A DNA stretch of 51,483 nt from Bacteroidaceae bacterium (GTDB lineage: Bacteria; Bacteroidota; Bacteroidia; Bacteroidales; Bacteroidaceae). Shown here in pieces: positions 1 to 51,483 of this stretch (position 1 is its first letter; each line of letters starts with the position of its first letter). The translations under genes were made by a program, and so were the position numbers. The stretch lies in contig JAEEGS010000074.1 in the NCBI GenBank assembly GCA_016280445.1, forward strand, positions 1 to 51,483, read 5' to 3'. The notes under the pieces are model-generated. The model searched no databases and had not been told where the DNA came from. It saw only the letters and a list, made by a program, of their open reading frames with translations.

Positions 1-707
1 CCGATCAGCTTACCGTTGAGCTCAGGAATAACGAGACCGATAGCCTTAGCAGCACCAGTTGAGTTAGGAACGATGTTCTGAGCACCAGCACGAGCGCGCT
101 GAACATCACCCTTGCGCTGAGGACCGTCGAGAATCATCTGGTCGCCAGTGTAAGCGTGAACGGTGGTCATGATACCGCTCTGGATAGCAGCGAAGTCGTT
201 CAGAGCCTTTGTCATAGGAGCCAAGCAGTTAGTGGTGCAAGAAGCTGCAGAAATCACTGTGTCGGCAGGAGTCAAAGTCTTGTGGTTCACGTTGTAAACG
301 ATGGTTGGGAGGTCGTTACCAGCAGGAGCAGAAATAACCACCTTCTTGGCACCAGCTGTCAAGTGAGCAGAAGCCTTCTCCTTAGAAGTATAGAAACCTG
401 TGCACTCCAGAACAACGTCAACATCCAGCTTACCCCAAGGCAGTTCAGCAGCGTTAGGAATAGCGTAGATAGTGATCTTCTTGCCATCCACTACGATGTA
501 GTCTTCACCAGCCTCTACAGTGTGCTTGTTCTCACCGAACTTGCCGCAGAAGCCACCCTGAGCTGTGTCATACTTCAGCAGGTGAGCCAACATCTTAGGG
601 CTTGTCAAGTCGTTGATAGCGACTACTTCATAACCTTCAGCCTCGAACATCTGACGGAAAGCGAGGCGACCGATACGGCCAAAGCCGTTAATTGCTACTT
701 TTGTCAT
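1..707 (-). CDS. gap: Glyceraldehyde-3-phosphate dehydrogenase, type I (partial, 3' end outside window)
   Basis: Cytosolic glycolytic enzyme that oxidises glyceraldehyde 3-phosphate to 1,3-bisphosphoglycerate with NAD. About 236 N-terminal residues are visible. They start at the ATG whose complement is 705-707 and open with the Rossmann nucleotide-binding motif [10 protein letters not shown]. The catalytic cysteine sits in SCTTNCLAP at about Cys157, where the family has it, followed by the TGDQ phosphate-binding segment. The reading frame runs through base 1, so roughly the last 100 residues lie outside the window. A 110-bp AT-rich leader separates the start from a TAnnTTTG-type -7 box (818-825), which suggests its own strong promoter. 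Family assignment is secure. Confidence 0.97.
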
Positions 708-817
708 TGATTTAATAATTTAAAGTTAATACTAACTATGTTATAATTGCGTGTATTATAGTTGTGAAAAAGAGTTGAAAATGCTCTCTCGAAGAGTCAA
801 CTCTGTCTTAACGAGTG

Positions 818-825
818 CAAAGGTA
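818..825 (-). promoter_or_regulatory. Bacteroidota -7 box (TACCTTTG) for gap
   Basis: On the minus strand this reads TACCTTTG, a perfect match to the Bacteroidota TAnnTTTG -7 element, about 110 bp upstream of the gap start. No good TTG -33 element is seen 19-21 bp further out, so the call rests on the -7 box and its position. Confidence 0.5.
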
Positions 826-944
826 AGAAATAAATCATAAATTGGAGTGAGGATTTGGAAATTATTTTCTTATCGGAGAGTTATTTTTTAACTTTTCATT
901 CAAAAACACACTCAGAATGGCAACAAATATGTACCTTTGACTAT

Positions 945-1023
945 GTCGAAGGTGCTCTCGCTCGACAATATAAACGAAAAAAGATGTTTTCCTTTGTATT
1001 GTGCTCACTTAATCGTACCTTTG
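945..1023 (+). repeat. Structured intergenic element, copy A, carrying the abc-F promoter
   Basis: The element begins with an inverted repeat GTCGA (945-949) / TCGAC (962-966) around a 12-nt loop and ends in GTGCTCACTTAATCG followed by TACCTTTG. A second, more decayed copy lies at 16908-16974 with the same loop length and a compensatory change in the stem (GCCGA/TCGGC). The rest of the 708-1058 spacer holds only the two divergent promoters and AT-rich sequence; an extra TACCTTTG at 932-939 has no -33 partner. Confidence 0.6.
994..1023 (+). promoter_or_regulatory. Promoter for the ABC-F gene
   Basis: TTG at 994-996, a 19-nt spacer, then TACCTTTG at 1016-1023 match the Bacteroidota -33/-7 consensus. 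Transcription would start near 1030, leaving a leader of about 30 nt before the ATG at 1059. Confidence 0.75.
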
Positions 1024-1055
1024 CACCCTGAAAACGAATTAAAGGTAAAAAGTAA

Positions 1056-2669
<1,614 letters not shown>

Positions 2670-2689
2670 AGAGAAATTATATAAGATAA

Positions 2690-2725
2690 AAAAGGCGTTG
2701 TGTCGGATTGTGCACAACGCCTTTT
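2690..2725. terminator. Bidirectional terminator between abc-F and nhaC
   Basis: A perfect 13-bp stem AAAAGGCGTTGTG (2690-2702) / CACAACGCCTTTT (2713-2725) with a 10-nt loop lies between convergent genes. A-rich and T-rich flanks make it usable from both strands. Confidence 0.88.
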
Positions 2726-2726
2726 C

Positions 2727-4193
2727 TTATGCTTTCTGCTGACAGGGAATCCTTTTGATTTTCCATCCGATGGCAGCGACAAGCAAGGTCATCAGAGGGC
2801 TGATGAGGTTGAAGAAGCAATAGGGAAGATAGGTTAGGGTGGGCACACCAAGCACGGCGGCTTGAGTCATTCCGCAGGTGTTCCACGGAATGAGCACAGA
2901 CGTGACGGTGGCCACATCTTCGGCCGTTCGGCTCAACAGGCGCGATTCGTAACCTTGCTGGCGGTATGCGTCTTTATACATATCGGCGGTGAGAACGATG
3001 GAGATGAACTGGTCGCCTGTGGTGAGGTTGAGAAAGAGGCCTGTGCTCGCAGTTGTGGCCACAAGGCTGAAACGGGTGCGGGCAAAGCGGATGATGACAC
3101 GGGTCAGACTTTCTATCATGCCGCTGCTCACCATTGATGCGCCAAAACACATAGCACAGAGGATGAGCCAAATGGTGTTGAGCATCCCTGCCATTCCTCC
3201 TGTGGAAATCAAGTCGTTGAGTGCGGCATTTCCCGTATCGACAGCAGTGGCGCCATAATAGGTGATGGCCAACCCGCACACCAGAGAGGCAGGAGCGGAC
3301 AGGGTGTCGTTGTCGGCAATCTGCGTGAGGATGTGGGGTTGCAGAATGAGGGCACAGATGCCTGCCATGATGGCCGACACAAAGAGGGTGATGACGGAAG
3401 GTGCGCGCTTGGCGATGAGAATGCCCGTGAGAAGTGGCACCAAAAGTGTCCACAGGGAGATGTTGAAGGTGTGGGAAAGGCCTTCCGTGTATTGTGCCAC
3501 TTTCAGTTCCACGTTGGAACCATAGCCCCAACCTGCTATCAGGAAAATGATGAGCGTGATGGTGAAAGTGGGCACTGTGGTGTACATCATGTATCGGATA
3601 TGCACAAACAGGTCGGTGCCTGTGGCTGAAGATGCCAGAATCGTCGTGTCGCTGAGAGGAGACATCTTGTCGCCAAAATAAGCGCCAGAGATGATGGCGC
3701 CAGCCGTCCAGGCCGTGCTGATGCCCAAAGCTTCGCTGATGCCAAGAAGAGCCACGCCCATCGTGGCGATGGTTGTCCACGAACTCCCCGAAAGAAGCGA
3801 CACCAACGCGCAGATGAAACAGGCGCACACAAGGAAGAACTGAGGTGACATGATTTGCACGCCATAATAAATGAGTGTGGGTACGACACCACTAATCATC
3901 CACGACCCCGACAACATGCCTACGGCCAAGAGAATGAGGAGCGTGACGGCTACATCGCCGATGGTTTTTGCGATGCGCTCCTCGAACTTCTTCCATGAGA
4001 TTTTATAGACAATCATAGAGATGGCCACACATACGCTTGTGCCCAGAATGAGGGCTATCTGACTGCCGCCGGAAAGAGAATCGCTCCCGAAAAGATAGAT
4101 GACAGACGCTAAAAGTCCTATCAGCACAACGATGGGTATGCTGGCTACAAGGGGGTGGGGAAGTCTTGTTTGTGTCGATGCTTTCTCTTTCAT
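2727..4193 (-). CDS. nhaC: Na+/H+ antiporter, NhaC family
   Basis: Inner-membrane secondary transporter that exchanges sodium for protons. The 488-residue protein is a run of hydrophobic segments. It carries the family-typical stretches LLSGSSWTTIATMG (around 155-170) and GAYFGDKMSPLSDTT, where polar and acidic residues sit inside a membrane region. It begins 13 bp after the lytic transglycosylase stop and is the last gene of a minus-strand run that starts with the TPR lipoprotein. It ends against the bidirectional hairpin at 2690-2725. Substrate (Na+ alone, or malate/lactate-coupled as in some relatives) cannot be settled from the sequence. Confidence 0.9.
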   Translation of the reverse strand: MKEKASTQTRLPHPLVASIPIVVLIGLLASVIYLFGSDSLSGGSQIALILGTSVCVAISMIVYKISWKKFEERIAKTIGDVAVTLLILLAVGMLSGSWMISGVVPTLIYYGVQIMSPQFFLVCACFICALVSLLSGSSWTTIATMGVALLGISEALGISTAWTAGAIISGAYFGDKMSPLSDTTILASSATGTDLFVHIRYMMYTTVPTFTITLIIFLIAGWGYGSNVELKVAQYTEGLSHTFNISLWTLLVPLLTGILIAKRAPSVITLFVSAIMAGICALILQPHILTQIADNDTLSAPASLVCGLAITYYGATAVDTGNAALNDLISTGGMAGMLNTIWLILCAMCFGASMVSSGMIESLTRVIIRFARTRFSLVATTASTGLFLNLTTGDQFISIVLTADMYKDAYRQQGYESRLLSRTAEDVATVTSVLIPWNTCGMTQAAVLGVPTLTYLPYCFFNLISPLMTLLVAAIGWKIKRIPCQQKA

Positions 4194-4206
4194 AAAACGA
4201 TGCTCG

Positions 4207-5400
4207 TTATTTGATTTTTTTCTTGTATTCGCTCCATCGGGTGCGGATGCTGTTCACGTAGTTATAGGTTTCGCTGCCCCTGAAGTAGCCGTGCTTCACT
4301 TCTGGCTGGTTGTAATATGCAGGGTCGCTCATCTTCAGCACGAAGGCATCTACATTGCCGAGCCACACATCCGGGTTCTTCCCGTATTTCTTTGCCAGCG
4401 TACGTGCATCGTCCAAATGCCCGGAACCAGCATTGTAGGCAGCCAAGATGAAGTTCAGGCGTTCGTCCTTGTTGGCGATGGAAGCATAGCGCTTGTTGAG
4501 TTTGTTGATGACCTTGCTGGCACCTTGCACGTTGCTGCTGGGGTTAAACACTTCTGATTGGGAAACACCCACGTCTTTGGCGGTTGACGGCATCAACTGC
4601 ATCAAGCCCATTGCACCCATGTGGGAAACGGCTTGCGGGTCGAACGAGGATTCCTGATAGGCTTGTGCAGCCATCAGGCGCCAATCCCATCCGCACTGGA
4701 TGGCATATTGCTTGAAGATGTGGTCATAGACGGAAATCTCTCCCTTGGCGGCATTGAGGATGGGCGATGAAACCTTGCGTCGTGGTGTGTAGGTGCGTCC
4801 GCCGCTCGATTTGATGCGGATGGTCGTGTAGTCGAAGAAGTCTTTCTGATGGGTGCTCATCCATTGAGAAAGGGAAGCCGTCAATAATGGAGAATCCTTG
4901 CGTACTCCCCATGTGGCATGTTGGCGTGGACGAAGCGAGTCATCTTTGCGTTGACGCGAAACGCTGTCCATGAAGGTGGTCAACTCCGTTTCTCCCACAA
5001 AGTTCACCTGAGTGAGCAGTGAATCGACGATGTCCAACTGGCAAGCAATGAAATCGCCCTCTCCTTCCTTGAGTTTCCGAATCAAATCCCTTTGATTTCG
5101 AGATATATCCACTCGGATACTTACACCAATACTTTTGGCGTATTCTCGTGCTATCATGAATTGGAGGCCAAAGTCTTCGCTTCTGAACTCGAAGTAACTT
5201 TCAGGGCCATAGAGGGTGAGTACGATGAGTTCGCCATTCTGCTGAATGTCGGGAAGGTCGAAATGGGGATTGCTGTTGGTGGAGGCTGATGCGTATGGGG
5301 ATTTTTCTCCTGCATTGTCCGTCTTGGGTTGATTACAGGAGGTGAACAAAAAACAATGGACAATGAACAATTGCACTAACGCGATATGGAGATATCGCAT
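4207..5400 (-). CDS. MltF-like lytic transglycosylase lipoprotein
   Basis: Cleaves peptidoglycan glycan strands from the periplasmic face of a membrane. The start chosen is the ATG at 5398-5400, which gives MRYLHIALVQLF and a lipobox FTSC; the nine residues of the longer frame (to 5427) are encoded by an intergenic repeat. After the lipidated Cys comes a solute-binding-protein-3-like domain (roughly residues 50-220). The C-terminal SLT domain has the catalytic glutamate in AYQESSFDPQAVS, then GAMGLMQLMPSTA and LAAYNAGSGH, all classic family 1 motifs. Domain order matches E. coli MltF. It lies between a small basic protein and nhaC in one apparent operon. A nested stem-loop overlaps its start. 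Confidence 0.93.
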   Translation of the reverse strand: MRYLHIALVQLFIVHCFLFTSCNQPKTDNAGEKSPYASASTNSNPHFDLPDIQQNGELIVLTLYGPESYFEFRSEDFGLQFMIAREYAKSIGVSIRVDISRNQRDLIRKLKEGEGDFIACQLDIVDSLLTQVNFVGETELTTFMDSVSRQRKDDSLRPRQHATWGVRKDSPLLTASLSQWMSTHQKDFFDYTTIRIKSSGGRTYTPRRKVSSPILNAAKGEISVYDHIFKQYAIQCGWDWRLMAAQAYQESSFDPQAVSHMGAMGLMQLMPSTAKDVGVSQSEVFNPSSNVQGASKVINKLNKRYASIANKDERLNFILAAYNAGSGHLDDARTLAKKYGKNPDVWLGNVDAFVLKMSDPAYYNQPEVKHGYFRGSETYNYVNSIRTRWSEYKKKIK

Positions 5401-5430
5401 CGTTGTCTTGAATTGTCCATTATCCATTGT
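5353..5430. repeat. Nested inverted repeats over the mltF start
   Basis: The outer arms are 5353-5372 and 5411-5430, 20 nt each with two mismatches. Inside them is a perfect GCGATAT / ATATCGC palindrome (5381-5387 and 5392-5398) that touches the ATG at 5398-5400. The outer arms are built from the ACAATGGACAATG-type short repeat seen in Bacteroidales spacers. Confidence 0.7.
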
Positions 5431-5443
5431 TGACAGATGATTC

Positions 5444-5653
5444 TCAACCTTTGCGTTGGGAGGCGCGGTTCTTCACGCGTTGGCGTATTTCTGCCTTGTG
5501 TTTGGCAGCACCCGACTTGTGGGAACCTGTCTGATAGGCTTTCTTGCGGGCTTTCGTCTTGACCTTGTTGGGGTCTTCCTTCTTCTCGCCTTTTGCCTTC
5601 GCAAAGTTGATGCCATTCATGATGGCATATTGGATTTCGTTGTCTGAAGCCAT
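5444..5653 (-). CDS. Small basic protein of unknown function
   Basis: Not recognised. It has 69 residues with no signal peptide or membrane segment. The N-terminal third (MASDNEIQYAIMNGINFAKA) looks like an amphipathic helix. The remainder is very rich in Lys, Arg, Gln and Ser (KTKARKKAYQ, RQRVKNRASQRKG), so nucleic-acid or ribosome binding is possible but only inferred. It starts 3 bp after the formyltransferase stop and is followed 43 bp later by mltF in the same direction, which supports it being translated. The opposite-strand ORF over the same bases lacks such context. Confidence 0.6.
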   Translation of the reverse strand: MASDNEIQYAIMNGINFAKAKGEKKEDPNKVKTKARKKAYQTGSHKSGAAKHKAEIRQRVKNRASQRKG

Positions 5654-5656
5654 TTT

Positions 5657-6838
5657 TTAATGATGGAAGAGGCGGATGCCTGTGAATGCCATAGCGATGC
5701 CGTATTTGTTGCAGGTCTCGATGACATTGTCGTCACGAACGGAACCACCTGCCTGTGCGATGTACTGCACACCGCTCTTGTGAGCACGCTCAATGTTGTC
5801 GCCAAAGGGGAAGAATGCGTCGGAACCGAGGCATACGTTGGTGTTCTTGGCCAACCAAGCCTTCTTCTCCTCAGCGGTGAGTGGCTCAGGCTTCTCTGTG
5901 AAGAAGTTCTGCCAGGTGCCCTCACGCAACACATCTTCATATTCGTCGCCAATATACACATCGATGGTGTTGTCGCGGTCAGCACGGCGGATGTCGCTCT
6001 TGAAGGGGAGTGCCAGCACTTTCGGGCATTGGCGCAACCACCAGATGTCAGCCTTGTTGCCAGCCAGACGGGTGCAATGGATGCGGCTCTGCTGTCCGGC
6101 ACCGATGCCGATAGCCTGTCCGTCTTTCACATAACAAACAGAGTTCGACTGGGTGTACTTCAACGTGATGAGCGCAATCTTGAGGTCACGCTTTGTGTCG
6201 GCAGGAATGTCCTTATTGTCCGTTGGGATGTTCTCGAAGAGGTTGTCGCCCGTCAGGTCAATCTCGTTGCGTCCCTGTTCGAATGTGATGCCAAACACTT
6301 GCTTCCGCTCGATGGGTGCTGGAGTGTAGTTAGGATCCATCTTGATGACACAATAGGTGCCGTTACGCTTTGCCTTCAGAATCTCCAAAGCCTCGGGCGT
6401 GTAATCAGGGGCGATGATGCCGTCGCTCACCTCACGCTTGATGAGGGTTGCTGTAGCCTCGTCGCAAGTGTCGGATAAAGCGATGAAGTCACCAAAAGAA
6501 GACATGCGGTCAGCACCACGGGCACGAGCATAAGCCGTAGCGATGGGGGTGAGTGGAATCTTGACATCGTCGACGAAGTAAATCTTCTTCAACGTGTCGC
6601 TGAGAGGAGCACCTACCGCAGCACCAGCAGGGCTGACGTGTTTGAACGATGCAGCAGAAGGCATGCCTGTTGCAGCCTTGAGTTCCTTGACCAATTGCCA
6701 ACTGTTGAAGGCGTCGAGCAGATTGATGTAACCTGGGCGGCCATTAAGAACCTCGATAGGGAGTTCGCCGTCCTCCATGTAGACGCGTGATGGCTTTTGA
6801 TTGGGGTTGCAGCCATACTTCAATGCTAATTCATTCAT
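5657..6838 (-). CDS. Stand-alone AICAR formyltransferase domain (PurH C-terminal homologue)
   Basis: Predicted to transfer a formyl group from 10-formyl-THF to AICAR, the penultimate step of IMP synthesis. It aligns with the C-terminal AICARFT half of PurH: the active-site Lys-His pair is in SFKHVSPAGAA near residue 66, followed by DTCDEATATLIKREVSDG, YTQSNSVCYVKDGQAIGIG with the substrate-binding region GAGQQSRIHCTRLAG, and the C-terminal SDAFFPF and GGSVRDDNVI. The N-terminal IMP cyclohydrolase half of classic PurH is absent. At 393 aa it matches the separate AICARFT type (called PurV in some literature) rather than the roughly 500-aa bifunctional enzyme. A full purH may exist elsewhere. 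It sits 15 bp downstream of a TPR lipoprotein. Confidence 0.9.
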   Translation of the reverse strand: MNELALKYGCNPNQKPSRVYMEDGELPIEVLNGRPGYINLLDAFNSWQLVKELKAATGMPSAASFKHVSPAGAAVGAPLSDTLKKIYFVDDVKIPLTPIATAYARARGADRMSSFGDFIALSDTCDEATATLIKREVSDGIIAPDYTPEALEILKAKRNGTYCVIKMDPNYTPAPIERKQVFGITFEQGRNEIDLTGDNLFENIPTDNKDIPADTKRDLKIALITLKYTQSNSVCYVKDGQAIGIGAGQQSRIHCTRLAGNKADIWWLRQCPKVLALPFKSDIRRADRDNTIDVYIGDEYEDVLREGTWQNFFTEKPEPLTAEEKKAWLAKNTNVCLGSDAFFPFGDNIERAHKSGVQYIAQAGGSVRDDNVIETCNKYGIAMAFTGIRLFHH

Positions 6839-6853
6839 AGGTGTATCTCTGTT

Positions 6854-7873
6854 TTAAATTTTATTTTGGTACTGATTCCAGTGTTTCATCATTTCGGGGG
6901 TTCCCCAGGCATCGTAGAGGGAATCTATTCGAGGCAGCAACTCTTTCAGTTCATCCCATCTCTCTGCCTTTTCCAGATAGGTGGTGCGTTCCAGAATGCC
7001 CACTCCTGTCTCTGCATAATCCAACTCCAGGGCTTTCTGATAGGCCTTGTTGGCTTCCTGTGGTTGTCCTGTGCTGACCAGCACGATGGCTTTCTGTATG
7101 GCCAATCCTCCGATGTAATTTTCCCGTTGTGCTTTTGTGCATTCGGGCGAGGAAACAAGTTCTGCCACCGCTTCTTCAGCCTCTTCAAGCCATGCTTTGG
7201 CTTTGTCATACTGCCCGGTGCTGGTGTAGGAATCCACGATGTTGTAGGCGACTCTGGCGCACATCTGCAAATTGGAGTATTTGCTGTTTGCGGCAGCAAT
7301 CTGTTTCGTGGTGATGTAGGCCATGCTGAATGACTGTTCAGCCTCGTCAATCTTTCCCAACTGCATTTCGCAATAGCCTTTGTCGTGCAACAGGATGGCT
7401 ATCCAATGTCTTCCCGTTTGGCTTGAGTCGTTCAGTGCCACATCATATCCTCTGATGGCCACCTCGAGAGCAAGCACGTTCTCGTTTCTTTCTGACAGCA
7501 CGGTGGAGTAGATGTCGCATGCATCGTAGAAGAACTCGAGGTTCTCATTCAGCAACGTGTCTCCCCTCAACGCCTTCTCGCACCAGTCCTCTGTTTGCCT
7601 TTTCTTCCCTAAGTGTTTGTAAGCCAAAGCGCGGAAGTAATACAGCCTTGCGGGAGTGGCAATCTGCTCCTTTTCCAAACTGTCTATGGTGGTCAATGCG
7701 GATGCTGGGTCAATGCCCATCTTGGCCATAATCAGCGAGTCTTGCTTGCTGTTTAATATAGCCAATTCCTCTTTTTCGTCTTGTACATTTGTCGTTCCGA
7801 CACATGATACAAACACGAGAGAACTTAAAAGAACCTCCGTTAAGGTTCTTGTCATATATGCCCTGTCAATCAT
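6854..7873 (-). CDS. TPR lipoprotein resembling the sensor half of TPR histidine kinases
   Basis: Exported protein with a short hydrophobic leader and a lipobox-like FVSC near residue 24, so probably membrane-anchored by lipid. The body is helical with several TPR-like stretches, for example PARLYYFRALAYKHLGKKRQTEDWCEKAL and GQYDKAKAWLEEAEEAV (parts quoted). The final segment LLPRIDSLYDAWGTPEMMKH resembles the region that precedes the transmembrane and kinase parts of Bacteroidota TPR sensor kinases, but here the protein stops. The ATG at 7873 has a purine-rich GAAGAGAAGG just upstream; an internal ATG at 7855 is an alternative. No kinase or regulator follows, so signalling function is only a guess. 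Confidence 0.75.
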   Translation of the reverse strand: MIDRAYMTRTLTEVLLSSLVFVSCVGTTNVQDEKEELAILNSKQDSLIMAKMGIDPASALTTIDSLEKEQIATPARLYYFRALAYKHLGKKRQTEDWCEKALRGDTLLNENLEFFYDACDIYSTVLSERNENVLALEVAIRGYDVALNDSSQTGRHWIAILLHDKGYCEMQLGKIDEAEQSFSMAYITTKQIAAANSKYSNLQMCARVAYNIVDSYTSTGQYDKAKAWLEEAEEAVAELVSSPECTKAQRENYIGGLAIQKAIVLVSTGQPQEANKAYQKALELDYAETGVGILERTTYLEKAERWDELKELLPRIDSLYDAWGTPEMMKHWNQYQNKI

Positions 7874-7899
7874 TTTTACCTTCTCTTCCTTGTAGGGTG

Positions 7900-7907
7900 C
7901 AAAGTTA
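7900..7907 (-). promoter_or_regulatory. -7 box (TAACTTTG) for the TPR/AICARFT/mltF/nhaC run
   Basis: Reads TAACTTTG on the minus strand, 27 bp upstream of the TPR lipoprotein start. No clear TTG is found at the expected distance. Confidence 0.5.
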
Positions 7908-7919
7908 GAAAAAAAATGG

Positions 7920-8073
7920 CAGTTGAAAGTTAGGACTTCGGAGTTTTTTTTTGAAAAAGTGGAGAGTTAGGAACAAGATGTGGTGTTTTGTCACTTTTTG
8001 TGGATAAAAAACATGAAACGATAAAAAAATTGCCTGCTCCTGATTCCAAACTCCTAACTTTTTCCTAACTTTG
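7920..8073. repeat. Degenerate AACTCCTAACT-type repeats in a divergent spacer
   Basis: The 247-bp spacer between divergent genes holds short imperfect repeats of the form AGTTAGGA (7928-7935 and 7966-7973) and, inverted, AACTCCTAACTTTTT (8049-8063) plus CCTAACTTTG (8064-8073). They are of the same type as those at 13431-13463 and 32443-32475, and merge into the promoter -7 boxes on both sides. Confidence 0.5.
8066..8073 (+). promoter_or_regulatory. -7 box (TAACTTTG) for the acidic-tail gene
   Basis: TAACTTTG lies 47 bp upstream of the ATG at 8121. The expected -33 position holds only a weak match, so confidence rests on the -7 element. Confidence 0.5.
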
Positions 8074-8120
8074 CGCCCGATTTCAGACATCAAACTACAC
8101 ATTATTATATTTATAACACA

Positions 8121-8960
8121 ATGAGACAAAAAACAAAACTTTCGCTTGACGACTTGAACAAGGGAAATGTTTGGACTGTGGCATCGAACGAACTCAGCCA
8201 AATGATTATCGACGCAAAGAAAAGACGTGACGAATTTGCTGAGAGCGAAAAACACTACATGAACATCATCAAGACGGTCTTCGACATACAGTATCTTCGT
8301 CGTGAAGACATGGAGACGGTGAATAAACTCGAGCAAATAGGCTACGAGGTGTACTCCACACCCGACGAGAATGGCAACAACGCCATCGCCATCCGCAAGC
8401 ATCCTATCAAGAAGGTGACCGACCTCACGCTGGAGAACATCCAGCATCTGACGGCAGAAGAGGTGCTCGACCTCATCGCCCACAATATGGGAACAGGTTG
8501 GAAGGGCTTGTCATTGGCCATTCAGGACATCATCGAGTCGGCCTTCTTCGTCGACTGCACCGTTATGCCCGAGAAGACGATGCGTAAGGAAGGTGGCATC
8601 ATCGACCGCCGCAAGGACGATGGTTATGAGGTGCTGGAGATTGAGCGTGGCACTTGGATTGAGGGCATCTTCATGAAACCCAAACCCAAGGTGGAGAAAG
8701 TGCATATCGACTACAGCATCGAAGACGATGAGGATGGACGCCGTCGTCGTCGCAAGAGCATCGATGCCGAAGAAGACGACTTCGTGGACGAGGAGGAAGA
8801 ACTCGAAGTAGAAGAGGAAGAGGAGGATATGGACGACGAGGAACTGAAGAAACTCGACGGAGAGGAAGATGAGGAGATTGAGGATGATGAGCCAGACGAG
8901 AACAACATCCAGATTGAAGACATCGACGTTATCGACGATATAGCCGAGGAAGAAGAATAG
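8121..8960 (+). CDS. Hypothetical protein with a highly acidic C-terminal tail
   Basis: Not recognised. It has 279 residues, no signal peptide and no membrane segment. Residues 1-205 look globular, with helical N-terminal stretches (LDDLNKGNVWTVASNELSQM) and a conserved-looking core GTGWKGLSLAIQDIIESAF. A basic patch GRRRRRKS (about 208-215) is followed by about 65 residues of almost pure Asp/Glu, which suggests a partner- or nucleic-acid-mimicking tail. It is a single-gene unit, with a -7 box at 8066-8073 upstream and a hairpin at 8994-9027 downstream. The composition makes homology searches prone to false hits, so no function is offered. Confidence 0.8.
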   Translation: MRQKTKLSLDDLNKGNVWTVASNELSQMIIDAKKRRDEFAESEKHYMNIIKTVFDIQYLRREDMETVNKLEQIGYEVYSTPDENGNNAIAIRKHPIKKVTDLTLENIQHLTAEEVLDLIAHNMGTGWKGLSLAIQDIIESAFFVDCTVMPEKTMRKEGGIIDRRKDDGYEVLEIERGTWIEGIFMKPKPKVEKVHIDYSIEDDEDGRRRRRKSIDAEEDDFVDEEEELEVEEEEEDMDDEELKKLDGEEDEEIEDDEPDENNIQIEDIDVIDDIAEEEE

Positions 8961-8993
8961 CAATGCCAGTGGCAGAGCGGAACTCTGAATGAA

Positions 8994-9027
8994 GAAGGGG
9001 CAGGATTATAAAAATCCTTGCCCCTTC
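8994..9027. terminator. Bidirectional hairpin between convergent genes
   Basis: GAAGGGGCAGGAT (8994-9006) pairs with ATCCTTGCCCCTTC (9014-9027) with one bulged base. The minus-strand nitroreductase stop codon (9006-9008) lies within it. Position between two convergent genes supports a terminator. Confidence 0.7.
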
Positions 9028-9743
9028 AGTGTTTTCAGGATGTTCTCCGACATGAAGACGTTGTCTTTGCGCGTGTAGCGGCAATCGGTGAACACTTGTG
9101 CCAGATTCTCCTTCTTGTTGATTTCCACAAATTTCTGGTTCTCCTCCAGTTGCTCCTTCACGTAGTAGATGATGTCCAGTTGGTTGGGCGTGTAGTCGTG
9201 ATACGTCTCCTCGTGGATGTAGGCAAGATGTGGCAGGCGGTCGGGTTGCTCCGGCTGTTCGTCGGGCACACCCACCGTAATGGTGGCGATGGGGAATGTG
9301 AGGCGAGGCAGTTTCAGCAGGTCGATGATTCCCTGCGGGTTGTACAGGGTGGTGCCCAGATAGCAGGTGCCCAATCCCGCCTCTTCGGCCAGCGTGCAGA
9401 AAGCCTGCACGTAGAGCAGGGTGTCGCTGGCGGCGTTGAGGAATGACAGCAGGTTGTCATAGCCGGCATCGGCGTTTCTGATGTCGCACCATTTCGTGAA
9501 GCGGTTGAAGTCGGCACAGAACGTGAGCACGACGGGCGCACCCTTCACCATCGGCTGCCCGAAGTGGAGTGGGGAGAGTTTCTCCTTCATCTCGTCCGAG
9601 CGGGTGATGACCACGCTGTACAGTTGCATGTTGCCCATCGTGGCGGCACGCGAAGCCTGGAAAAGAAGAGATTCCAGTTGTGCCGACGGTATGTCCTCCT
9701 GCTTGTATTTGCGGATTGTTCTTCTGTTGATGAATGAAGTCAT
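9006..9743 (-). CDS. Nitroreductase-family FMN oxidoreductase, NfsA-like
   Basis: Predicted cytosolic FMN flavoprotein that reduces nitro compounds, quinones or flavins with NAD(P)H. The start of the family fold is clear: FINRRTIRKYKQEDIP at residues 4-19 (FMN phosphate-binding Arg residues), then SRAATMGNMQLYSVVIT. The central EAGLGTCYLGTTLYNP and the VGVPDEQPEQPDRLP stretch match the NfsA/FRP subgroup, and the 245-aa length fits. It is transcribed alone, back to back with the RNR-like gene. A TATATTTG -7 box lies 49 bp upstream. The physiological substrate is unknown. Confidence 0.88.
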   Translation of the reverse strand: MTSFINRRTIRKYKQEDIPSAQLESLLFQASRAATMGNMQLYSVVITRSDEMKEKLSPLHFGQPMVKGAPVVLTFCADFNRFTKWCDIRNADAGYDNLLSFLNAASDTLLYVQAFCTLAEEAGLGTCYLGTTLYNPQGIIDLLKLPRLTFPIATITVGVPDEQPEQPDRLPHLAYIHEETYHDYTPNQLDIIYYVKEQLEENQKFVEINKKENLAQVFTDCRYTRKDNVFMSENILKTLKGQGFL

Positions 9744-9791
9744 AGTGGTTTACAATTTTTGCAATTTGACGAATAACGATTTACAATTTTG

Positions 9792-9799
9792 CAAATATA
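9792..9799 (-). promoter_or_regulatory. -7 box (TATATTTG) for the nitroreductase
   Basis: Minus-strand TATATTTG located 49 bp upstream of the start. It lies within a spacer of short ACAATTTTGCAA-type repeats (9752-9800). No -33 element was identified at the expected spacing. Confidence 0.45.
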
Positions 9800-9821
9800 G
9801 GCAAATCTTTTCACTTTTATT

Positions 9822-9851
9822 TTGTCATGTCGCAAATCTCTCGTACTTTTG
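9822..9851 (+). promoter_or_regulatory. Promoter for the orphan RNR-domain gene and folB operon
   Basis: TTG at 9822-9824, a 19-nt spacer and TACTTTTG at 9844-9851 form a complete Bacteroidota promoter. The predicted leader is about 30 nt to the ATG at 9889. Confidence 0.78.
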
Positions 9852-9888
9852 CCAATACTTAACAATTTTTTGCAACAAACAACACAAC

Positions 9889-10389
9889 ATGACCGTAGAA
9901 ATAACAGAAGAACGTCCTGTCAGCCTTGAGTGCGACGTGGTGAGGTTCCAGAACAAAAAAGAAAGGTGGGTGGCCTTTGTCGGATTGCTCGATGGCTATC
10001 CCTATGAAATCTTCACTGGTGTGCTCGACGACGAGGACGGCATCGCCCTGCCCAAGACCGTGACGAAGGGATTCATCATCAAGCACGTCGAACCCGACGG
10101 CTCCAAACGTTATGACTTCACCTTCGTGAACCGCCGAGGCTACAAGACAACGATCGAAGGTCTTTCCGAGCGCTTCAACAAGGAATACTGGAACTACGCC
10201 AAACTCATCAGCGGAGTGCTCCGCTACCGGATGCCCCTCACTCATGTCATCAAACTCGTCAGTTCGCTCCAACTCGACGGCGAGGACATCAACAACTGGA
10301 CAAACGGAGTGGCTCGCGCGCTGAAGAAATACACCGCTGGAGGCGACGAGGCAATGGAATCGGCAGAAGACGCACTTATTCAGGAATGA
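9889..10389 (+). CDS. Free-standing C-terminal domain of adenosylcobalamin-dependent ribonucleotide reductase
   Basis: 166 residues that resemble, nearly end to end, the region close to the C terminus of Bacteroidota class II (B12-dependent) ribonucleoside-diphosphate reductases. Landmarks are DVVRFQNKKERWVAFVGLLD, GYPYEIFTG, FNKEYWNYAKLISGVLRYRM and WTNGVARALKKY. The catalytic barrel with radical and thiol residues is absent, so it cannot reduce ribonucleotides alone. The frame is open upstream to 9481, but the promoter at 9822-9851 and antisense nitroreductase coding place the start at the ATG at 9889. The stop overlaps the folB start (ATGA). It could be a regulatory or nucleic-acid-binding module, or a domain detached from NrdJ. 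Homology is from memory of the family. Confidence 0.75.
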   Translation: MTVEITEERPVSLECDVVRFQNKKERWVAFVGLLDGYPYEIFTGVLDDEDGIALPKTVTKGFIIKHVEPDGSKRYDFTFVNRRGYKTTIEGLSERFNKEYWNYAKLISGVLRYRMPLTHVIKLVSSLQLDGEDINNWTNGVARALKKYTAGGDEAMESAEDALIQE

Positions 10390-10754
10390 ATCATCAGCGA
10401 CACACCATCATCATCAAGGGGATGCGCGTCTATGCCTATCATGGCGTGATGGAGCAAGAGCGGAAGGTGGGAGGCAGTTTCACCATCGATGCCGAAGTCG
10501 ATGCCGACTTCTCTGCCGCCATGCTCACCGACAACCTCTCCGACACCATCTCCTATGCCGACCTTCACCAACTCATCCGTCAGGAAATGGCCATCCCGTC
10601 ACAACTCCTTGAGCATGTGGCAGGTCGTATAGCCGAAGCCATCTTCAAGCACTTTCCTCAGTCAAAAGCCGTCCGTCTCCGCATCCTGAAAGAGAATCCC
10701 CCTATGGGAGCCGACTCTCAGGGAGCGGGCGTGGAAATATATGTAGAAAACTGA
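10386..10754 (+). CDS. folB: Dihydroneopterin aldolase
   Basis: Cytosolic folate-pathway enzyme that converts 7,8-dihydroneopterin to 6-hydroxymethyl-7,8-dihydropterin and glycolaldehyde. The 122-aa length is typical. Visible motifs are IIIKGMRVYAYHGVMEQER, including the conserved YHGV, the DNLSDTISYADLH core and the C-terminal KENPPMGADSQGAGVEI with the conserved K-x-x-P. The start overlaps the previous stop as ATGA, implying translational coupling to the RNR-like gene. The MFS transporter follows 19 bp later. The shared operon with a transporter is probably only positional. Confidence 0.93.
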   Translation: MNHQRHTIIIKGMRVYAYHGVMEQERKVGGSFTIDAEVDADFSAAMLTDNLSDTISYADLHQLIRQEMAIPSQLLEHVAGRIAEAIFKHFPQSKAVRLRILKENPPMGADSQGAGVEIYVEN

Positions 10755-10773
10755 AAACAAAACTAAAATAGCA

Positions 10774-12243
10774 ATGAACACAACAACCAGCAAAATGACC
10801 AACTACCGTTGGGTCATCTGTGCGATGCTCTTCCTCGCCACCACGGTCAACTACATGGACCGTCAGGTGCTCTCACTCACGTGGAAAGACTTCATCGCCA
10901 TCGACTTCCACTGGAGCGATGCCGACTACGGATTCATCACCGCCGCATTCTCCATCTTCTACGCCTTTATCTCCCTCTTCGCCGGTAAGTTCATCGACTG
11001 GATGGGCACGAAGAAAGGCTACATCTGGGCCATCGTCATCTGGTCGATTGGCGCCTGCTTGCATGCCATTTGTGGAGTGGTCACCATGTCCCTCACAGGC
11101 ATACCCGACGAGGAAGCCCTGCGAGCCGTCAAAGCAGGCACCGACCTTGCCCTCCTCGTCTCCACCATCAGCGTGTGGCTCTTCCTCGCCTGCCGCATCG
11201 TGCTCGCCACGGGCGAAGCAGGCAACTTCCCGGCCGCCATCAAGGTGACAGCCGAGTTCTTCCCCAAGAAAGACCGCGCCCTCGCCACCTCCATCTTCAA
11301 TGCTGGAGCCTCCGTCGGCGCCCTTGCCGCACCGCTCACCATCCCCGTATTGGCCGAGAGCATGGGGTGGGAGATGGCATTCATCATCATCGGTGGAGTC
11401 GGATTCATCTGGGCAATCCTTTGGGCCGTGCTCTACAACAAACCGACAGAAAGCAAACGGGTGAACGCAGCCGAATTGGCCTACATCCAGCAAGACAGCA
11501 ACGCACCAGCCGAAACAGAAAAGACCTCTGCATCCGCTCCTACGCGTGAGCAAGCCAACGACAACCTCCAGATTTCTTTCTTCAAGTGCTTCACCTATCG
11601 TCAGACTTGGGCATTCATCGTAGGCAAGCTCCTCACCGACGGCGTGTGGTGGTTCTTCCTCTTCTGGGCACCTGCCTATTTCTCCGAACTCGGTTACAAG
11701 TCTTCCGACCCAATGGGACAGGCACTCATCTTCGTGCTCTACCTCATCGTGACCGTCGTCTCCATCGGTGGCGGATACCTGCCCAAATTCTTTGTAGAGC
11801 AGAAGAACATGGAACCCTATTCAGGCCGCATGCTTGCCATGCTCATCTTCGCCTTCTTCCCCATCTTCGCCATGTTTGCCCAGCCGCTGGCAGGCACCTC
11901 CGTGTGGTGGCCCTGCATCATCATCGGCCTTGCAGGCGCAGGACACCAGTCGTGGTCGGCCAACCTCTATTCCACCATCGGCGATATGTTCCCCAAGTCC
12001 GCCATTGCCTCCATCACCGGCATCGGCACCATGTTTGGCGGTCTCTGCTCCTTCGCCATCAACTGGGGAAGCGGCCTCCTCTTCACCTATGCCGAAGGTC
12101 AGGGCGAAGCCTTCCAGTTCTTCGGCGTCACAGGCAAGCCCGCTGGCTACATGATTGTCTTCTGCTACTGCGCCGTTGCCTACCTCATCGCATGGGCATT
12201 GATGAAGGCCCTCGTGCCGAAGTACAAGCCCATCACGAAATAA
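10774..12243 (+). CDS. MFS transporter, hexuronate (ExuT)-like
   Basis: Inner-membrane major facilitator protein of the anion:cation symporter branch, predicted to import glucuronate/galacturonate with protons. The N terminus matches ExuT relatives closely (RWVICAMLFLATTVNYMDRQ, then VLSLTWKDFI). It also has the FAGKFIDWMGTKKGY loop between TM2 and TM3 and ILATGEAGNFPAAIKVTAEF-like TM4-TM5 sequence (read here as VLATGEAGNFPAAIK). A Glu/Ala-rich cytoplasmic loop (about 232-262) splits two six-helix bundles. Total 489 aa. It is the third gene of an operon, closed by the terminator at 12275-12312. Substrate is inferred by similarity only. Confidence 0.87.
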   Translation: MNTTTSKMTNYRWVICAMLFLATTVNYMDRQVLSLTWKDFIAIDFHWSDADYGFITAAFSIFYAFISLFAGKFIDWMGTKKGYIWAIVIWSIGACLHAICGVVTMSLTGIPDEEALRAVKAGTDLALLVSTISVWLFLACRIVLATGEAGNFPAAIKVTAEFFPKKDRALATSIFNAGASVGALAAPLTIPVLAESMGWEMAFIIIGGVGFIWAILWAVLYNKPTESKRVNAAELAYIQQDSNAPAETEKTSASAPTREQANDNLQISFFKCFTYRQTWAFIVGKLLTDGVWWFFLFWAPAYFSELGYKSSDPMGQALIFVLYLIVTVVSIGGGYLPKFFVEQKNMEPYSGRMLAMLIFAFFPIFAMFAQPLAGTSVWWPCIIIGLAGAGHQSWSANLYSTIGDMFPKSAIASITGIGTMFGGLCSFAINWGSGLLFTYAEGQGEAFQFFGVTGKPAGYMIVFCYCAVAYLIAWALMKALVPKYKPITK

Positions 12244-12274
12244 GCGACCCCGCGAGGATTCGACATATCTCCAA

Positions 12275-12312
12275 CAGAAAAGAGCCTGTGCGATTGCACG
12301 GGCTCTTTTCTG
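12275..12312 (+). terminator. Intrinsic terminator after the MFS gene
   Basis: A 17-bp stem with one G-T wobble (12275-12291 with 12296-12312), a GATT loop and a following TTTTT run. It may also serve convergent pheS, whose stop is at 12356. Confidence 0.9.
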
Positions 12313-12355
12313 TTTTTGTTGTTCTTCTTCTTTTTCTGTTGAAGATATATATGTG

Positions 12356-13375
12356 TCAGTTGGCGGCCTCGAATTCTTTCAGGAAGCGGACGTCGTTCTC
12401 GGAGAAGAGGCGGAGGTCTTTCACCTGGTATTTGAGGTTGGCGATGCGCTCAATGCCCATGCCGAAGGCGTAGCCCTTGTATTTGGTGGAGTCGATGCCG
12501 TTGGCTTCGAGCACGTTGGGGTGCACCATTCCGCAGCCGAGGATTTCGAGCCAGCCGGAGCCTTTGCACATGCTGCAGCCCTTGCCTTTGCAGAGGGTGC
12601 AGGAGACGTCCATCTCGGCGCTGGGTTCGGTGAAGGGGAAGTAGGAGGGGCGGAGACGTATCTGGGTGTCTTCGCCGAACATCTCTTTGGCGAAGAGGAG
12701 GAGCACCTGCTTGAGGTCGGTGAAACTCACTTTCTCGTCGACGTAGAGTCCTTCCACCTGATGGAAGAAGCAGTGGGCGCGGGCGGAGATGGCTTCGTTG
12801 CGATAGACGCGGCCGGGGCAGAGCACCCGGATGGGGGGCTGCTGCTTTTCCATCACGCGGGCTTGCACGGAACTGGTGTGGGTGCGGAGGATGATGTCGG
12901 GGTGTGCCTCGACGAAGAAGGTGTCCTGCATGTCGCGTGCGGGGTGGTCGTCGGCAAAGTTCATGGATGAGAACACGTGCCAGTCGTCTTCCACTTCGGG
13001 GCCTTCGGCGAGCGAGAAGCCGAGACGTGAGAAGATGTCGATGATTTCGTTCTTCACGAGGGTGAGCGGATGGCGGGTGCCGAGGCCGATGGGGTAGGCG
13101 GTGCGGGTGATGTCGAGGTGGTTCACCTCTGTCTCCTGCACGGCGAAGTTGTCGCGGAGGGCGTTGATTTTCTCCTGTGCCTTGTTCTTGAGTTCGTTGA
13201 TTTTGATGCCTATTTCCTTCTTCTGGTCGGCAGGCACGTTGCGGAAGTCGTTCATCAGCGCGGGGATGACGCCTTTCTTGCTCAGGTATTTGATGCGAAG
13301 TTGCTCAATCTCCTCGGCTGAATGTGCTTCGAGATTGTCCACTTCTGCGAGTAAACTTTGAATTTTGTCTAACAT
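12356..13375 (-). CDS. pheS: Phenylalanyl-tRNA synthetase alpha subunit
   Basis: Charges tRNA-Phe as the alpha part of the alpha2-beta2 synthetase. The N-terminal coiled-coil region (1-90) binds tRNA. Class II motif 2 appears in LCPGRVYRNEAISARAH with the conserved VYRNE, and the FHQVEGLYVDE and PSYFPFTEPSAEMDV segments follow. The C-terminal GYAFGMGIERIANLKY holds the phenylalanine-pocket Ala (equivalent to E. coli Ala294) and motif 3. A Bacteroidota-type insert CTLCKGKGCSMCKGSGW with four cysteines may bind zinc. The length of 339 aa is normal. It is transcribed alone here; pheT is not adjacent. Confidence 0.97.
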   Translation of the reverse strand: MLDKIQSLLAEVDNLEAHSAEEIEQLRIKYLSKKGVIPALMNDFRNVPADQKKEIGIKINELKNKAQEKINALRDNFAVQETEVNHLDITRTAYPIGLGTRHPLTLVKNEIIDIFSRLGFSLAEGPEVEDDWHVFSSMNFADDHPARDMQDTFFVEAHPDIILRTHTSSVQARVMEKQQPPIRVLCPGRVYRNEAISARAHCFFHQVEGLYVDEKVSFTDLKQVLLLFAKEMFGEDTQIRLRPSYFPFTEPSAEMDVSCTLCKGKGCSMCKGSGWLEILGCGMVHPNVLEANGIDSTKYKGYAFGMGIERIANLKYQVKDLRLFSENDVRFLKEFEAAN

Positions 13376-13414
13376 ATCGCTGTTGTTTTATGTGCTGTTT
13401 TTTGAAAATCGGTG

Positions 13415-13475
13415 CAAAGATACGAAAAAAACTCCTAACTCCTAACTTCAAACTCCTAACTTTTGTTTATCTTTG
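13415..13475. promoter_or_regulatory. Divergent -7 boxes for pheS (-) and the DUF4348 gene (+) around an AACTCCTAACT repeat
   Basis: Minus-strand TATCTTTG lies at 13415-13422, 40 bp from the pheS start. Plus-strand TATCTTTG lies at 13468-13475, 20 bp from the ATG at 13495, giving a leader of about 13 nt. Between them, 13431-13463 is made of near-tandem AACTCCT / AACTTCA units. Neither box has a proper TTG at -33. Confidence 0.55.
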
Positions 13476-13494
13476 CATCGTTTTTCGAAAAACT

Positions 13495-14337
13495 ATGAGA
13501 AAAGGTTTAGTTATTGCAGTAGCGACGGGTTGTCTTCTTGCCTCATGTCACGACAAGAAGATGACGAATGCTTTCGAGCAGGACGGCGATATGGATGAGG
13601 ATTCCCTGGAGGCGTTTGTCGGCGACACGCTCCATCTGTTCGAGGAGGAAGAGCCTCCGGCAGCGGTGGACGAGTTGTTCGACGACTTTTTTTATAACTT
13701 CTTGGGCGATTCGAAGTTCCAGGGGCAGCGCATCTCCTATCCATTGCCCTGCAAGAAGGGCGACGGCGAGGAGAAACTGACCAAGGAGGAATGGCCGCAG
13801 TTTGACCATTTCAAGAATCAGGAACTTTTGTCGGTGATTTATGAGCGCGAGCATGACCTTGTGCTGGCGAAGGACACGTCGATGCAGAGCGTGGCCGTGG
13901 AGTGGATTGGCTTGAAGAATGACGACGTGCAGAAGTTCCATTTCAACCGTGTGGAGGGCAAATGGATGCTGACCGAGATTGACAAGCAGCAGAGAGACGA
14001 CACACCGAATGGCGATTTCCTGAACTTCTATGCCCGGTTCATTGCCGACAGCACCTTCCAGCGTGAGGCGCTGGCCACTCCCGTGAAGGTGATTCTCACC
14101 TCGGAGGACGGCGAGGAGGATGCGGAGGAAGAGCATCTGGATGCGGACGAATGGTTCGAAATGAGGGAAACCATTCCGCTGCCGACCGAGGCCCTTGTGA
14201 ATGTGAACTACGGACAGGCTTGCATCAGCCAGAACCGCAAGATTCTGTTGTTGCAGGGCATCAGCAACGGCATGCAGATGAAGTTCAAGTTCAACAAGCA
14301 GGGCGACAACTGGAAACTGATGGAAATTGAATACTGA
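13495..14337 (+). CDS. DUF4348 lipoprotein
   Basis: Bacteroidales-specific exported protein of unknown role. The start at 13495 is chosen because [18 protein letters not shown] gives a clean lipoprotein signal (lipobox LLAS-C, Cys18) and lies just behind a TATCTTTG box; the longer open frame begins inside pheS. After an acidic linker ([14 protein letters not shown], about 28-41), the body [18 protein letters not shown] and the repeated beta-type segments around [15 protein letters not shown] and [19 protein letters not shown] are typical of the family, as I recall it. It precedes murB by 20 bp, so the two are probably co-transcribed. Confidence 0.82.
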
Positions 14338-14357
14338 CCCACCCATACGTTGGGTTA

Positions 14358-15386
14358 TTGAACATCAAAAACATTGAGAAGTTGAAAGAATATTCGAATT
14401 ATAGTTTGCTGAACCACAATACGTTTGGGATGGATGTGAAAGCCAAACGTTATGTGGAGTATGACAGCGAAGAGGAACTCAAGGAACTGATTCACACATT
14501 GGATGGCGATGTGCTTCACATCGGTGGCGGCTCAAATCTGCTCTTCAAGGGAGACTATGCCGGCATCATCCTGCACAGTGCCATCAAGGGTGTCGAGATA
14601 GCTGAAGAGGTGGAGGGAGAAGATGAGGTGCTGGTGCGCGTTGGTGCTGGAGAGGTGTGGGATGACTTTGTTGGATGGGCTGTCGCTCAGGGTTTGGGCG
14701 GTGTGGAAAACCTGTCGCTCATTCCAGGCGAGGTGGGTGCAAGCGCTGTGCAGAACATAGGTGCCTATGGTGTGGAGGCGAAGGATGTGATTGTGTTGGT
14801 GGAGGCGATTGAACTGGAAAGCGGACAGAAGCGCATCTTTGGTAATTTGGAGTGTGATTATGCCTATCGCCAGAGTATCTTCAAGAATCAGTTGAAAGGC
14901 AAGTATGCCATCACATACGTGACTTATCGTTTGCAGAAGACACCTGTGCTGAAGTTGGAATACGGAAATATCAAGGCTGTTTTGGGCGATAAGGATAACC
15001 TGACGATAAAGGATGTTCGTCAAGCCATCATCGACATTCGCAATGCCAAACTGCCAGACCCGAAAGTGCAGGGAAATGCAGGCAGTTTCTTCATGAATCC
15101 TGTGGTGAGTCGCGAGAAGTTTCTGGCTCTTCAGAAGGAATATCCGCAGATGCCTTTCTACGAAGTGGCAAATGGCGTGAAGATTCCGGCAGGATGGATG
15201 ATTGACCAATGCGGTTGGAAAGGAAAGTCGCTCGGCAGGGCAGGCGTTCACGACAAACAGGCCTTGGTGCTGGTGAATCTTGGCGGAGCCTCTTCCGACG
15301 AAATCGTCACGCTTTGCGAAACTATCTGCAAGGATGTTCACGAGAAGTTTGGCATTGACATTCACCCAGAAGTCAACTTTATCTGA
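14358..15386 (+). CDS. murB: UDP-N-acetylenolpyruvoylglucosamine reductase, probable TTG start
   Basis: FAD enzyme that reduces UDP-GlcNAc-enolpyruvate to UDP-MurNAc in peptidoglycan synthesis. N-terminal [16 protein letters not shown] and the FAD-binding [18 protein letters not shown] are diagnostic, followed by [24 protein letters not shown] and the catalytic-region [14 protein letters not shown]-terminal [20 protein letters not shown] and HPEVNFI complete it. No ATG precedes the conserved YSLLNHNTF, and an in-frame stop sits at 14328-14330. The start is therefore most likely TTG at 14358 (TTG at 14391 is a shorter option). Length is 342 aa. It follows the DUF4348 gene closely. Confidence 0.95.
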
Positions 15387-15390
15387 CCCC

Positions 15391-15463
15391 AAAACTTCAA
15401 TTCTTCAATTTTTCAATTCTTCAATTCTTCAAAACTTCAATTCTTCAATTTTTCAATTCTTCA
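15391..15463 (+). repeat. Two 33-bp direct repeats between murB and the MBL hydrolase
   Basis: Identical 33-bp copies lie at 15391-15423 and 15431-15463 (period 40), each built of TTCAATTCTTCAATTT units. The second copy ends on the first base of the downstream ATG (15463). They fill the whole spacer apart from a few bases. Confidence 0.85.
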
Positions 15464-16227
15464 TGAAGATTACGATACTTGGTAGCGGCACTTCTTGTGG
15501 TGTTCCTCAGGTAGGATGCACCTGCGAGGTGTGTACCTCCACCGATCCGAAAGATAAGCGTCTGCGTTGTTCCAGCCTTGTCGAGGTGAAGGGCAAGCGC
15601 ATCCTCATCGATTGCAGCCCTGACTTTCGCGAACAGATGCTCCGTATTGATTTCAAACCGATTGATGCTGTGCTCATCACGCATGAGCATTATGACCATG
15701 TGGGCGGATTGGACGACCTGCGTCCCTACAGCATTTTTGGCGATGTGGATGTCTATGCCGAGAAGTTCTGTGCCGACCATTTGGTGGAACGCATCCCATA
15801 CTGCTTTATCCCCAAAGAGAGACGCTATCCAGGTGTGCCTGCCCTGAATCTGCTGGAGATGGAGCCTCATGTGCCTGTGGCCGTTGGCGATGTGAATGTC
15901 ATCCCCATCCGTGTGATGCACGGCAAACTGCCCATCGTCGGATTCCGTATCGACAACTTCGCCTACATCACCGACATGAAGACGATTCCCGACGAGGAAT
16001 GGGAGTATCTGCAAGGCATCGACTACATGATTGTGAACGCTCTGCGCCACAAGGAACACCCCAGCCACCAAAGCATTGAGGATGCCATCGGGTTTGCACA
16101 GAAACTGGGTGTGAAGGAAGCGTGGCTCGTCCACATGAGCCACCACATCCAAAAACATCAGCAGGAAGAGAAGACCCTTCCTGCTGGCATTCATCTCGCC
16201 TACGATGGCGAAGTGATAGCGTTCTGA
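15463..16227 (+). CDS. Metallo-beta-lactamase-fold hydrolase, PhnP-like
   Basis: Predicted cytosolic metal-dependent phosphodiesterase of the PhnP / RNase Z-like branch. The start at 15463 gives MKITILGSGTSCGVPQVGC, where GSGTSxGVPxxGC and the following CxxC (CEVC) match the PhnP structural zinc site. The catalytic HEHYDHVGGLDDLRP motif supplies His-x-His-x-Asp-His ligands near residues 71-76. Further ligands appear as VMHGKLPIVGFRI, ITDMK and the C-terminal LVHMSHHIQKH. Length is 254 aa. No phn genes are nearby, so the substrate is unknown. Spacing after murB (76 bp of repeats) leaves co-transcription open. Confidence 0.9.
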   Translation: MKITILGSGTSCGVPQVGCTCEVCTSTDPKDKRLRCSSLVEVKGKRILIDCSPDFREQMLRIDFKPIDAVLITHEHYDHVGGLDDLRPYSIFGDVDVYAEKFCADHLVERIPYCFIPKERRYPGVPALNLLEMEPHVPVAVGDVNVIPIRVMHGKLPIVGFRIDNFAYITDMKTIPDEEWEYLQGIDYMIVNALRHKEHPSHQSIEDAIGFAQKLGVKEAWLVHMSHHIQKHQQEEKTLPAGIHLAYDGEVIAF

Positions 16228-16246
16228 CGTTCACGCTTTCAGAATC

Positions 16247-16867
16247 TCAATACTCCTTATATCCGCCGATGTACTCCATCACCTTGTCGATGGCTGCCTG
16301 ACGCATGTCGAGGTGAAGGGAACCGTCGTGCAGAACATTGTACACCACCTTGTACACCTGTCCCCAGTCGCTGTCGAGATATACTTGTGCGTCGATGAGT
16401 GAAGCAATGAACGCCACCGAGAAACTCTTGCTGTTGTTTTTCTTGACCGCTTTGTGAGCCAAGTTCTGCGCATCTGCCACCTCGAAGTAGTTGCTCATGG
16501 CCAGCGCGTAAGCATAGACGGCAAGTGTGCCTGCATCCAGTTTCTTGGCGAGTTTGCCGACACTCTTCGCCTTGTATCGGCTGGAGAGATAGTCGCGGAG
16601 TTGCTGTCCTGAAGTTTTGCCGTTGAAATTCCAGCCGATGGCGTTGATGACTGCCAACCGCACATCGACGGGAGACTTCTCGTCGGCCAGAAAGTTGAGC
16701 ATCGAAACAGGAATTTCGGTGTCGCTGTCATCAGACAGTTCCTGAGCCAGTTGCACCATAGGGTGGTCGTTGTAACTCTCTGCAAAATGCGTGGACGTGA
16801 GAGGTGAATCAGCCCACATAAGTGCCCACGACAAGGTGAGCAGCATGACGGAAAATAGGCGTTTCAT
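16247..16867 (-). CDS. Secreted hypothetical protein
   Basis: Not recognised. MKRLFSVMLLTLSWALMWAD looks like a cleavable signal peptide, so the mature part (about 185 aa) should be periplasmic or outside. It seems largely alpha-helical (HPMVQLAQELSDD, KAKSVGKLAKKLDAGTLAVY, YFEVADAQNLAHKAVKK) with no cysteines or known motifs, and might contain HEAT-like helices. It converges with the MBL gene, with only 19 bp between the stops and no obvious hairpin there. Confidence 0.7.
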   Translation of the reverse strand: MKRLFSVMLLTLSWALMWADSPLTSTHFAESYNDHPMVQLAQELSDDSDTEIPVSMLNFLADEKSPVDVRLAVINAIGWNFNGKTSGQQLRDYLSSRYKAKSVGKLAKKLDAGTLAVYAYALAMSNYFEVADAQNLAHKAVKKNNSKSFSVAFIASLIDAQVYLDSDWGQVYKVVYNVLHDGSLHLDMRQAAIDKVMEYIGGYKEY

Positions 16868-16907
16868 ACAATCGCGGTTTTAGTGGTAAATTTTCAATTT
16901 TGGCTTC

Positions 16908-16974
16908 GCCGAAGATGCTCATGTTCGGCATAGTTCAAACGAGTTTGACCTCTGCACTCACTGAATCGCATCTT
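16908..16974 (+). repeat. Structured intergenic element, copy B (decayed)
   Basis: Stem GCCGA (16908-16912) / TCGGC (16925-16929) with a 12-nt loop, a further TCAAAC-GA-GTTTGA palindrome (16934-16947) and GCACTCACTGAATCGCATCTTT. It aligns with the element at 945-1023. The -7 box is spoiled (CATCTTTC), so it probably no longer acts as a promoter. It lies between two co-directional minus-strand genes. Confidence 0.6.
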
Positions 16975-16985
16975 TCAATTTGCAC

Positions 16986-17690
16986 TCATTTCAACCCTTC
17001 CCAAGTTCCCTTGATGCGTTTGCATTGGGTGTAGAGTGACGGGCAGTTGAACACTTTGAAGAGGTCGCCCTCGTTCACTTGGATGATTTCCACGCTGCGC
17101 TGCTCCGTGTCCCATCCTTTGCCCATCATGTAGATGTACATCACACGGCCGTCGTACAACTGCATGTCCTGATGTTTGTTCACGCTCGCCTTCATGTTCA
17201 CCGTGTAGGGAGACTTGGGCGAATAACCGTTTTCGGGAGTTGCACCCTCCAGCACAGCAGCCGGCAGATAAGGCTGGTGGTAGGAATCGTTGGCAGGCGC
17301 ATACTGCGATGTGCCGAACTTCTCCTTCAGGATGGACAGCACCGAATTCACGTTACTGGGGTAGTTGATGAGTCGGATGCACTTCTCGCCCTCCGCACGG
17401 TCGCGACCATAAATCGCCATCGCCATCGGCATCATGGCAGCCGTCCCGTAAGGAGTCTTCCCGAGAAACTGCGTATACACCTCCTCAAACTCCTCGTAAT
17501 TGCTGGGCACATTGGTGAACGTCACCTTGCCCGTCGCATTGGCGCTATACGCCTTAATGTTCAGCGTACCACCCATTGTGTACGTGTGTCCGTTCGCACT
17601 GAACGACTCACTCTTCTGTGCCCAAGCCGCACAGCTTGCCCCCATCAGCAGCACCGCCGCCAGGAGCACCCGATAAAGATTCTTTTTCAT
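16986..17690 (-). CDS. Secreted Bacteroidales protein (DUF6935-like)
   Basis: Exported protein of unknown function. The start at 17690 is preferred because MKKNLYRVLLAAVLLMGASC leads into a signal peptide ending AAWAQ; the longer frame to 17762 runs past the -7 box. The mature portion contains NGHTYTMGGTLNIKAYS, PYGTAAMMPMAMAIYGRDR and GEKCIRLINYPSNVNSVLSI (parts), features I associate with a conserved Bacteroidales family recently numbered DUF6935; the number is from memory. The central AxMMPMAM segment is hydrophobic but probably buried. It is a single gene, divergent from the DGR-like operon. Confidence 0.72.
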   Translation of the reverse strand: MKKNLYRVLLAAVLLMGASCAAWAQKSESFSANGHTYTMGGTLNIKAYSANATGKVTFTNVPSNYEEFEEVYTQFLGKTPYGTAAMMPMAMAIYGRDRAEGEKCIRLINYPSNVNSVLSILKEKFGTSQYAPANDSYHQPYLPAAVLEGATPENGYSPKSPYTVNMKASVNKHQDMQLYDGRVMYIYMMGKGWDTEQRSVEIIQVNEGDLFKVFNCPSLYTQCKRIKGTWEGLK

Positions 17691-17733
17691 ATTCCTGTAG
17701 TTGATTGAATGGATGAATAGTCTTTTACAACGC

Positions 17734-17741
17734 CAAAGGTA
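17734..17741 (-). promoter_or_regulatory. -7 box (TACCTTTG) for the DUF6935-like gene
   Basis: Minus-strand TACCTTTG 43 bp upstream of the start at 17690. It supports the shorter start, since an ATG at 17762 would lie upstream of the promoter. Confidence 0.5.
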
Positions 17742-17783
17742 ACTAAAAAAATCTTCACCCATCTACAAAATCTCCCAAAATCT

Positions 17784-17813
17784 TTTGTTTCTGATAAAAA
17801 ACCACTACATTTG
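17784..17813 (+). promoter_or_regulatory. Promoter for the two-gene DGR-like target operon
   Basis: TTTG at 17784-17787 and TACATTTG at 17806-17813 are separated by 18 nt, one short of the usual spacing. Transcription starting near 17820 makes the ATG at 17847 the likely first codon. Confidence 0.65.
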
Positions 17814-17846
17814 TACATGATTACTAACTTAACCAATAGTGAACAA

Positions 17847-18335
17847 ATGAAAACACCTATGAAAATCTTGAAACCTTTGGTGGTTCTTGTTCTTCTTTTC
17901 AATATGGCATCCCTCGCTCATGCCCAAGAACAGTCCACCCTTGTTGTTTGGCATGCTGATGGCACACAGACCCGTATTGCTCTGTACAAGAAGCCGCAAG
18001 TCACCCTCGACGGGCAGACTGTCAGTTTCAAATCTCCTGTGCTCAACTTGCAGTATCCTGCATCGGATGTGCTGAAGTTCACCTACGAAGGCACTCCTGC
18101 CACTTCTGTTACGTCTCCTCAGGAAGAAACCTCTTACAGTTGTGAAGGTGAAAGCATTTACTTCGACCCAAGCGTAACAGCCGACAAGGTGATTCTTTAC
18201 ACCTCTGGCGGTGTGCGTGTTCCTGTACAGTTCCAGCAGACCGAACGAGGCCTCAGCCTCTCCCTCTCCAGCATCCCATCGGGTGTCTACCTGCTTTCCG
18301 TTGATGGTAAAACCTCTAAATTCGTAAAGCCATGA
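17847..18335 (+). CDS. Secreted protein with a possible sorting-type C-terminal domain
   Basis: Exported protein of unknown function, 162 aa from the ATG at 17847; earlier in-frame starts (17811, 17817) fall in or against the promoter. The signal peptide ends near SLAHAQ. The N-terminal part (LVVWHADGTQTRIALYKKP) resembles the opening module of many Prevotella surface proteins. The C-terminal SIPSGVYLLSVDGKTSKFVK looks like the beta-rich type IX secretion sorting domain, but it is a weak match. The stop overlaps the next start as ATGA, so it is translationally coupled to the 775-aa variable-type protein and may help export or display it. Confidence 0.7.
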   Translation: MKTPMKILKPLVVLVLLFNMASLAHAQEQSTLVVWHADGTQTRIALYKKPQVTLDGQTVSFKSPVLNLQYPASDVLKFTYEGTPATSVTSPQEETSYSCEGESIYFDPSVTADKVILYTSGGVRVPVQFQQTERGLSLSLSSIPSGVYLLSVDGKTSKFVKP

Positions 18336-20659
18336 AAAAACTGCACCTTATCATATTGAGTGCGCTGTTATCTTTAACAGCAACAGCGCAGACCATTGGC
18401 GATGCCTTCTACATTTACCGCAATGATGGTCAGTTCAACGCTTTCTTACGCGAAGAAATTGATAGCATCACCTATTCCTGCTATGACATCGACAGCACCT
18501 ATTGTTATGATGACTACGTGACACAACTCGTCTACACAGAGGACAGCATCTACAGAATCCCGCTGGCAGCAATTGACAGTGTGGGCTTTGTCACACCAGA
18601 AACCAAATATCAGCCGGGTGTGAAACTTCTTGAAGGTGAAATTCGCAATTATATACTTTCTTCCAATTCTTTGACCATCTTCTTCAAGTCAAACACTCCA
18701 TCAGGATTGCTGCCATCGATTGGTGACAAACTGCTGACCACAGAAATGGATGACTTGTTTCCCATTGGCTTTGCAGGAGAGGTTGCTGAGGTTAAGCAAG
18801 ATGGTGATAAAATGGAAGTGGTTTGTGTTCCTGTTAGTTTGGAAGAGGTGTTTGAGTGCTATTATGGAATCTCGTCCATGGAATGGGATGGAACGGCAGT
18901 TACGCGTACAACCCATCCACTGAGTAGTCGCAGGGCATCTGGAACATGGGCGCCAGGCAGGCTAACAATGTCTCTTCTTGACAATTTCGGATTCGTCAAT
19001 TCGTACAAACCAAATGATAACCTTGCCTTCAACCACACAGACCTCAAAGCAGATATCTCAGTCACTCCTGTCGTGTGGGGCAGCATTTATACCATTGTTA
19101 ATCCTCACTATGGCACTCATATCAGTGTCACTATCACAGGTCGGTATGACTTGGAAGAGAACTTTGGCCTTAGGGGTAGTGTGTCTTGGAATAAGGATTT
19201 TGAGCTGATACGTGTTCCATGGCCAATAGCTCCTTTAGTTGATGTTTATATAGCGTTGGGAGGTTTTGTGAGAGCGGAAGCAGACTTGGGAATCCAGAAT
19301 AAGTGGACACAGAAATACCGCAGTGCATTCCATTGGGAGTATGACAGCAAAGGAGAAGAAATGCTCAGACCGGAAAACACGATGATTCCTGTCTCATCCA
19401 ATCAAAGTGGTGAAGCAACCTTGAAAGGATACATCGGTGCAGGTGTTTATTTGGAGGTGGGATGCGATTTCGTTCATACAAGGAAAGCGGACATTGCCAA
19501 TATCAACCTCCGTGGAGAGGCTGGGGTGAAACTGGAAGGCAACCTCGTTCTTGATAAAAATGATACAGAGCAAGCAAAGAAAAACACCGCCATCTATGAG
19601 CAATTAAGAGATTCAGAAGTGTCTCTCGACTGGTTCTATGGTGTTTCAGCCTCAGCCCAATTTTGGAAGTGGATGGTTAGCCGTGAAGTCAATCTGGGGA
19701 ACATAAAACTGAATAATCAAGGACGCATTGTAAGTTACAGTTTGGCTCCGACTTTTTCAGATGTGAAGGCCAAATGGGCATCAGAAAATAATTCTGTTAT
19801 CAATGCTCAAGCCACGGTTGGTACTCCACAGACATTGCTCGGAGGTAAAAGTATTGCCGTTGATGCAGGTCTGGCCATAGTAGACGAAGATGGTGACATC
19901 GTATCACGCTCTTATGAGGTGTCAGATTATCGTGGCGGTCAGAAAAAGACATTTGAGCATAATTTCGGCAATTTGTCCTCTGACGGTAAATATACAATCT
20001 ATCCGTGCATCAAGTGGATGGGGTGCGATTTGTTGGCTTCTCCTAGTGCAGAACCCCAATTAGACAATTGTCCCGACTCCAACCATCCCCACATGATTGA
20101 CCTCGGTCTTCCTTCTGGCACGAAGTGGGCTTGCTGCAATGTTGGAGCACACACACCTGAGGAGTATGGAGGATATTATGCCTGGGGTGAAACGCAGACG
20201 AAGAGCTACTATGATCCGAGCACGTACTCATATTGGCATGATAGCGATGGAGACAATTATCAGGATAGAAACGAGCTCACCAACATCGGCTCTGACATCG
20301 CTGGCACATCCTACGATGCTGCCACTGCCAACTGGGGTGCACCTTGGCGCATGCCTTCGCGGGCTCAGGTTCAGGAACTGCTGAACAACTGCTCCATCCG
20401 CTGGACTCAGCAGAACGGTGTGAATGGGCGATTGTTCACGGGAAGCAATGGAGGCACTATTTTCCTGCCCGCTGCGGGCGACCGCTGGGGCGCTGAGTTG
20501 TCCGGCGAGGGATCGACCGGCCGCTACTGGTCGTCTTCGCTCGGCGAGGGCACCCCGGACGACGCCTACTACCTCTACTTCAACTCGGGTAACGCCGCCT
20601 GCTGGAACTTCAACGGCCGCATCTGCGGGTATACTGTACGCCCTGTGCGCAAGAACTGA
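18332..20659 (+). CDS. Large secreted protein with a C-terminal lectin-fold variable domain (candidate DGR target)
   Basis: 775 aa. A signal peptide (MKKLHLIILSALLSLTATAQ) is followed by an opening module with FYIYRNDGQFNAFLREEIDS and a second AAIDSVGF copy. A long beta-rich central region (about 110-580) is not recognised. Residues 588-775 form a Fibrobacter-major-paralogous / formylglycine-enzyme-like C-type lectin fold: DLGLPSGTKWACCNVGAHTP, YGGYYAWGE, WGAPWRMPSRAQVQELL, FLPAAGDRW, YWSSSL and the terminal GYTVRPVRKN. The last 65 codons are GC-rich and dominated by NNC codons, unlike the rest of the gene, which matches variable regions made by adenine mutagenesis of AAC codons. It is probably a surface-displayed binding protein. 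It overlaps the upstream gene by 4 bp. Confidence 0.85.
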   Translation: MKKLHLIILSALLSLTATAQTIGDAFYIYRNDGQFNAFLREEIDSITYSCYDIDSTYCYDDYVTQLVYTEDSIYRIPLAAIDSVGFVTPETKYQPGVKLLEGEIRNYILSSNSLTIFFKSNTPSGLLPSIGDKLLTTEMDDLFPIGFAGEVAEVKQDGDKMEVVCVPVSLEEVFECYYGISSMEWDGTAVTRTTHPLSSRRASGTWAPGRLTMSLLDNFGFVNSYKPNDNLAFNHTDLKADISVTPVVWGSIYTIVNPHYGTHISVTITGRYDLEENFGLRGSVSWNKDFELIRVPWPIAPLVDVYIALGGFVRAEADLGIQNKWTQKYRSAFHWEYDSKGEEMLRPENTMIPVSSNQSGEATLKGYIGAGVYLEVGCDFVHTRKADIANINLRGEAGVKLEGNLVLDKNDTEQAKKNTAIYEQLRDSEVSLDWFYGVSASAQFWKWMVSREVNLGNIKLNNQGRIVSYSLAPTFSDVKAKWASENNSVINAQATVGTPQTLLGGKSIAVDAGLAIVDEDGDIVSRSYEVSDYRGGQKKTFEHNFGNLSSDGKYTIYPCIKWMGCDLLASPSAEPQLDNCPDSNHPHMIDLGLPSGTKWACCNVGAHTPEEYGGYYAWGETQTKSYYDPSTYSYWHDSDGDNYQDRNELTNIGSDIAGTSYDAATANWGAPWRMPSRAQVQELLNNCSIRWTQQNGVNGRLFTGSNGGTIFLPAAGDRWGAELSGEGSTGRYWSSSLGEGTPDDAYYLYFNSGNAACWNFNGRICGYTVRPVRKN
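20459..20653 (+). other. Candidate DGR variable region
   Basis: Of the 50 codons from 20477 to 20626, 34 end in C, with first and second bases of all kinds (GGC, GAC, ACC, CGC, TAC, TGC, ATC, TTC, AAC). That is the pattern left when AAC codons of a template repeat have their adenines replaced. The invariant end TATACTGTACGCCCTGTGCGC resembles the GC-rich homing-initiation end of Bacteroidota DGR targets (first 20 bases at 20630-20649). Boundaries are approximate. No template repeat or reverse transcriptase is in the window. Confidence 0.65.
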
Positions 20660-20711
20660 GTGCATCCTTTCTCGAAACGTGAATGAAAACCAAAACCCAA
20701 CGCCATTATCG

Positions 20712-20760
20712 TGTGGGCATCCCCCACAGCGGGGCTATGCCTCAAGGCATGGAAGCCCCG
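20712..20760 (+). repeat. Twin hairpins downstream of the candidate variable region
   Basis: Hairpin 1: TGTGGG (20712-20717) / CCCACA (20723-20728). Hairpin 2: CGGGGCT-ATGCC (20730-20741) with a TCAA loop and GGCAT-gga-AGCCCCG (20746-20760), 12 bp with a 3-nt bulge. DGR targets in several systems need a hairpin or cruciform downstream of the variable region. A role here is inference. Confidence 0.6.
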
Positions 20761-20817
20761 ATGTGAAGAGAATCCACAGGGGTTATGCGGGTGGAATCAA
20801 TACATATATAAACAAGC

Positions 20818-20854
20818 AAGGGCAACCGAACGCATCGGCTGCCCTTTGTTTTTT
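20818..20854. terminator. Terminator between the DGR-like operon and the DUF4421 gene
   Basis: AAGGGCAACCGA (20818-20829) pairs with TCGGCTGCCCTT (20835-20846), one mismatch on the plus strand and a G-U wobble on the minus strand. A strong T run (20845-20854) follows on the plus side. It is very similar to the hairpin at 22174-22200. Confidence 0.82.
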
Positions 20855-20868
20855 TAATATAATGTTTC

Positions 20869-21996
20869 TTATAGTCGTATGCCGATGGAGGTGTTGACAA
20901 ACCAGTCGTTCAGGTAGCCGTGAGTGTTGCTGTGCTGATAGCGGAAGTTGTTGAACTGTCCGTAGGCATTGACGAAGTATCGTCCGAAGTTGTACGTGAG
21001 CGACAGGCGTGCATCGAAGTTCACCATCACACCACTGTTGAATGTCTTCTTACCCATCGGTGTGATGCGTAGGCTACCATCCCACCACTCATCCCACGCT
21101 TCGTTGTCGATGTCATCATCCCACATTCTTGGGTCGTCCAGCAGTTCCGGCACGTTGGTGGCATAGCCGTAGGCTTTAATCTTGTTGACGAATGTGAGCA
21201 TGGGCATAGCCATCACATTGATGAGCAACCCGCGGACGGGCACCCAGTTGTAGGCATAGCCGACACCTACGCTTCCTTGCCACAGTTTTACGCGTCCCAA
21301 GCCGTGCATCAGATAAATCAAGTCGCCATTCGAGTGTGAGGCATAGTCGATGTGGCTGTAGTAGTACATCGCACCTGCCATCAGCGAACCCGCGGAACGC
21401 TTTTGAATCACCGACTGGTCATAGGCTGCTGCATAGGAGAAGTGCTTTCCGTTGAAGAGATAGTATCCGTCGGCAATCACCGTATGCACCTTGATGGGGT
21501 CTTTCAGATGGATTTGCTGCCAGTCATCCTTGTTCTCCTCTGGGATGAGGTCGGTAGCGAGGTTGAAATCCGGATGGTTGTTCTTGAACGAGTGGATGCG
21601 CACATTGACTCCGTATGTTCCACCTGTGGCTCCGAACGTGAGATAACTACCTTTGTCGCCACCCACGTTCACCGTATAGCCAATGCCGTATCCTCTGTAA
21701 CCGGCCCATAATCCGACGTATTGTGATGGCTCGGTTTTCAGGTGTGGCCGGGCGCTGTAGTTGATGTCGGCAATGGTGCCAGATGTCTTCATCTTCACGA
21801 TGCTCTGGTTCACGTTTCCCTTCGCAATCACTTGCCAAGGCCTTTCGGGTGCATCGATATAACGGCGATCCACTCCGCTGATTGACATCGTGTCTAAACG
21901 AGTGAATACTTTTTTGATGAAAGTGTTTTTACCTTCTTGCGCCACAGTTCTTCCACAAACAGCAAGAACTATCCAAATGATTAGAAATCGCTTCAT
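20869..21996 (-). CDS. DUF4421 outer-membrane-associated protein
   Basis: Bacteroidales family of unknown function. The start at 21996 (MKRFLIIWIVLAVCGRTVAQ) gives a signal peptide; the frame is open to 22113 but that runs through the promoter. The mature part opens with TRLDTMSISGVDRRYIDAPE and then alternates aromatic and glycine-rich beta strands (YVGLWAGYRGYGIGYTVNVG, GSLMAGAMYYYSHIDYASHS), ending in a short strand with terminal IGIRL. That pattern suggests an outer-membrane beta-barrel. It converges with the DGR-like operon and is preceded by its own complete promoter. Confidence 0.85.
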   Translation of the reverse strand: MKRFLIIWIVLAVCGRTVAQEGKNTFIKKVFTRLDTMSISGVDRRYIDAPERPWQVIAKGNVNQSIVKMKTSGTIADINYSARPHLKTEPSQYVGLWAGYRGYGIGYTVNVGGDKGSYLTFGATGGTYGVNVRIHSFKNNHPDFNLATDLIPEENKDDWQQIHLKDPIKVHTVIADGYYLFNGKHFSYAAAYDQSVIQKRSAGSLMAGAMYYYSHIDYASHSNGDLIYLMHGLGRVKLWQGSVGVGYAYNWVPVRGLLINVMAMPMLTFVNKIKAYGYATNVPELLDDPRMWDDDIDNEAWDEWWDGSLRITPMGKKTFNSGVMVNFDARLSLTYNFGRYFVNAYGQFNNFRYQHSNTHGYLNDWFVNTSIGIRL

Positions 21997-22059
21997 CATG
22001 ATACGGTTTATTGGGTCTTTATAGGTTAGAGGCACATCGGGATTTGATGCAGCCATTTG

Positions 22060-22090
22060 CAAAAATACAATGATTTTATTGAATGAGCAA
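22060..22090 (-). promoter_or_regulatory. Promoter for the DUF4421 gene
   Basis: On the minus strand, TTG (22088-22090), a 20-nt spacer and TATTTTTG (22060-22067). This supports the start at 21996. Confidence 0.7.
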
Positions 22091-22173
22091 AGGATTTCGA
22101 GGAGAAAATACAAAAAAGAGAGGAAACGGCGGAAGAATAGCGTGAAAAGGAGAATGAGACGGACAAGAAAAAA

Positions 22174-22200
22174 AAGGCAACCGAACGCGTCGATTGCCCT
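22174..22200 (-). terminator. Terminator of the oad operon
   Basis: TCGATTGCCCT (22190-22200) pairs with AAGGCAACCGA (22174-22184); both non-Watson-Crick pairs are G-U wobbles only when read on the minus strand, where a T run follows. It lies 28 bp after the oadB stop. Confidence 0.82.
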
Positions 22201-22227
22201 TTCTTATAATATAATAATGTGTGTCTT

Positions 22228-23490
22228 TTACAAAGTTATGTTCTGCAAGAAGGAGATGAGCACACCGGCTGCTACGGCAGAACCAATCACGCCAGAGACG
22301 TTGGAGGACATGCAGTAGTTGAGCACGTGGTTCTTGGGGTCGTACTTGGTGGAAATCTCGTTGCAGACACGAGAGGCCATAGGTACGGCTGAAAGACCTG
22401 TTGCGCCGATGAGCGGGTTGATTTTCTTCTTGGAGAAGAGGTTTGTAATCTTCACCATGCAAATACCTGATGCAATAGACAAACCGAAGGCGAAGAAACC
22501 ACCTACCACGATACCAATCGTTGTCCAGTTGAGGAATGCCTGTACAGTCATTGTAGCACCCACGCAAAGACCGAGGAACACGGTAGCGGTGTTCATGATG
22601 GAGTTGGAAATGGTGTCGAACAGACGACCTGTGTCAGAACCAATCTCCTTCAAGAGATTACCGAACATGAGCATACCGATGAGCGAAACGGCTGACGGAA
22701 CGAGCAATGCCACGATGGTGGTCACGGCGATAGGGAAGATAATCTTGATGACCTTCTCGTTCTTCATCTTCTGACCAGAAGGGAAGAGTTTGTCCTGTTC
22801 CTTCATGTTGATTTTCAGTTCCTTCTCAGAGCAGAGCATCTTCACCACGAGTGGGATGATGACTGGCACGAGCGCCATGTAGGAGTAAGCCGCGATGGCG
22901 ATAGGAGCGAGGAGGTGAGGGGCCAACTTGATAGTTGTGAAGATGGCGGTAGGACCATCAGCACCACCGATGATGCCGAGCGATGCAGCCTCCTTGATGT
23001 TGAACTGACCAGAAGCAACCGCGATGATGAGCACAGCGAAGATACCCATCTGTGCAGCGGCGCCGAAGATGGAGAGGCGAAGGTTGCGGAGCATAGGGCC
23101 GAAGTCGGTCAACGCACCCACACCCATGAAGATTACTGGTGGCAGGAAACCTGTCTTGATGAGCATGTAGTAGAGGAAGTTCATCAAGCCGAGGTCGTGT
23201 GCAATCTGGGGAAGCGACATTTCCCAGATGTTCTCTGCCAGCACTTTGCCTTCTGCATTGACGATGCGTCCTGCCTCGTCTGCCTGATACACACCCATGT
23301 CGCCGCCAGGGAAGTTGGCAATCAACACACCGAAGGCGATGGGGATGAGGAGCAGCGGCTCGAAGTGCTTGACAATGCCGAGGTACAGGAGTACGAAGGC
23401 AAGCAAGTACATCACAAGGTATGTACCATTGGCGGCGATGATGTCGCTGAACGCCGTCATTTGGTATATGTTATTGAGTATTTCTTCCAT
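22228..23490 (-). CDS. oadB: Sodium-translocating decarboxylase beta subunit
   Basis: Membrane subunit that decarboxylates carboxybiotin and couples it to Na+ export. The 420-aa, roughly 11-helix protein has the conserved GALTDFGPMLRNLRL, the ion-site motif GGADGPTAIFTT and GMLMFGNLLKE, plus the NTATVFLGLCVGATM and GLSAVPMASRV stretches seen in OadB/GcdB/MmdB. A cytoplasmic loop (about 233-255) is polar. It is the last gene of the oad operon, 148 bp after oadA across a repeat-containing spacer. Whether the complex uses oxaloacetate, methylmalonyl-CoA or another acid depends on the alpha subunit, which here is oxaloacetate/pyruvate-type. Confidence 0.94.
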   Translation of the reverse strand: MEEILNNIYQMTAFSDIIAANGTYLVMYLLAFVLLYLGIVKHFEPLLLIPIAFGVLIANFPGGDMGVYQADEAGRIVNAEGKVLAENIWEMSLPQIAHDLGLMNFLYYMLIKTGFLPPVIFMGVGALTDFGPMLRNLRLSIFGAAAQMGIFAVLIIAVASGQFNIKEAASLGIIGGADGPTAIFTTIKLAPHLLAPIAIAAYSYMALVPVIIPLVVKMLCSEKELKINMKEQDKLFPSGQKMKNEKVIKIIFPIAVTTIVALLVPSAVSLIGMLMFGNLLKEIGSDTGRLFDTISNSIMNTATVFLGLCVGATMTVQAFLNWTTIGIVVGGFFAFGLSIASGICMVKITNLFSKKKINPLIGATGLSAVPMASRVCNEISTKYDPKNHVLNYCMSSNVSGVIGSAVAAGVLISFLQNITL

Positions 23491-23515
23491 AATTTTATTT
23501 ACTATTTTACAATTT

Positions 23516-23622
23516 ACAATTTACTATTTATTTTTCAATTTAGTTATTTCGCAATTTATTCATCCGAATGGTTCAATCGTCAAATTGTCCGATAGACAAA
23601 TAAATTGTAAATAGTAAATCGT
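23516..23622. repeat. Inverted short repeats in the oadA-oadB spacer
   Basis: ACAATTTACTATTTA (23516-23530) is inverted at 23608-23622 with one mismatch, and both sides continue into further TTTACAATTT-like units (23500-23535, 23600-23635). The arms could fold the intercistronic RNA. Confidence 0.65.
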
Positions 23623-23638
23623 CAAATCGTAAATGTTT

Positions 23639-25483
23639 TTAAGCCATTTTCATGATTGGGTCATCTTCTTCTACTGAGTCGCCTGAGTTGACGAGGATGG
23701 CGGTGATGGTGCCAGCCTTGTCGGCACGGATGGCGTTGAAGGTCTTCATGGCCTCAATGTAACCGAGGGTGTCGCCTGCCTGTACGGTGTCGCCCACCTT
23801 CACAGGAGTTTCAGCGTTGTCCTTCACGAGGTAGAACTTACCCTCCAATGGTGCCACGATGTCTTCGCCTTCACCTGCTGGAGCGGCTGCTGCGGGTGCT
23901 GCACCTGCTGCTGGAGCGGCAGGAGTGGCATCGCCGTAAGCAATCTCCACCTTGTAGTTCACGCCGTTCACCTGAACGGTCACGCTCTTAGGACCTTCGG
24001 CACCTGCTGCTGGAGCATTCTTGGCAGCCTTGCGCTTGGCGAGGTCGGCCTCGAAGTCAGCCTTAGCCTTGCCGCTCTTGTAGGCACGGTACTGCTCTGG
24101 GTGCATAGCGAGTTCGAAGAGTTCCTCGTCGTCCTGACCGAAATCCCAGCCGTTCTGCTTCATTTCCTCGCGGAACTCGTCGAGTTTGTCGGGGAAGTAA
24201 GACTGTGGGTCTTGTGTCTCAAACTCACGACCCTGTTCCTTGGCCATCTCAATGAGCTCAGGAGCTACAGGACCAGGCAGCTGACCTGCCTTGCCGAGAA
24301 TCATGTCCCAGATGGTGTCGGCAATCATGCTCCAGCGAGCCTTGCCCTTTTCCATCTGCATCACGTTCATCAGCGCGAGGTTCTTCACATACTGAGAGAA
24401 CGGAGTCACCAGGCAGGGATAACCCACCTTGGGCCATACGTAAGCCACTTCGTCGAAGAGTTTGATGAGGAGGTCGTCGGTGGTCAGTTCTGGCTGACCG
24501 TTCTTCACCTTCCACTTGTTGAGCGACTTGAGGTTGTCCTCGAGGTCGGTCATCAGCGAACCCATCATACCGCCTGGAAGACCTGGCTTCACGAGCAGCG
24601 AGTTGTTGATGTGGTTGAGGTCGGGGATGTAGTAGCCGAGGAAGTCGTCACACATCTCCTGAATCTGGGTGCGCACCTCCATGTAGGCGGCCATATTGAT
24701 TTCCTTCACCTTGAAGCCTGCATCCTTCAGCATCTCCTGCACGGCGATGATGTCAGCGTGGCCAGTACCCCAAGAGAGAGGAGACATACCTGTGTCGATA
24801 TAGTCACAACCAGCGTTGCAGACCTCAAGGATGCTTGCCATGTTGAAGCCAGGACCTGCGTGAGAGTGGTACTGGATGACAATGTCATTCTTCAGGCTCT
24901 TGATGCCTTCCACGATCTTGCCGAGCGATACGGGACGGCCGATGCCTGCCATATCCTTCAAGCAGATTTCGTCGGCACCAGCATCGATGAACTGCTTGGC
25001 CAGGTTCACGTAGTATTCCACCGTGTGGATAGGAGAGTAGGTGATGCAGAGGGCTGCCTGAGCAATCATGCCTGCCTCCTTCGAATACTTGATGGAAGGA
25101 ATCACGTTGCGTGGGTCGTTCAAACCGCAGAAGATGCGGGTGATGTCGGTGCCCTGTGCCTTCTTCACCTTGTAGAAGAGTTTGCGCACATCCTTTGGCA
25201 CCGGGCTCATGCGGAGACCGTTCAGAGCGCGGTCGAGCATGTGTGTCTGGATGCCAGCCTCATGGAAAGGCTTTGTCCATTCACGCACGGACTTGTTTGG
25301 GTTTTCTCCGTAGAGGAGGTTCACCTGCTCAAAACCACCACCGTTTGTTTCAACACGGTCGAAACATCCCATCTTGATGATGGCTGGAGCCACTTTAACG
25401 AGCTGGTCAACACGAGGCTGATACTTGCCAGCACTCTGCCACATGTCGCGGAAGACCAGTGAGAACTTAACTTCTTTTGCCAT
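23639..25483 (-). CDS. oadA: Oxaloacetate decarboxylase alpha subunit (pyruvate carboxylase B-like), biotinylated
   Basis: Carboxyltransferase that moves CO2 from oxaloacetate to biotin for the Na+ pump. The N-terminal barrel shows FRDMWQSAG (the family usually has RDxxQS), the metal and substrate site around CLKDMAGIGRP, and IQYHSHAGPGFN with the His-x-His ligands. The conserved carboxyltransferase region (about 300-470) follows. An Ala/Pro-rich flexible linker (about 515-545) leads to the biotinyl domain with EAMKTFN, whose Lys is the biotin site (family consensus EAMKM). Length is 614 aa. It lies between the inserted four-helix-bundle gene and oadB. An anabolic direction (pyruvate carboxylase B) cannot be excluded. 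Confidence 0.94.
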   Translation of the reverse strand: MAKEVKFSLVFRDMWQSAGKYQPRVDQLVKVAPAIIKMGCFDRVETNGGGFEQVNLLYGENPNKSVREWTKPFHEAGIQTHMLDRALNGLRMSPVPKDVRKLFYKVKKAQGTDITRIFCGLNDPRNVIPSIKYSKEAGMIAQAALCITYSPIHTVEYYVNLAKQFIDAGADEICLKDMAGIGRPVSLGKIVEGIKSLKNDIVIQYHSHAGPGFNMASILEVCNAGCDYIDTGMSPLSWGTGHADIIAVQEMLKDAGFKVKEINMAAYMEVRTQIQEMCDDFLGYYIPDLNHINNSLLVKPGLPGGMMGSLMTDLEDNLKSLNKWKVKNGQPELTTDDLLIKLFDEVAYVWPKVGYPCLVTPFSQYVKNLALMNVMQMEKGKARWSMIADTIWDMILGKAGQLPGPVAPELIEMAKEQGREFETQDPQSYFPDKLDEFREEMKQNGWDFGQDDEELFELAMHPEQYRAYKSGKAKADFEADLAKRKAAKNAPAAGAEGPKSVTVQVNGVNYKVEIAYGDATPAAPAAGAAPAAAAPAGEGEDIVAPLEGKFYLVKDNAETPVKVGDTVQAGDTLGYIEAMKTFNAIRADKAGTITAILVNSGDSVEEDDPIMKMA

Positions 25484-25502
25484 AAAGTTATGTACAATTT
25501 AC

Positions 25503-26052
25503 GATGTACGATGTACGATGTGCCATGCGGGATGTGCGGCAACAACCGTAAAACGCACTTTTGTTATTTATTATTATTGTTAGCGATATTAAATGTTAAA
25601 TGCTATCTTGAATTTTTCTTCTCATTGTTTTAAGAGAACTGGTTGTTATCTTTAAGAGCTCTTCGCATTCTTGATGTAGATTGTCCAGTCGATTTGAGGG
25701 AAACATATCTGTTTCTTGAATCATCTCAATCCAATGTAAAGTTTCATCCAATTCCTCTTCTACCATCTTGAGTTTGTTCAGAAAATCCTTGTCAGATTTT
25801 CCTCTGCATGCAGCTCTGTAGTTGGCAGCAGGAGATGTTCCGGAACGTACAATCTGTTTGGCAATAGCATTACTCGAAATTCTGTTGGGCATTTCATCCA
25901 CCATTTTGATGATTCGGATGCCTAATTGCCTCAGTCGTTGATAATGTTCCTCGCGGGTCATGATATGCACAATGTACGATGTTCGATGTTGGATGTACGA
26001 TTTGGCTGACGCGATGTACACGAACCGGATGGCTCATCGTACATCGTACATC
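25503..26052. mobile_element. 550-bp cassette bounded by exact 18-bp inverted repeats, carrying an IVP-like gene
   Basis: GATGTACGATGTACGATG at 25503-25520 is exactly inverted at 26035-26052. Inside lies the four-helix-bundle gene (25596-25961). Further TACGATG-type units sit at 25971-26000. The repeats have an internal 7-bp period, so they may be low-complexity spacers rather than true terminal inverted repeats; no transposase is present and no target duplication was recognised. Confidence 0.5.
25596..25961 (-). CDS. Four-helix-bundle protein, S23 / intervening-sequence protein family
   Basis: 121 aa from the ATG at 25959-25961 (MTREEHYQRLRQLGIRII); the frame is open to 26021, but those 20 residues are encoded by the short repeats. 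The sequence is all helical with the family pattern: RISSNAIAKQIVRSGTSPAA, NYRAACRGKSDKDFLNKL, EEELDETLHWIEMI and a final ELLKITTSSLKTMRRK. Such proteins are known from intervening sequences of bacterial 23S rRNA and as dispersed genes in Bacteroidota. Their function is unclear, although nucleic-acid binding is suspected. Its place between oadG and oadA is unusual and suggests insertion. Confidence 0.88.
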   Translation of the reverse strand: MTREEHYQRLRQLGIRIIKMVDEMPNRISSNAIAKQIVRSGTSPAANYRAACRGKSDKDFLNKLKMVEEELDETLHWIEMIQETDMFPSNRLDNLHQECEELLKITTSSLKTMRRKIQDSI

Positions 26053-26061
26053 ATTCATCGT

Positions 26062-26331
26062 TCATATTTTTGTGATTTTAGCCGCACGTCCCTTACCACC
26101 CGTGATTTGGCTGATGGTAGCGTCGATGATAGCCTTTGTGTTTGCGTCGATGGCCGCAATTGCCTTAGCGGCAGGAGCCGCCTTCTTAGCCACTGTCTCT
26201 TCGGGCGCCCACTTGTTGACAGCCCAGATGAGCAACTTGCCGAGATTGATCACGATGAGCAGCACGAGGAACACAGTGACCATACCGACAACAAGGAGCT
26301 GTAAAGCCCCATAAATGTCATTTGTAATCAT
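26062..26331 (-). CDS. oadG: Sodium-translocating decarboxylase gamma subunit (OadG)
   Basis: Small membrane subunit that holds the alpha and beta subunits together. It has 89 aa: one N-terminal transmembrane helix (LLVVGMVTVFLVLLIVINLG), then a short Ala/Lys-rich cytosolic tail (KKAAPAAKAIAAI). The helix-plus-tail layout, length and position upstream of oadA and oadB support the call; the family is poorly conserved. The C-terminal AISQITGGKGRAAKITKI-like end (read here as TISQITGGKGRAA) is common among Bacteroidota OadG proteins. It is the first gene of the operon, behind a TATCTTTG box. Confidence 0.85.
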   Translation of the reverse strand: MITNDIYGALQLLVVGMVTVFLVLLIVINLGKLLIWAVNKWAPEETVAKKAAPAAKAIAAIDANTKAIIDATISQITGGKGRAAKITKI

Positions 26332-26373
26332 ATAAAACGAATTTATTTAATCTTTCTACGTTAAAAAACGGTG

Positions 26374-26381
26374 CAAAGATA
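26374..26381 (-). promoter_or_regulatory. -7 box (TATCTTTG) for the oad operon
   Basis: Minus-strand TATCTTTG 42 bp upstream of oadG. No TTG at the expected -33 distance. Just beyond it, three AGACCTTTT copies occur at 26400-26500. Confidence 0.5.
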
Positions 26382-26499
26382 CGAAAAAAGTCTCACATAT
26401 TTAATAATATGCAAGACCTTTTTTGTGATATATAAGACCTTTTTCCCAAATAGAAAGAAAAAGTGGCCTTTGGAGACAATTTTTCACCAGACCTTTTGG

Positions 26500-28170
26500 T
26501 TACTTATAGTAGTAGTGGTAAATGTTGAAAGAATAACTGTCCGAATATTCCATTACTCTTATTCCACACAGGTTGTTGTTAGCATCACGTCCACTATGGA
26601 TTTCTGTATATGCGCCAGGGTTCTCATCTTTTATTAATGAAGCGTTCATATTGTATTTGAAGTCTTGGACGATGTTGCTGAGGATGTTCTTGTAGCCGTC
26701 TGGAGCATCTGTTTTCTTGATGGAGAAATTATATGAAACTTGATTGAAAATGCTGGAGCCGTTATAGTCCTCAAATTCAAAACTGGAAAATTTCATCCCT
26801 TGATACGTCAATTCCCCGAGAGAAGAATTATCCCATGTCGATACAGTAAATGTCTTATATTGTGGATAATCAGTCGATATAATATAAGTGCTTTTAATCG
26901 CATTTTTGACCTCGTAGTACGATGCAGTCTTCAGGTTGACGTTGAAGATGCCCAGTGGTTTCTCCAGATAATTCTTGAGTGCAGTCAATGCTTCGCGGCT
27001 TTGGGCTTGTGCAACAAGCACTTCTGCCGAAACCTGCCCTTCAGAATCGGTGAACCTCAGCGTCGTGTATCGCGTACCTGTGGTGTAGGTGGAGGCTCTG
27101 ACGGTAACAGCAACATTGCCGCTGCTGCTGGAGGGTGTGCATGTCACCCAGGGGTCGTCTGCTTCAACTGTCCATGATGTGTTGGACGAGACGTTGATTT
27201 TCTCTCCCGAACCGTAGGCAGACACGAAGATGTTGGCAGGCTCCACGTTCAGCCGGATGGGCTCTCCCCATTGAAGAACTGAGAGGGTGGCCGTGGAATT
27301 TCCCGACGTGAAGGTGATGACCCCTTCGCGTGGAGCCGTGATTTCAGACACTTCAGCGGTGACGATGACCGTTTTGTTGCCGCTGCCATAAGAGGGCGAG
27401 AATCGAATCCATTCAGCGTCGGTCGTCACGTCCCATTCGGCCGAACAATGGAGCAAGACCGTCGCGTCGCCACCACTATATGGGAAAGAGAGGGACGACA
27501 GTTGCGTTTCGCCCGTGCCCTTGCAGTTTCTGCATTGGCCGCTGCCGACACACGAGAGGCAATGTCCGTCGCCACCACATGTGGGGCACATGGGGTTGCC
27601 GTGACATGTTGAACAGCTTCCGTCTCCACAAGGGCAAATTCCTGTTCCGTCGCAGTACCAACAGATTTTGTCTGTATTGCCATTCACGCAATACTTGCAT
27701 TTTCCAGAACCGCCACAGGTGTTACACTTGTAGGACGAGCTAATCGTCCATCCCCGACCGTCGCAGGTGGAGCAATGCCCTGGCCATCTGGTGCAATGCG
27801 AGCAGTTCTCAAGTCTGTCGCCACCACACGAGTTGCATTTTCTTGTGCCTCTGCATTCCTGACATCTGCCCGTTGAGCCACAATCCTTGCAATACTTGCC
27901 TGTGCCGCCACAGCGTCCGCATCCCTTTCCTGTGCCATTGCATTGAGGACAATCCTTCTCGCCGTCACAGTCGCCGCATATCCTCATCAACTGCAACGTG
28001 CCGTCCTCTGGAGTTTCGGGCTTACCAGAAATGGAATCATTGCCAGAACCCTGATAGGCAGGGGGACTGACTGCGCCATCGTCATCGCCTCCGCAGGCAG
28101 AGAGCGTGAACGTCATGACACACACCAAGAGTGCCATGAGTAATAACAAGAAATTGCTACGGTTTTTCAT
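26500..28170 (-). CDS. Lipoprotein with a 16-element Cys-rich zinc-ribbon array and BACON-like domains
   Basis: 556 aa from the ATG at 28168-28170; the open frame to 28353 runs past the promoter. The lipoprotein signal ends in FTLSAC (Cys26). Residues 65-220 contain 15 CxxC pairs and one CPC, many as CxxCxGxG, like the DnaJ zinc-finger region repeated several times (CPQCNGTGKGCGRCGGTGKY, for example). Two Ig-like BACON-type modules follow: LSFPYSGGDATVLLHCSAEW and LNVEPANIFVSAYGSGEKIN (about 225-310 and 312-405), with typical WxVxxxxxW cores. The C-terminal 150 residues are not recognised. It is probably an outer-membrane lipoprotein. Zinc, other metal, or disulfide use cannot be told from the sequence. 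Confidence 0.85.
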   Translation of the reverse strand: MKNRSNFLLLLMALLVCVMTFTLSACGGDDDGAVSPPAYQGSGNDSISGKPETPEDGTLQLMRICGDCDGEKDCPQCNGTGKGCGRCGGTGKYCKDCGSTGRCQECRGTRKCNSCGGDRLENCSHCTRWPGHCSTCDGRGWTISSSYKCNTCGGSGKCKYCVNGNTDKICWYCDGTGICPCGDGSCSTCHGNPMCPTCGGDGHCLSCVGSGQCRNCKGTGETQLSSLSFPYSGGDATVLLHCSAEWDVTTDAEWIRFSPSYGSGNKTVIVTAEVSEITAPREGVITFTSGNSTATLSVLQWGEPIRLNVEPANIFVSAYGSGEKINVSSNTSWTVEADDPWVTCTPSSSSGNVAVTVRASTYTTGTRYTTLRFTDSEGQVSAEVLVAQAQSREALTALKNYLEKPLGIFNVNLKTASYYEVKNAIKSTYIISTDYPQYKTFTVSTWDNSSLGELTYQGMKFSSFEFEDYNGSSIFNQVSYNFSIKKTDAPDGYKNILSNIVQDFKYNMNASLIKDENPGAYTEIHSGRDANNNLCGIRVMEYSDSYSFNIYHYYYK

Positions 28171-28223
28171 ACGCTTATGTTTTAGGTTGATACTAATTTT
28201 CTTCTTTGACGGGAATACGGTGG

Positions 28224-28254
28224 CAAAAATACAAGAATTCCTCTTCAATTCCAA
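28224..28254 (-). promoter_or_regulatory. Promoter for the zinc-ribbon/BACON lipoprotein
   Basis: On the minus strand TTG (28252-28254), 20-nt spacer and TATTTTTG (28224-28231), leaving a leader of about 45 nt before the ATG at 28170. Confidence 0.7.
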
Positions 28255-28334
28255 AAAAAAATGAGGAAATATTCGATTTTGTGTCGTTTTTTCTTGGAAA
28301 GCGCGTATTTCATGTCCACTTTTGCCCTGTATCC

Positions 28335-28420
28335 ACATCCGCGATTGCCTCATGCTTACATCCGCGATTGCTTCATGCTTATATCCGCGAATGCCTTATG
28401 CTTATATCCGCAATAACCTT
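28335..28420 (+). repeat. 23-bp tandem repeat, 3.7 copies
   Basis: Units start at 28335, 28358, 28381 and (partial) 28404 with the core ACATCCGCGATTGCCTCATG, and drift step by step. There are no unique spacers, so it is not a CRISPR. It lies in the 596-bp divergent spacer 28171-28766 between the BACON gene and gatC. Confidence 0.9.
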
Positions 28421-28485
28421 AGTGTAATAACCTCCAGTGACTCAGTGGAAGAGTCTCCATCATGGTAGTGTAAGTGATAAACTCG

Positions 28486-28567
28486 ATTCCTTCTTAGAAT
28501 TGATGAATAAGTAGAAGGAATTGATCAATTCTAAGAAGGAATTGATGAATAAGTACAAGGAATTGAT
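28486..28567. repeat. Perfect 19-bp inverted repeat overlapping a 29-bp direct repeat
   Basis: ATTCCTTCTTAGAATTGAT (28486-28504) is exactly inverted at 28524-28542 around a 19-nt loop. A 29-bp direct repeat (28497-28525 and 28539-28567, one mismatch) shares the same bases. It sits about 165 bp upstream of the gatC -7 box. Confidence 0.88.
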
Positions 28568-28730
28568 GGGATGGAAAAGAAATGGAAGAGGCGGAGATAA
28601 AGCCTCTGAAACGTCTGTTTCTGTTGCAAAGATACAAAAAAAGAAGCACTTTGTCAAGTGTTTTTGTCGAGAAACTGCCCCGAACGGCAAAAAAACATTC
28701 CACTTTCTTTCCCGTTCTGGAAAGTTTGTG

Positions 28731-28738
28731 TACCTTTG
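28731..28738 (+). promoter_or_regulatory. -7 box (TACCTTTG) for gatC-kduI
   Basis: TACCTTTG 28 bp upstream of the ATG at 28767. The -33 position has only a T-rich stretch. Confidence 0.5.
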
Positions 28739-28766
28739 TCAAAATTTCAATCATTAACTAACTAAT

Positions 28767-30200
28767 ATGGAACAAGTTTTTACTTACATCATCCAATTGG
28801 GGGCATCCGTCATGATGCCGATTCTCTTCACCATCATTGGTTTGTGCATTGGCATGAAGTTCGGCAAGTCGCTGAAGAGCGGCCTTTATGTGGGTGTCGG
28901 CTTTGTGGGTCTTGGCATTGTGACGGCGCTGTTGACCACCAACTTCAACACACCGCTTGACGACATCTCCAAGATTTTCGACCTCGACCTGAAGGTGTTC
29001 GACATGGGTTGGCCAGCCGCTGCCGCTGTGGCTTACAATACGGCCGTGGGTGCGCTGATCATCCCCATCTGTCTAGGCATCAACTTCCTGCTCCTTGTCA
29101 CCAAGTGCACACGTACGGTGAACATCGACTTGTGGAACTATTGGCATTTCGCTTTCATTGGTGCTGTGGCTTACTTTGTGATGGATCAGAGCATGCTGTG
29201 GGGCTATTTTGCCGCCATCGTCTGCTACATCATCACGTTGGTGATGGCCGACCTGACGGCAAAGAAATTCCAAGGCTATTATGAGAAAATGGACGGCATC
29301 TCCATTCCGCAGCCTTTCGTGCAGAGTTTCACACCTTTTGCCATCGGCATCAATTGGCTGCTCGACCGCATCCCGGGTTTCTCTAAGTTGGACATCGATG
29401 CGGAAGGCATGAAGAAGAAGTTCGGCGTGCTGGGCGAACCTATCGTGTTGGGTGTGATTGTAGGTGCTTTGATTGGTGCCTTTGCCCACTTCGACCATTT
29501 CTCCAACTTCAGCGCTTATGCCGCTGGTTTTGAAACGACTACTGACGCTGTGATGAGCATTGTCAAATCCGTGCTCTTCTTGGGCGTGACGATGGGTGCT
29601 GTGATGGAGTTGATTCCCCGCATCACCAAACTTTTCATCGATGGTTTGATGCCCATTTCGGAGAAGACACAGGAAGTGGTGAAGAAGAAATTCAAGGGCA
29701 AGAAGGTGTACATCGGTATGTCGCCAGCCTTGGTGATTGGTCATCCCACCACATTGGTTGTGTCGCTCCTGCTCATTCCTGTCACCCTCATCCTGGCCAT
29801 TGTGCTGCCTGGCAATCAGTTCTTGCCGTTGGCCTCTTTGGCTGGTATGTTCTACGTGTTTGTGATGGTGCTGCCTTACACGAAAGGCAATGTGGTCAAG
29901 ACCTTCATCGTCGGACTTGTGGCATTGACCATCGGCCTCTATTTCGTCACCGATATGGCAGGTTGGTTCACGCAGGCAGCCAACGCTGTGTTTGAACAGA
30001 CGGGCGATAAGACTGCCAAGATTCCTGATGGTTTCCAGGCAGGTGCTCTCGACTTTGCCTCTTCACTCTTCGGATGGACCATTTACAAAGCCGTAGAGAG
30101 CCTCCAGTGGATTGGTATGGGTGTGCTGACTCTCATCACCGTTGCGATGGTGGTGTGGAACCGCATGCGCATCGTGAAGGAAGAGAAAAATCAAAACTAA
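28767..30200 (+). CDS. PTS EIIC component, galactitol (GatC) family, without partner EIIA/EIIB
   Basis: Multi-span inner-membrane protein of 477 aa with the GatC family pattern: QLGASVMMPILFTIIGLCIG at the start, GMKFGKSLKSGLYVGVGF, WPAAAAVAYNTAVGALIIPI, GVLGEPIVLGVIVGALIGA and the conserved MSPALVIGHPTTLV. No EIIA or EIIB domain is fused, and none lies nearby. Bacteroidota generally lack a sugar-transporting PTS, so this is more likely a non-phosphorylating permease. The next gene, 13 bp downstream, is a 5-keto-4-deoxyuronate isomerase, which points to uptake of an unsaturated uronate product of pectin or glycosaminoglycan breakdown. That substrate is inference. Confidence 0.88.
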   Translation: MEQVFTYIIQLGASVMMPILFTIIGLCIGMKFGKSLKSGLYVGVGFVGLGIVTALLTTNFNTPLDDISKIFDLDLKVFDMGWPAAAAVAYNTAVGALIIPICLGINFLLLVTKCTRTVNIDLWNYWHFAFIGAVAYFVMDQSMLWGYFAAIVCYIITLVMADLTAKKFQGYYEKMDGISIPQPFVQSFTPFAIGINWLLDRIPGFSKLDIDAEGMKKKFGVLGEPIVLGVIVGALIGAFAHFDHFSNFSAYAAGFETTTDAVMSIVKSVLFLGVTMGAVMELIPRITKLFIDGLMPISEKTQEVVKKKFKGKKVYIGMSPALVIGHPTTLVVSLLLIPVTLILAIVLPGNQFLPLASLAGMFYVFVMVLPYTKGNVVKTFIVGLVALTIGLYFVTDMAGWFTQAANAVFEQTGDKTAKIPDGFQAGALDFASSLFGWTIYKAVESLQWIGMGVLTLITVAMVVWNRMRIVKEEKNQN

Positions 30201-30213
30201 ACAATAACTATCT

Positions 30214-31188
30214 ATGAAGAAGAGCTTTTTAAGTTTTGCCCTTTTGATGGGCGCTCTGGGCATGAATGCTCAGATGAATGTACACTTTCAGAAGGCTTGC
30301 CATCCTGACGATGTGAAGCACTACGACACACAAACCCTTCGCGACCGTTTCGTGATGGAGAAAGTGATGGCACCTGACGAAATCAATCTTACGTATTCGA
30401 TGTACGACCGTTTCATCTTCGGTGGCGCTATGCCTGTCACCAAGGACTTGAAACTGGAGACGTTCCCAGAACTTCGTGCTCCTTACTTCCTCCACAACCG
30501 CGAAATCGGTATTGTCAACACGGCTGGCGACGGCGTGGTGATTGTGGATGGTGTGGAATATCCGCTGGGTGAGAAGGAAGCCCTCTACATCGGTCGTGGC
30601 AACCTCGGAAAAGACAAGAACGGCAAGGGAATCGAATCCAATCAGGAAGTGATTTTCCGTTCGAAAGACCCGCAGAAACCTGCCAAGTTCTACATCAATT
30701 CCGCCACCGCTCACAAGCACTACAAAACGCAGTGGGTGACACTCGACGGTCGCAAGAATGGGAAAGTGCAGTCGTTGAAGGCTACTGTGATGCGCAACCT
30801 TGGTTCGCTCGAAGAATCGAACCGCCGCACCATCTATCAACTCATCGTCAACACCTCTCTCGAAGAAGGTCCTTGCCAGTTGCAGTTAGGTCTTACGCAG
30901 TTGGAGCCAGGTTCTGTGTGGAACACTATGCCACCTCACACACATGGTCGCCGCATCGAGGCATACTACTACTTCAACTTGCCTGAAGGACAAACTGTCA
31001 GCCACATCATGGGTGAACCACAGGAAAGCCGCGTCGTATGGCTTCACAACGAGCAGGCTATTATGTCGCCAGAGTGGTCCATTCATGCTGCCTCAGCCAC
31101 CTACTACTACACCTTCATTTGGGGTATGGCAGGCGAGAACCTCGACTACAACGACAAAGATGTCATCAAGGTGAGCGATATCAAGTAA
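30214..31188 (+). CDS. kduI: 5-dehydro-4-deoxy-D-glucuronate isomerase with a signal peptide
   Basis: Isomerises 5-keto-4-deoxyuronate to 2,5-diketo-3-deoxygluconate in pectin and glycosaminoglycan catabolism. It is homologous to E. coli KduI throughout: [31 protein letters not shown], the zinc site [18 protein letters not shown] (His, His and Glu retained) and [14 protein letters not shown], ending [12 protein letters not shown]. It is longer (324 against about 278 aa) because of an N-terminal signal peptide ([20 protein letters not shown]) and an insert of about 20 residues near [16 protein letters not shown]. The enzyme is therefore predicted to be periplasmic, acting before transport by the adjacent EIIC-like protein. 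It is closed by the hairpin at 31213-31254. Confidence 0.93.
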
Positions 31189-31212
31189 ACGGGCATAGGC
31201 CTATAAAAAGAA

Positions 31213-31254
31213 ATCGGCGATTGGCAAATCCACAAAGGAAAGCCAATCGCCGAT
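31213..31254. terminator. Bidirectional terminator between kduI and the Rid-like gene
   Basis: Perfect 13-bp stem ATCGGCGATTGGC (31213-31225) / GCCAATCGCCGAT (31242-31254) with a 16-nt loop, followed by TTTTG, between convergent genes. Confidence 0.88.
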
Positions 31255-31278
31255 ATTTTGTTGGTATGTGTATTTGAA

Positions 31279-32418
31279 TCAGAAATCGCGGAAATCTGTA
31301 TTTTGTGCCTTCTTCACAGCCATGCACTCCATCTCGATGAGCCAAGTGGGACGGCAAACGGGTGCAAGCGTGATGACTGTGGGAATGTGTGGGAACTTCT
31401 CGTCGAACATCTGCTTCACCACCTGGAAATCAGCGCAGTCACGCAGGTACACCACAATCTGCATCACGTCGTCGTATGTCATTCCGCCCTCAGCCAGCAA
31501 TGTTTCCACATTTTCCCACATGCGGAACGTCTGCTTTTGTACGTTGCCCACATGCAACACCTCGCCATGATTGTTGATGGAAGCGGTACCAGAGATGTAC
31601 ACATGGTTGCGGTCACCATACTGCATGAGTGTGCCGCGCTCGAACGTGACACCATACTCGTAAGTCTTGTTGAGATGGGTGGGCGCATAGAGATAGCGCT
31701 GTTGCGCAGGGTCGAAGCCCGTCAATGCATAGCAGCCCATTTGCACGAGAGCCTTGGGGTCGGCAGGAGTGCCGCCGATGCCTGTGGAGGCGATGAAATG
31801 GGTGTCGGGCGTGAGTCCTTGTTCCGCAAAACATTCACGACGTGACTTGACAAGGCCATTGTATTGTGTGTCCACATCGCGCACAAAGAACCAAGTGCGG
31901 ATGCAGTTGGCTTCCAATGTGGCGTTGAAGAGTTTGAGCGTGTCGATGTAGGTGAAGAGCGTCTTCCAAGTCTGCATATAGGAAGTGTCGGCCGTGGTAT
32001 TCATCAGCCCCATCGTCCAGATGTGCTGATAGCCATTGTGGCTGATGACTGTGGAACCGTTCATCTGGCTCACGGCAGTGCCACGTTGCAAATAGAACCA
32101 CACCGCCACTTTCGACCCGTCGAGTGGTGGTTGCTGAATGTAGGAGACCGTGCAATCATGATTCTCCTTGAAGTAAGGTGCCTGATTGGTGGCATCGCTC
32201 AGAAAGTAGCGTTTGAAAACCACCTTTGCTCCCTCTGTCACATCCAACTTCATCAAAGCCTCTTCGCCCTTGTTCAGACGAGCCAACTGCTCCTCGAACA
32301 TGTCGTTGCGATGCTCCACATGCAAGATGGCGTGCAACTCATCCACTTCGCCTGCAGAAAAGCGAGTCAATTCGATTTGAACACCGATTTCTTCTATGTT
32401 TATTGACTTGTAATCCAT
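31279..32418 (-). CDS. Two-domain YjgF/Rid-type protein, possibly a chorismatase
   Basis: 379 aa from the ATG at 32416-32418, just after a TACCTTTG box. The C-terminal 130 residues are a YjgF/Rid domain (VYISGTASINNHGEVLHVGN, then QTFRMWENVETLLAEGG and a final CRPTWLIEMECMAV). The preceding region has IRTWFFVRDVDTQYNGLVKS and HFIASTGIGGTPADPKALVQ. This order resembles the FkbO/Hyg5/XanB2 chorismatases, which have LRxWNY and SGTASI motifs. It may act on chorismate to make a hydroxybenzoate, but a two-domain Rid hydrolase remains possible. It is 58 bp downstream of ccsBA on the same strand. Confidence 0.78.
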   Translation of the reverse strand: MDYKSINIEEIGVQIELTRFSAGEVDELHAILHVEHRNDMFEEQLARLNKGEEALMKLDVTEGAKVVFKRYFLSDATNQAPYFKENHDCTVSYIQQPPLDGSKVAVWFYLQRGTAVSQMNGSTVISHNGYQHIWTMGLMNTTADTSYMQTWKTLFTYIDTLKLFNATLEANCIRTWFFVRDVDTQYNGLVKSRRECFAEQGLTPDTHFIASTGIGGTPADPKALVQMGCYALTGFDPAQQRYLYAPTHLNKTYEYGVTFERGTLMQYGDRNHVYISGTASINNHGEVLHVGNVQKQTFRMWENVETLLAEGGMTYDDVMQIVVYLRDCADFQVVKQMFDEKFPHIPTVITLAPVCRPTWLIEMECMAVKKAQNTDFRDF

Positions 32419-32427
32419 AATCGGGCA

Positions 32428-32435
32428 CAAAGGTA
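32428..32435 (-). promoter_or_regulatory. -7 box (TACCTTTG) for the Rid-like gene
   Basis: Minus-strand TACCTTTG only 9 bp upstream of the ATG, predicting a leader of a few bases or none. GAGTTAGAAGTGAGGAG-type repeats (32443-32475) occupy the rest of the short spacer after ccsBA. Confidence 0.5.
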
Positions 32436-32476
32436 CGAAAAAGTTGGGAGTTAGAAGTGAGGAGTGAGGAATTTTT

Positions 32477-34606
32477 TTATGAGTTTGCGTAACTGTGGAT
32501 GCCTCCAAGGAAGAAATTCACCCCAAAGTAGGTGATAATGACCGCTAAAAACGCGAACACCATGTACAGATGAAAATGCTGCGGTTTTCTCAACCAAGGG
32601 AAGGAAGCGCTGTGCATGGCAAACGCATAGATGAGCATGGTGATGAGCGCCCACACCTCTTTAGGGTCCCATCCCCAATAGCGTCCCCAACTCACATTTG
32701 CCCAGATGGCACCAATGAAGATGCCTGCCGTGAGGAGGAACAGGGCGGGGTAGAGGAACAACTCCGAAAGCAGGTGCATCTCTTCCGCCTTTTTGCGGAC
32801 AATGAGCCCATAGACACCACAAGCGAAGATGATGCTGAAAAGTCCGTATGCCATCATGATGCAACTCACATGAATGCTGAGCAGTGGCGACGACAGCACA
32901 GGCATGATGTTGCTGATTTTGGGATCCATCTGTCCGAGGTGGCTGACCAGCAGCATGAAGCCAGCCAGCAGAAGGCCGAACGTGAGGATGATGTGGAACT
33001 TGCGGTAAACCAGAAGGGAGGCGAGCATAATCATCCACGCCATGAGCACCATGGTTTCATAGCCGTTGGTCATGGGAATGTAGCCACTGATGATCCATCG
33101 CAGAGCAAGGCAGAACGTGAGTGAAAGGAACGAAAGGGCGAGCACCGACAAACACAGCCGCTGCATCCATTTCCGTTGCCAAAGACTGAACAATGCGAAG
33201 GTGAGGCACACCATGAACAGAATGGTGGCGAACGGAATGCTGTTGTAGATGTGCTCTGCTTTCAGACGTGCAGCAGAGGGCATATCCTTTCCGCCAAAGG
33301 TGTGCTGATATTTCCCCATCTTCTGTAGCATCTCATCTGCATCGGCAGTATTCCCCTCCTGCACCAGCATGCCAAGCAATGGCAAGGCATGTTGAATGTA
33401 CGCCTTTCTATCTTCTTCCATCGTGTTCGGAAGACTGTCGGTTGGCGCATACCATTTGCCCTCGAAGGGAAACATCCTGAGCCGTTCCCCTTTCGACATC
33501 TGCATGATGAGCATCAGTTTGTCGTCAATCTTCATCACTTCCTCGTGGAATTTGTCGTTACTTCCCATGTAATAATTCTGTATGTGAGGACCAAGGATAT
33601 ATCCTCCGTCGTCGAACATGGAAGCCAAAGAGACGTATTCCGCAAGATGGAGACGTTGACGCACCTCTCCCGACTTGATGCGGATGATGGGTTCTTGGCT
33701 CCACTCCTCACGATAGAAGATGAAACCGCACAGCACCTGCTCGGCCGTGTAGCCGTTGTAGGAAGATTTGCCGTAGAGTTTTCGGGTAAAGTCGAGTGCC
33801 AGCGTCTGCACAGGACAAATGCGGTCGTTGTAGTTGATGCACAGATGCCCGAACTGCTCCGCCTGCTGTTCGGAGAGCGTGTTGAGCGCCTGAGCCTGCA
33901 TGGGCAACAGCAGCACCAGAGCCGCCATGCTTGCCTTTCGGAGCAGTTGACGGAAACGACCCTTGGGGTCGACAAGCACCAGCAACATGGAGAGGAACAG
34001 CATGGCGTATCCGATGTAGGTGACCACTATGCCCCACGGGTCGCTGTTGAGGGCGAGTGTGCTGCCCTCCATGTCTTCATCGTAACCGCTTTGATAAAAA
34101 CGGATGCCGTGGGAGGAATAGATATTGTTCATCGAGACGAAGGCGTTCTCCTTGCCTTCAGAAGAGGAAAGCGTGAAGTGCGACTCGTAGTCGGCAGCGG
34201 CTTCCGTACCTTTGTGGTATTGGATGCAGAACGAGTCAAGTTGAAGTGTAAAGGGCAGTTCCTTCACTATGTGGCTTTCCCCGTTCTCCACCATGCAGGA
34301 GGTGACGGGTTGTCCTTTGCGAAGATGGATAATTCCCTGCCAAGCCGTCAAGTGTGTGAGCAACGCACCAGCCAGGATGACGATGAACGCCCCATGCAGC
34401 AGCAAGACGCTGAATCGTCTGATTCTCCGCTGAATGATGTACGCCACACCTCCTACTGCCAGCAATGCCCAAATAGCGGAAAACCACCATGAGCCATACA
34501 CAGCATGGAGCACGTATGGAGTGCCCTGTGTCTTCTCAATGATAGTAGCCATAGCCATCACAAGGATGACTATGGCATAGAGCGTGAATGTTATCTTTTT
34601 CAACAT
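32477..34606 (-). CDS. Cytochrome c assembly protein, fused ResB-CcsA (CcsBA)
   Basis: Inner-membrane System II haem exporter and apocytochrome c ligase. The N-terminal ResB-like part (about 1-230) has several membrane helices around a periplasmic stretch. After a mid-protein periplasmic region (about 240-440) comes the CcsA half, with the haem-handling WGRYWGWDPKEVWALITML tryptophan-rich motif near residues 638-656 and conserved histidines in LLVSHLG, SIHVSCIMM and FAMHSASFPW. Length 709 aa is somewhat short for CcsBA but typical for Bacteroidota. It follows a di-haem cytochrome-type lipoprotein by 112 bp, so it probably matures that protein's haems. It is likely in the operon with imelysin and porin. 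Confidence 0.92.
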   Translation of the reverse strand: MLKKITFTLYAIVILVMAMATIIEKTQGTPYVLHAVYGSWWFSAIWALLAVGGVAYIIQRRIRRFSVLLLHGAFIVILAGALLTHLTAWQGIIHLRKGQPVTSCMVENGESHIVKELPFTLQLDSFCIQYHKGTEAAADYESHFTLSSSEGKENAFVSMNNIYSSHGIRFYQSGYDEDMEGSTLALNSDPWGIVVTYIGYAMLFLSMLLVLVDPKGRFRQLLRKASMAALVLLLPMQAQALNTLSEQQAEQFGHLCINYNDRICPVQTLALDFTRKLYGKSSYNGYTAEQVLCGFIFYREEWSQEPIIRIKSGEVRQRLHLAEYVSLASMFDDGGYILGPHIQNYYMGSNDKFHEEVMKIDDKLMLIMQMSKGERLRMFPFEGKWYAPTDSLPNTMEEDRKAYIQHALPLLGMLVQEGNTADADEMLQKMGKYQHTFGGKDMPSAARLKAEHIYNSIPFATILFMVCLTFALFSLWQRKWMQRLCLSVLALSFLSLTFCLALRWIISGYIPMTNGYETMVLMAWMIMLASLLVYRKFHIILTFGLLLAGFMLLVSHLGQMDPKISNIMPVLSSPLLSIHVSCIMMAYGLFSIIFACGVYGLIVRKKAEEMHLLSELFLYPALFLLTAGIFIGAIWANVSWGRYWGWDPKEVWALITMLIYAFAMHSASFPWLRKPQHFHLYMVFAFLAVIITYFGVNFFLGGIHSYANS

Positions 34607-34718
34607 TACGTTGGATTCTCTATATTATATATATGTAACGTTGGAATGCCTTTGATATTGTGTCGGGAAGGCGTTATCGATTCCCTTGGGTTGTCTGTTA
34701 CAGAGAAGAATTATTGTC

Positions 34719-36467
34719 TTAGATGGAACGGAGGAACTTCACCACTGCATCGCGGTCTTCTTTCGAGAGATTGTAGAACCGCAGAGCAGAGGCATAAGCA
34801 TCCGACTGCTTGCTGTAGGCATGCCACATGATGGCCTCAATCTCGTTGCGGGCACGACAGTCGTGCAGACGGTCTTCAGCACCAGTCAGACGAAGTGACA
34901 AACCACGTCCCCAAAGTGGAGTGGTGCGGCACCAACCTGTTCGGATGTCGTTCTCCATATAGAGACGATGCTGCACCATGTCGGTGTAGGGCCAAATGGT
35001 TTGATAGGCGAACTTCGGCAAGATGTTGTTCGGATTCAAGCCTCTGGCTTCCGCGTATGCCTTGATGCTGTTGTCCACCCAGTAGTTGTCCTCTTTGGTT
35101 TGCCAAGACGGACGGTGGCAAGTGGCACAACCAATCTGATTGAACACTTTCTTTCCTCGTTGCACGGTAGCATCATCCAAATCGCGGGCTGCAGGAACTG
35201 CAAGACCGCGGTGCCACACCATGAAGTCGTAGTAGTCCTTATCGTTCATTTCTGGTTCACCAAAAGCAGCGGTGTAATTGTCGCCTCCTTTGGCAGCGGT
35301 GTTCATGCTCAGCAGGTTGAGTACTTTCTGCGAGATTCCTTCGTCGCTGTCGGCATAGTAAGGATGAACCAGCGAGGAGGCATTAGCACCGTTTTGACGA
35401 ATGTAACTGATGACTTCAGGATCCTCACTCATGGCCTTTGCCCAAGCCACCGTCGAGTAGAGATAACGGCGGTCGGAACGGGTCACGTTGGTGATGTTCC
35501 AGATGGCGTTGGCGCCAGCACCGTCTTGTAGCGATGCACGAGTCATGGCATAAGTGAATTTCTTCACCGCTTTCGTTCCGTCAGCCAGTGTGTAGTAGGC
35601 AGTGGCCGCCCAGTCGTTGTTGTTCGCGTCCCACATGGCAGGGTTGAGCGACACATAGGGTGCCTCGCTGGCATATTGTGCCTTCATGTCCTCGGTGCTG
35701 ATGGCATCGAGCAAGCCCGTTCCGTAGATGCCGATGGTGGATTCGAGACGCACCTCGTAGTTTGTCGGTTTCGGGTTGGTGTTGAAGGCTGTGACAGGGA
35801 TGTTGACCTCTGGGTAGATGAGTTCAAACGGCTCATTGTCTGGAAAATGCAAGGGAAGTCCGCTGGGCATGGTTCCCTCCACCTTCTTCCATTCTATGCT
35901 GATTTGTTTTTCGTCCACAGGGGCCTTGAAGGGTTCCATCGCTTTGGTTTGAGGCATGCCCGTCACCTCTGCGATGTAACTGGACGGAGCGACTGTGTAG
36001 CGCACACCATCATCCGTGTAGGCCTCGTTGGGGTGATAAATCACCAGCAGATAGCCGTTGCCGATGGTGTTGGCTTTGTACTCCGTCTGACGTTTTCCAT
36101 GACCGTAGGAAGGATGGCAGTGGATACAACTGCTGCGCACCCATGCAGGACCCAGACCTTTGCGGGGTTCGTCGGAGTAGGTGTAGAGGTGCTCAAAGAA
36201 GTCCTCTCCTTTATTGAAACTCGTCTCCAGACCTAACGATGCTGCACCTGGTGCAACAGCCGAGTAACTGGCTTTCTCTGTTGTGCCCAGTTCTCCGCCT
36301 GGATACCATTCGGCAGCCGTGAAGACATCGTTGGCCTTGCCGAATGGGTTGTCTTCTTCTTCCAGTTCTCCCAAGGAGTTGGAACTGTTCTCGTCGTTAC
36401 AGGCGACGAGGACAGTGCAACACATCAGGAGCAGAAGGTACAGATTGTGTGATAATTTGTGAACCAT
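34719..36467 (-). CDS. Di-haem 'thiol oxidoreductase'-type lipoprotein (DHOR / DUF1111)
   Basis: Exported c-type di-haem protein, 582 aa. The signal ends in VLVAC (lipidated Cys23). Two haem-binding CxxCH sites are visible: SSCIHCHPSYGHG near residue 113 and IGCATCHRPS near 449, matching the DUF1111 di-haem oxidoreductase-like family. Other family segments are NPFGKANDVFTAAEW and TTPLWGRGLSLRLTGAEDRL with LHDCRARNEIEAI. Such proteins often sit beside imelysins in iron-responsive clusters, as here: the imelysin lies 17 bp upstream. The name thiol oxidoreductase is historical; the redox partner and substrate are unknown. Confidence 0.92.
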   Translation of the reverse strand: MVHKLSHNLYLLLLMCCTVLVACNDENSSNSLGELEEEDNPFGKANDVFTAAEWYPGGELGTTEKASYSAVAPGAASLGLETSFNKGEDFFEHLYTYSDEPRKGLGPAWVRSSCIHCHPSYGHGKRQTEYKANTIGNGYLLVIYHPNEAYTDDGVRYTVAPSSYIAEVTGMPQTKAMEPFKAPVDEKQISIEWKKVEGTMPSGLPLHFPDNEPFELIYPEVNIPVTAFNTNPKPTNYEVRLESTIGIYGTGLLDAISTEDMKAQYASEAPYVSLNPAMWDANNNDWAATAYYTLADGTKAVKKFTYAMTRASLQDGAGANAIWNITNVTRSDRRYLYSTVAWAKAMSEDPEVISYIRQNGANASSLVHPYYADSDEGISQKVLNLLSMNTAAKGGDNYTAAFGEPEMNDKDYYDFMVWHRGLAVPAARDLDDATVQRGKKVFNQIGCATCHRPSWQTKEDNYWVDNSIKAYAEARGLNPNNILPKFAYQTIWPYTDMVQHRLYMENDIRTGWCRTTPLWGRGLSLRLTGAEDRLHDCRARNEIEAIMWHAYSKQSDAYASALRFYNLSKEDRDAVVKFLRSI

Positions 36468-36484
36468 AAAATTAGATTTATTGA

Positions 36485-37765
36485 TTATTCTTCAGGGAGT
36501 TCATCAGCCGTGCGGTCGTCATCCTCGTATGGCAGGTTCCAGATGGTGCTGCAATACTTTACGAACGGAGCCGGCATGTTGCCAATCTTGTTGATGGCAT
36601 CGTTGAAGAGATTGACCACCGATGTGCTGGTGGCAGATTGGTTGGTGTTGTTGAAGAAGTTGTAGAAACTGGGCACATTGCTGTCGGCCGAGCCTGTGGT
36701 GGTGCCGTACCACACATTTCGAATGGAGCGGATGTTGTCTTGGAAGTCGCTGATGGAGTTGTAACTGTAGGGTGACTCCACATAGAAGATGTAGCCGGCA
36801 GAGAAGGGGTTGGCAATCTTGGCGGTGCCCACCTCGTTGCCGATGGCAGCGGCCGAACCCTCGTCGTCGGAAAGCACTTGTGCAATGGCGTCTTTGAGCG
36901 AAGTGAACGTGCTGACAGTTTCGCCAGCCTTTTTCATGTTCTCACCGAAACAGAGGTTCTTGCTGGTCGTGTATTCCAATCCGGCATCTTTCACCACCTG
37001 CACACGGTCGGCGTTGTTGGCCGTTTCGCCTTCCCATGCCACTTGCAACTGGAAGGTGCGCTCTTTCAGCAATTTGCAGACCTGCTGTGCGTAAAGCAGT
37101 TCTTTCGCGCCACTCACGTTGGTGAAGCCTTTGTAGGTGTCGTTGCCACGGAACTCTGCCACTTGACGGGGCTGACCATTGCGGAAGAGAATGAACTCGA
37201 GGGCATGGAAACCCAGAATGGATGCATCGTCAAGCATGTCCTCGTTCATGGAACCTGAGTTGAAATAGTTGAGCAGGAGTGAGCGGTTGAGAGGCCAAGA
37301 GTCAATGGTTGGGTCGACGTCGAAATCGGAAGCGGCGCCACCCAAGAATGCCTCACTTTGTTCCCAGTTCTTGCGAGCCTTCTTGAACAAGTCGCAGGCC
37401 TTGTTGATGTCTGCCTGTGTGATGCTGTTGGCATCCAGACCGTTGAGCGTGTTTTCCAAGTTCTCGGTATCGTCGGCAAGGTTCGTGTAGGTGGGTACAA
37501 TCACATTGTCCACCAAGTTGGAAAGGACAGACTTCAGATACGTCTGCTGTGCCTCGTTGAGCGATGCCGAAGCAATCTTCGTGTTGGCATTTTCAAGACC
37601 CGTTACGACGGCATTGCAGGCGCTGATGGCATTCTGTCCGTAAGACTTGTCGCTGTACTTGTCAGAACCATTGCCGTTGTTGTCGTCATCGCTACAAGAG
37701 ACTGTCGCGAGTGCTACGGCGGCCATCATGGCCACACCGAGCATTGATTTGATTTTCATGTTCAT
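36485..37765 (-). CDS. Imelysin-family lipoprotein
   Basis: Periplasmic-side lipoprotein of the imelysin (M75) family, linked to iron or haem acquisition. The signal peptide ends in ATVSC (lipobox, Cys about 24), followed by an acidic Asp/Asn linker. The family GxHxxE motif is present as ILGFHALEFILFRNGQP near residue 190, and WPLNRSLL plus the GxxDxx-type DVDPTIDSWP precede it. The helical-bundle body continues to the end (426 aa). ATG at 37765 or 37759 are both possible. It lies between a porin (55 bp upstream) and the di-haem protein, forming an apparent iron operon. Protease activity is doubtful for the family. Confidence 0.92.
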   Translation of the reverse strand: MNMKIKSMLGVAMMAAVALATVSCSDDDNNGNGSDKYSDKSYGQNAISACNAVVTGLENANTKIASASLNEAQQTYLKSVLSNLVDNVIVPTYTNLADDTENLENTLNGLDANSITQADINKACDLFKKARKNWEQSEAFLGGAASDFDVDPTIDSWPLNRSLLLNYFNSGSMNEDMLDDASILGFHALEFILFRNGQPRQVAEFRGNDTYKGFTNVSGAKELLYAQQVCKLLKERTFQLQVAWEGETANNADRVQVVKDAGLEYTTSKNLCFGENMKKAGETVSTFTSLKDAIAQVLSDDEGSAAAIGNEVGTAKIANPFSAGYIFYVESPYSYNSISDFQDNIRSIRNVWYGTTTGSADSNVPSFYNFFNNTNQSATSTSVVNLFNDAINKIGNMPAPFVKYCSTIWNLPYEDDDRTADELPEE

Positions 37766-37820
37766 TGTTTTGAAGAGTTTTGGTTATTGTTTGATAGAAT
37801 GAATGAGTTGTCAGATTGCC

Positions 37821-39143
37821 CTACAGGAACCACCCCTGATATGCGATGCCAAGATTGAGGCTTGGCTCGTTGTTGTATTGGCTCTTGAGGAAGCGATGCG
37901 AGTAATCGGCCTTCACCACCACACCTTTCACGGGGTGGTAGTTGAAGCCCACCGCCATGCGCTTCACATTATTATAATTATACTGCTTCATGTTGCTCGA
38001 AGCACAGGCGTTGTAGTGTTCGAAGCGTCCGAACAGATAGAGTTGCTGCCCGTCGGCACGCAGTTTCTGGATTTGCGAAAACAGGTCATATCCCGCCTCG
38101 ATGCCATACGCAAACGCGTTTTGGCTCACAGGTGTGGAGTGGTGGTAAGGCGATTTTTTGTTGATGCGGTTGTAGATGTAGTTCAACTGTTTCGCGTCAC
38201 CGATGTATCCGTAGTCGGCCTGACCGCGCACAATCCAGTTGTGGGCATTGTAGGTGAAGTCGAAACTTCCCATTGCCACCGCGCCTTTGTACTCGCTGTC
38301 CACACCGTTCTTGTTTCGTGGATAACTGTTGCCAATGCTGTGCCCGTAGTATCCGCTCAGACCTAATCGCAAACCGCGGATGGAGTAGTTGTCCACTCGG
38401 AGCGATGTGCCGTACTTCGTCGCAATCTCAAACTCCAACGGACTCACAGGACCTTTGTGAATCCATCCGGTCGTGGTGAAGTTGTCGGCATTCAAGCCTG
38501 CCAGAAACTGCACCTCGTAGCGCCAGTCGCCCGCACGTCCCCAGAAGTCGATACCTGTCTGGTGCCACGTGGAGGGAAGAATCGTGTTCTCTCCCTCAGG
38601 ACGGTAAACTGTGAAGAAATTCAAGGGTTCGTGGTGTGCATTGTTCAGTCCCACAGGCACCACCATATGTCCGACGCGGATGTTGGCGTAGTCAGCAAAG
38701 GTCTTCTGAATCCAGAACTGCTCCAGTTCCACCTCACCGCCTTTCTCCGTCTCCGATTCCCATTCGCCACCTTCCTCGTCTTCCTTTTCGTAAGCACCTC
38801 CAGTGCCGCCATGCTCAAACTCAATCTCCGTGCTCAGCGACCATCCTTTGCCAAAGTCGTAGCCGACATAGATGACCGCATGAGGAATGTCAAAACGCCC
38901 GTGGCTGGGGTCATTCTTGTGTTCGTCAGCCAGGCTGTAGCGACTCACGTTGTCGCTGTAGAAATTTCTCGACAGAGCCACTTCTCCATATCCTCCGATG
39001 TGGAAACGCGAGAGTGCCCTTTCGAGTTTGCCCACTCTCGATGTGTCACAATTGTTCGTTTGTGCAGAGGCGCCGATGGCCACCATGCCCAAGGCCCATG
39101 CGATGGCCGTGTTTCTTACTGTTGTCAAATGTGTCATTGTCAT
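37821..39143 (-). CDS. Outer-membrane porin-like protein of an iron cluster
   Basis: 440-aa exported beta-barrel. MTMTHLTTVRNTAIAWALGM leads to a signal peptide ending GASAQ. The barrel alternates polar and aromatic residues (FHIGGYGEVALSRNFYSDNV, HAVIYVGYDFGKGWSLSTEI, FWIQKTFADYANIRVGHMVV) and ends with a terminal strand SLNLGIAYQGWFL, whose final aromatic fits BAM recognition. It resembles phosphate-selective-porin-like (OprO/P) proteins often found with imelysin and DUF1111 genes. An acidic loop GGTGGAYEKEDEEGGEWESE could bind cations. It is the first gene of the run porin, imelysin, DHOR, ccsBA, behind a full promoter. Confidence 0.87.
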   Translation of the reverse strand: MTMTHLTTVRNTAIAWALGMVAIGASAQTNNCDTSRVGKLERALSRFHIGGYGEVALSRNFYSDNVSRYSLADEHKNDPSHGRFDIPHAVIYVGYDFGKGWSLSTEIEFEHGGTGGAYEKEDEEGGEWESETEKGGEVELEQFWIQKTFADYANIRVGHMVVPVGLNNAHHEPLNFFTVYRPEGENTILPSTWHQTGIDFWGRAGDWRYEVQFLAGLNADNFTTTGWIHKGPVSPLEFEIATKYGTSLRVDNYSIRGLRLGLSGYYGHSIGNSYPRNKNGVDSEYKGAVAMGSFDFTYNAHNWIVRGQADYGYIGDAKQLNYIYNRINKKSPYHHSTPVSQNAFAYGIEAGYDLFSQIQKLRADGQQLYLFGRFEHYNACASSNMKQYNYNNVKRMAVGFNYHPVKGVVVKADYSHRFLKSQYNNEPSLNLGIAYQGWFL

Positions 39144-39189
39144 TTACCTTAAAAATCACCACAAAAGTGGAAACATCAATAATCGAGTG

Positions 39190-39220
39190 CAAAGTTACGA
39201 ACAGATGTCACGCACGGCAA
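39190..39220 (-). promoter_or_regulatory. Promoter for the porin-imelysin-DHOR operon
   Basis: On the minus strand TTG (39218-39220), a 20-nt spacer and TAACTTTG (39190-39197), 46 bp upstream of the porin start. Confidence 0.72.
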
Positions 39221-39391
39221 TACTTAAAATCTGCTAAAAAGACCCTTCCCGTGGGTATTCTGCATGGGACGAATACTCACTCCCGACATCCCAATACTCA
39301 CTGTTCGGACACTGCATACTCTCTTCTGAGTATCAACATCCGCAGTTGTTGTATGTGAACCTCCACAAAGCTCACGAGGGTAACGATGTAA

Positions 39392-39403
39392 AGCTCGCGA
39401 GCT
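39392..39403. repeat. 12-bp perfect palindrome AGCTCGCGAGCT in the porin-feo spacer
   Basis: It lies in the 359-bp gap 39144-39502, which otherwise holds the porin promoter, the feo terminator and short imperfect repeats (ATACTCACT units at 39269-39304, AAGCTC units at 39369-39420). Function unknown; it could be a regulator site. Confidence 0.5.
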
Positions 39404-39426
39404 CTACGACGAAAAGCTCATAAAAG

Positions 39427-39465
39427 AAACGACGCTCCACTTTCAGCCATTGTGGAGCGTCGTTT
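39427..39465. terminator. Terminator of the feo operon
   Basis: Perfect 14-bp stem AAACGACGCTCCAC (39427-39440) / GTGGAGCGTCGTTT (39452-39465), 38 bp beyond the FeoB-associated gene's stop. On the minus strand a short T run follows. Confidence 0.85.
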
Positions 39466-39502
39466 TCAGAGATTGTTGGATGACAAACCCGCCATCCTTT
39501 TT

Positions 39503-39670
39503 CTATTTGTGTGCTGTGTCATGGCAATGACACTCTTGACCATCGCGATGAGGACAGGAACTGCAGTTGCATCCGCGATGCTTGCCTGTCAGTTGTCGAT
39601 AGACATGATGGATGATGGCACCCGCGGCACAGGCGAGGATGAGGTAAACAATGATATCTTGTAGTTCCAT
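39503..39670 (-). CDS. FeoB-associated Cys-rich membrane protein
   Basis: A 55-aa protein, too short for a 60-residue ORF cutoff, read directly from the minus strand: MELQDIIVYLILACAAGAII, a single membrane helix, then HHVYRQLTGKHRGCNCSSC and PHRDGQECHCHDTAHK, with five Cys and several His in the C-terminal tail (CNCSSCP ... ECHCH). It begins 10 bp after the FeoAB stop in the same direction. This matches the small Cys-rich partner often found beside feoB in Bacteroidota, thought to assist ferrous-iron transport by binding metal. The opposite-strand ORF over these bases is a shadow. Confidence 0.88.
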   Translation of the reverse strand: MELQDIIVYLILACAAGAIIHHVYRQLTGKHRGCNCSSCPHRDGQECHCHDTAHK

Positions 39671-39680
39671 ACTGAAAGCG

Positions 39681-41996
39681 TTAAAAGAGATTCCCGATTT
39701 GAAATACTGCCATGGAGGTCAGCCATGCCAACAGGGTGGTGTAGAGGGCGGTGAAGGCTGCCCATTTCCATTTGCCCGACTCGCTCTTGATGCTGATGCA
39801 GGTGGGGATGCAGGGCATGTAGAGAAGGACAAAAATCATGAAACTGAATGCAACCAGGGGAGTCATGCCGCTGGTGGTGATGTCGCCATGATAGAGCACG
39901 GCCATGGTGCTCGCCACAATCTCCTTGGCTCCCACACCGGCAATGAGGGCAACTCCTTCCTTCCACTGGAGTCCGCATGGCTGAATAATGGGTTCGATGG
40001 CTTTGCCTATCTGCCCGATATAACTGAGTTCCATCTGCTGCTCCTCAGGCAATTCTGTGTGGCGAGGGAAGTAACTGAGTGCCCACACCACGATGCTGGC
40101 GAGCAGGATGGTGGTGCCCATCTTCTTGAGGTATTGCTTGCCTTTCTCCCAGGTGTGGCGTGACACGCTCTTGGCGGATGGCATGCGGTAAGGAGGCAGT
40201 TCCATGACGAAGGGGCTGCTCTCTCCTTTCACGATGACGCGGCTGAAAAGTTTTGCCATCAGGATGCTGAACATGATGCCGACCAGATACATGCAGAAGA
40301 GGATGAGTGCCGAGTTCTTCGGGAAGAAAGCACCAATGATGATGATATAGACAGGCAATCGCGCTGAACAGGACATGAGGGGGATGATGAGCATGGTGAT
40401 GAGGCGCGACTTGCGGTCTTCGATGGTGCGTGTGGCTATGATGGCTGGGATGTTGCAGCCAAAGCCCATAATCATGGGAATGAACGACTTGCCGTGCAGA
40501 CCCATGCGGTGCATGATTTTGTCCATGATGAAGGCGGCACGCGCCATGTAGCCACTGTCTTCCATCCACGAGATGAAGGCGTAGAGTATCATGATGTTGG
40601 GCAAGAAGACGATGACGCCACCCACACCGCTGATGATGCCATCGACGATAAGGTCTTTCAGAGCGCCGTCGGACATCCATGCCCCGGCTTGCTCGCCAAG
40701 CCATCCAATGGCGGCATCAATCCAGTCCATCGGGTATTGCCCGATGTTGAAGGTGCAGAAGAACATGAGATACATGAGCAGGAGGAAAATGGGGTAGCCC
40801 CATATCTGATGGGTGACCACAGCATCGATACGCTTGGTCATGAGACGCTTGTAGCGGTTCACCTTCTGGAAGGTCTCTTTCATGGCACCCTGCACGAAGC
40901 CATACTTGGCATCGGTGATGGCCGACTCGCTGTCTTCTTCGATTTCCTTGAGGATAGCTTTCTGGCACGCATCCCGTTCGGCAAGAATGTCGGTGGCGTT
41001 GTCGAGTTTCCGGACAATGCTTTCCACCTGCCGGTCATTCTCCAAAAGTTTGATGGCAAGGAAACGGGCGGAATAGTTGTGGTGGGGTTCTGGGTTCAGA
41101 CGGATGAGTGCCTCGACCTTGGCGATGTTCTCTTCGAGCAACACTCCATGATTGACGTGTATATGTCTGGCTATCTTCTGATTACCTTCAGCAATCTGAA
41201 TGATTTGATGGAAGAGTTCCTTGACCCCTTCGCCTGTCTTTCCGACGGTGGGCACGATGGGCACTCCGAGCAGGATGCCGAGTTGCTGCATGTCGAGTTG
41301 GTTGCCACTCTCACGCAGTTCGTCGAACATGTTGAGTGCCATAATCATGGGCACATCCATGTCAATGAGTTGCGTGGTGAGGTAGAGATTGCGCTCGAGG
41401 TTGCTAGCATCGACCACATTGATGATGATGTCAGGATGCCGCTCGATGATGTATTTGCGCACATAAAGTTCTTCGGGCGTATAGGCAGAGAGCGAATAGG
41501 TGCCTGGGAGGTCGACCAGATGGAAGTGATAACCTTCAAAGTTGAAATGTCCGACCTTGGCATCGACGGTCACACCAGAGTAGTTGCCGACGCGTTCATG
41601 TGCTCCGCTGGCAATGTTAAAGAGGGTGGTTTTGCCGCAGTTGGGATTGCCGACAAAGACTACGTTGAGTTCATGCTCTTTCTCCTTGGCCAACCGATGA
41701 ATGAGTTCATCGCAGTCGCTGGCGGGGATACCTTGCAGGTCGGGGTGCCGGGCTTTCCACGCCTTGGCTTCTTCTTCGCTGACCACTTCGACGAGTTCTG
41801 CTTCTGCACGGCGAAGACTGACCTCATAATCCATGATTTTGTATTTCACGGGGTCGTGGAGGGGTGCATTGAGCAACACCTCCACGCTCTTGCCTTTGAT
41901 GAAGCCCATCTCCACGATGCGTTTACGGAAACCTCCATGTCCCATCACGCGCACAATGATGCCTTTTTCTCCTGTCTTTAACGCTGAAAGTTTCAT
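39681..41996 (-). CDS. feoB: Fused FeoA-FeoB ferrous iron transporter
   Basis: Inner-membrane Fe2+ importer. The start at 41996 (MKLSALKTGEKGII) is chosen because the longer frame to 42017 begins inside the -7 box. Residues 1-75 are a FeoA SH3-like domain (VRVMGHGGFRKRIVEMGFIK). The G domain follows: P-loop GNPNCGKTTLFN (about 115-126), G2/G3 region GVTVDAKVG and DLPGTYSLSAYTPEE, NxxD as LNMFDE. The membrane part has two Gate-type segments (WMEDSGYMARAAFIMD, GFGCNIPAIIATRT, MLIIPLMSCSARLPVYIIII) and ends FQIGNLF. The fusion is standard for Bacteroidota. It leads the small Cys-rich gene and is divergent from a hemerythrin-LuxR regulator. Confidence 0.96.
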   Translation of the reverse strand: MKLSALKTGEKGIIVRVMGHGGFRKRIVEMGFIKGKSVEVLLNAPLHDPVKYKIMDYEVSLRRAEAELVEVVSEEEAKAWKARHPDLQGIPASDCDELIHRLAKEKEHELNVVFVGNPNCGKTTLFNIASGAHERVGNYSGVTVDAKVGHFNFEGYHFHLVDLPGTYSLSAYTPEELYVRKYIIERHPDIIINVVDASNLERNLYLTTQLIDMDVPMIMALNMFDELRESGNQLDMQQLGILLGVPIVPTVGKTGEGVKELFHQIIQIAEGNQKIARHIHVNHGVLLEENIAKVEALIRLNPEPHHNYSARFLAIKLLENDRQVESIVRKLDNATDILAERDACQKAILKEIEEDSESAITDAKYGFVQGAMKETFQKVNRYKRLMTKRIDAVVTHQIWGYPIFLLLMYLMFFCTFNIGQYPMDWIDAAIGWLGEQAGAWMSDGALKDLIVDGIISGVGGVIVFLPNIMILYAFISWMEDSGYMARAAFIMDKIMHRMGLHGKSFIPMIMGFGCNIPAIIATRTIEDRKSRLITMLIIPLMSCSARLPVYIIIIGAFFPKNSALILFCMYLVGIMFSILMAKLFSRVIVKGESSPFVMELPPYRMPSAKSVSRHTWEKGKQYLKKMGTTILLASIVVWALSYFPRHTELPEEQQMELSYIGQIGKAIEPIIQPCGLQWKEGVALIAGVGAKEIVASTMAVLYHGDITTSGMTPLVAFSFMIFVLLYMPCIPTCISIKSESGKWKWAAFTALYTTLLAWLTSMAVFQIGNLF

Positions 41997-42014
41997 GCCG
42001 TTGTAATTTGTGTG

Positions 42015-42045
42015 CAAAGTTACGGTGTTTTGCCGTGCTATACAA
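42015..42045 (-). promoter_or_regulatory. Promoter for feoAB
   Basis: On the minus strand TTG (42043-42045), 20-nt spacer and TAACTTTG (42015-42022). A leader of only about 10-15 nt precedes the ATG at 41996. Confidence 0.75.
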
Positions 42046-42120
42046 TACTCAAAAGTTGGTAATTTACGTCCGATTCGTTAATTATCATGGTTTTTCTGAA
42101 GAAAATTCCTTTTTTTTCAC

Positions 42121-42128
42121 TACCTTTG
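42121..42128 (+). promoter_or_regulatory. -7 box (TACCTTTG) for the hemerythrin-LuxR gene
   Basis: TACCTTTG 59 bp upstream of the ATG at 42188. No clear -33 TTG. It lies back to back with the feoAB promoter, in a 191-bp divergent spacer. Confidence 0.55.
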
Positions 42129-42151
42129 CAACCTGTTAGATGGTTTACGCA

Positions 42152-42189
42152 ATTCTGAATGGTCTTTAATAACAAAAAACATTCAGAAT
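42152..42189 (+). repeat. Perfect inverted repeat overlapping the regulator's start codon
   Basis: ATTCTGAATG (42152-42161) and CATTCAGAAT (42180-42189) are exact inverted copies 18 nt apart; the right arm includes the first two bases of the ATG at 42188. It could be an operator or an mRNA hairpin hiding the start. Confidence 0.65.
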
Positions 42190-43168
42190 GATGGTTGTAT
42201 ATAGAAAGCATTATATGGCTGGTCAGTACAAGTCAGCAGACAAATTGAGTTATGTGATTGCCAATGATTATCGCCTCTTGCAGGTGATGAGTCGTTTCGG
42301 CATCTCTTTGGGATTTGGCGAGAAAACCATCATGGAGGTGTGTCGCCAGTGCGGGGTTGATGCAGATACGTTCTTGACAATCATCAACTATGTGAAGGAT
42401 GGGGCAGAGAATCGTCCGCAGCATGTGGAACAGGTGAAGGTGGATTCCGTGTTGGGTTACTTGAAGCGCTCCCACTCGTATTTTCTCGGCTATCTCTTCC
42501 CGAACATACGTTTTCATTTGTTGAATGCCATCGATTGTTCTGTGCAGAACGAAATCGCCTTCTTGGTGCTGAAGTTCTTTGATGAATATGTGGAGGAAGT
42601 ACGCAGCCACATGGAGTATGAGGAGACGACCGTGTATGCCTACGTGCAGCGGTTGCTGGACGGCGAGTTGGTGTCGATTGACAACAGTCACTTGCTTTCA
42701 CGCCACCACGAGGCGATAGAAAGCAAGTTGAAGGAGTTGAAGAACCTCTTCATGCAGTATTATCCGCAGACGGAAATCAACGAGAAACTCAATGCGGTCA
42801 TCGTGTCCATCTATCAGGCGGAGGAGGAGGTGAGCATCCACAGCATGGTGGAAGACAACATCTTTGTGCCAGCCGTTCGCAGGTTGGAACATCAGACAAA
42901 GATGCGGCAGCCAGCCGAGGAAGTGCCACAAACTAGTTCACCGAATGCGAATGAGGAACAGTTGTCGGAACGTGAAAAGGAGATTGTGGTGTGTGTGGCG
43001 AAAGGAATGTCGAATAAGGAGATTGCCGATGTGCTTTGCCTCTCTGTGAATACGGTGACGACGCATCGTCGCAACATTGCACGGAAACTGCAAATCCACT
43101 CGCCTGCTGGCATTACGATTTATGCGATTGTCAATAAACTGGTGACATTAAACGAAGTGAATATATAA
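42188..43168 (+). CDS. RIC/hemerythrin-LuxR fusion, putative iron- or NO-responsive regulator
   Basis: 326 aa. Residues 18-70 resemble the N-terminal module of Fe-S repair proteins (ScdA/YtfE), although the CCGG motif is replaced by LGFGEKT. Residues 85-235 are a hemerythrin-like four-helix region with H96, H141-x3-E145, H173/H174 and H218-x3-E222; this spacing is close to that of the YtfE di-iron ligands as I recall them. Residues 258-320 are a LuxR helix-turn-helix ([20 protein letters not shown], then [15 protein letters not shown]). No receiver domain is present. It is divergent from feoAB, so it may sense iron, oxygen or nitric oxide and control that or the downstream genes; the ligand is inferred. 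Confidence 0.85.
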
Positions 43169-43197
43169 ATTATAAATCTATAAATCAACATTGTATT

Positions 43198-44307
43198 ATG
43201 GAAAGAAAAGTTGCTCTTATTACAGGTATCACCGGCCAAGACGGTTCTTACCTTTCAGAATTCCTTTTGGCAAAAGGCTATGAGGTGCATGGAACTATTC
43301 GCCGTTCATCGGTGGATTACCGTGAACGTATCGCTCATCTTGAAGGTACTCCCAACTTCCACTTGCACTATGCTGACCTCGGTGATTCGATGTCGATGCT
43401 TCAGGTAGTCAGCAAGGTGCAACCCACCGAGATTTACAATCTTGCCGCTCAGTCGCACGTGCAGGTGAGTTTCGACTCTCCAGAGTTCACGGCTGATGTT
43501 GATGCTGTAGGTGTGCTCCGTGTGTTGGAAGCAGTTCGTTTGTGTGGATTGGCTGACAAATGCCGCATCTATCAGGCTTCCACTTCTGAGTTGTATGGCA
43601 AGGTGGAGGAGGTTCCACAGAACGAAAAGACTCCATTCCATCCTTATTCTCCATACGCTGTAGCTAAACTCTATGGATTCTGGATTGTGAAGGAATACCG
43701 TGAGGCCTACAACATGTATTGCTGTTCAGGCATTCTGTTCAACCATGAGAGTGAGCGTCGTGGCGAGACTTTCGTGACCCGCAAGATTACCCTTGCTGCT
43801 GCCCGCATCGCTCAAGGTAAGCAAGATAAACTCTATCTGGGAAATCTCTCTTCACTCCGCGACTGGGGCTATGCCAAGGACTATGTGGAGTGCATGTGGC
43901 TCATCCTTCAGCAGGAGAAACCAGAGGACTTCGTGATTGCTACGGGTGTGCAGCACTCGGTGCGTGAGTTTGCTTACTATGCATTCAAGGCAGCAGGCAT
44001 TGAACTGAAGTTTGAGGGTGAAGGCATGGATGAGAAGGGTGTTTGTATTGCAGGTCCAGAGAACCTGATTGGCAAGACACTTGTTGAAGTTTCTGCCGAC
44101 TTCTATCGTCCTACGGATGTGGTGAACCTTTGGGGCGACCCCACAAAGGCAAAGGAGAAACTGGGTTGGAATCCTCAAACCACTTCGTTCGAGCAACTCG
44201 TTTCCATCATGGTGAAGCATGATATGGAGAAGGTGGCTGCCGACCACGTGGCATCGGTGATGCGCACTAACTTGGCTGAATATCTGGAGAAAGGACTTGT
44301 GAAGTAA
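43198..44307 (+). CDS. gmd: GDP-mannose 4,6-dehydratase
   Basis: Cytosolic NADP enzyme that makes GDP-4-keto-6-deoxymannose, the first step to GDP-L-fucose. Short-chain dehydrogenase features are plain: [20 protein letters not shown] with GxxGxxG at residues 10-16, the [20 protein letters not shown] segment and the YxxxK catalytic pair in [12 protein letters not shown], then [17 protein letters not shown], typical of Gmd. Length is 369 aa. It begins 29 bp after the LuxR-type gene and is followed by fcl after 20 bp. No terminator separates it from the regulator, so read-through is possible. Confidence 0.97.
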
Positions 44308-44327
44308 AAGTCAAAAAGTCAACGAAC

Positions 44328-45524
44328 ATGGCATTAGATAAGAATAGTAAGATATTCGTGGCAGGACATCACGGTTTGGTGGGGTCTGCTATTTGGAACA
44401 ATCTCAAGTCACGTGGTTACGAGAATCTGGTGGGCAAGTCCCACGCAGAGTTGGATCTGCTCGACCCTGTGGCAGTCAAGAAGTTCTTCGATGAGGAACA
44501 GCCAGATGCGGTTGTGTTGGCTGCTGCTCATGTGGGTGGCATCATGGCTAACCTGCAATATCGTGCCGACTTCATCTATCAGAACCTGCAGATTCAGCAG
44601 AATGTGATTGGCGAAGCATGGAAACACGGGGTGAAGAAACTCCTCTTCCTCGGCTCCACTTGCATTTATCCAGGCGAAGCACCTCAGCCAATGCCTGAAG
44701 ATTGCCTGCTCACCTCTCCACTCGAATACACGAACGAGCCATATGCCATTGCCAAGATTGCAGGCTTGAAGATGTGTGAGTCGTTCAACCTCCAGTATGG
44801 CACCAACTACATCGCTGTGATGCCAACCAATCTGTATGGACCTAATGATAACTTCCATCTCGAAAACTCTCATGTGCTCCCAGCCATGATTCGCAAGATT
44901 TATCTGGCTAAATGCTTGAATGAGGGCGATTGGGAGGCTGTTCGCAAAGACTTGGGGCTTCGTCCCGTGTCGATGAAAGTGCCAAAGATGGTGGATGGAC
45001 AAGGTGCTCCGGAAGAGAATGCGTCGAAGGCCACACAAACCATCATGGCGACGGCCATGAGCGATGAATACACCATCCTTCAGGTGCTGCGTCACTATGG
45101 CATCACTCCCGAGGCTGTCACCTTGTGGGGAACAGGTGCTCCCATGCGTGAGTTCCTTTGGAGTGAGGAAATGGCCGATGCATCAGTACATTGCCTCCTG
45201 AATGTGGACTTCCAAGATGTGATTGAAAAGAGTGACTTCGTTGTGAATCGCGATGGCATCAAGGAAATCCGCAACTGCCACATCAATGTGGGTACAGGAA
45301 AGGAAATCTCCATCAAGGAAGTGGCTGAGAAAATCATGCAGGAAATTGGCTTCAAAGGTGAACTCCGTTGGGATGCTTCAAAGCCAGATGGAACGTTGAA
45401 GAAACTGACCGATGTGGAAAAACTGCATCGTCTCGGATGGCATCATACCATCGAAATTGATGAAGGCATCCACCGGTTGTATGAATGGTATCTGAAAGGC
45501 ATCTGCATCAACCACAAACAGTGA
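44328..45524 (+). CDS. fcl: GDP-L-fucose synthase
   Basis: Epimerase-reductase that converts GDP-4-keto-6-deoxymannose to GDP-L-fucose with NADPH. VAGHHGLVGSAIWNNLKSRG at the N terminus holds the nucleotide-binding GxxGxxG; FLGSTCIYPGEAPQPMPED and the catalytic YxxxK in NEPYAIAKIAGLKM follow, with the MPTNLYGPNDNFHLENSHV stretch. At 398 aa it is longer than the E. coli enzyme because of an insert of about 60-70 residues (around 200-265, GLRPVSMKVPKMVDG), usual in Bacteroidota. It is translationally coupled to the next gene. The pathway feeds fucosylated surface glycans. Confidence 0.96.
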   Translation: MALDKNSKIFVAGHHGLVGSAIWNNLKSRGYENLVGKSHAELDLLDPVAVKKFFDEEQPDAVVLAAAHVGGIMANLQYRADFIYQNLQIQQNVIGEAWKHGVKKLLFLGSTCIYPGEAPQPMPEDCLLTSPLEYTNEPYAIAKIAGLKMCESFNLQYGTNYIAVMPTNLYGPNDNFHLENSHVLPAMIRKIYLAKCLNEGDWEAVRKDLGLRPVSMKVPKMVDGQGAPEENASKATQTIMATAMSDEYTILQVLRHYGITPEAVTLWGTGAPMREFLWSEEMADASVHCLLNVDFQDVIEKSDFVVNRDGIKEIRNCHINVGTGKEISIKEVAEKIMQEIGFKGELRWDASKPDGTLKKLTDVEKLHRLGWHHTIEIDEGIHRLYEWYLKGICINHKQ

Positions 45525-46291
45525 TTAGCAAAAATAAAATCAAGTATATCCGTTCGCTGGAGATGAAAAAGCATCGTAAGGCGAATGGTGTTTTTGTGGC
45601 TGAAGGCTACAAACTGGTTGGTGACTTGCTGAATCATTATGAATGTGTGTATCTGGCTGCTACCTCTGACTGGCTTTCAGCACATGCCACATGGCTCAAA
45701 GCACATGGCGAAAAGGGATTGGAAGTGGATGAGGTGACGGACGAGGAACTTCGCAAAATCAGTTTCCAAGAGACTCCTCAACAGGTGTTGGCTATCTTCA
45801 GGCAACTGAATGAATCGGTTGATATTTCTGCAGTAGTGAAATCTCAACTCTGTTTGGCTCTTGACGATGTACAAAATCCTGGGAACCTTGGTACAATCGT
45901 ACGTCTGGCAGATTGGTTTGGCATCGAACATATTTTTTGTTCTCATTCTTGTGCCGACATTTACAATCCGAAAACAGTACAGGCGACCATGGGTGCTATG
46001 GCTCGTGTGCAGGTACATTATGTGGATTTGCCGGAAGTGCTGAGTGGTTTAGAACAGAACATTCCTGTTTATGGTACTTTTCTCGATGGAGAAAATCTCT
46101 ATCATAAGGAACTGGCGAACAGGGGTGTTGTCGTGATGGGAAATGAAGGTAAAGGCGTGTCGAAGGAGGTGGAGAAGTTTGTCACTGAACGGCTCTACAT
46201 TCCCAATTATCCAGCAGGAAGGGAAACGTCAGAGTCGTTGAATGTGGCTATCGCCACTGCTATCGTATGTGCAGAGTTCCGCAGGAGATAG
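45521..46291 (+). CDS. SpoU/TrmH-family RNA 2'-O-methyltransferase, GTG start
   Basis: SAM-dependent methylation of ribose in tRNA or rRNA. The GTG at 45521 overlaps the fcl stop as GTGA, giving the shortest sensible N terminus (VISKNKIKYIRSLEMKKHRK); the longer ATG at 45485 lies inside fcl. Residues 1-100 form the L30e-like substrate domain (GVFVAEGYKLVGDLL). The SPOUT motifs follow: motif 1 DDVQNPGNLGTIVRLADWFG, motif 2 VVVMGNEGKGVSKEV and motif 3 IPNYPAGRETSESLNVAIAT with the knot. Length is 256 aa. The target nucleotide is not clear. Its 3' end overlaps the convergent gene at 46229. Confidence 0.93.
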   Translation: MISKNKIKYIRSLEMKKHRKANGVFVAEGYKLVGDLLNHYECVYLAATSDWLSAHATWLKAHGEKGLEVDEVTDEELRKISFQETPQQVLAIFRQLNESVDISAVVKSQLCLALDDVQNPGNLGTIVRLADWFGIEHIFCSHSCADIYNPKTVQATMGAMARVQVHYVDLPEVLSGLEQNIPVYGTFLDGENLYHKELANRGVVVMGNEGKGVSKEVEKFVTERLYIPNYPAGRETSESLNVAIATAIVCAEFRRR

Positions 46292-46477
46292 AACTTTCTG
46301 TGTGTGATATGCTTCTTTCCCTCGGATGATGATGGTGCCACCTAACCATTCGGTCATGGGCAACTCGTTTGTAAGAGGATAATGATTCACCACCAAATGT
46401 TCAAAGAGTTCTACAACGTGATTGTTGTGGAACTCTTTTTCGTTGATAAAAACTCTTGATGCCGCCACTCGTCGCAT
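46229..46477 (-). CDS. Small conserved Bacteroidales protein, overlapping the methyltransferase gene
   Basis: 82 aa from the ATG at 46477, five bases after the DUF4296 stop. The core MRRVAASRVFINEKEFHNNH and ELPMTEWLGGTIIIRG resembles a small protein I recall following DUF4296 genes in Bacteroides (pattern ASRV...TEWLGG). No signal or membrane segment. Its last 20 or so codons overlap the opposite-strand methyltransferase gene by 63 bp; the segment after GKEAYH may therefore be poorly constrained. Function unknown. Confidence 0.6.
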   Translation of the reverse strand: MRRVAASRVFINEKEFHNNHVVELFEHLVVNHYPLTNELPMTEWLGGTIIIRGKEAYHTQKVLSPAELCTYDSSGDSHIQRL

Positions 46478-46481
46478 ACGC

Positions 46482-47456
46482 CTATTTTCTTTGTGGTTTA
46501 CGGCGGCGTGGCCCAATAGAGTTCGGAGTACGCACGGATGGTGCTTTTTGAATCTTTATCTGTTCTCCCGTTCTGTTCTGTAGGCGAATTTCTTCGGGCG
46601 AGAGACGGCGTTTCATCTCTTGGGTGGCAGAGTCCTCCTTTGTCGTATCTTCCGGCAAACTGTCAGTTGGCTCTTCCACAGTTTCTTTGGGCTTCTCGTG
46701 CATGCGAACCAAGGATATGTCATCAATCAAACAGAGGTTTCGGATGGTTTTCTTCCCTTGGTATTGGAAAAATCCAGTAATGCTTTTGATGTCCTTGGTG
46801 GCATCTGTTTGCAAAGTGAGCTGTTGTGTGCCATTGGATGTGATGACACGTGAAACTCCTGCGGTTTTTCCGTCAGTGTAGCAGACACCCAATCCAACAC
46901 TCAGCATAATGTCGTAAGTGGATACGTCTTCCCTGATAAACAAAGGAGTGAGGGTCAGGATGAACTGGTCATTTCTCCTGAAACTGGTATCAGCATGGAT
47001 GGTGAAACTTTCGTGGCTCAGCAGTTCTTTGCTATGCAGGGCAAGCGTACGGGCAGAACTCCAAAGGTTTGTTGTGTCACCTCCCGTTGCATAAATTGCC
47101 ATCATGTCGTTATTGCCGTTCACAATCTGTACCTCTTCGTTGATGGATGTATAACGCTCTTTCAGATGAGTGTAGATTTTGTGCAAATCTTTGGGGTGGC
47201 GATTGTAATAAACGATAGATGAATCGAACTGCTCTTCGGTGATGCCATGCTTGGCATACACAGAATTGATATAGTCTTGTGCTTTCTCCAGCCGTTCTTC
47301 CGAAGTCGGAAGTTGGTCAATAACGCCTTGCATCAAGTGATAGTCATACAGCACATCCTCCATCTTGCCACGTGAGAGCACGTCTTTCGGACGGTTTTCG
47401 CATGCCGCAAAAAGGAGAAGAAGGAGTATGAATCCAAACAGATGATGCCTTTTCAT
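46482..47456 (-). CDS. DUF4296 lipoprotein
   Basis: Bacteroidota-specific exported protein of unknown role. The signal (MKRHHLFGFILLLLLFAAC, lipobox FAAC) is followed by the domain: SRGKMEDVLYDYHLMQGVID, AKHGITEEQFDSSIVYYNRH and HLKERYTSIN, which are typical of DUF4296 (about 25-115). The C-terminal half contains a less conserved beta-rich region and a charged tail with RRLSPEEIRLQNRT and GPRRRKPQRK. Its position right after lspA is conserved in the group and supports a link with lipoprotein maturation or the envelope. Length is 324 aa. Confidence 0.9.
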   Translation of the reverse strand: MKRHHLFGFILLLLLFAACENRPKDVLSRGKMEDVLYDYHLMQGVIDQLPTSEERLEKAQDYINSVYAKHGITEEQFDSSIVYYNRHPKDLHKIYTHLKERYTSINEEVQIVNGNNDMMAIYATGGDTTNLWSSARTLALHSKELLSHESFTIHADTSFRRNDQFILTLTPLFIREDVSTYDIMLSVGLGVCYTDGKTAGVSRVITSNGTQQLTLQTDATKDIKSITGFFQYQGKKTIRNLCLIDDISLVRMHEKPKETVEEPTDSLPEDTTKEDSATQEMKRRLSPEEIRLQNRTGEQIKIQKAPSVRTPNSIGPRRRKPQRK

Positions 47457-47460
47457 TCTC

Positions 47461-48081
47461 TTATTTTCTTAACTGATATTGGCTGATTAACTTGTGGTAG
47501 AACAGCAACAATGCCACGATGCCACACGAGATGGCTGCATCAGCAAAGTTGAAGATAGGGGAGAAGAACACACAATGCTGCCCCGAATAAATAGGCATCC
47601 AATCAGGCATGTCCCATTCTATCAAGGGAAAGTAGAACATATCGACCACCTTGCCATAAAGGAACTCGCCATATCCTTCTCCCCAAGGCTGGAAATCAGC
47701 CACCTGCGGATAAGGAGGATTGTTGAAAATGAGTCCGTAGAATAGACAATCGATGATGTTGCCTGCCGCACCGGCTGCAATAAGTGTGAGACAGACGATG
47801 TACCCTATTGGTCGTCTGCGTCGAATCTCTTTAAAGATGAACCAGCCAATTAGACAGACAGCCACAACGCGGAAGAGGGTGAGGAATAGTTTTCCGCCCC
47901 AGAGTTCCCATCCGAAAGCCATACCGTTGTTTTCCACAAACAGGAGGCTGAACCAACTGGTGATTTCGATGCGTTCACCCAAATACATGCCCGTCTTGAC
48001 ACTGACCTTGATGATTTGGTCAATGACAAGAACGGCCATGAATAGGACGATGGAAAGAATATGTTTGTTCTTTCTGGTCAT
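47461..48081 (-). CDS. lspA: Lipoprotein signal peptidase (SPase II)
   Basis: Inner-membrane aspartyl protease that removes signal peptides from lipidated prolipoproteins; this window alone has several such substrates. The ATG at 48081 is used; the frame extends to a TTG at 48087, directly after the ileS stop. Four hydrophobic spans are visible. The catalytic aspartates are in GAAGNIIDCLFYG and FNFADAAIS, with the family VLVIDQIIKVSV near the N terminus and FVENNGMAFG. A loop of about 45 residues between the aspartates is longer than in E. coli but usual in Bacteroidota. The gene follows ileS with no spacer, so they are co-transcribed. Confidence 0.95.
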   Translation of the reverse strand: MTRKNKHILSIVLFMAVLVIDQIIKVSVKTGMYLGERIEITSWFSLLFVENNGMAFGWELWGGKLFLTLFRVVAVCLIGWFIFKEIRRRRPIGYIVCLTLIAAGAAGNIIDCLFYGLIFNNPPYPQVADFQPWGEGYGEFLYGKVVDMFYFPLIEWDMPDWMPIYSGQHCVFFSPIFNFADAAISCGIVALLLFYHKLISQYQLRK

Positions 48082-48087
48082 CTTCAA

Positions 48088-51000
48088 TTAGTCTTTCTGG
48101 ACAGTGATGACAGCCTTGAAGTCGTCGAAGTCAATCGCATCACCTGCTGGATTGCCCAACTCGATGGCGTTGGCAAGCACCTGTGTAGCAATGTTCTCCT
48201 TGAAGGATGCAAGCACTTCGGCCGTCTCAGGCGTGTCAGTGATAACTACACGGATACGGTCGGTAATCTCGAAGCCCTGTGACTTGCGGAGACCCTGAAT
48301 CTGCTTGATGATCTTGCGGGCATTACCTTCTGTCTTTAAGACAGGAGTGATGGTGATGTCAAGTGCTACGGTCGTCGTGCCTTCGTTGGCAACGCTCCAT
48401 CCTGGAATGTCCTGCGACATGATATCGACGTCAGCCAATTCAATCACGGCATCCTGTCCGTCGGCCTGCAGCGTCACCTGTCCGTTGGATTCAAGTTCAG
48501 CGATTTGTGCCTGCGACATCTCAGCCACCGCGTTGCTCACTGCCTTCATCATCTTGCCGAACTTCTTGCCCATCACACGGAAGTTACACTTCACGTTCTT
48601 CACGAGCATCTTGCCGTCCATCAACTGGAGTTCCTTCACGTTCAACTCCTTCATGATGATATCTTTCATGCGCTCGATGCGACCGCTGAACACAGTGTCC
48701 GTGTCAGGAATGGCAATCGACTGCAATGCCTGAATCACAGGAATCTTCACCTTCTTGCGGATGGAAAGTCCCATCGAAGTCACCTTCATTGCAGCCTCCA
48801 TCGCTGCCTCCAGTTCGGAGTCGATGTAAGCTTCGTTGAAGGTTGGGAACTTCGCCAAGTGCACGCTCGTTGCGGTGTCCTTGCCAGTTGCGCTATTGAG
48901 GTCGCGGAAGAGTTGGTCGGCATAGAACGGAGCCACAGGAGCAATCAGTCTGCTCAATGTGTCGAGACAGGTGTAGAGTGTTTGATAAGCCGAAAGCTTG
49001 TCGGCTGTCATCTCGCCGCCCCAGAAGCGTGGCTTGTTCAGACGGATGTACCAGTTGGAGAGGTTGTCGATGACGAACGACTGAATCAGACGGCCAGCAG
49101 GCGTCGGGTCGTAGTCGTCGAGGTAGGTCTGCACATTCTTCACGAGCGTGTTCAGCTCAGAAAGCAGCCAACGGTCGAAGTCAGGACGGTCAGCATAGGC
49201 AATGTCTGCCTCCTTATATTCGAAGCCATCCACATTCGCATACATCGTGAAGAACGAGTAGGCCTGCTGCAGTTTGATGAAGAATTGGCTCGTCACTTCC
49301 TTCACACCCTCGGGGTCGAACGAGAGGTTGTCCCAAGGCGAGGAGTTGGTTATCATGTACCAGCGCACAGCATCAGCGCCAAACTGTCCGATGCAGTCGA
49401 AGGGGTTGATGACATTGCCCAGACGCTTCGACATCTTGATGCCGTTCTTGTCGAGCACAAGACCGTTGGAAATCACAGCCTTGTATGCCACCGAGTCGAA
49501 CACCATCGTGGCGATGGCATGCAGGGTGAAGAACCATCCGCGTGTCTGGTCAACACCTTCGGCAATGAAGTCGGCAGGGTAGGCGATGCCCTTGTCAATC
49601 AGGTCCTTATTCTCAAATGGATAGTGCACCTGAGCGTAAGGCATAGCACCCGAATCGAACCACACGTCGATGAGGTCGAGTTCGCGGGTGAGCACATTGC
49701 CCTTGTCCGACACCAGCTTGATGTCGTCCACGTAGGGACGGTGCAGGTCAATCTTGTCGTAGTTCTCCTGACTCATGTCGCCTGGCACAAAGCCCTTGTC
49801 CTTCAGGGGGTTCGATGCCATCACACCTGCTGCAACAGCCTTTTCAATCTCATTGTAGAGTTCTTCCACAGAGCCGATGCAGATTTCTTCGCGTGTGTCG
49901 CGGTTGCGCCAGATGGGCAGTGGCGTTCCCCAATAACGGGAACGGGAGAGGTTCCAATCGTTCAGATTCTCCAGCCACTTGCCGAAGCGTCCTGTGCCGG
50001 TCGATTCGGGCTTCCACTGGATGGTCTGGTTCAGTTCAAACATGCGGTCTTTCTTCGCCGTCGACTTGATGAACCACGAGTCGAGAGGGTAGTAGAGCAC
50101 GGGTTTGTCGGTACGCCAGCAATGGGGATAGTTGTGGACGTGCTTCTCAATCTTGAACGCTGTTCCTTCCTCCTTCATCTCCAGACACAGCACCACATTC
50201 AAGTCCATATCCTTGTTGGCAGCCTTCTCGTCGTACTTGCCACCCTGATTGTATTTGGGGTCGTATGCATTCTTGACGAAGTCGCCACTATGCTTCCAAT
50301 AACTTTCGTTCACACAGAGACTTACGAAATCTTCGTTCATGTCTTCCTTCACGAAGTACTTACCCGTGAAGTCCACCATCGGACGGGTGTCGCCAGCCTT
50401 GTCGATGATGAAGAGCGATGGGATGCCAGCATCCTTTGCCACCTTGGCGTCGTCGGCACCAAAGGTCGGAGCGATGTGCACAATGCCCGTACCATCCTCG
50501 GTTGTCACATAGTCGCCAGGGATGACGCGGAAAGCCTCATCTTCCTTCACCACAATCTGGTTGTTCTCCAACGCACATGGCTTCACCCAAGGCATCAACT
50601 GCTCATAGTGCAGACCCACGAGGTCGGTGCCCTTGCCTCGCCACAAAATCTCTGGTTTCTCGTCCTCGCCAAACTGGAAGTAAGCCGACAGACGTGCCTC
50701 AGCCATGATGTAGATGGCCTCCTCTTCTGTGTATGGGTTCTTGCCCTTGATGGCCACATAGTCAATCTTGGGACCCACACAAAGAGCGGTGTTCGATGGA
50801 AGTGTCCAAGGAGTGGTGGTCCAAGCGAGGATGTATGTTTTCAAGTCGTGAGGCATTTCGCCAATCACTTCGCCTTTTCCTTTCAAACCATCGCATACAT
50901 CTTTTACAAGGAACTGTGCCGTCACCGTCGTGTCCTTCACATCGCGATAGCAACCGGGTTGGTTCAATTCGTGTGAAGAAAGACCCGTTCCTGCTGCTGG

Positions 51001-51483
51001 CGAATAGGGCTGAATGGTGTAGCCTTTATAGAGCAAACCTTTGTTGTAGAGCTGCTTCAGAAGATACCAGAGTGTCTCGATGTACTTGTTGTCGTAGGTG
51101 ATGTAGGGGTGTTCCAAATCCACCCAGTAGCCCATCTTGTCGGTCAGTTCTGTCCACTCGTTGGTGTACATCATCACGTTCTTGCGGCAGGCGTCGTTGT
51201 AGTCGTCCACGCTGATTTTCTTGCCGATGTCCTCCTTGGTGATGCCCAGCGACTTCTCCACACTCAGTTCCACAGGCAGTCCGTGGGTGTCCCATCCAGC
51301 CTTGCGCTTCACCTGGAAGCCCTGCATGGTCTTGTAGCGGAGGAAAGTATCTTTGATGGTTCTGCCCATCACGTGGTGGATGCCCGGATGTCCGTTGGCA
51401 GAGGGTGGTCCTTCAAAAAAGATGAATTGAGGACAGCCTTCGCGTTCCTCAATGCTCTTGTGGAACATGTCTTCCTGGTTCCA
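48088..51483 (-). CDS. ileS: Isoleucyl-tRNA synthetase (partial, 5' end outside window)
   Basis: Attaches isoleucine to tRNA-Ile. About 1130 residues are visible, and the frame continues through the window's last base, so roughly 40 N-terminal residues are missing; the internal ATG at 51468 is not the true start. The HIGH-type signature is FEGPPSANGHPGIHHVMGRT. The editing CP1 domain spans roughly 190-400. The KMSKS loop appears as DKNGIKMSKRLGNVINPFDC. An anticodon-binding domain and a C-terminal extension follow (LSSPWDNLSFDP-like, here NSSPWDNLSFDPEG). The terminal Bacteroidota extension ends DFKAVITVQKD. It is the lead gene of ileS-lspA-DUF4296; the dksA/traR gene often present between ileS and lspA in relatives is absent. 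Confidence 0.97.
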   Translation of the reverse strand, partial: WNQEDMFHKSIEEREGCPQFIFFEGPPSANGHPGIHHVMGRTIKDTFLRYKTMQGFQVKRKAGWDTHGLPVELSVEKSLGITKEDIGKKISVDDYNDACRKNVMMYTNEWTELTDKMGYWVDLEHPYITYDNKYIETLWYLLKQLYNKGLLYKGYTIQPYSPAAGTGLSSHELNQPGCYRDVKDTTVTAQFLVKDVCDGLKGKGEVIGEMPHDLKTYILAWTTTPWTLPSNTALCVGPKIDYVAIKGKNPYTEEEAIYIMAEARLSAYFQFGEDEKPEILWRGKGTDLVGLHYEQLMPWVKPCALENNQIVVKEDEAFRVIPGDYVTTEDGTGIVHIAPTFGADDAKVAKDAGIPSLFIIDKAGDTRPMVDFTGKYFVKEDMNEDFVSLCVNESYWKHSGDFVKNAYDPKYNQGGKYDEKAANKDMDLNVVLCLEMKEEGTAFKIEKHVHNYPHCWRTDKPVLYYPLDSWFIKSTAKKDRMFELNQTIQWKPESTGTGRFGKWLENLNDWNLSRSRYWGTPLPIWRNRDTREEICIGSVEELYNEIEKAVAAGVMASNPLKDKGFVPGDMSQENYDKIDLHRPYVDDIKLVSDKGNVLTRELDLIDVWFDSGAMPYAQVHYPFENKDLIDKGIAYPADFIAEGVDQTRGWFFTLHAIATMVFDSVAYKAVISNGLVLDKNGIKMSKRLGNVINPFDCIGQFGADAVRWYMITNSSPWDNLSFDPEGVKEVTSQFFIKLQQAYSFFTMYANVDGFEYKEADIAYADRPDFDRWLLSELNTLVKNVQTYLDDYDPTPAGRLIQSFVIDNLSNWYIRLNKPRFWGGEMTADKLSAYQTLYTCLDTLSRLIAPVAPFYADQLFRDLNSATGKDTATSVHLAKFPTFNEAYIDSELEAAMEAAMKVTSMGLSIRKKVKIPVIQALQSIAIPDTDTVFSGRIERMKDIIMKELNVKELQLMDGKMLVKNVKCNFRVMGKKFGKMMKAVSNAVAEMSQAQIAELESNGQVTLQADGQDAVIELADVDIMSQDIPGWSVANEGTTTVALDITITPVLKTEGNARKIIKQIQGLRKSQGFEITDRIRVVITDTPETAEVLASFKENIATQVLANAIELGNPAGDAIDFDDFKAVITVQKD

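Follow-up and report, generated by a model that had tools for sequence, protein, structure and literature searches.

Results and Discussion

The locus and its target gene

The stretch of DNA analysed here, in the following called the window, comprises 51,483 nucleotides (positions 1 to 51,483 of contig JAEEGS010000074.1, assembly GCA_016280445.1, Bacteroidaceae bacterium). It carries on its forward strand a gene for a protein of 775 aa, the 3′ end of which was described in a first-pass annotation as a candidate variable region of a diversity-generating retroelement (DGR) without a local reverse transcriptase (RT). A DGR reverse-transcribes a template repeat (TR), putting random bases at its adenines, and the product takes the place of the variable repeat (VR) of a target gene. 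By this, AAC codons turn into NNC codons and the lectin-like binding face of the protein changes, while the reading frame stays fixed. The following features were located:

17811..18335, + strand: upstream ORF, 174 aa, overlapping the start of the target gene
18332..20659, + strand: target gene, 775 aa
20078..20656, + strand: Lcl_C/DUF1566-like domain
about 20462..20653, + strand: putative VR of about 190 bases, with approximate ends taken from the alignment with foreign TR-VR pairs
20501..20626, + strand: 19 codons facing template Asn, all NNC
20660..20669, + strand: motif GTGCATCCTT, directly 3′ of the stop codon, the only copy within the window
20730..20760, + strand: GC-rich hairpin with a stem of 7+5 bp, the loop TCAA and a 3-nt bulge in the 3′ arm

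The target gene presumably encodes a secreted-type protein, judged by a signal peptide recognized by eye at its start. Its GC content rises from 0.45 (18332-20077) to 0.65 (20459-20659). The 174-aa ORF is likely a partner gene of the target; relatives of it are present in eight fetched loci and, in the DGR locus L106, directly 5′ of the DGR target. Downstream of the target gene, a terminator-like stem occurs in two 48-nt copies (20818-20865 and 22173-22220), which are 79% alike and about 1.36 kb apart.

According to its predicted structure, the C-terminal domain appears C-type-lectin-like. Its score for Lcl_C (PF07603, DUF1566) is 24.6 bits and lies below the curated cut-off of 34.9, which is why the domain is named Lcl_C-like only. 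The targets of L106 and L167, for which TR-VR pairs are proven, also stay below this cut-off (19.4 and 22.1). The Lcl_C match is weak, and an FGE-sulfatase identity was rejected, as the window protein has no such Pfam match. NCBIfam and PHROGs yielded no match for this protein, and a search by sequence against solved structures yielded a chance match only. The DGR target of L106 is 32% identical to it over residues 1-581 and 45% over residues 517-774. In some genomes the domain family is large, with 24 matches in G024 and 44 in G037; the latter are found in one genome of 2.9 Mb in which no RT of the type encoded in locus L093 was found at E 1e-6.

RT-TR loci in related genomes

Among domain-bearing loci, 80 from genomes and 35 from viral contigs, a search for repeat copies with differences at template adenines yielded three RT-TR loci (L093, L106 and L167). 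Further loci of this kind were found in genomes of the genus (L222, L223 and L227) and of the family (L355 and L356). In all eight, a DGR-type RT adjoins a TR of the domain type found in the window. The fraction of mismatches falling on template adenines is 33/33 for L093, 29/33 for L106, 20/20 and 22/22 for the two VRs of L167, 22/22 for both L222 and L223, 15/15 for L227, 26/27 for L355 and 18/19 for L356. The TR of L227 is the most distant and the shortest of the TRs encoding this domain type. The order in L093, L106 and L167 is target, accessory protein (about 180 residues), TR and RT, with the RT of L106 running off the fetched locus. All foreign TRs differ from the window repeat also at sites other than adenines, the TR of L093 at 28 of 132. 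The TR-VR scan found no pair in L017, L206, L226, L224, L225, L357 and L358; in L354 it detected nothing but an unrelated repeat.

An RT of the L093 type is encoded, at E below 1e-40, by five of the 45 genus genomes and 19 of the 399 family genomes. A viral origin of the matching RT was considered and rejected: the scan of viral contigs with the L093 RT gave 60 loci with a best identity of 36%, and the domain-bearing viral-contig loci L179 and L189, whose RTs are 40% and 30% identical to that of L093, had no TR listed in the TR scan.

Two side observations concern other arrangements of DGR targets. In L167, two targets about 6 kb apart (3256-5355 and 10752-12251) are fused to protein kinase domains (a Pkinase match in the first, recognized by eye in the second), and both match a single TR with every mismatch at adenines. 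A second DGR type is found in the genus in L079:7194-7325 (G011 C42), where a TR-VR pair lies in a gene that is FGE-sulfatase-like by eye.

The variable repeat and its codon signature

Window codons were counted as Asn-facing if they stood, in a codon alignment, opposite Asn in at least three of five foreign TRs. All 19 of them (first bases at 20501, 20504, 20516, 20522, 20543, 20552, 20558, 20561, 20570, 20576, 20582, 20591, 20597, 20606, 20609, 20612, 20615, 20621 and 20624) end in C, and four remain AAC. Of the 41 codons opposite no Asn, 36 keep a residue which is present in some TR. The third-position ratio of C to T is 19:0 at the Asn-facing codons, 20:8 at the remaining codons of the repeat and 184:224 in the earlier part of the gene. 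This third-base measure presumes AAC in the template, but even in the TR of L222 no more than 13 of 19 such codons end in C. As there is no third-base drift at the 19 variable codons, rewriting was probably recent.

The GC-rich, NNC-dominated 3′ end noted in the first-pass annotation was found again, with 34 of the 50 codons between 20477 and 20626 ending in C. However, at least 34 C-ending codons are also contained in 104 of 10,291 fifty-codon windows from 22 large ORFs, and two other genes reach 37 and 35. The NNC count was therefore dropped as proof of a DGR. Equally high counts in ordinary genes of the window, together with the large families in G037 and G024, would fit an explanation without any DGR, namely ordinary diversifying selection and a preference for C-ending codons in a large paralog family.

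Comparison with the nearest relative

This explanation can be weighed against the differences between the window and its relatives. Among 45 genomes of the genus and 399 of the family (in each of the latter, two candidates were scored), the best DNA relatives of the window repeat are VRs in G043 (77%) and G364 (73%). The nearest copy is that of species G043, the contig of which ends inside the gene. The two repeats differ at 29 of 46 template-A sites, as defined by the foreign TRs, versus 12 of 143 other sites (p 3e-13). At the 18 shared Asn-facing codons, the differences at positions 1/2/3 amount to 13/12/1, and at the 46 other repeat codons to 5/4/6. The domain just upstream of the repeat differs by 23/13/51 over 116 codons, which corresponds to ordinary drift. 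The differences in the repeat are neither evenly spread nor mostly synonymous, a possibility which had been raised against the DGR reading: 25 of its differing codons are non-synonymous and six synonymous, compared to 24 and 41 upstream. Third positions differ in seven of 64 repeat codons versus 51 of 116 upstream codons (p 4e-6). Overwriting of both repeats from similar templates would lead to such a low third-position divergence, but DNA exchange between lineages could have the same effect. As a control, the last 62 codons of the own-genome paralog C55 differ by 2/0/25 from G006 and by 3/0/21 from G030.

Selection acting on residues does not limit third-position changes to one in 18 codons against 13 and 12 at the first and second positions, and it does not place changes at the adenines of independently found TRs. 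An origin without a DGR is thus very unlikely. Judged from its sequence, the end of the window gene is almost certainly a DGR variable repeat, and the initial proposal of such a region without a local RT is supported by the adenine-site pattern relative to G043 and by the RT-TR loci of the same domain type. Against this stands that no genome searched yielded a TR matching the window repeat. Moreover, the alignment of this repeat with that of G043 contains two one-codon gaps, which do not fit A-to-N rewriting from one template.

Search for a template and an RT in the own genome

The own genome is a draft of 84 contigs with a completeness of 97.2%, and the absence of a cassette from it is therefore no proof of loss. 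Searching this draft with the window repeat revealed neither a TR nor a second copy. The TR of L106 did not detect any TR in the own genome either, its best match being the window itself (48 bits), followed by one of 32 bits. A TR matching the window repeat by DNA similarity was absent from the own genome, the 45 genus genomes and the 399 family genomes (with two candidates per genome scored in the family). Searches for an L093-type RT (E 1e-6) and an L106-type accessory protein (E 0.001) were negative for both the own genome and that of G043 (98% complete). As far as the 97%-complete draft shows, the genome has no matching template or RT, an outcome which the first-pass annotation had named as one of two that would speak against its proposal.

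The sole RVT_1 match in the own genome is located on contig C10 and scores 19.6 bits, compared to 49.4 bits for the L093 RT:

L017:8812-10512, minus strand: DGR-like RT on C10, carrying additional repeats at its C-terminus; the surrounding region is prophage-like

Its neighbours resemble, as we presume from inspection by eye, integrase and lysis genes. The C10 RT is 41% identical to the RT of an annotated DGR of Bacteroides phage p00 (BK010646; E 8e-80). It lies 73 bases from the end of the contig, so that the upstream side, where the TR is placed in relatives, is cut off and a template is not visible. These two points would leave room for the idea that the prophage-like RT rewrites the window gene. 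However, the TRs belonging to related RTs in G044, G039, G012 and G016 are of a different sequence type (by eye), and the window repeat has no second copy in the assembly. We regard this idea as very unlikely. TR and VR of phage p00 are also of a different sequence type, and there is no sign that its DGR serves the window gene.

Remote service and remnants in related genomes

A remote target or a fossil were the two options named at the outset for a VR without a local RT, and this was the right pair. Both occur in related genomes. In G013, a draft of 84% completeness and 7% contamination, the repeat of contig C33 and the TR of contig C104 agree at all 135 coding sites other than template adenines, 20 of which differ; over 201 bases there are two further differences, which lie past the stop codon. 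This match points to service in trans. From 16 stretches fetched from G013 besides the cassette, 13 repeats were comparable with the TR, of which one matches fully, two match partially (9% and 14% of non-A sites differ) and ten do not match (27-54%). Four repeats of G044 differ at 10-41% of non-A sites. In the genomes of L093 and L106, one TR serving the paralogs of its genome was considered and not seen.

Remnants are found as well. The repeat of G034, a genome in which no L093-type RT was found, differs from the TR of L093 at 31 A sites and four of 132 others, and its downstream sequence tracks L106 through the hairpin up to the start of the accessory gene and then departs (by eye). In G044 C60, an accessory-like start ends early (by eye), and accessory fragments lie near the domain in G024 C22 and G002 C106. 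The genus hence contains examples of service in trans, seen in one draft genome, as well as broken DGR remnants. The share of Asn-facing codons with C as the third base is 19/19 in the window, 17/18 in G043, 16/19 in G034, 14/19 in G044 C60 and 6/19 in G011. The state of this base may date the end of rewriting, depending on whether the lost template had AAC or AAT. By this measure not all RT-linked repeats are fresh either (L222 12/18, with 13/19 in its TR; L223 13/19; second domain of L093 4/18).

Origin of the window repeat

The window gene would, as far as its sequence signature tells, be the target of a cellular DGR on which two processes acted. The VR would have been rewritten from a TR at adenines, probably recently, and the RT-TR cassette would then have been lost from the lineage, leaving an orphan target which keeps its 3′ site features. 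Loss is proposed because no TR, no L093-type RT and no accessory gene were found in the draft and because members of the genus carry remnants.

Alternatively, the organism could possess a matching cassette that was not captured in the assembly or bin and serves the gene in trans. This would agree with the C33 repeat of G013, which matches the C104 TR except at the template adenines, and with a window repeat that shows no third-base drift. Furthermore, RT-bearing cassettes lie on short contigs in G008 (3,930 bases) and G042 (3,274 bases), and such cassettes can therefore drop out of drafts. Yet no L093-type RT or accessory gene was found in the own draft, which also yielded no TR, or in G043, the next species, in spite of their high completeness. 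In addition, the example of G013 comes from a partly contaminated draft in which only one of 13 repeats fully matches the TR, and the paralogs in the genomes of L093 and L106 do not match theirs. Service by a missed cassette appears conceivable but not probable. We lean towards a cassette that was lost rather than hidden, and an orphaned target is the most likely state of the window gene.

The kind of system is known. DUF1566 is the commonest Pfam domain among the variable proteins of one survey (PMC4159848), and DUF1566 (Lcl_C) targets share with the window gene the C-terminal domain type and the adenine-specific differences (PMC4159848, PMC6642488). Unlike the window gene, for which no TR is known, these targets were found via a TR-VR pair. 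Remote targets are described for Treponema denticola, as are targets in isolates which lack RT and TR and were taken for remnants (PMC4891356). The likeness consists in targets far from or without core DGR components; that study compares strains of one species of another phylum, whereas related Prevotellaceae-type species are compared here. No title on RT-less targets in rumen Prevotellaceae was found in a mostly title-level literature search, which is weak evidence. Roux et al. (2021) state that their own approach would not detect remote targets (PMC8144416).

The notable part is the apparent number of RT-less targets. A set of 142 repeats with at least 14 aligned Asn columns, from 147 stretches passing the repeat pattern, was scored; these repeats were chosen for similarity to the window, and some places were fetched twice. 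In 46 of the 142, the third base is C at 80% or more of the Asn-facing codons. Eight of these 46 are on an RT-bearing locus (three being templates themselves), and for 25, including the window, the fetched locus continues for at least 5 kb past the repeat and yet contains no RT. Such targets escape surveys that depend on a TR-VR pair next to an RT; here, one of them is revealed by its codon signature and foreign TRs. Should the RT-less pattern extend to whole genomes, a large part of the diversifying capacity in these bacteria is not counted.

Candidate target-site features 3′ of the repeat

At least one copy of GTGCATCCTT, the motif following the stop codon, was present in 10 of 100 shuffled versions of the window. 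Within the scored repeats, GTGCATCC follows 23 of the 142 at a distance of at most 70 nt (three of the 23 are TRs), against a background of 65 copies in 3.39 million bases (both strands). As these loci are related, they do not represent 23 independent events, and an expected count and p-value for the motif that assume independence were set aside. GTGCATCC follows the TRs of L093, L106, L222 and L356 and is also located 3′ of the VRs in L354 and L357. Due to its position 3′ of both VRs and TRs, it is a possible recognition element of this DGR group.

The hairpin at 20730-20760 is, likewise from its sequence, a possible DGR target-site hairpin. The window contains stronger hairpins at six further sites. 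Hairpins resembling the one at 20730-20760, with a bulge of 6 nt, are found in L093, L106, at both VRs of L167 and at the orphan repeat of G034, while G043, L222, L223 and L227 have hairpins of other kinds. That a hairpin of the window type was not found within 220 nt in G043 counts against an orphaned target with preserved site features. In Bordetella phage BPP-1, homing depends on a GC-rich hairpin located 3′ of the VR, with 7-10 bp stems and 4-nt GRNA loops at 4-34 bp from the VR (PMC3240598). The putative counterpart in the window differs by a bulged stem of 12 bp, the loop TCAA and a position about 76 bases past the repeat.

A more far-reaching idea is that rumen Prevotellaceae (the habitat and family being inferred) keep a large standing set of RT-less targets with intact repeats and a shared landing site, formed by GTGCATCC and the hairpin. 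Their rewriting would take place only while a DGR cassette moves through the lineage or works from another place in the genome, and the motif would be a new recognition element. We consider this idea speculative and rather unlikely.

On the template side, CACTT(A/G)(C/T)C was seen by eye directly 3′ of the TRs in L093, L106, L167, L222, L355 and L356. In VRs it is replaced by other letters, which makes it a possible template-side boundary signal.
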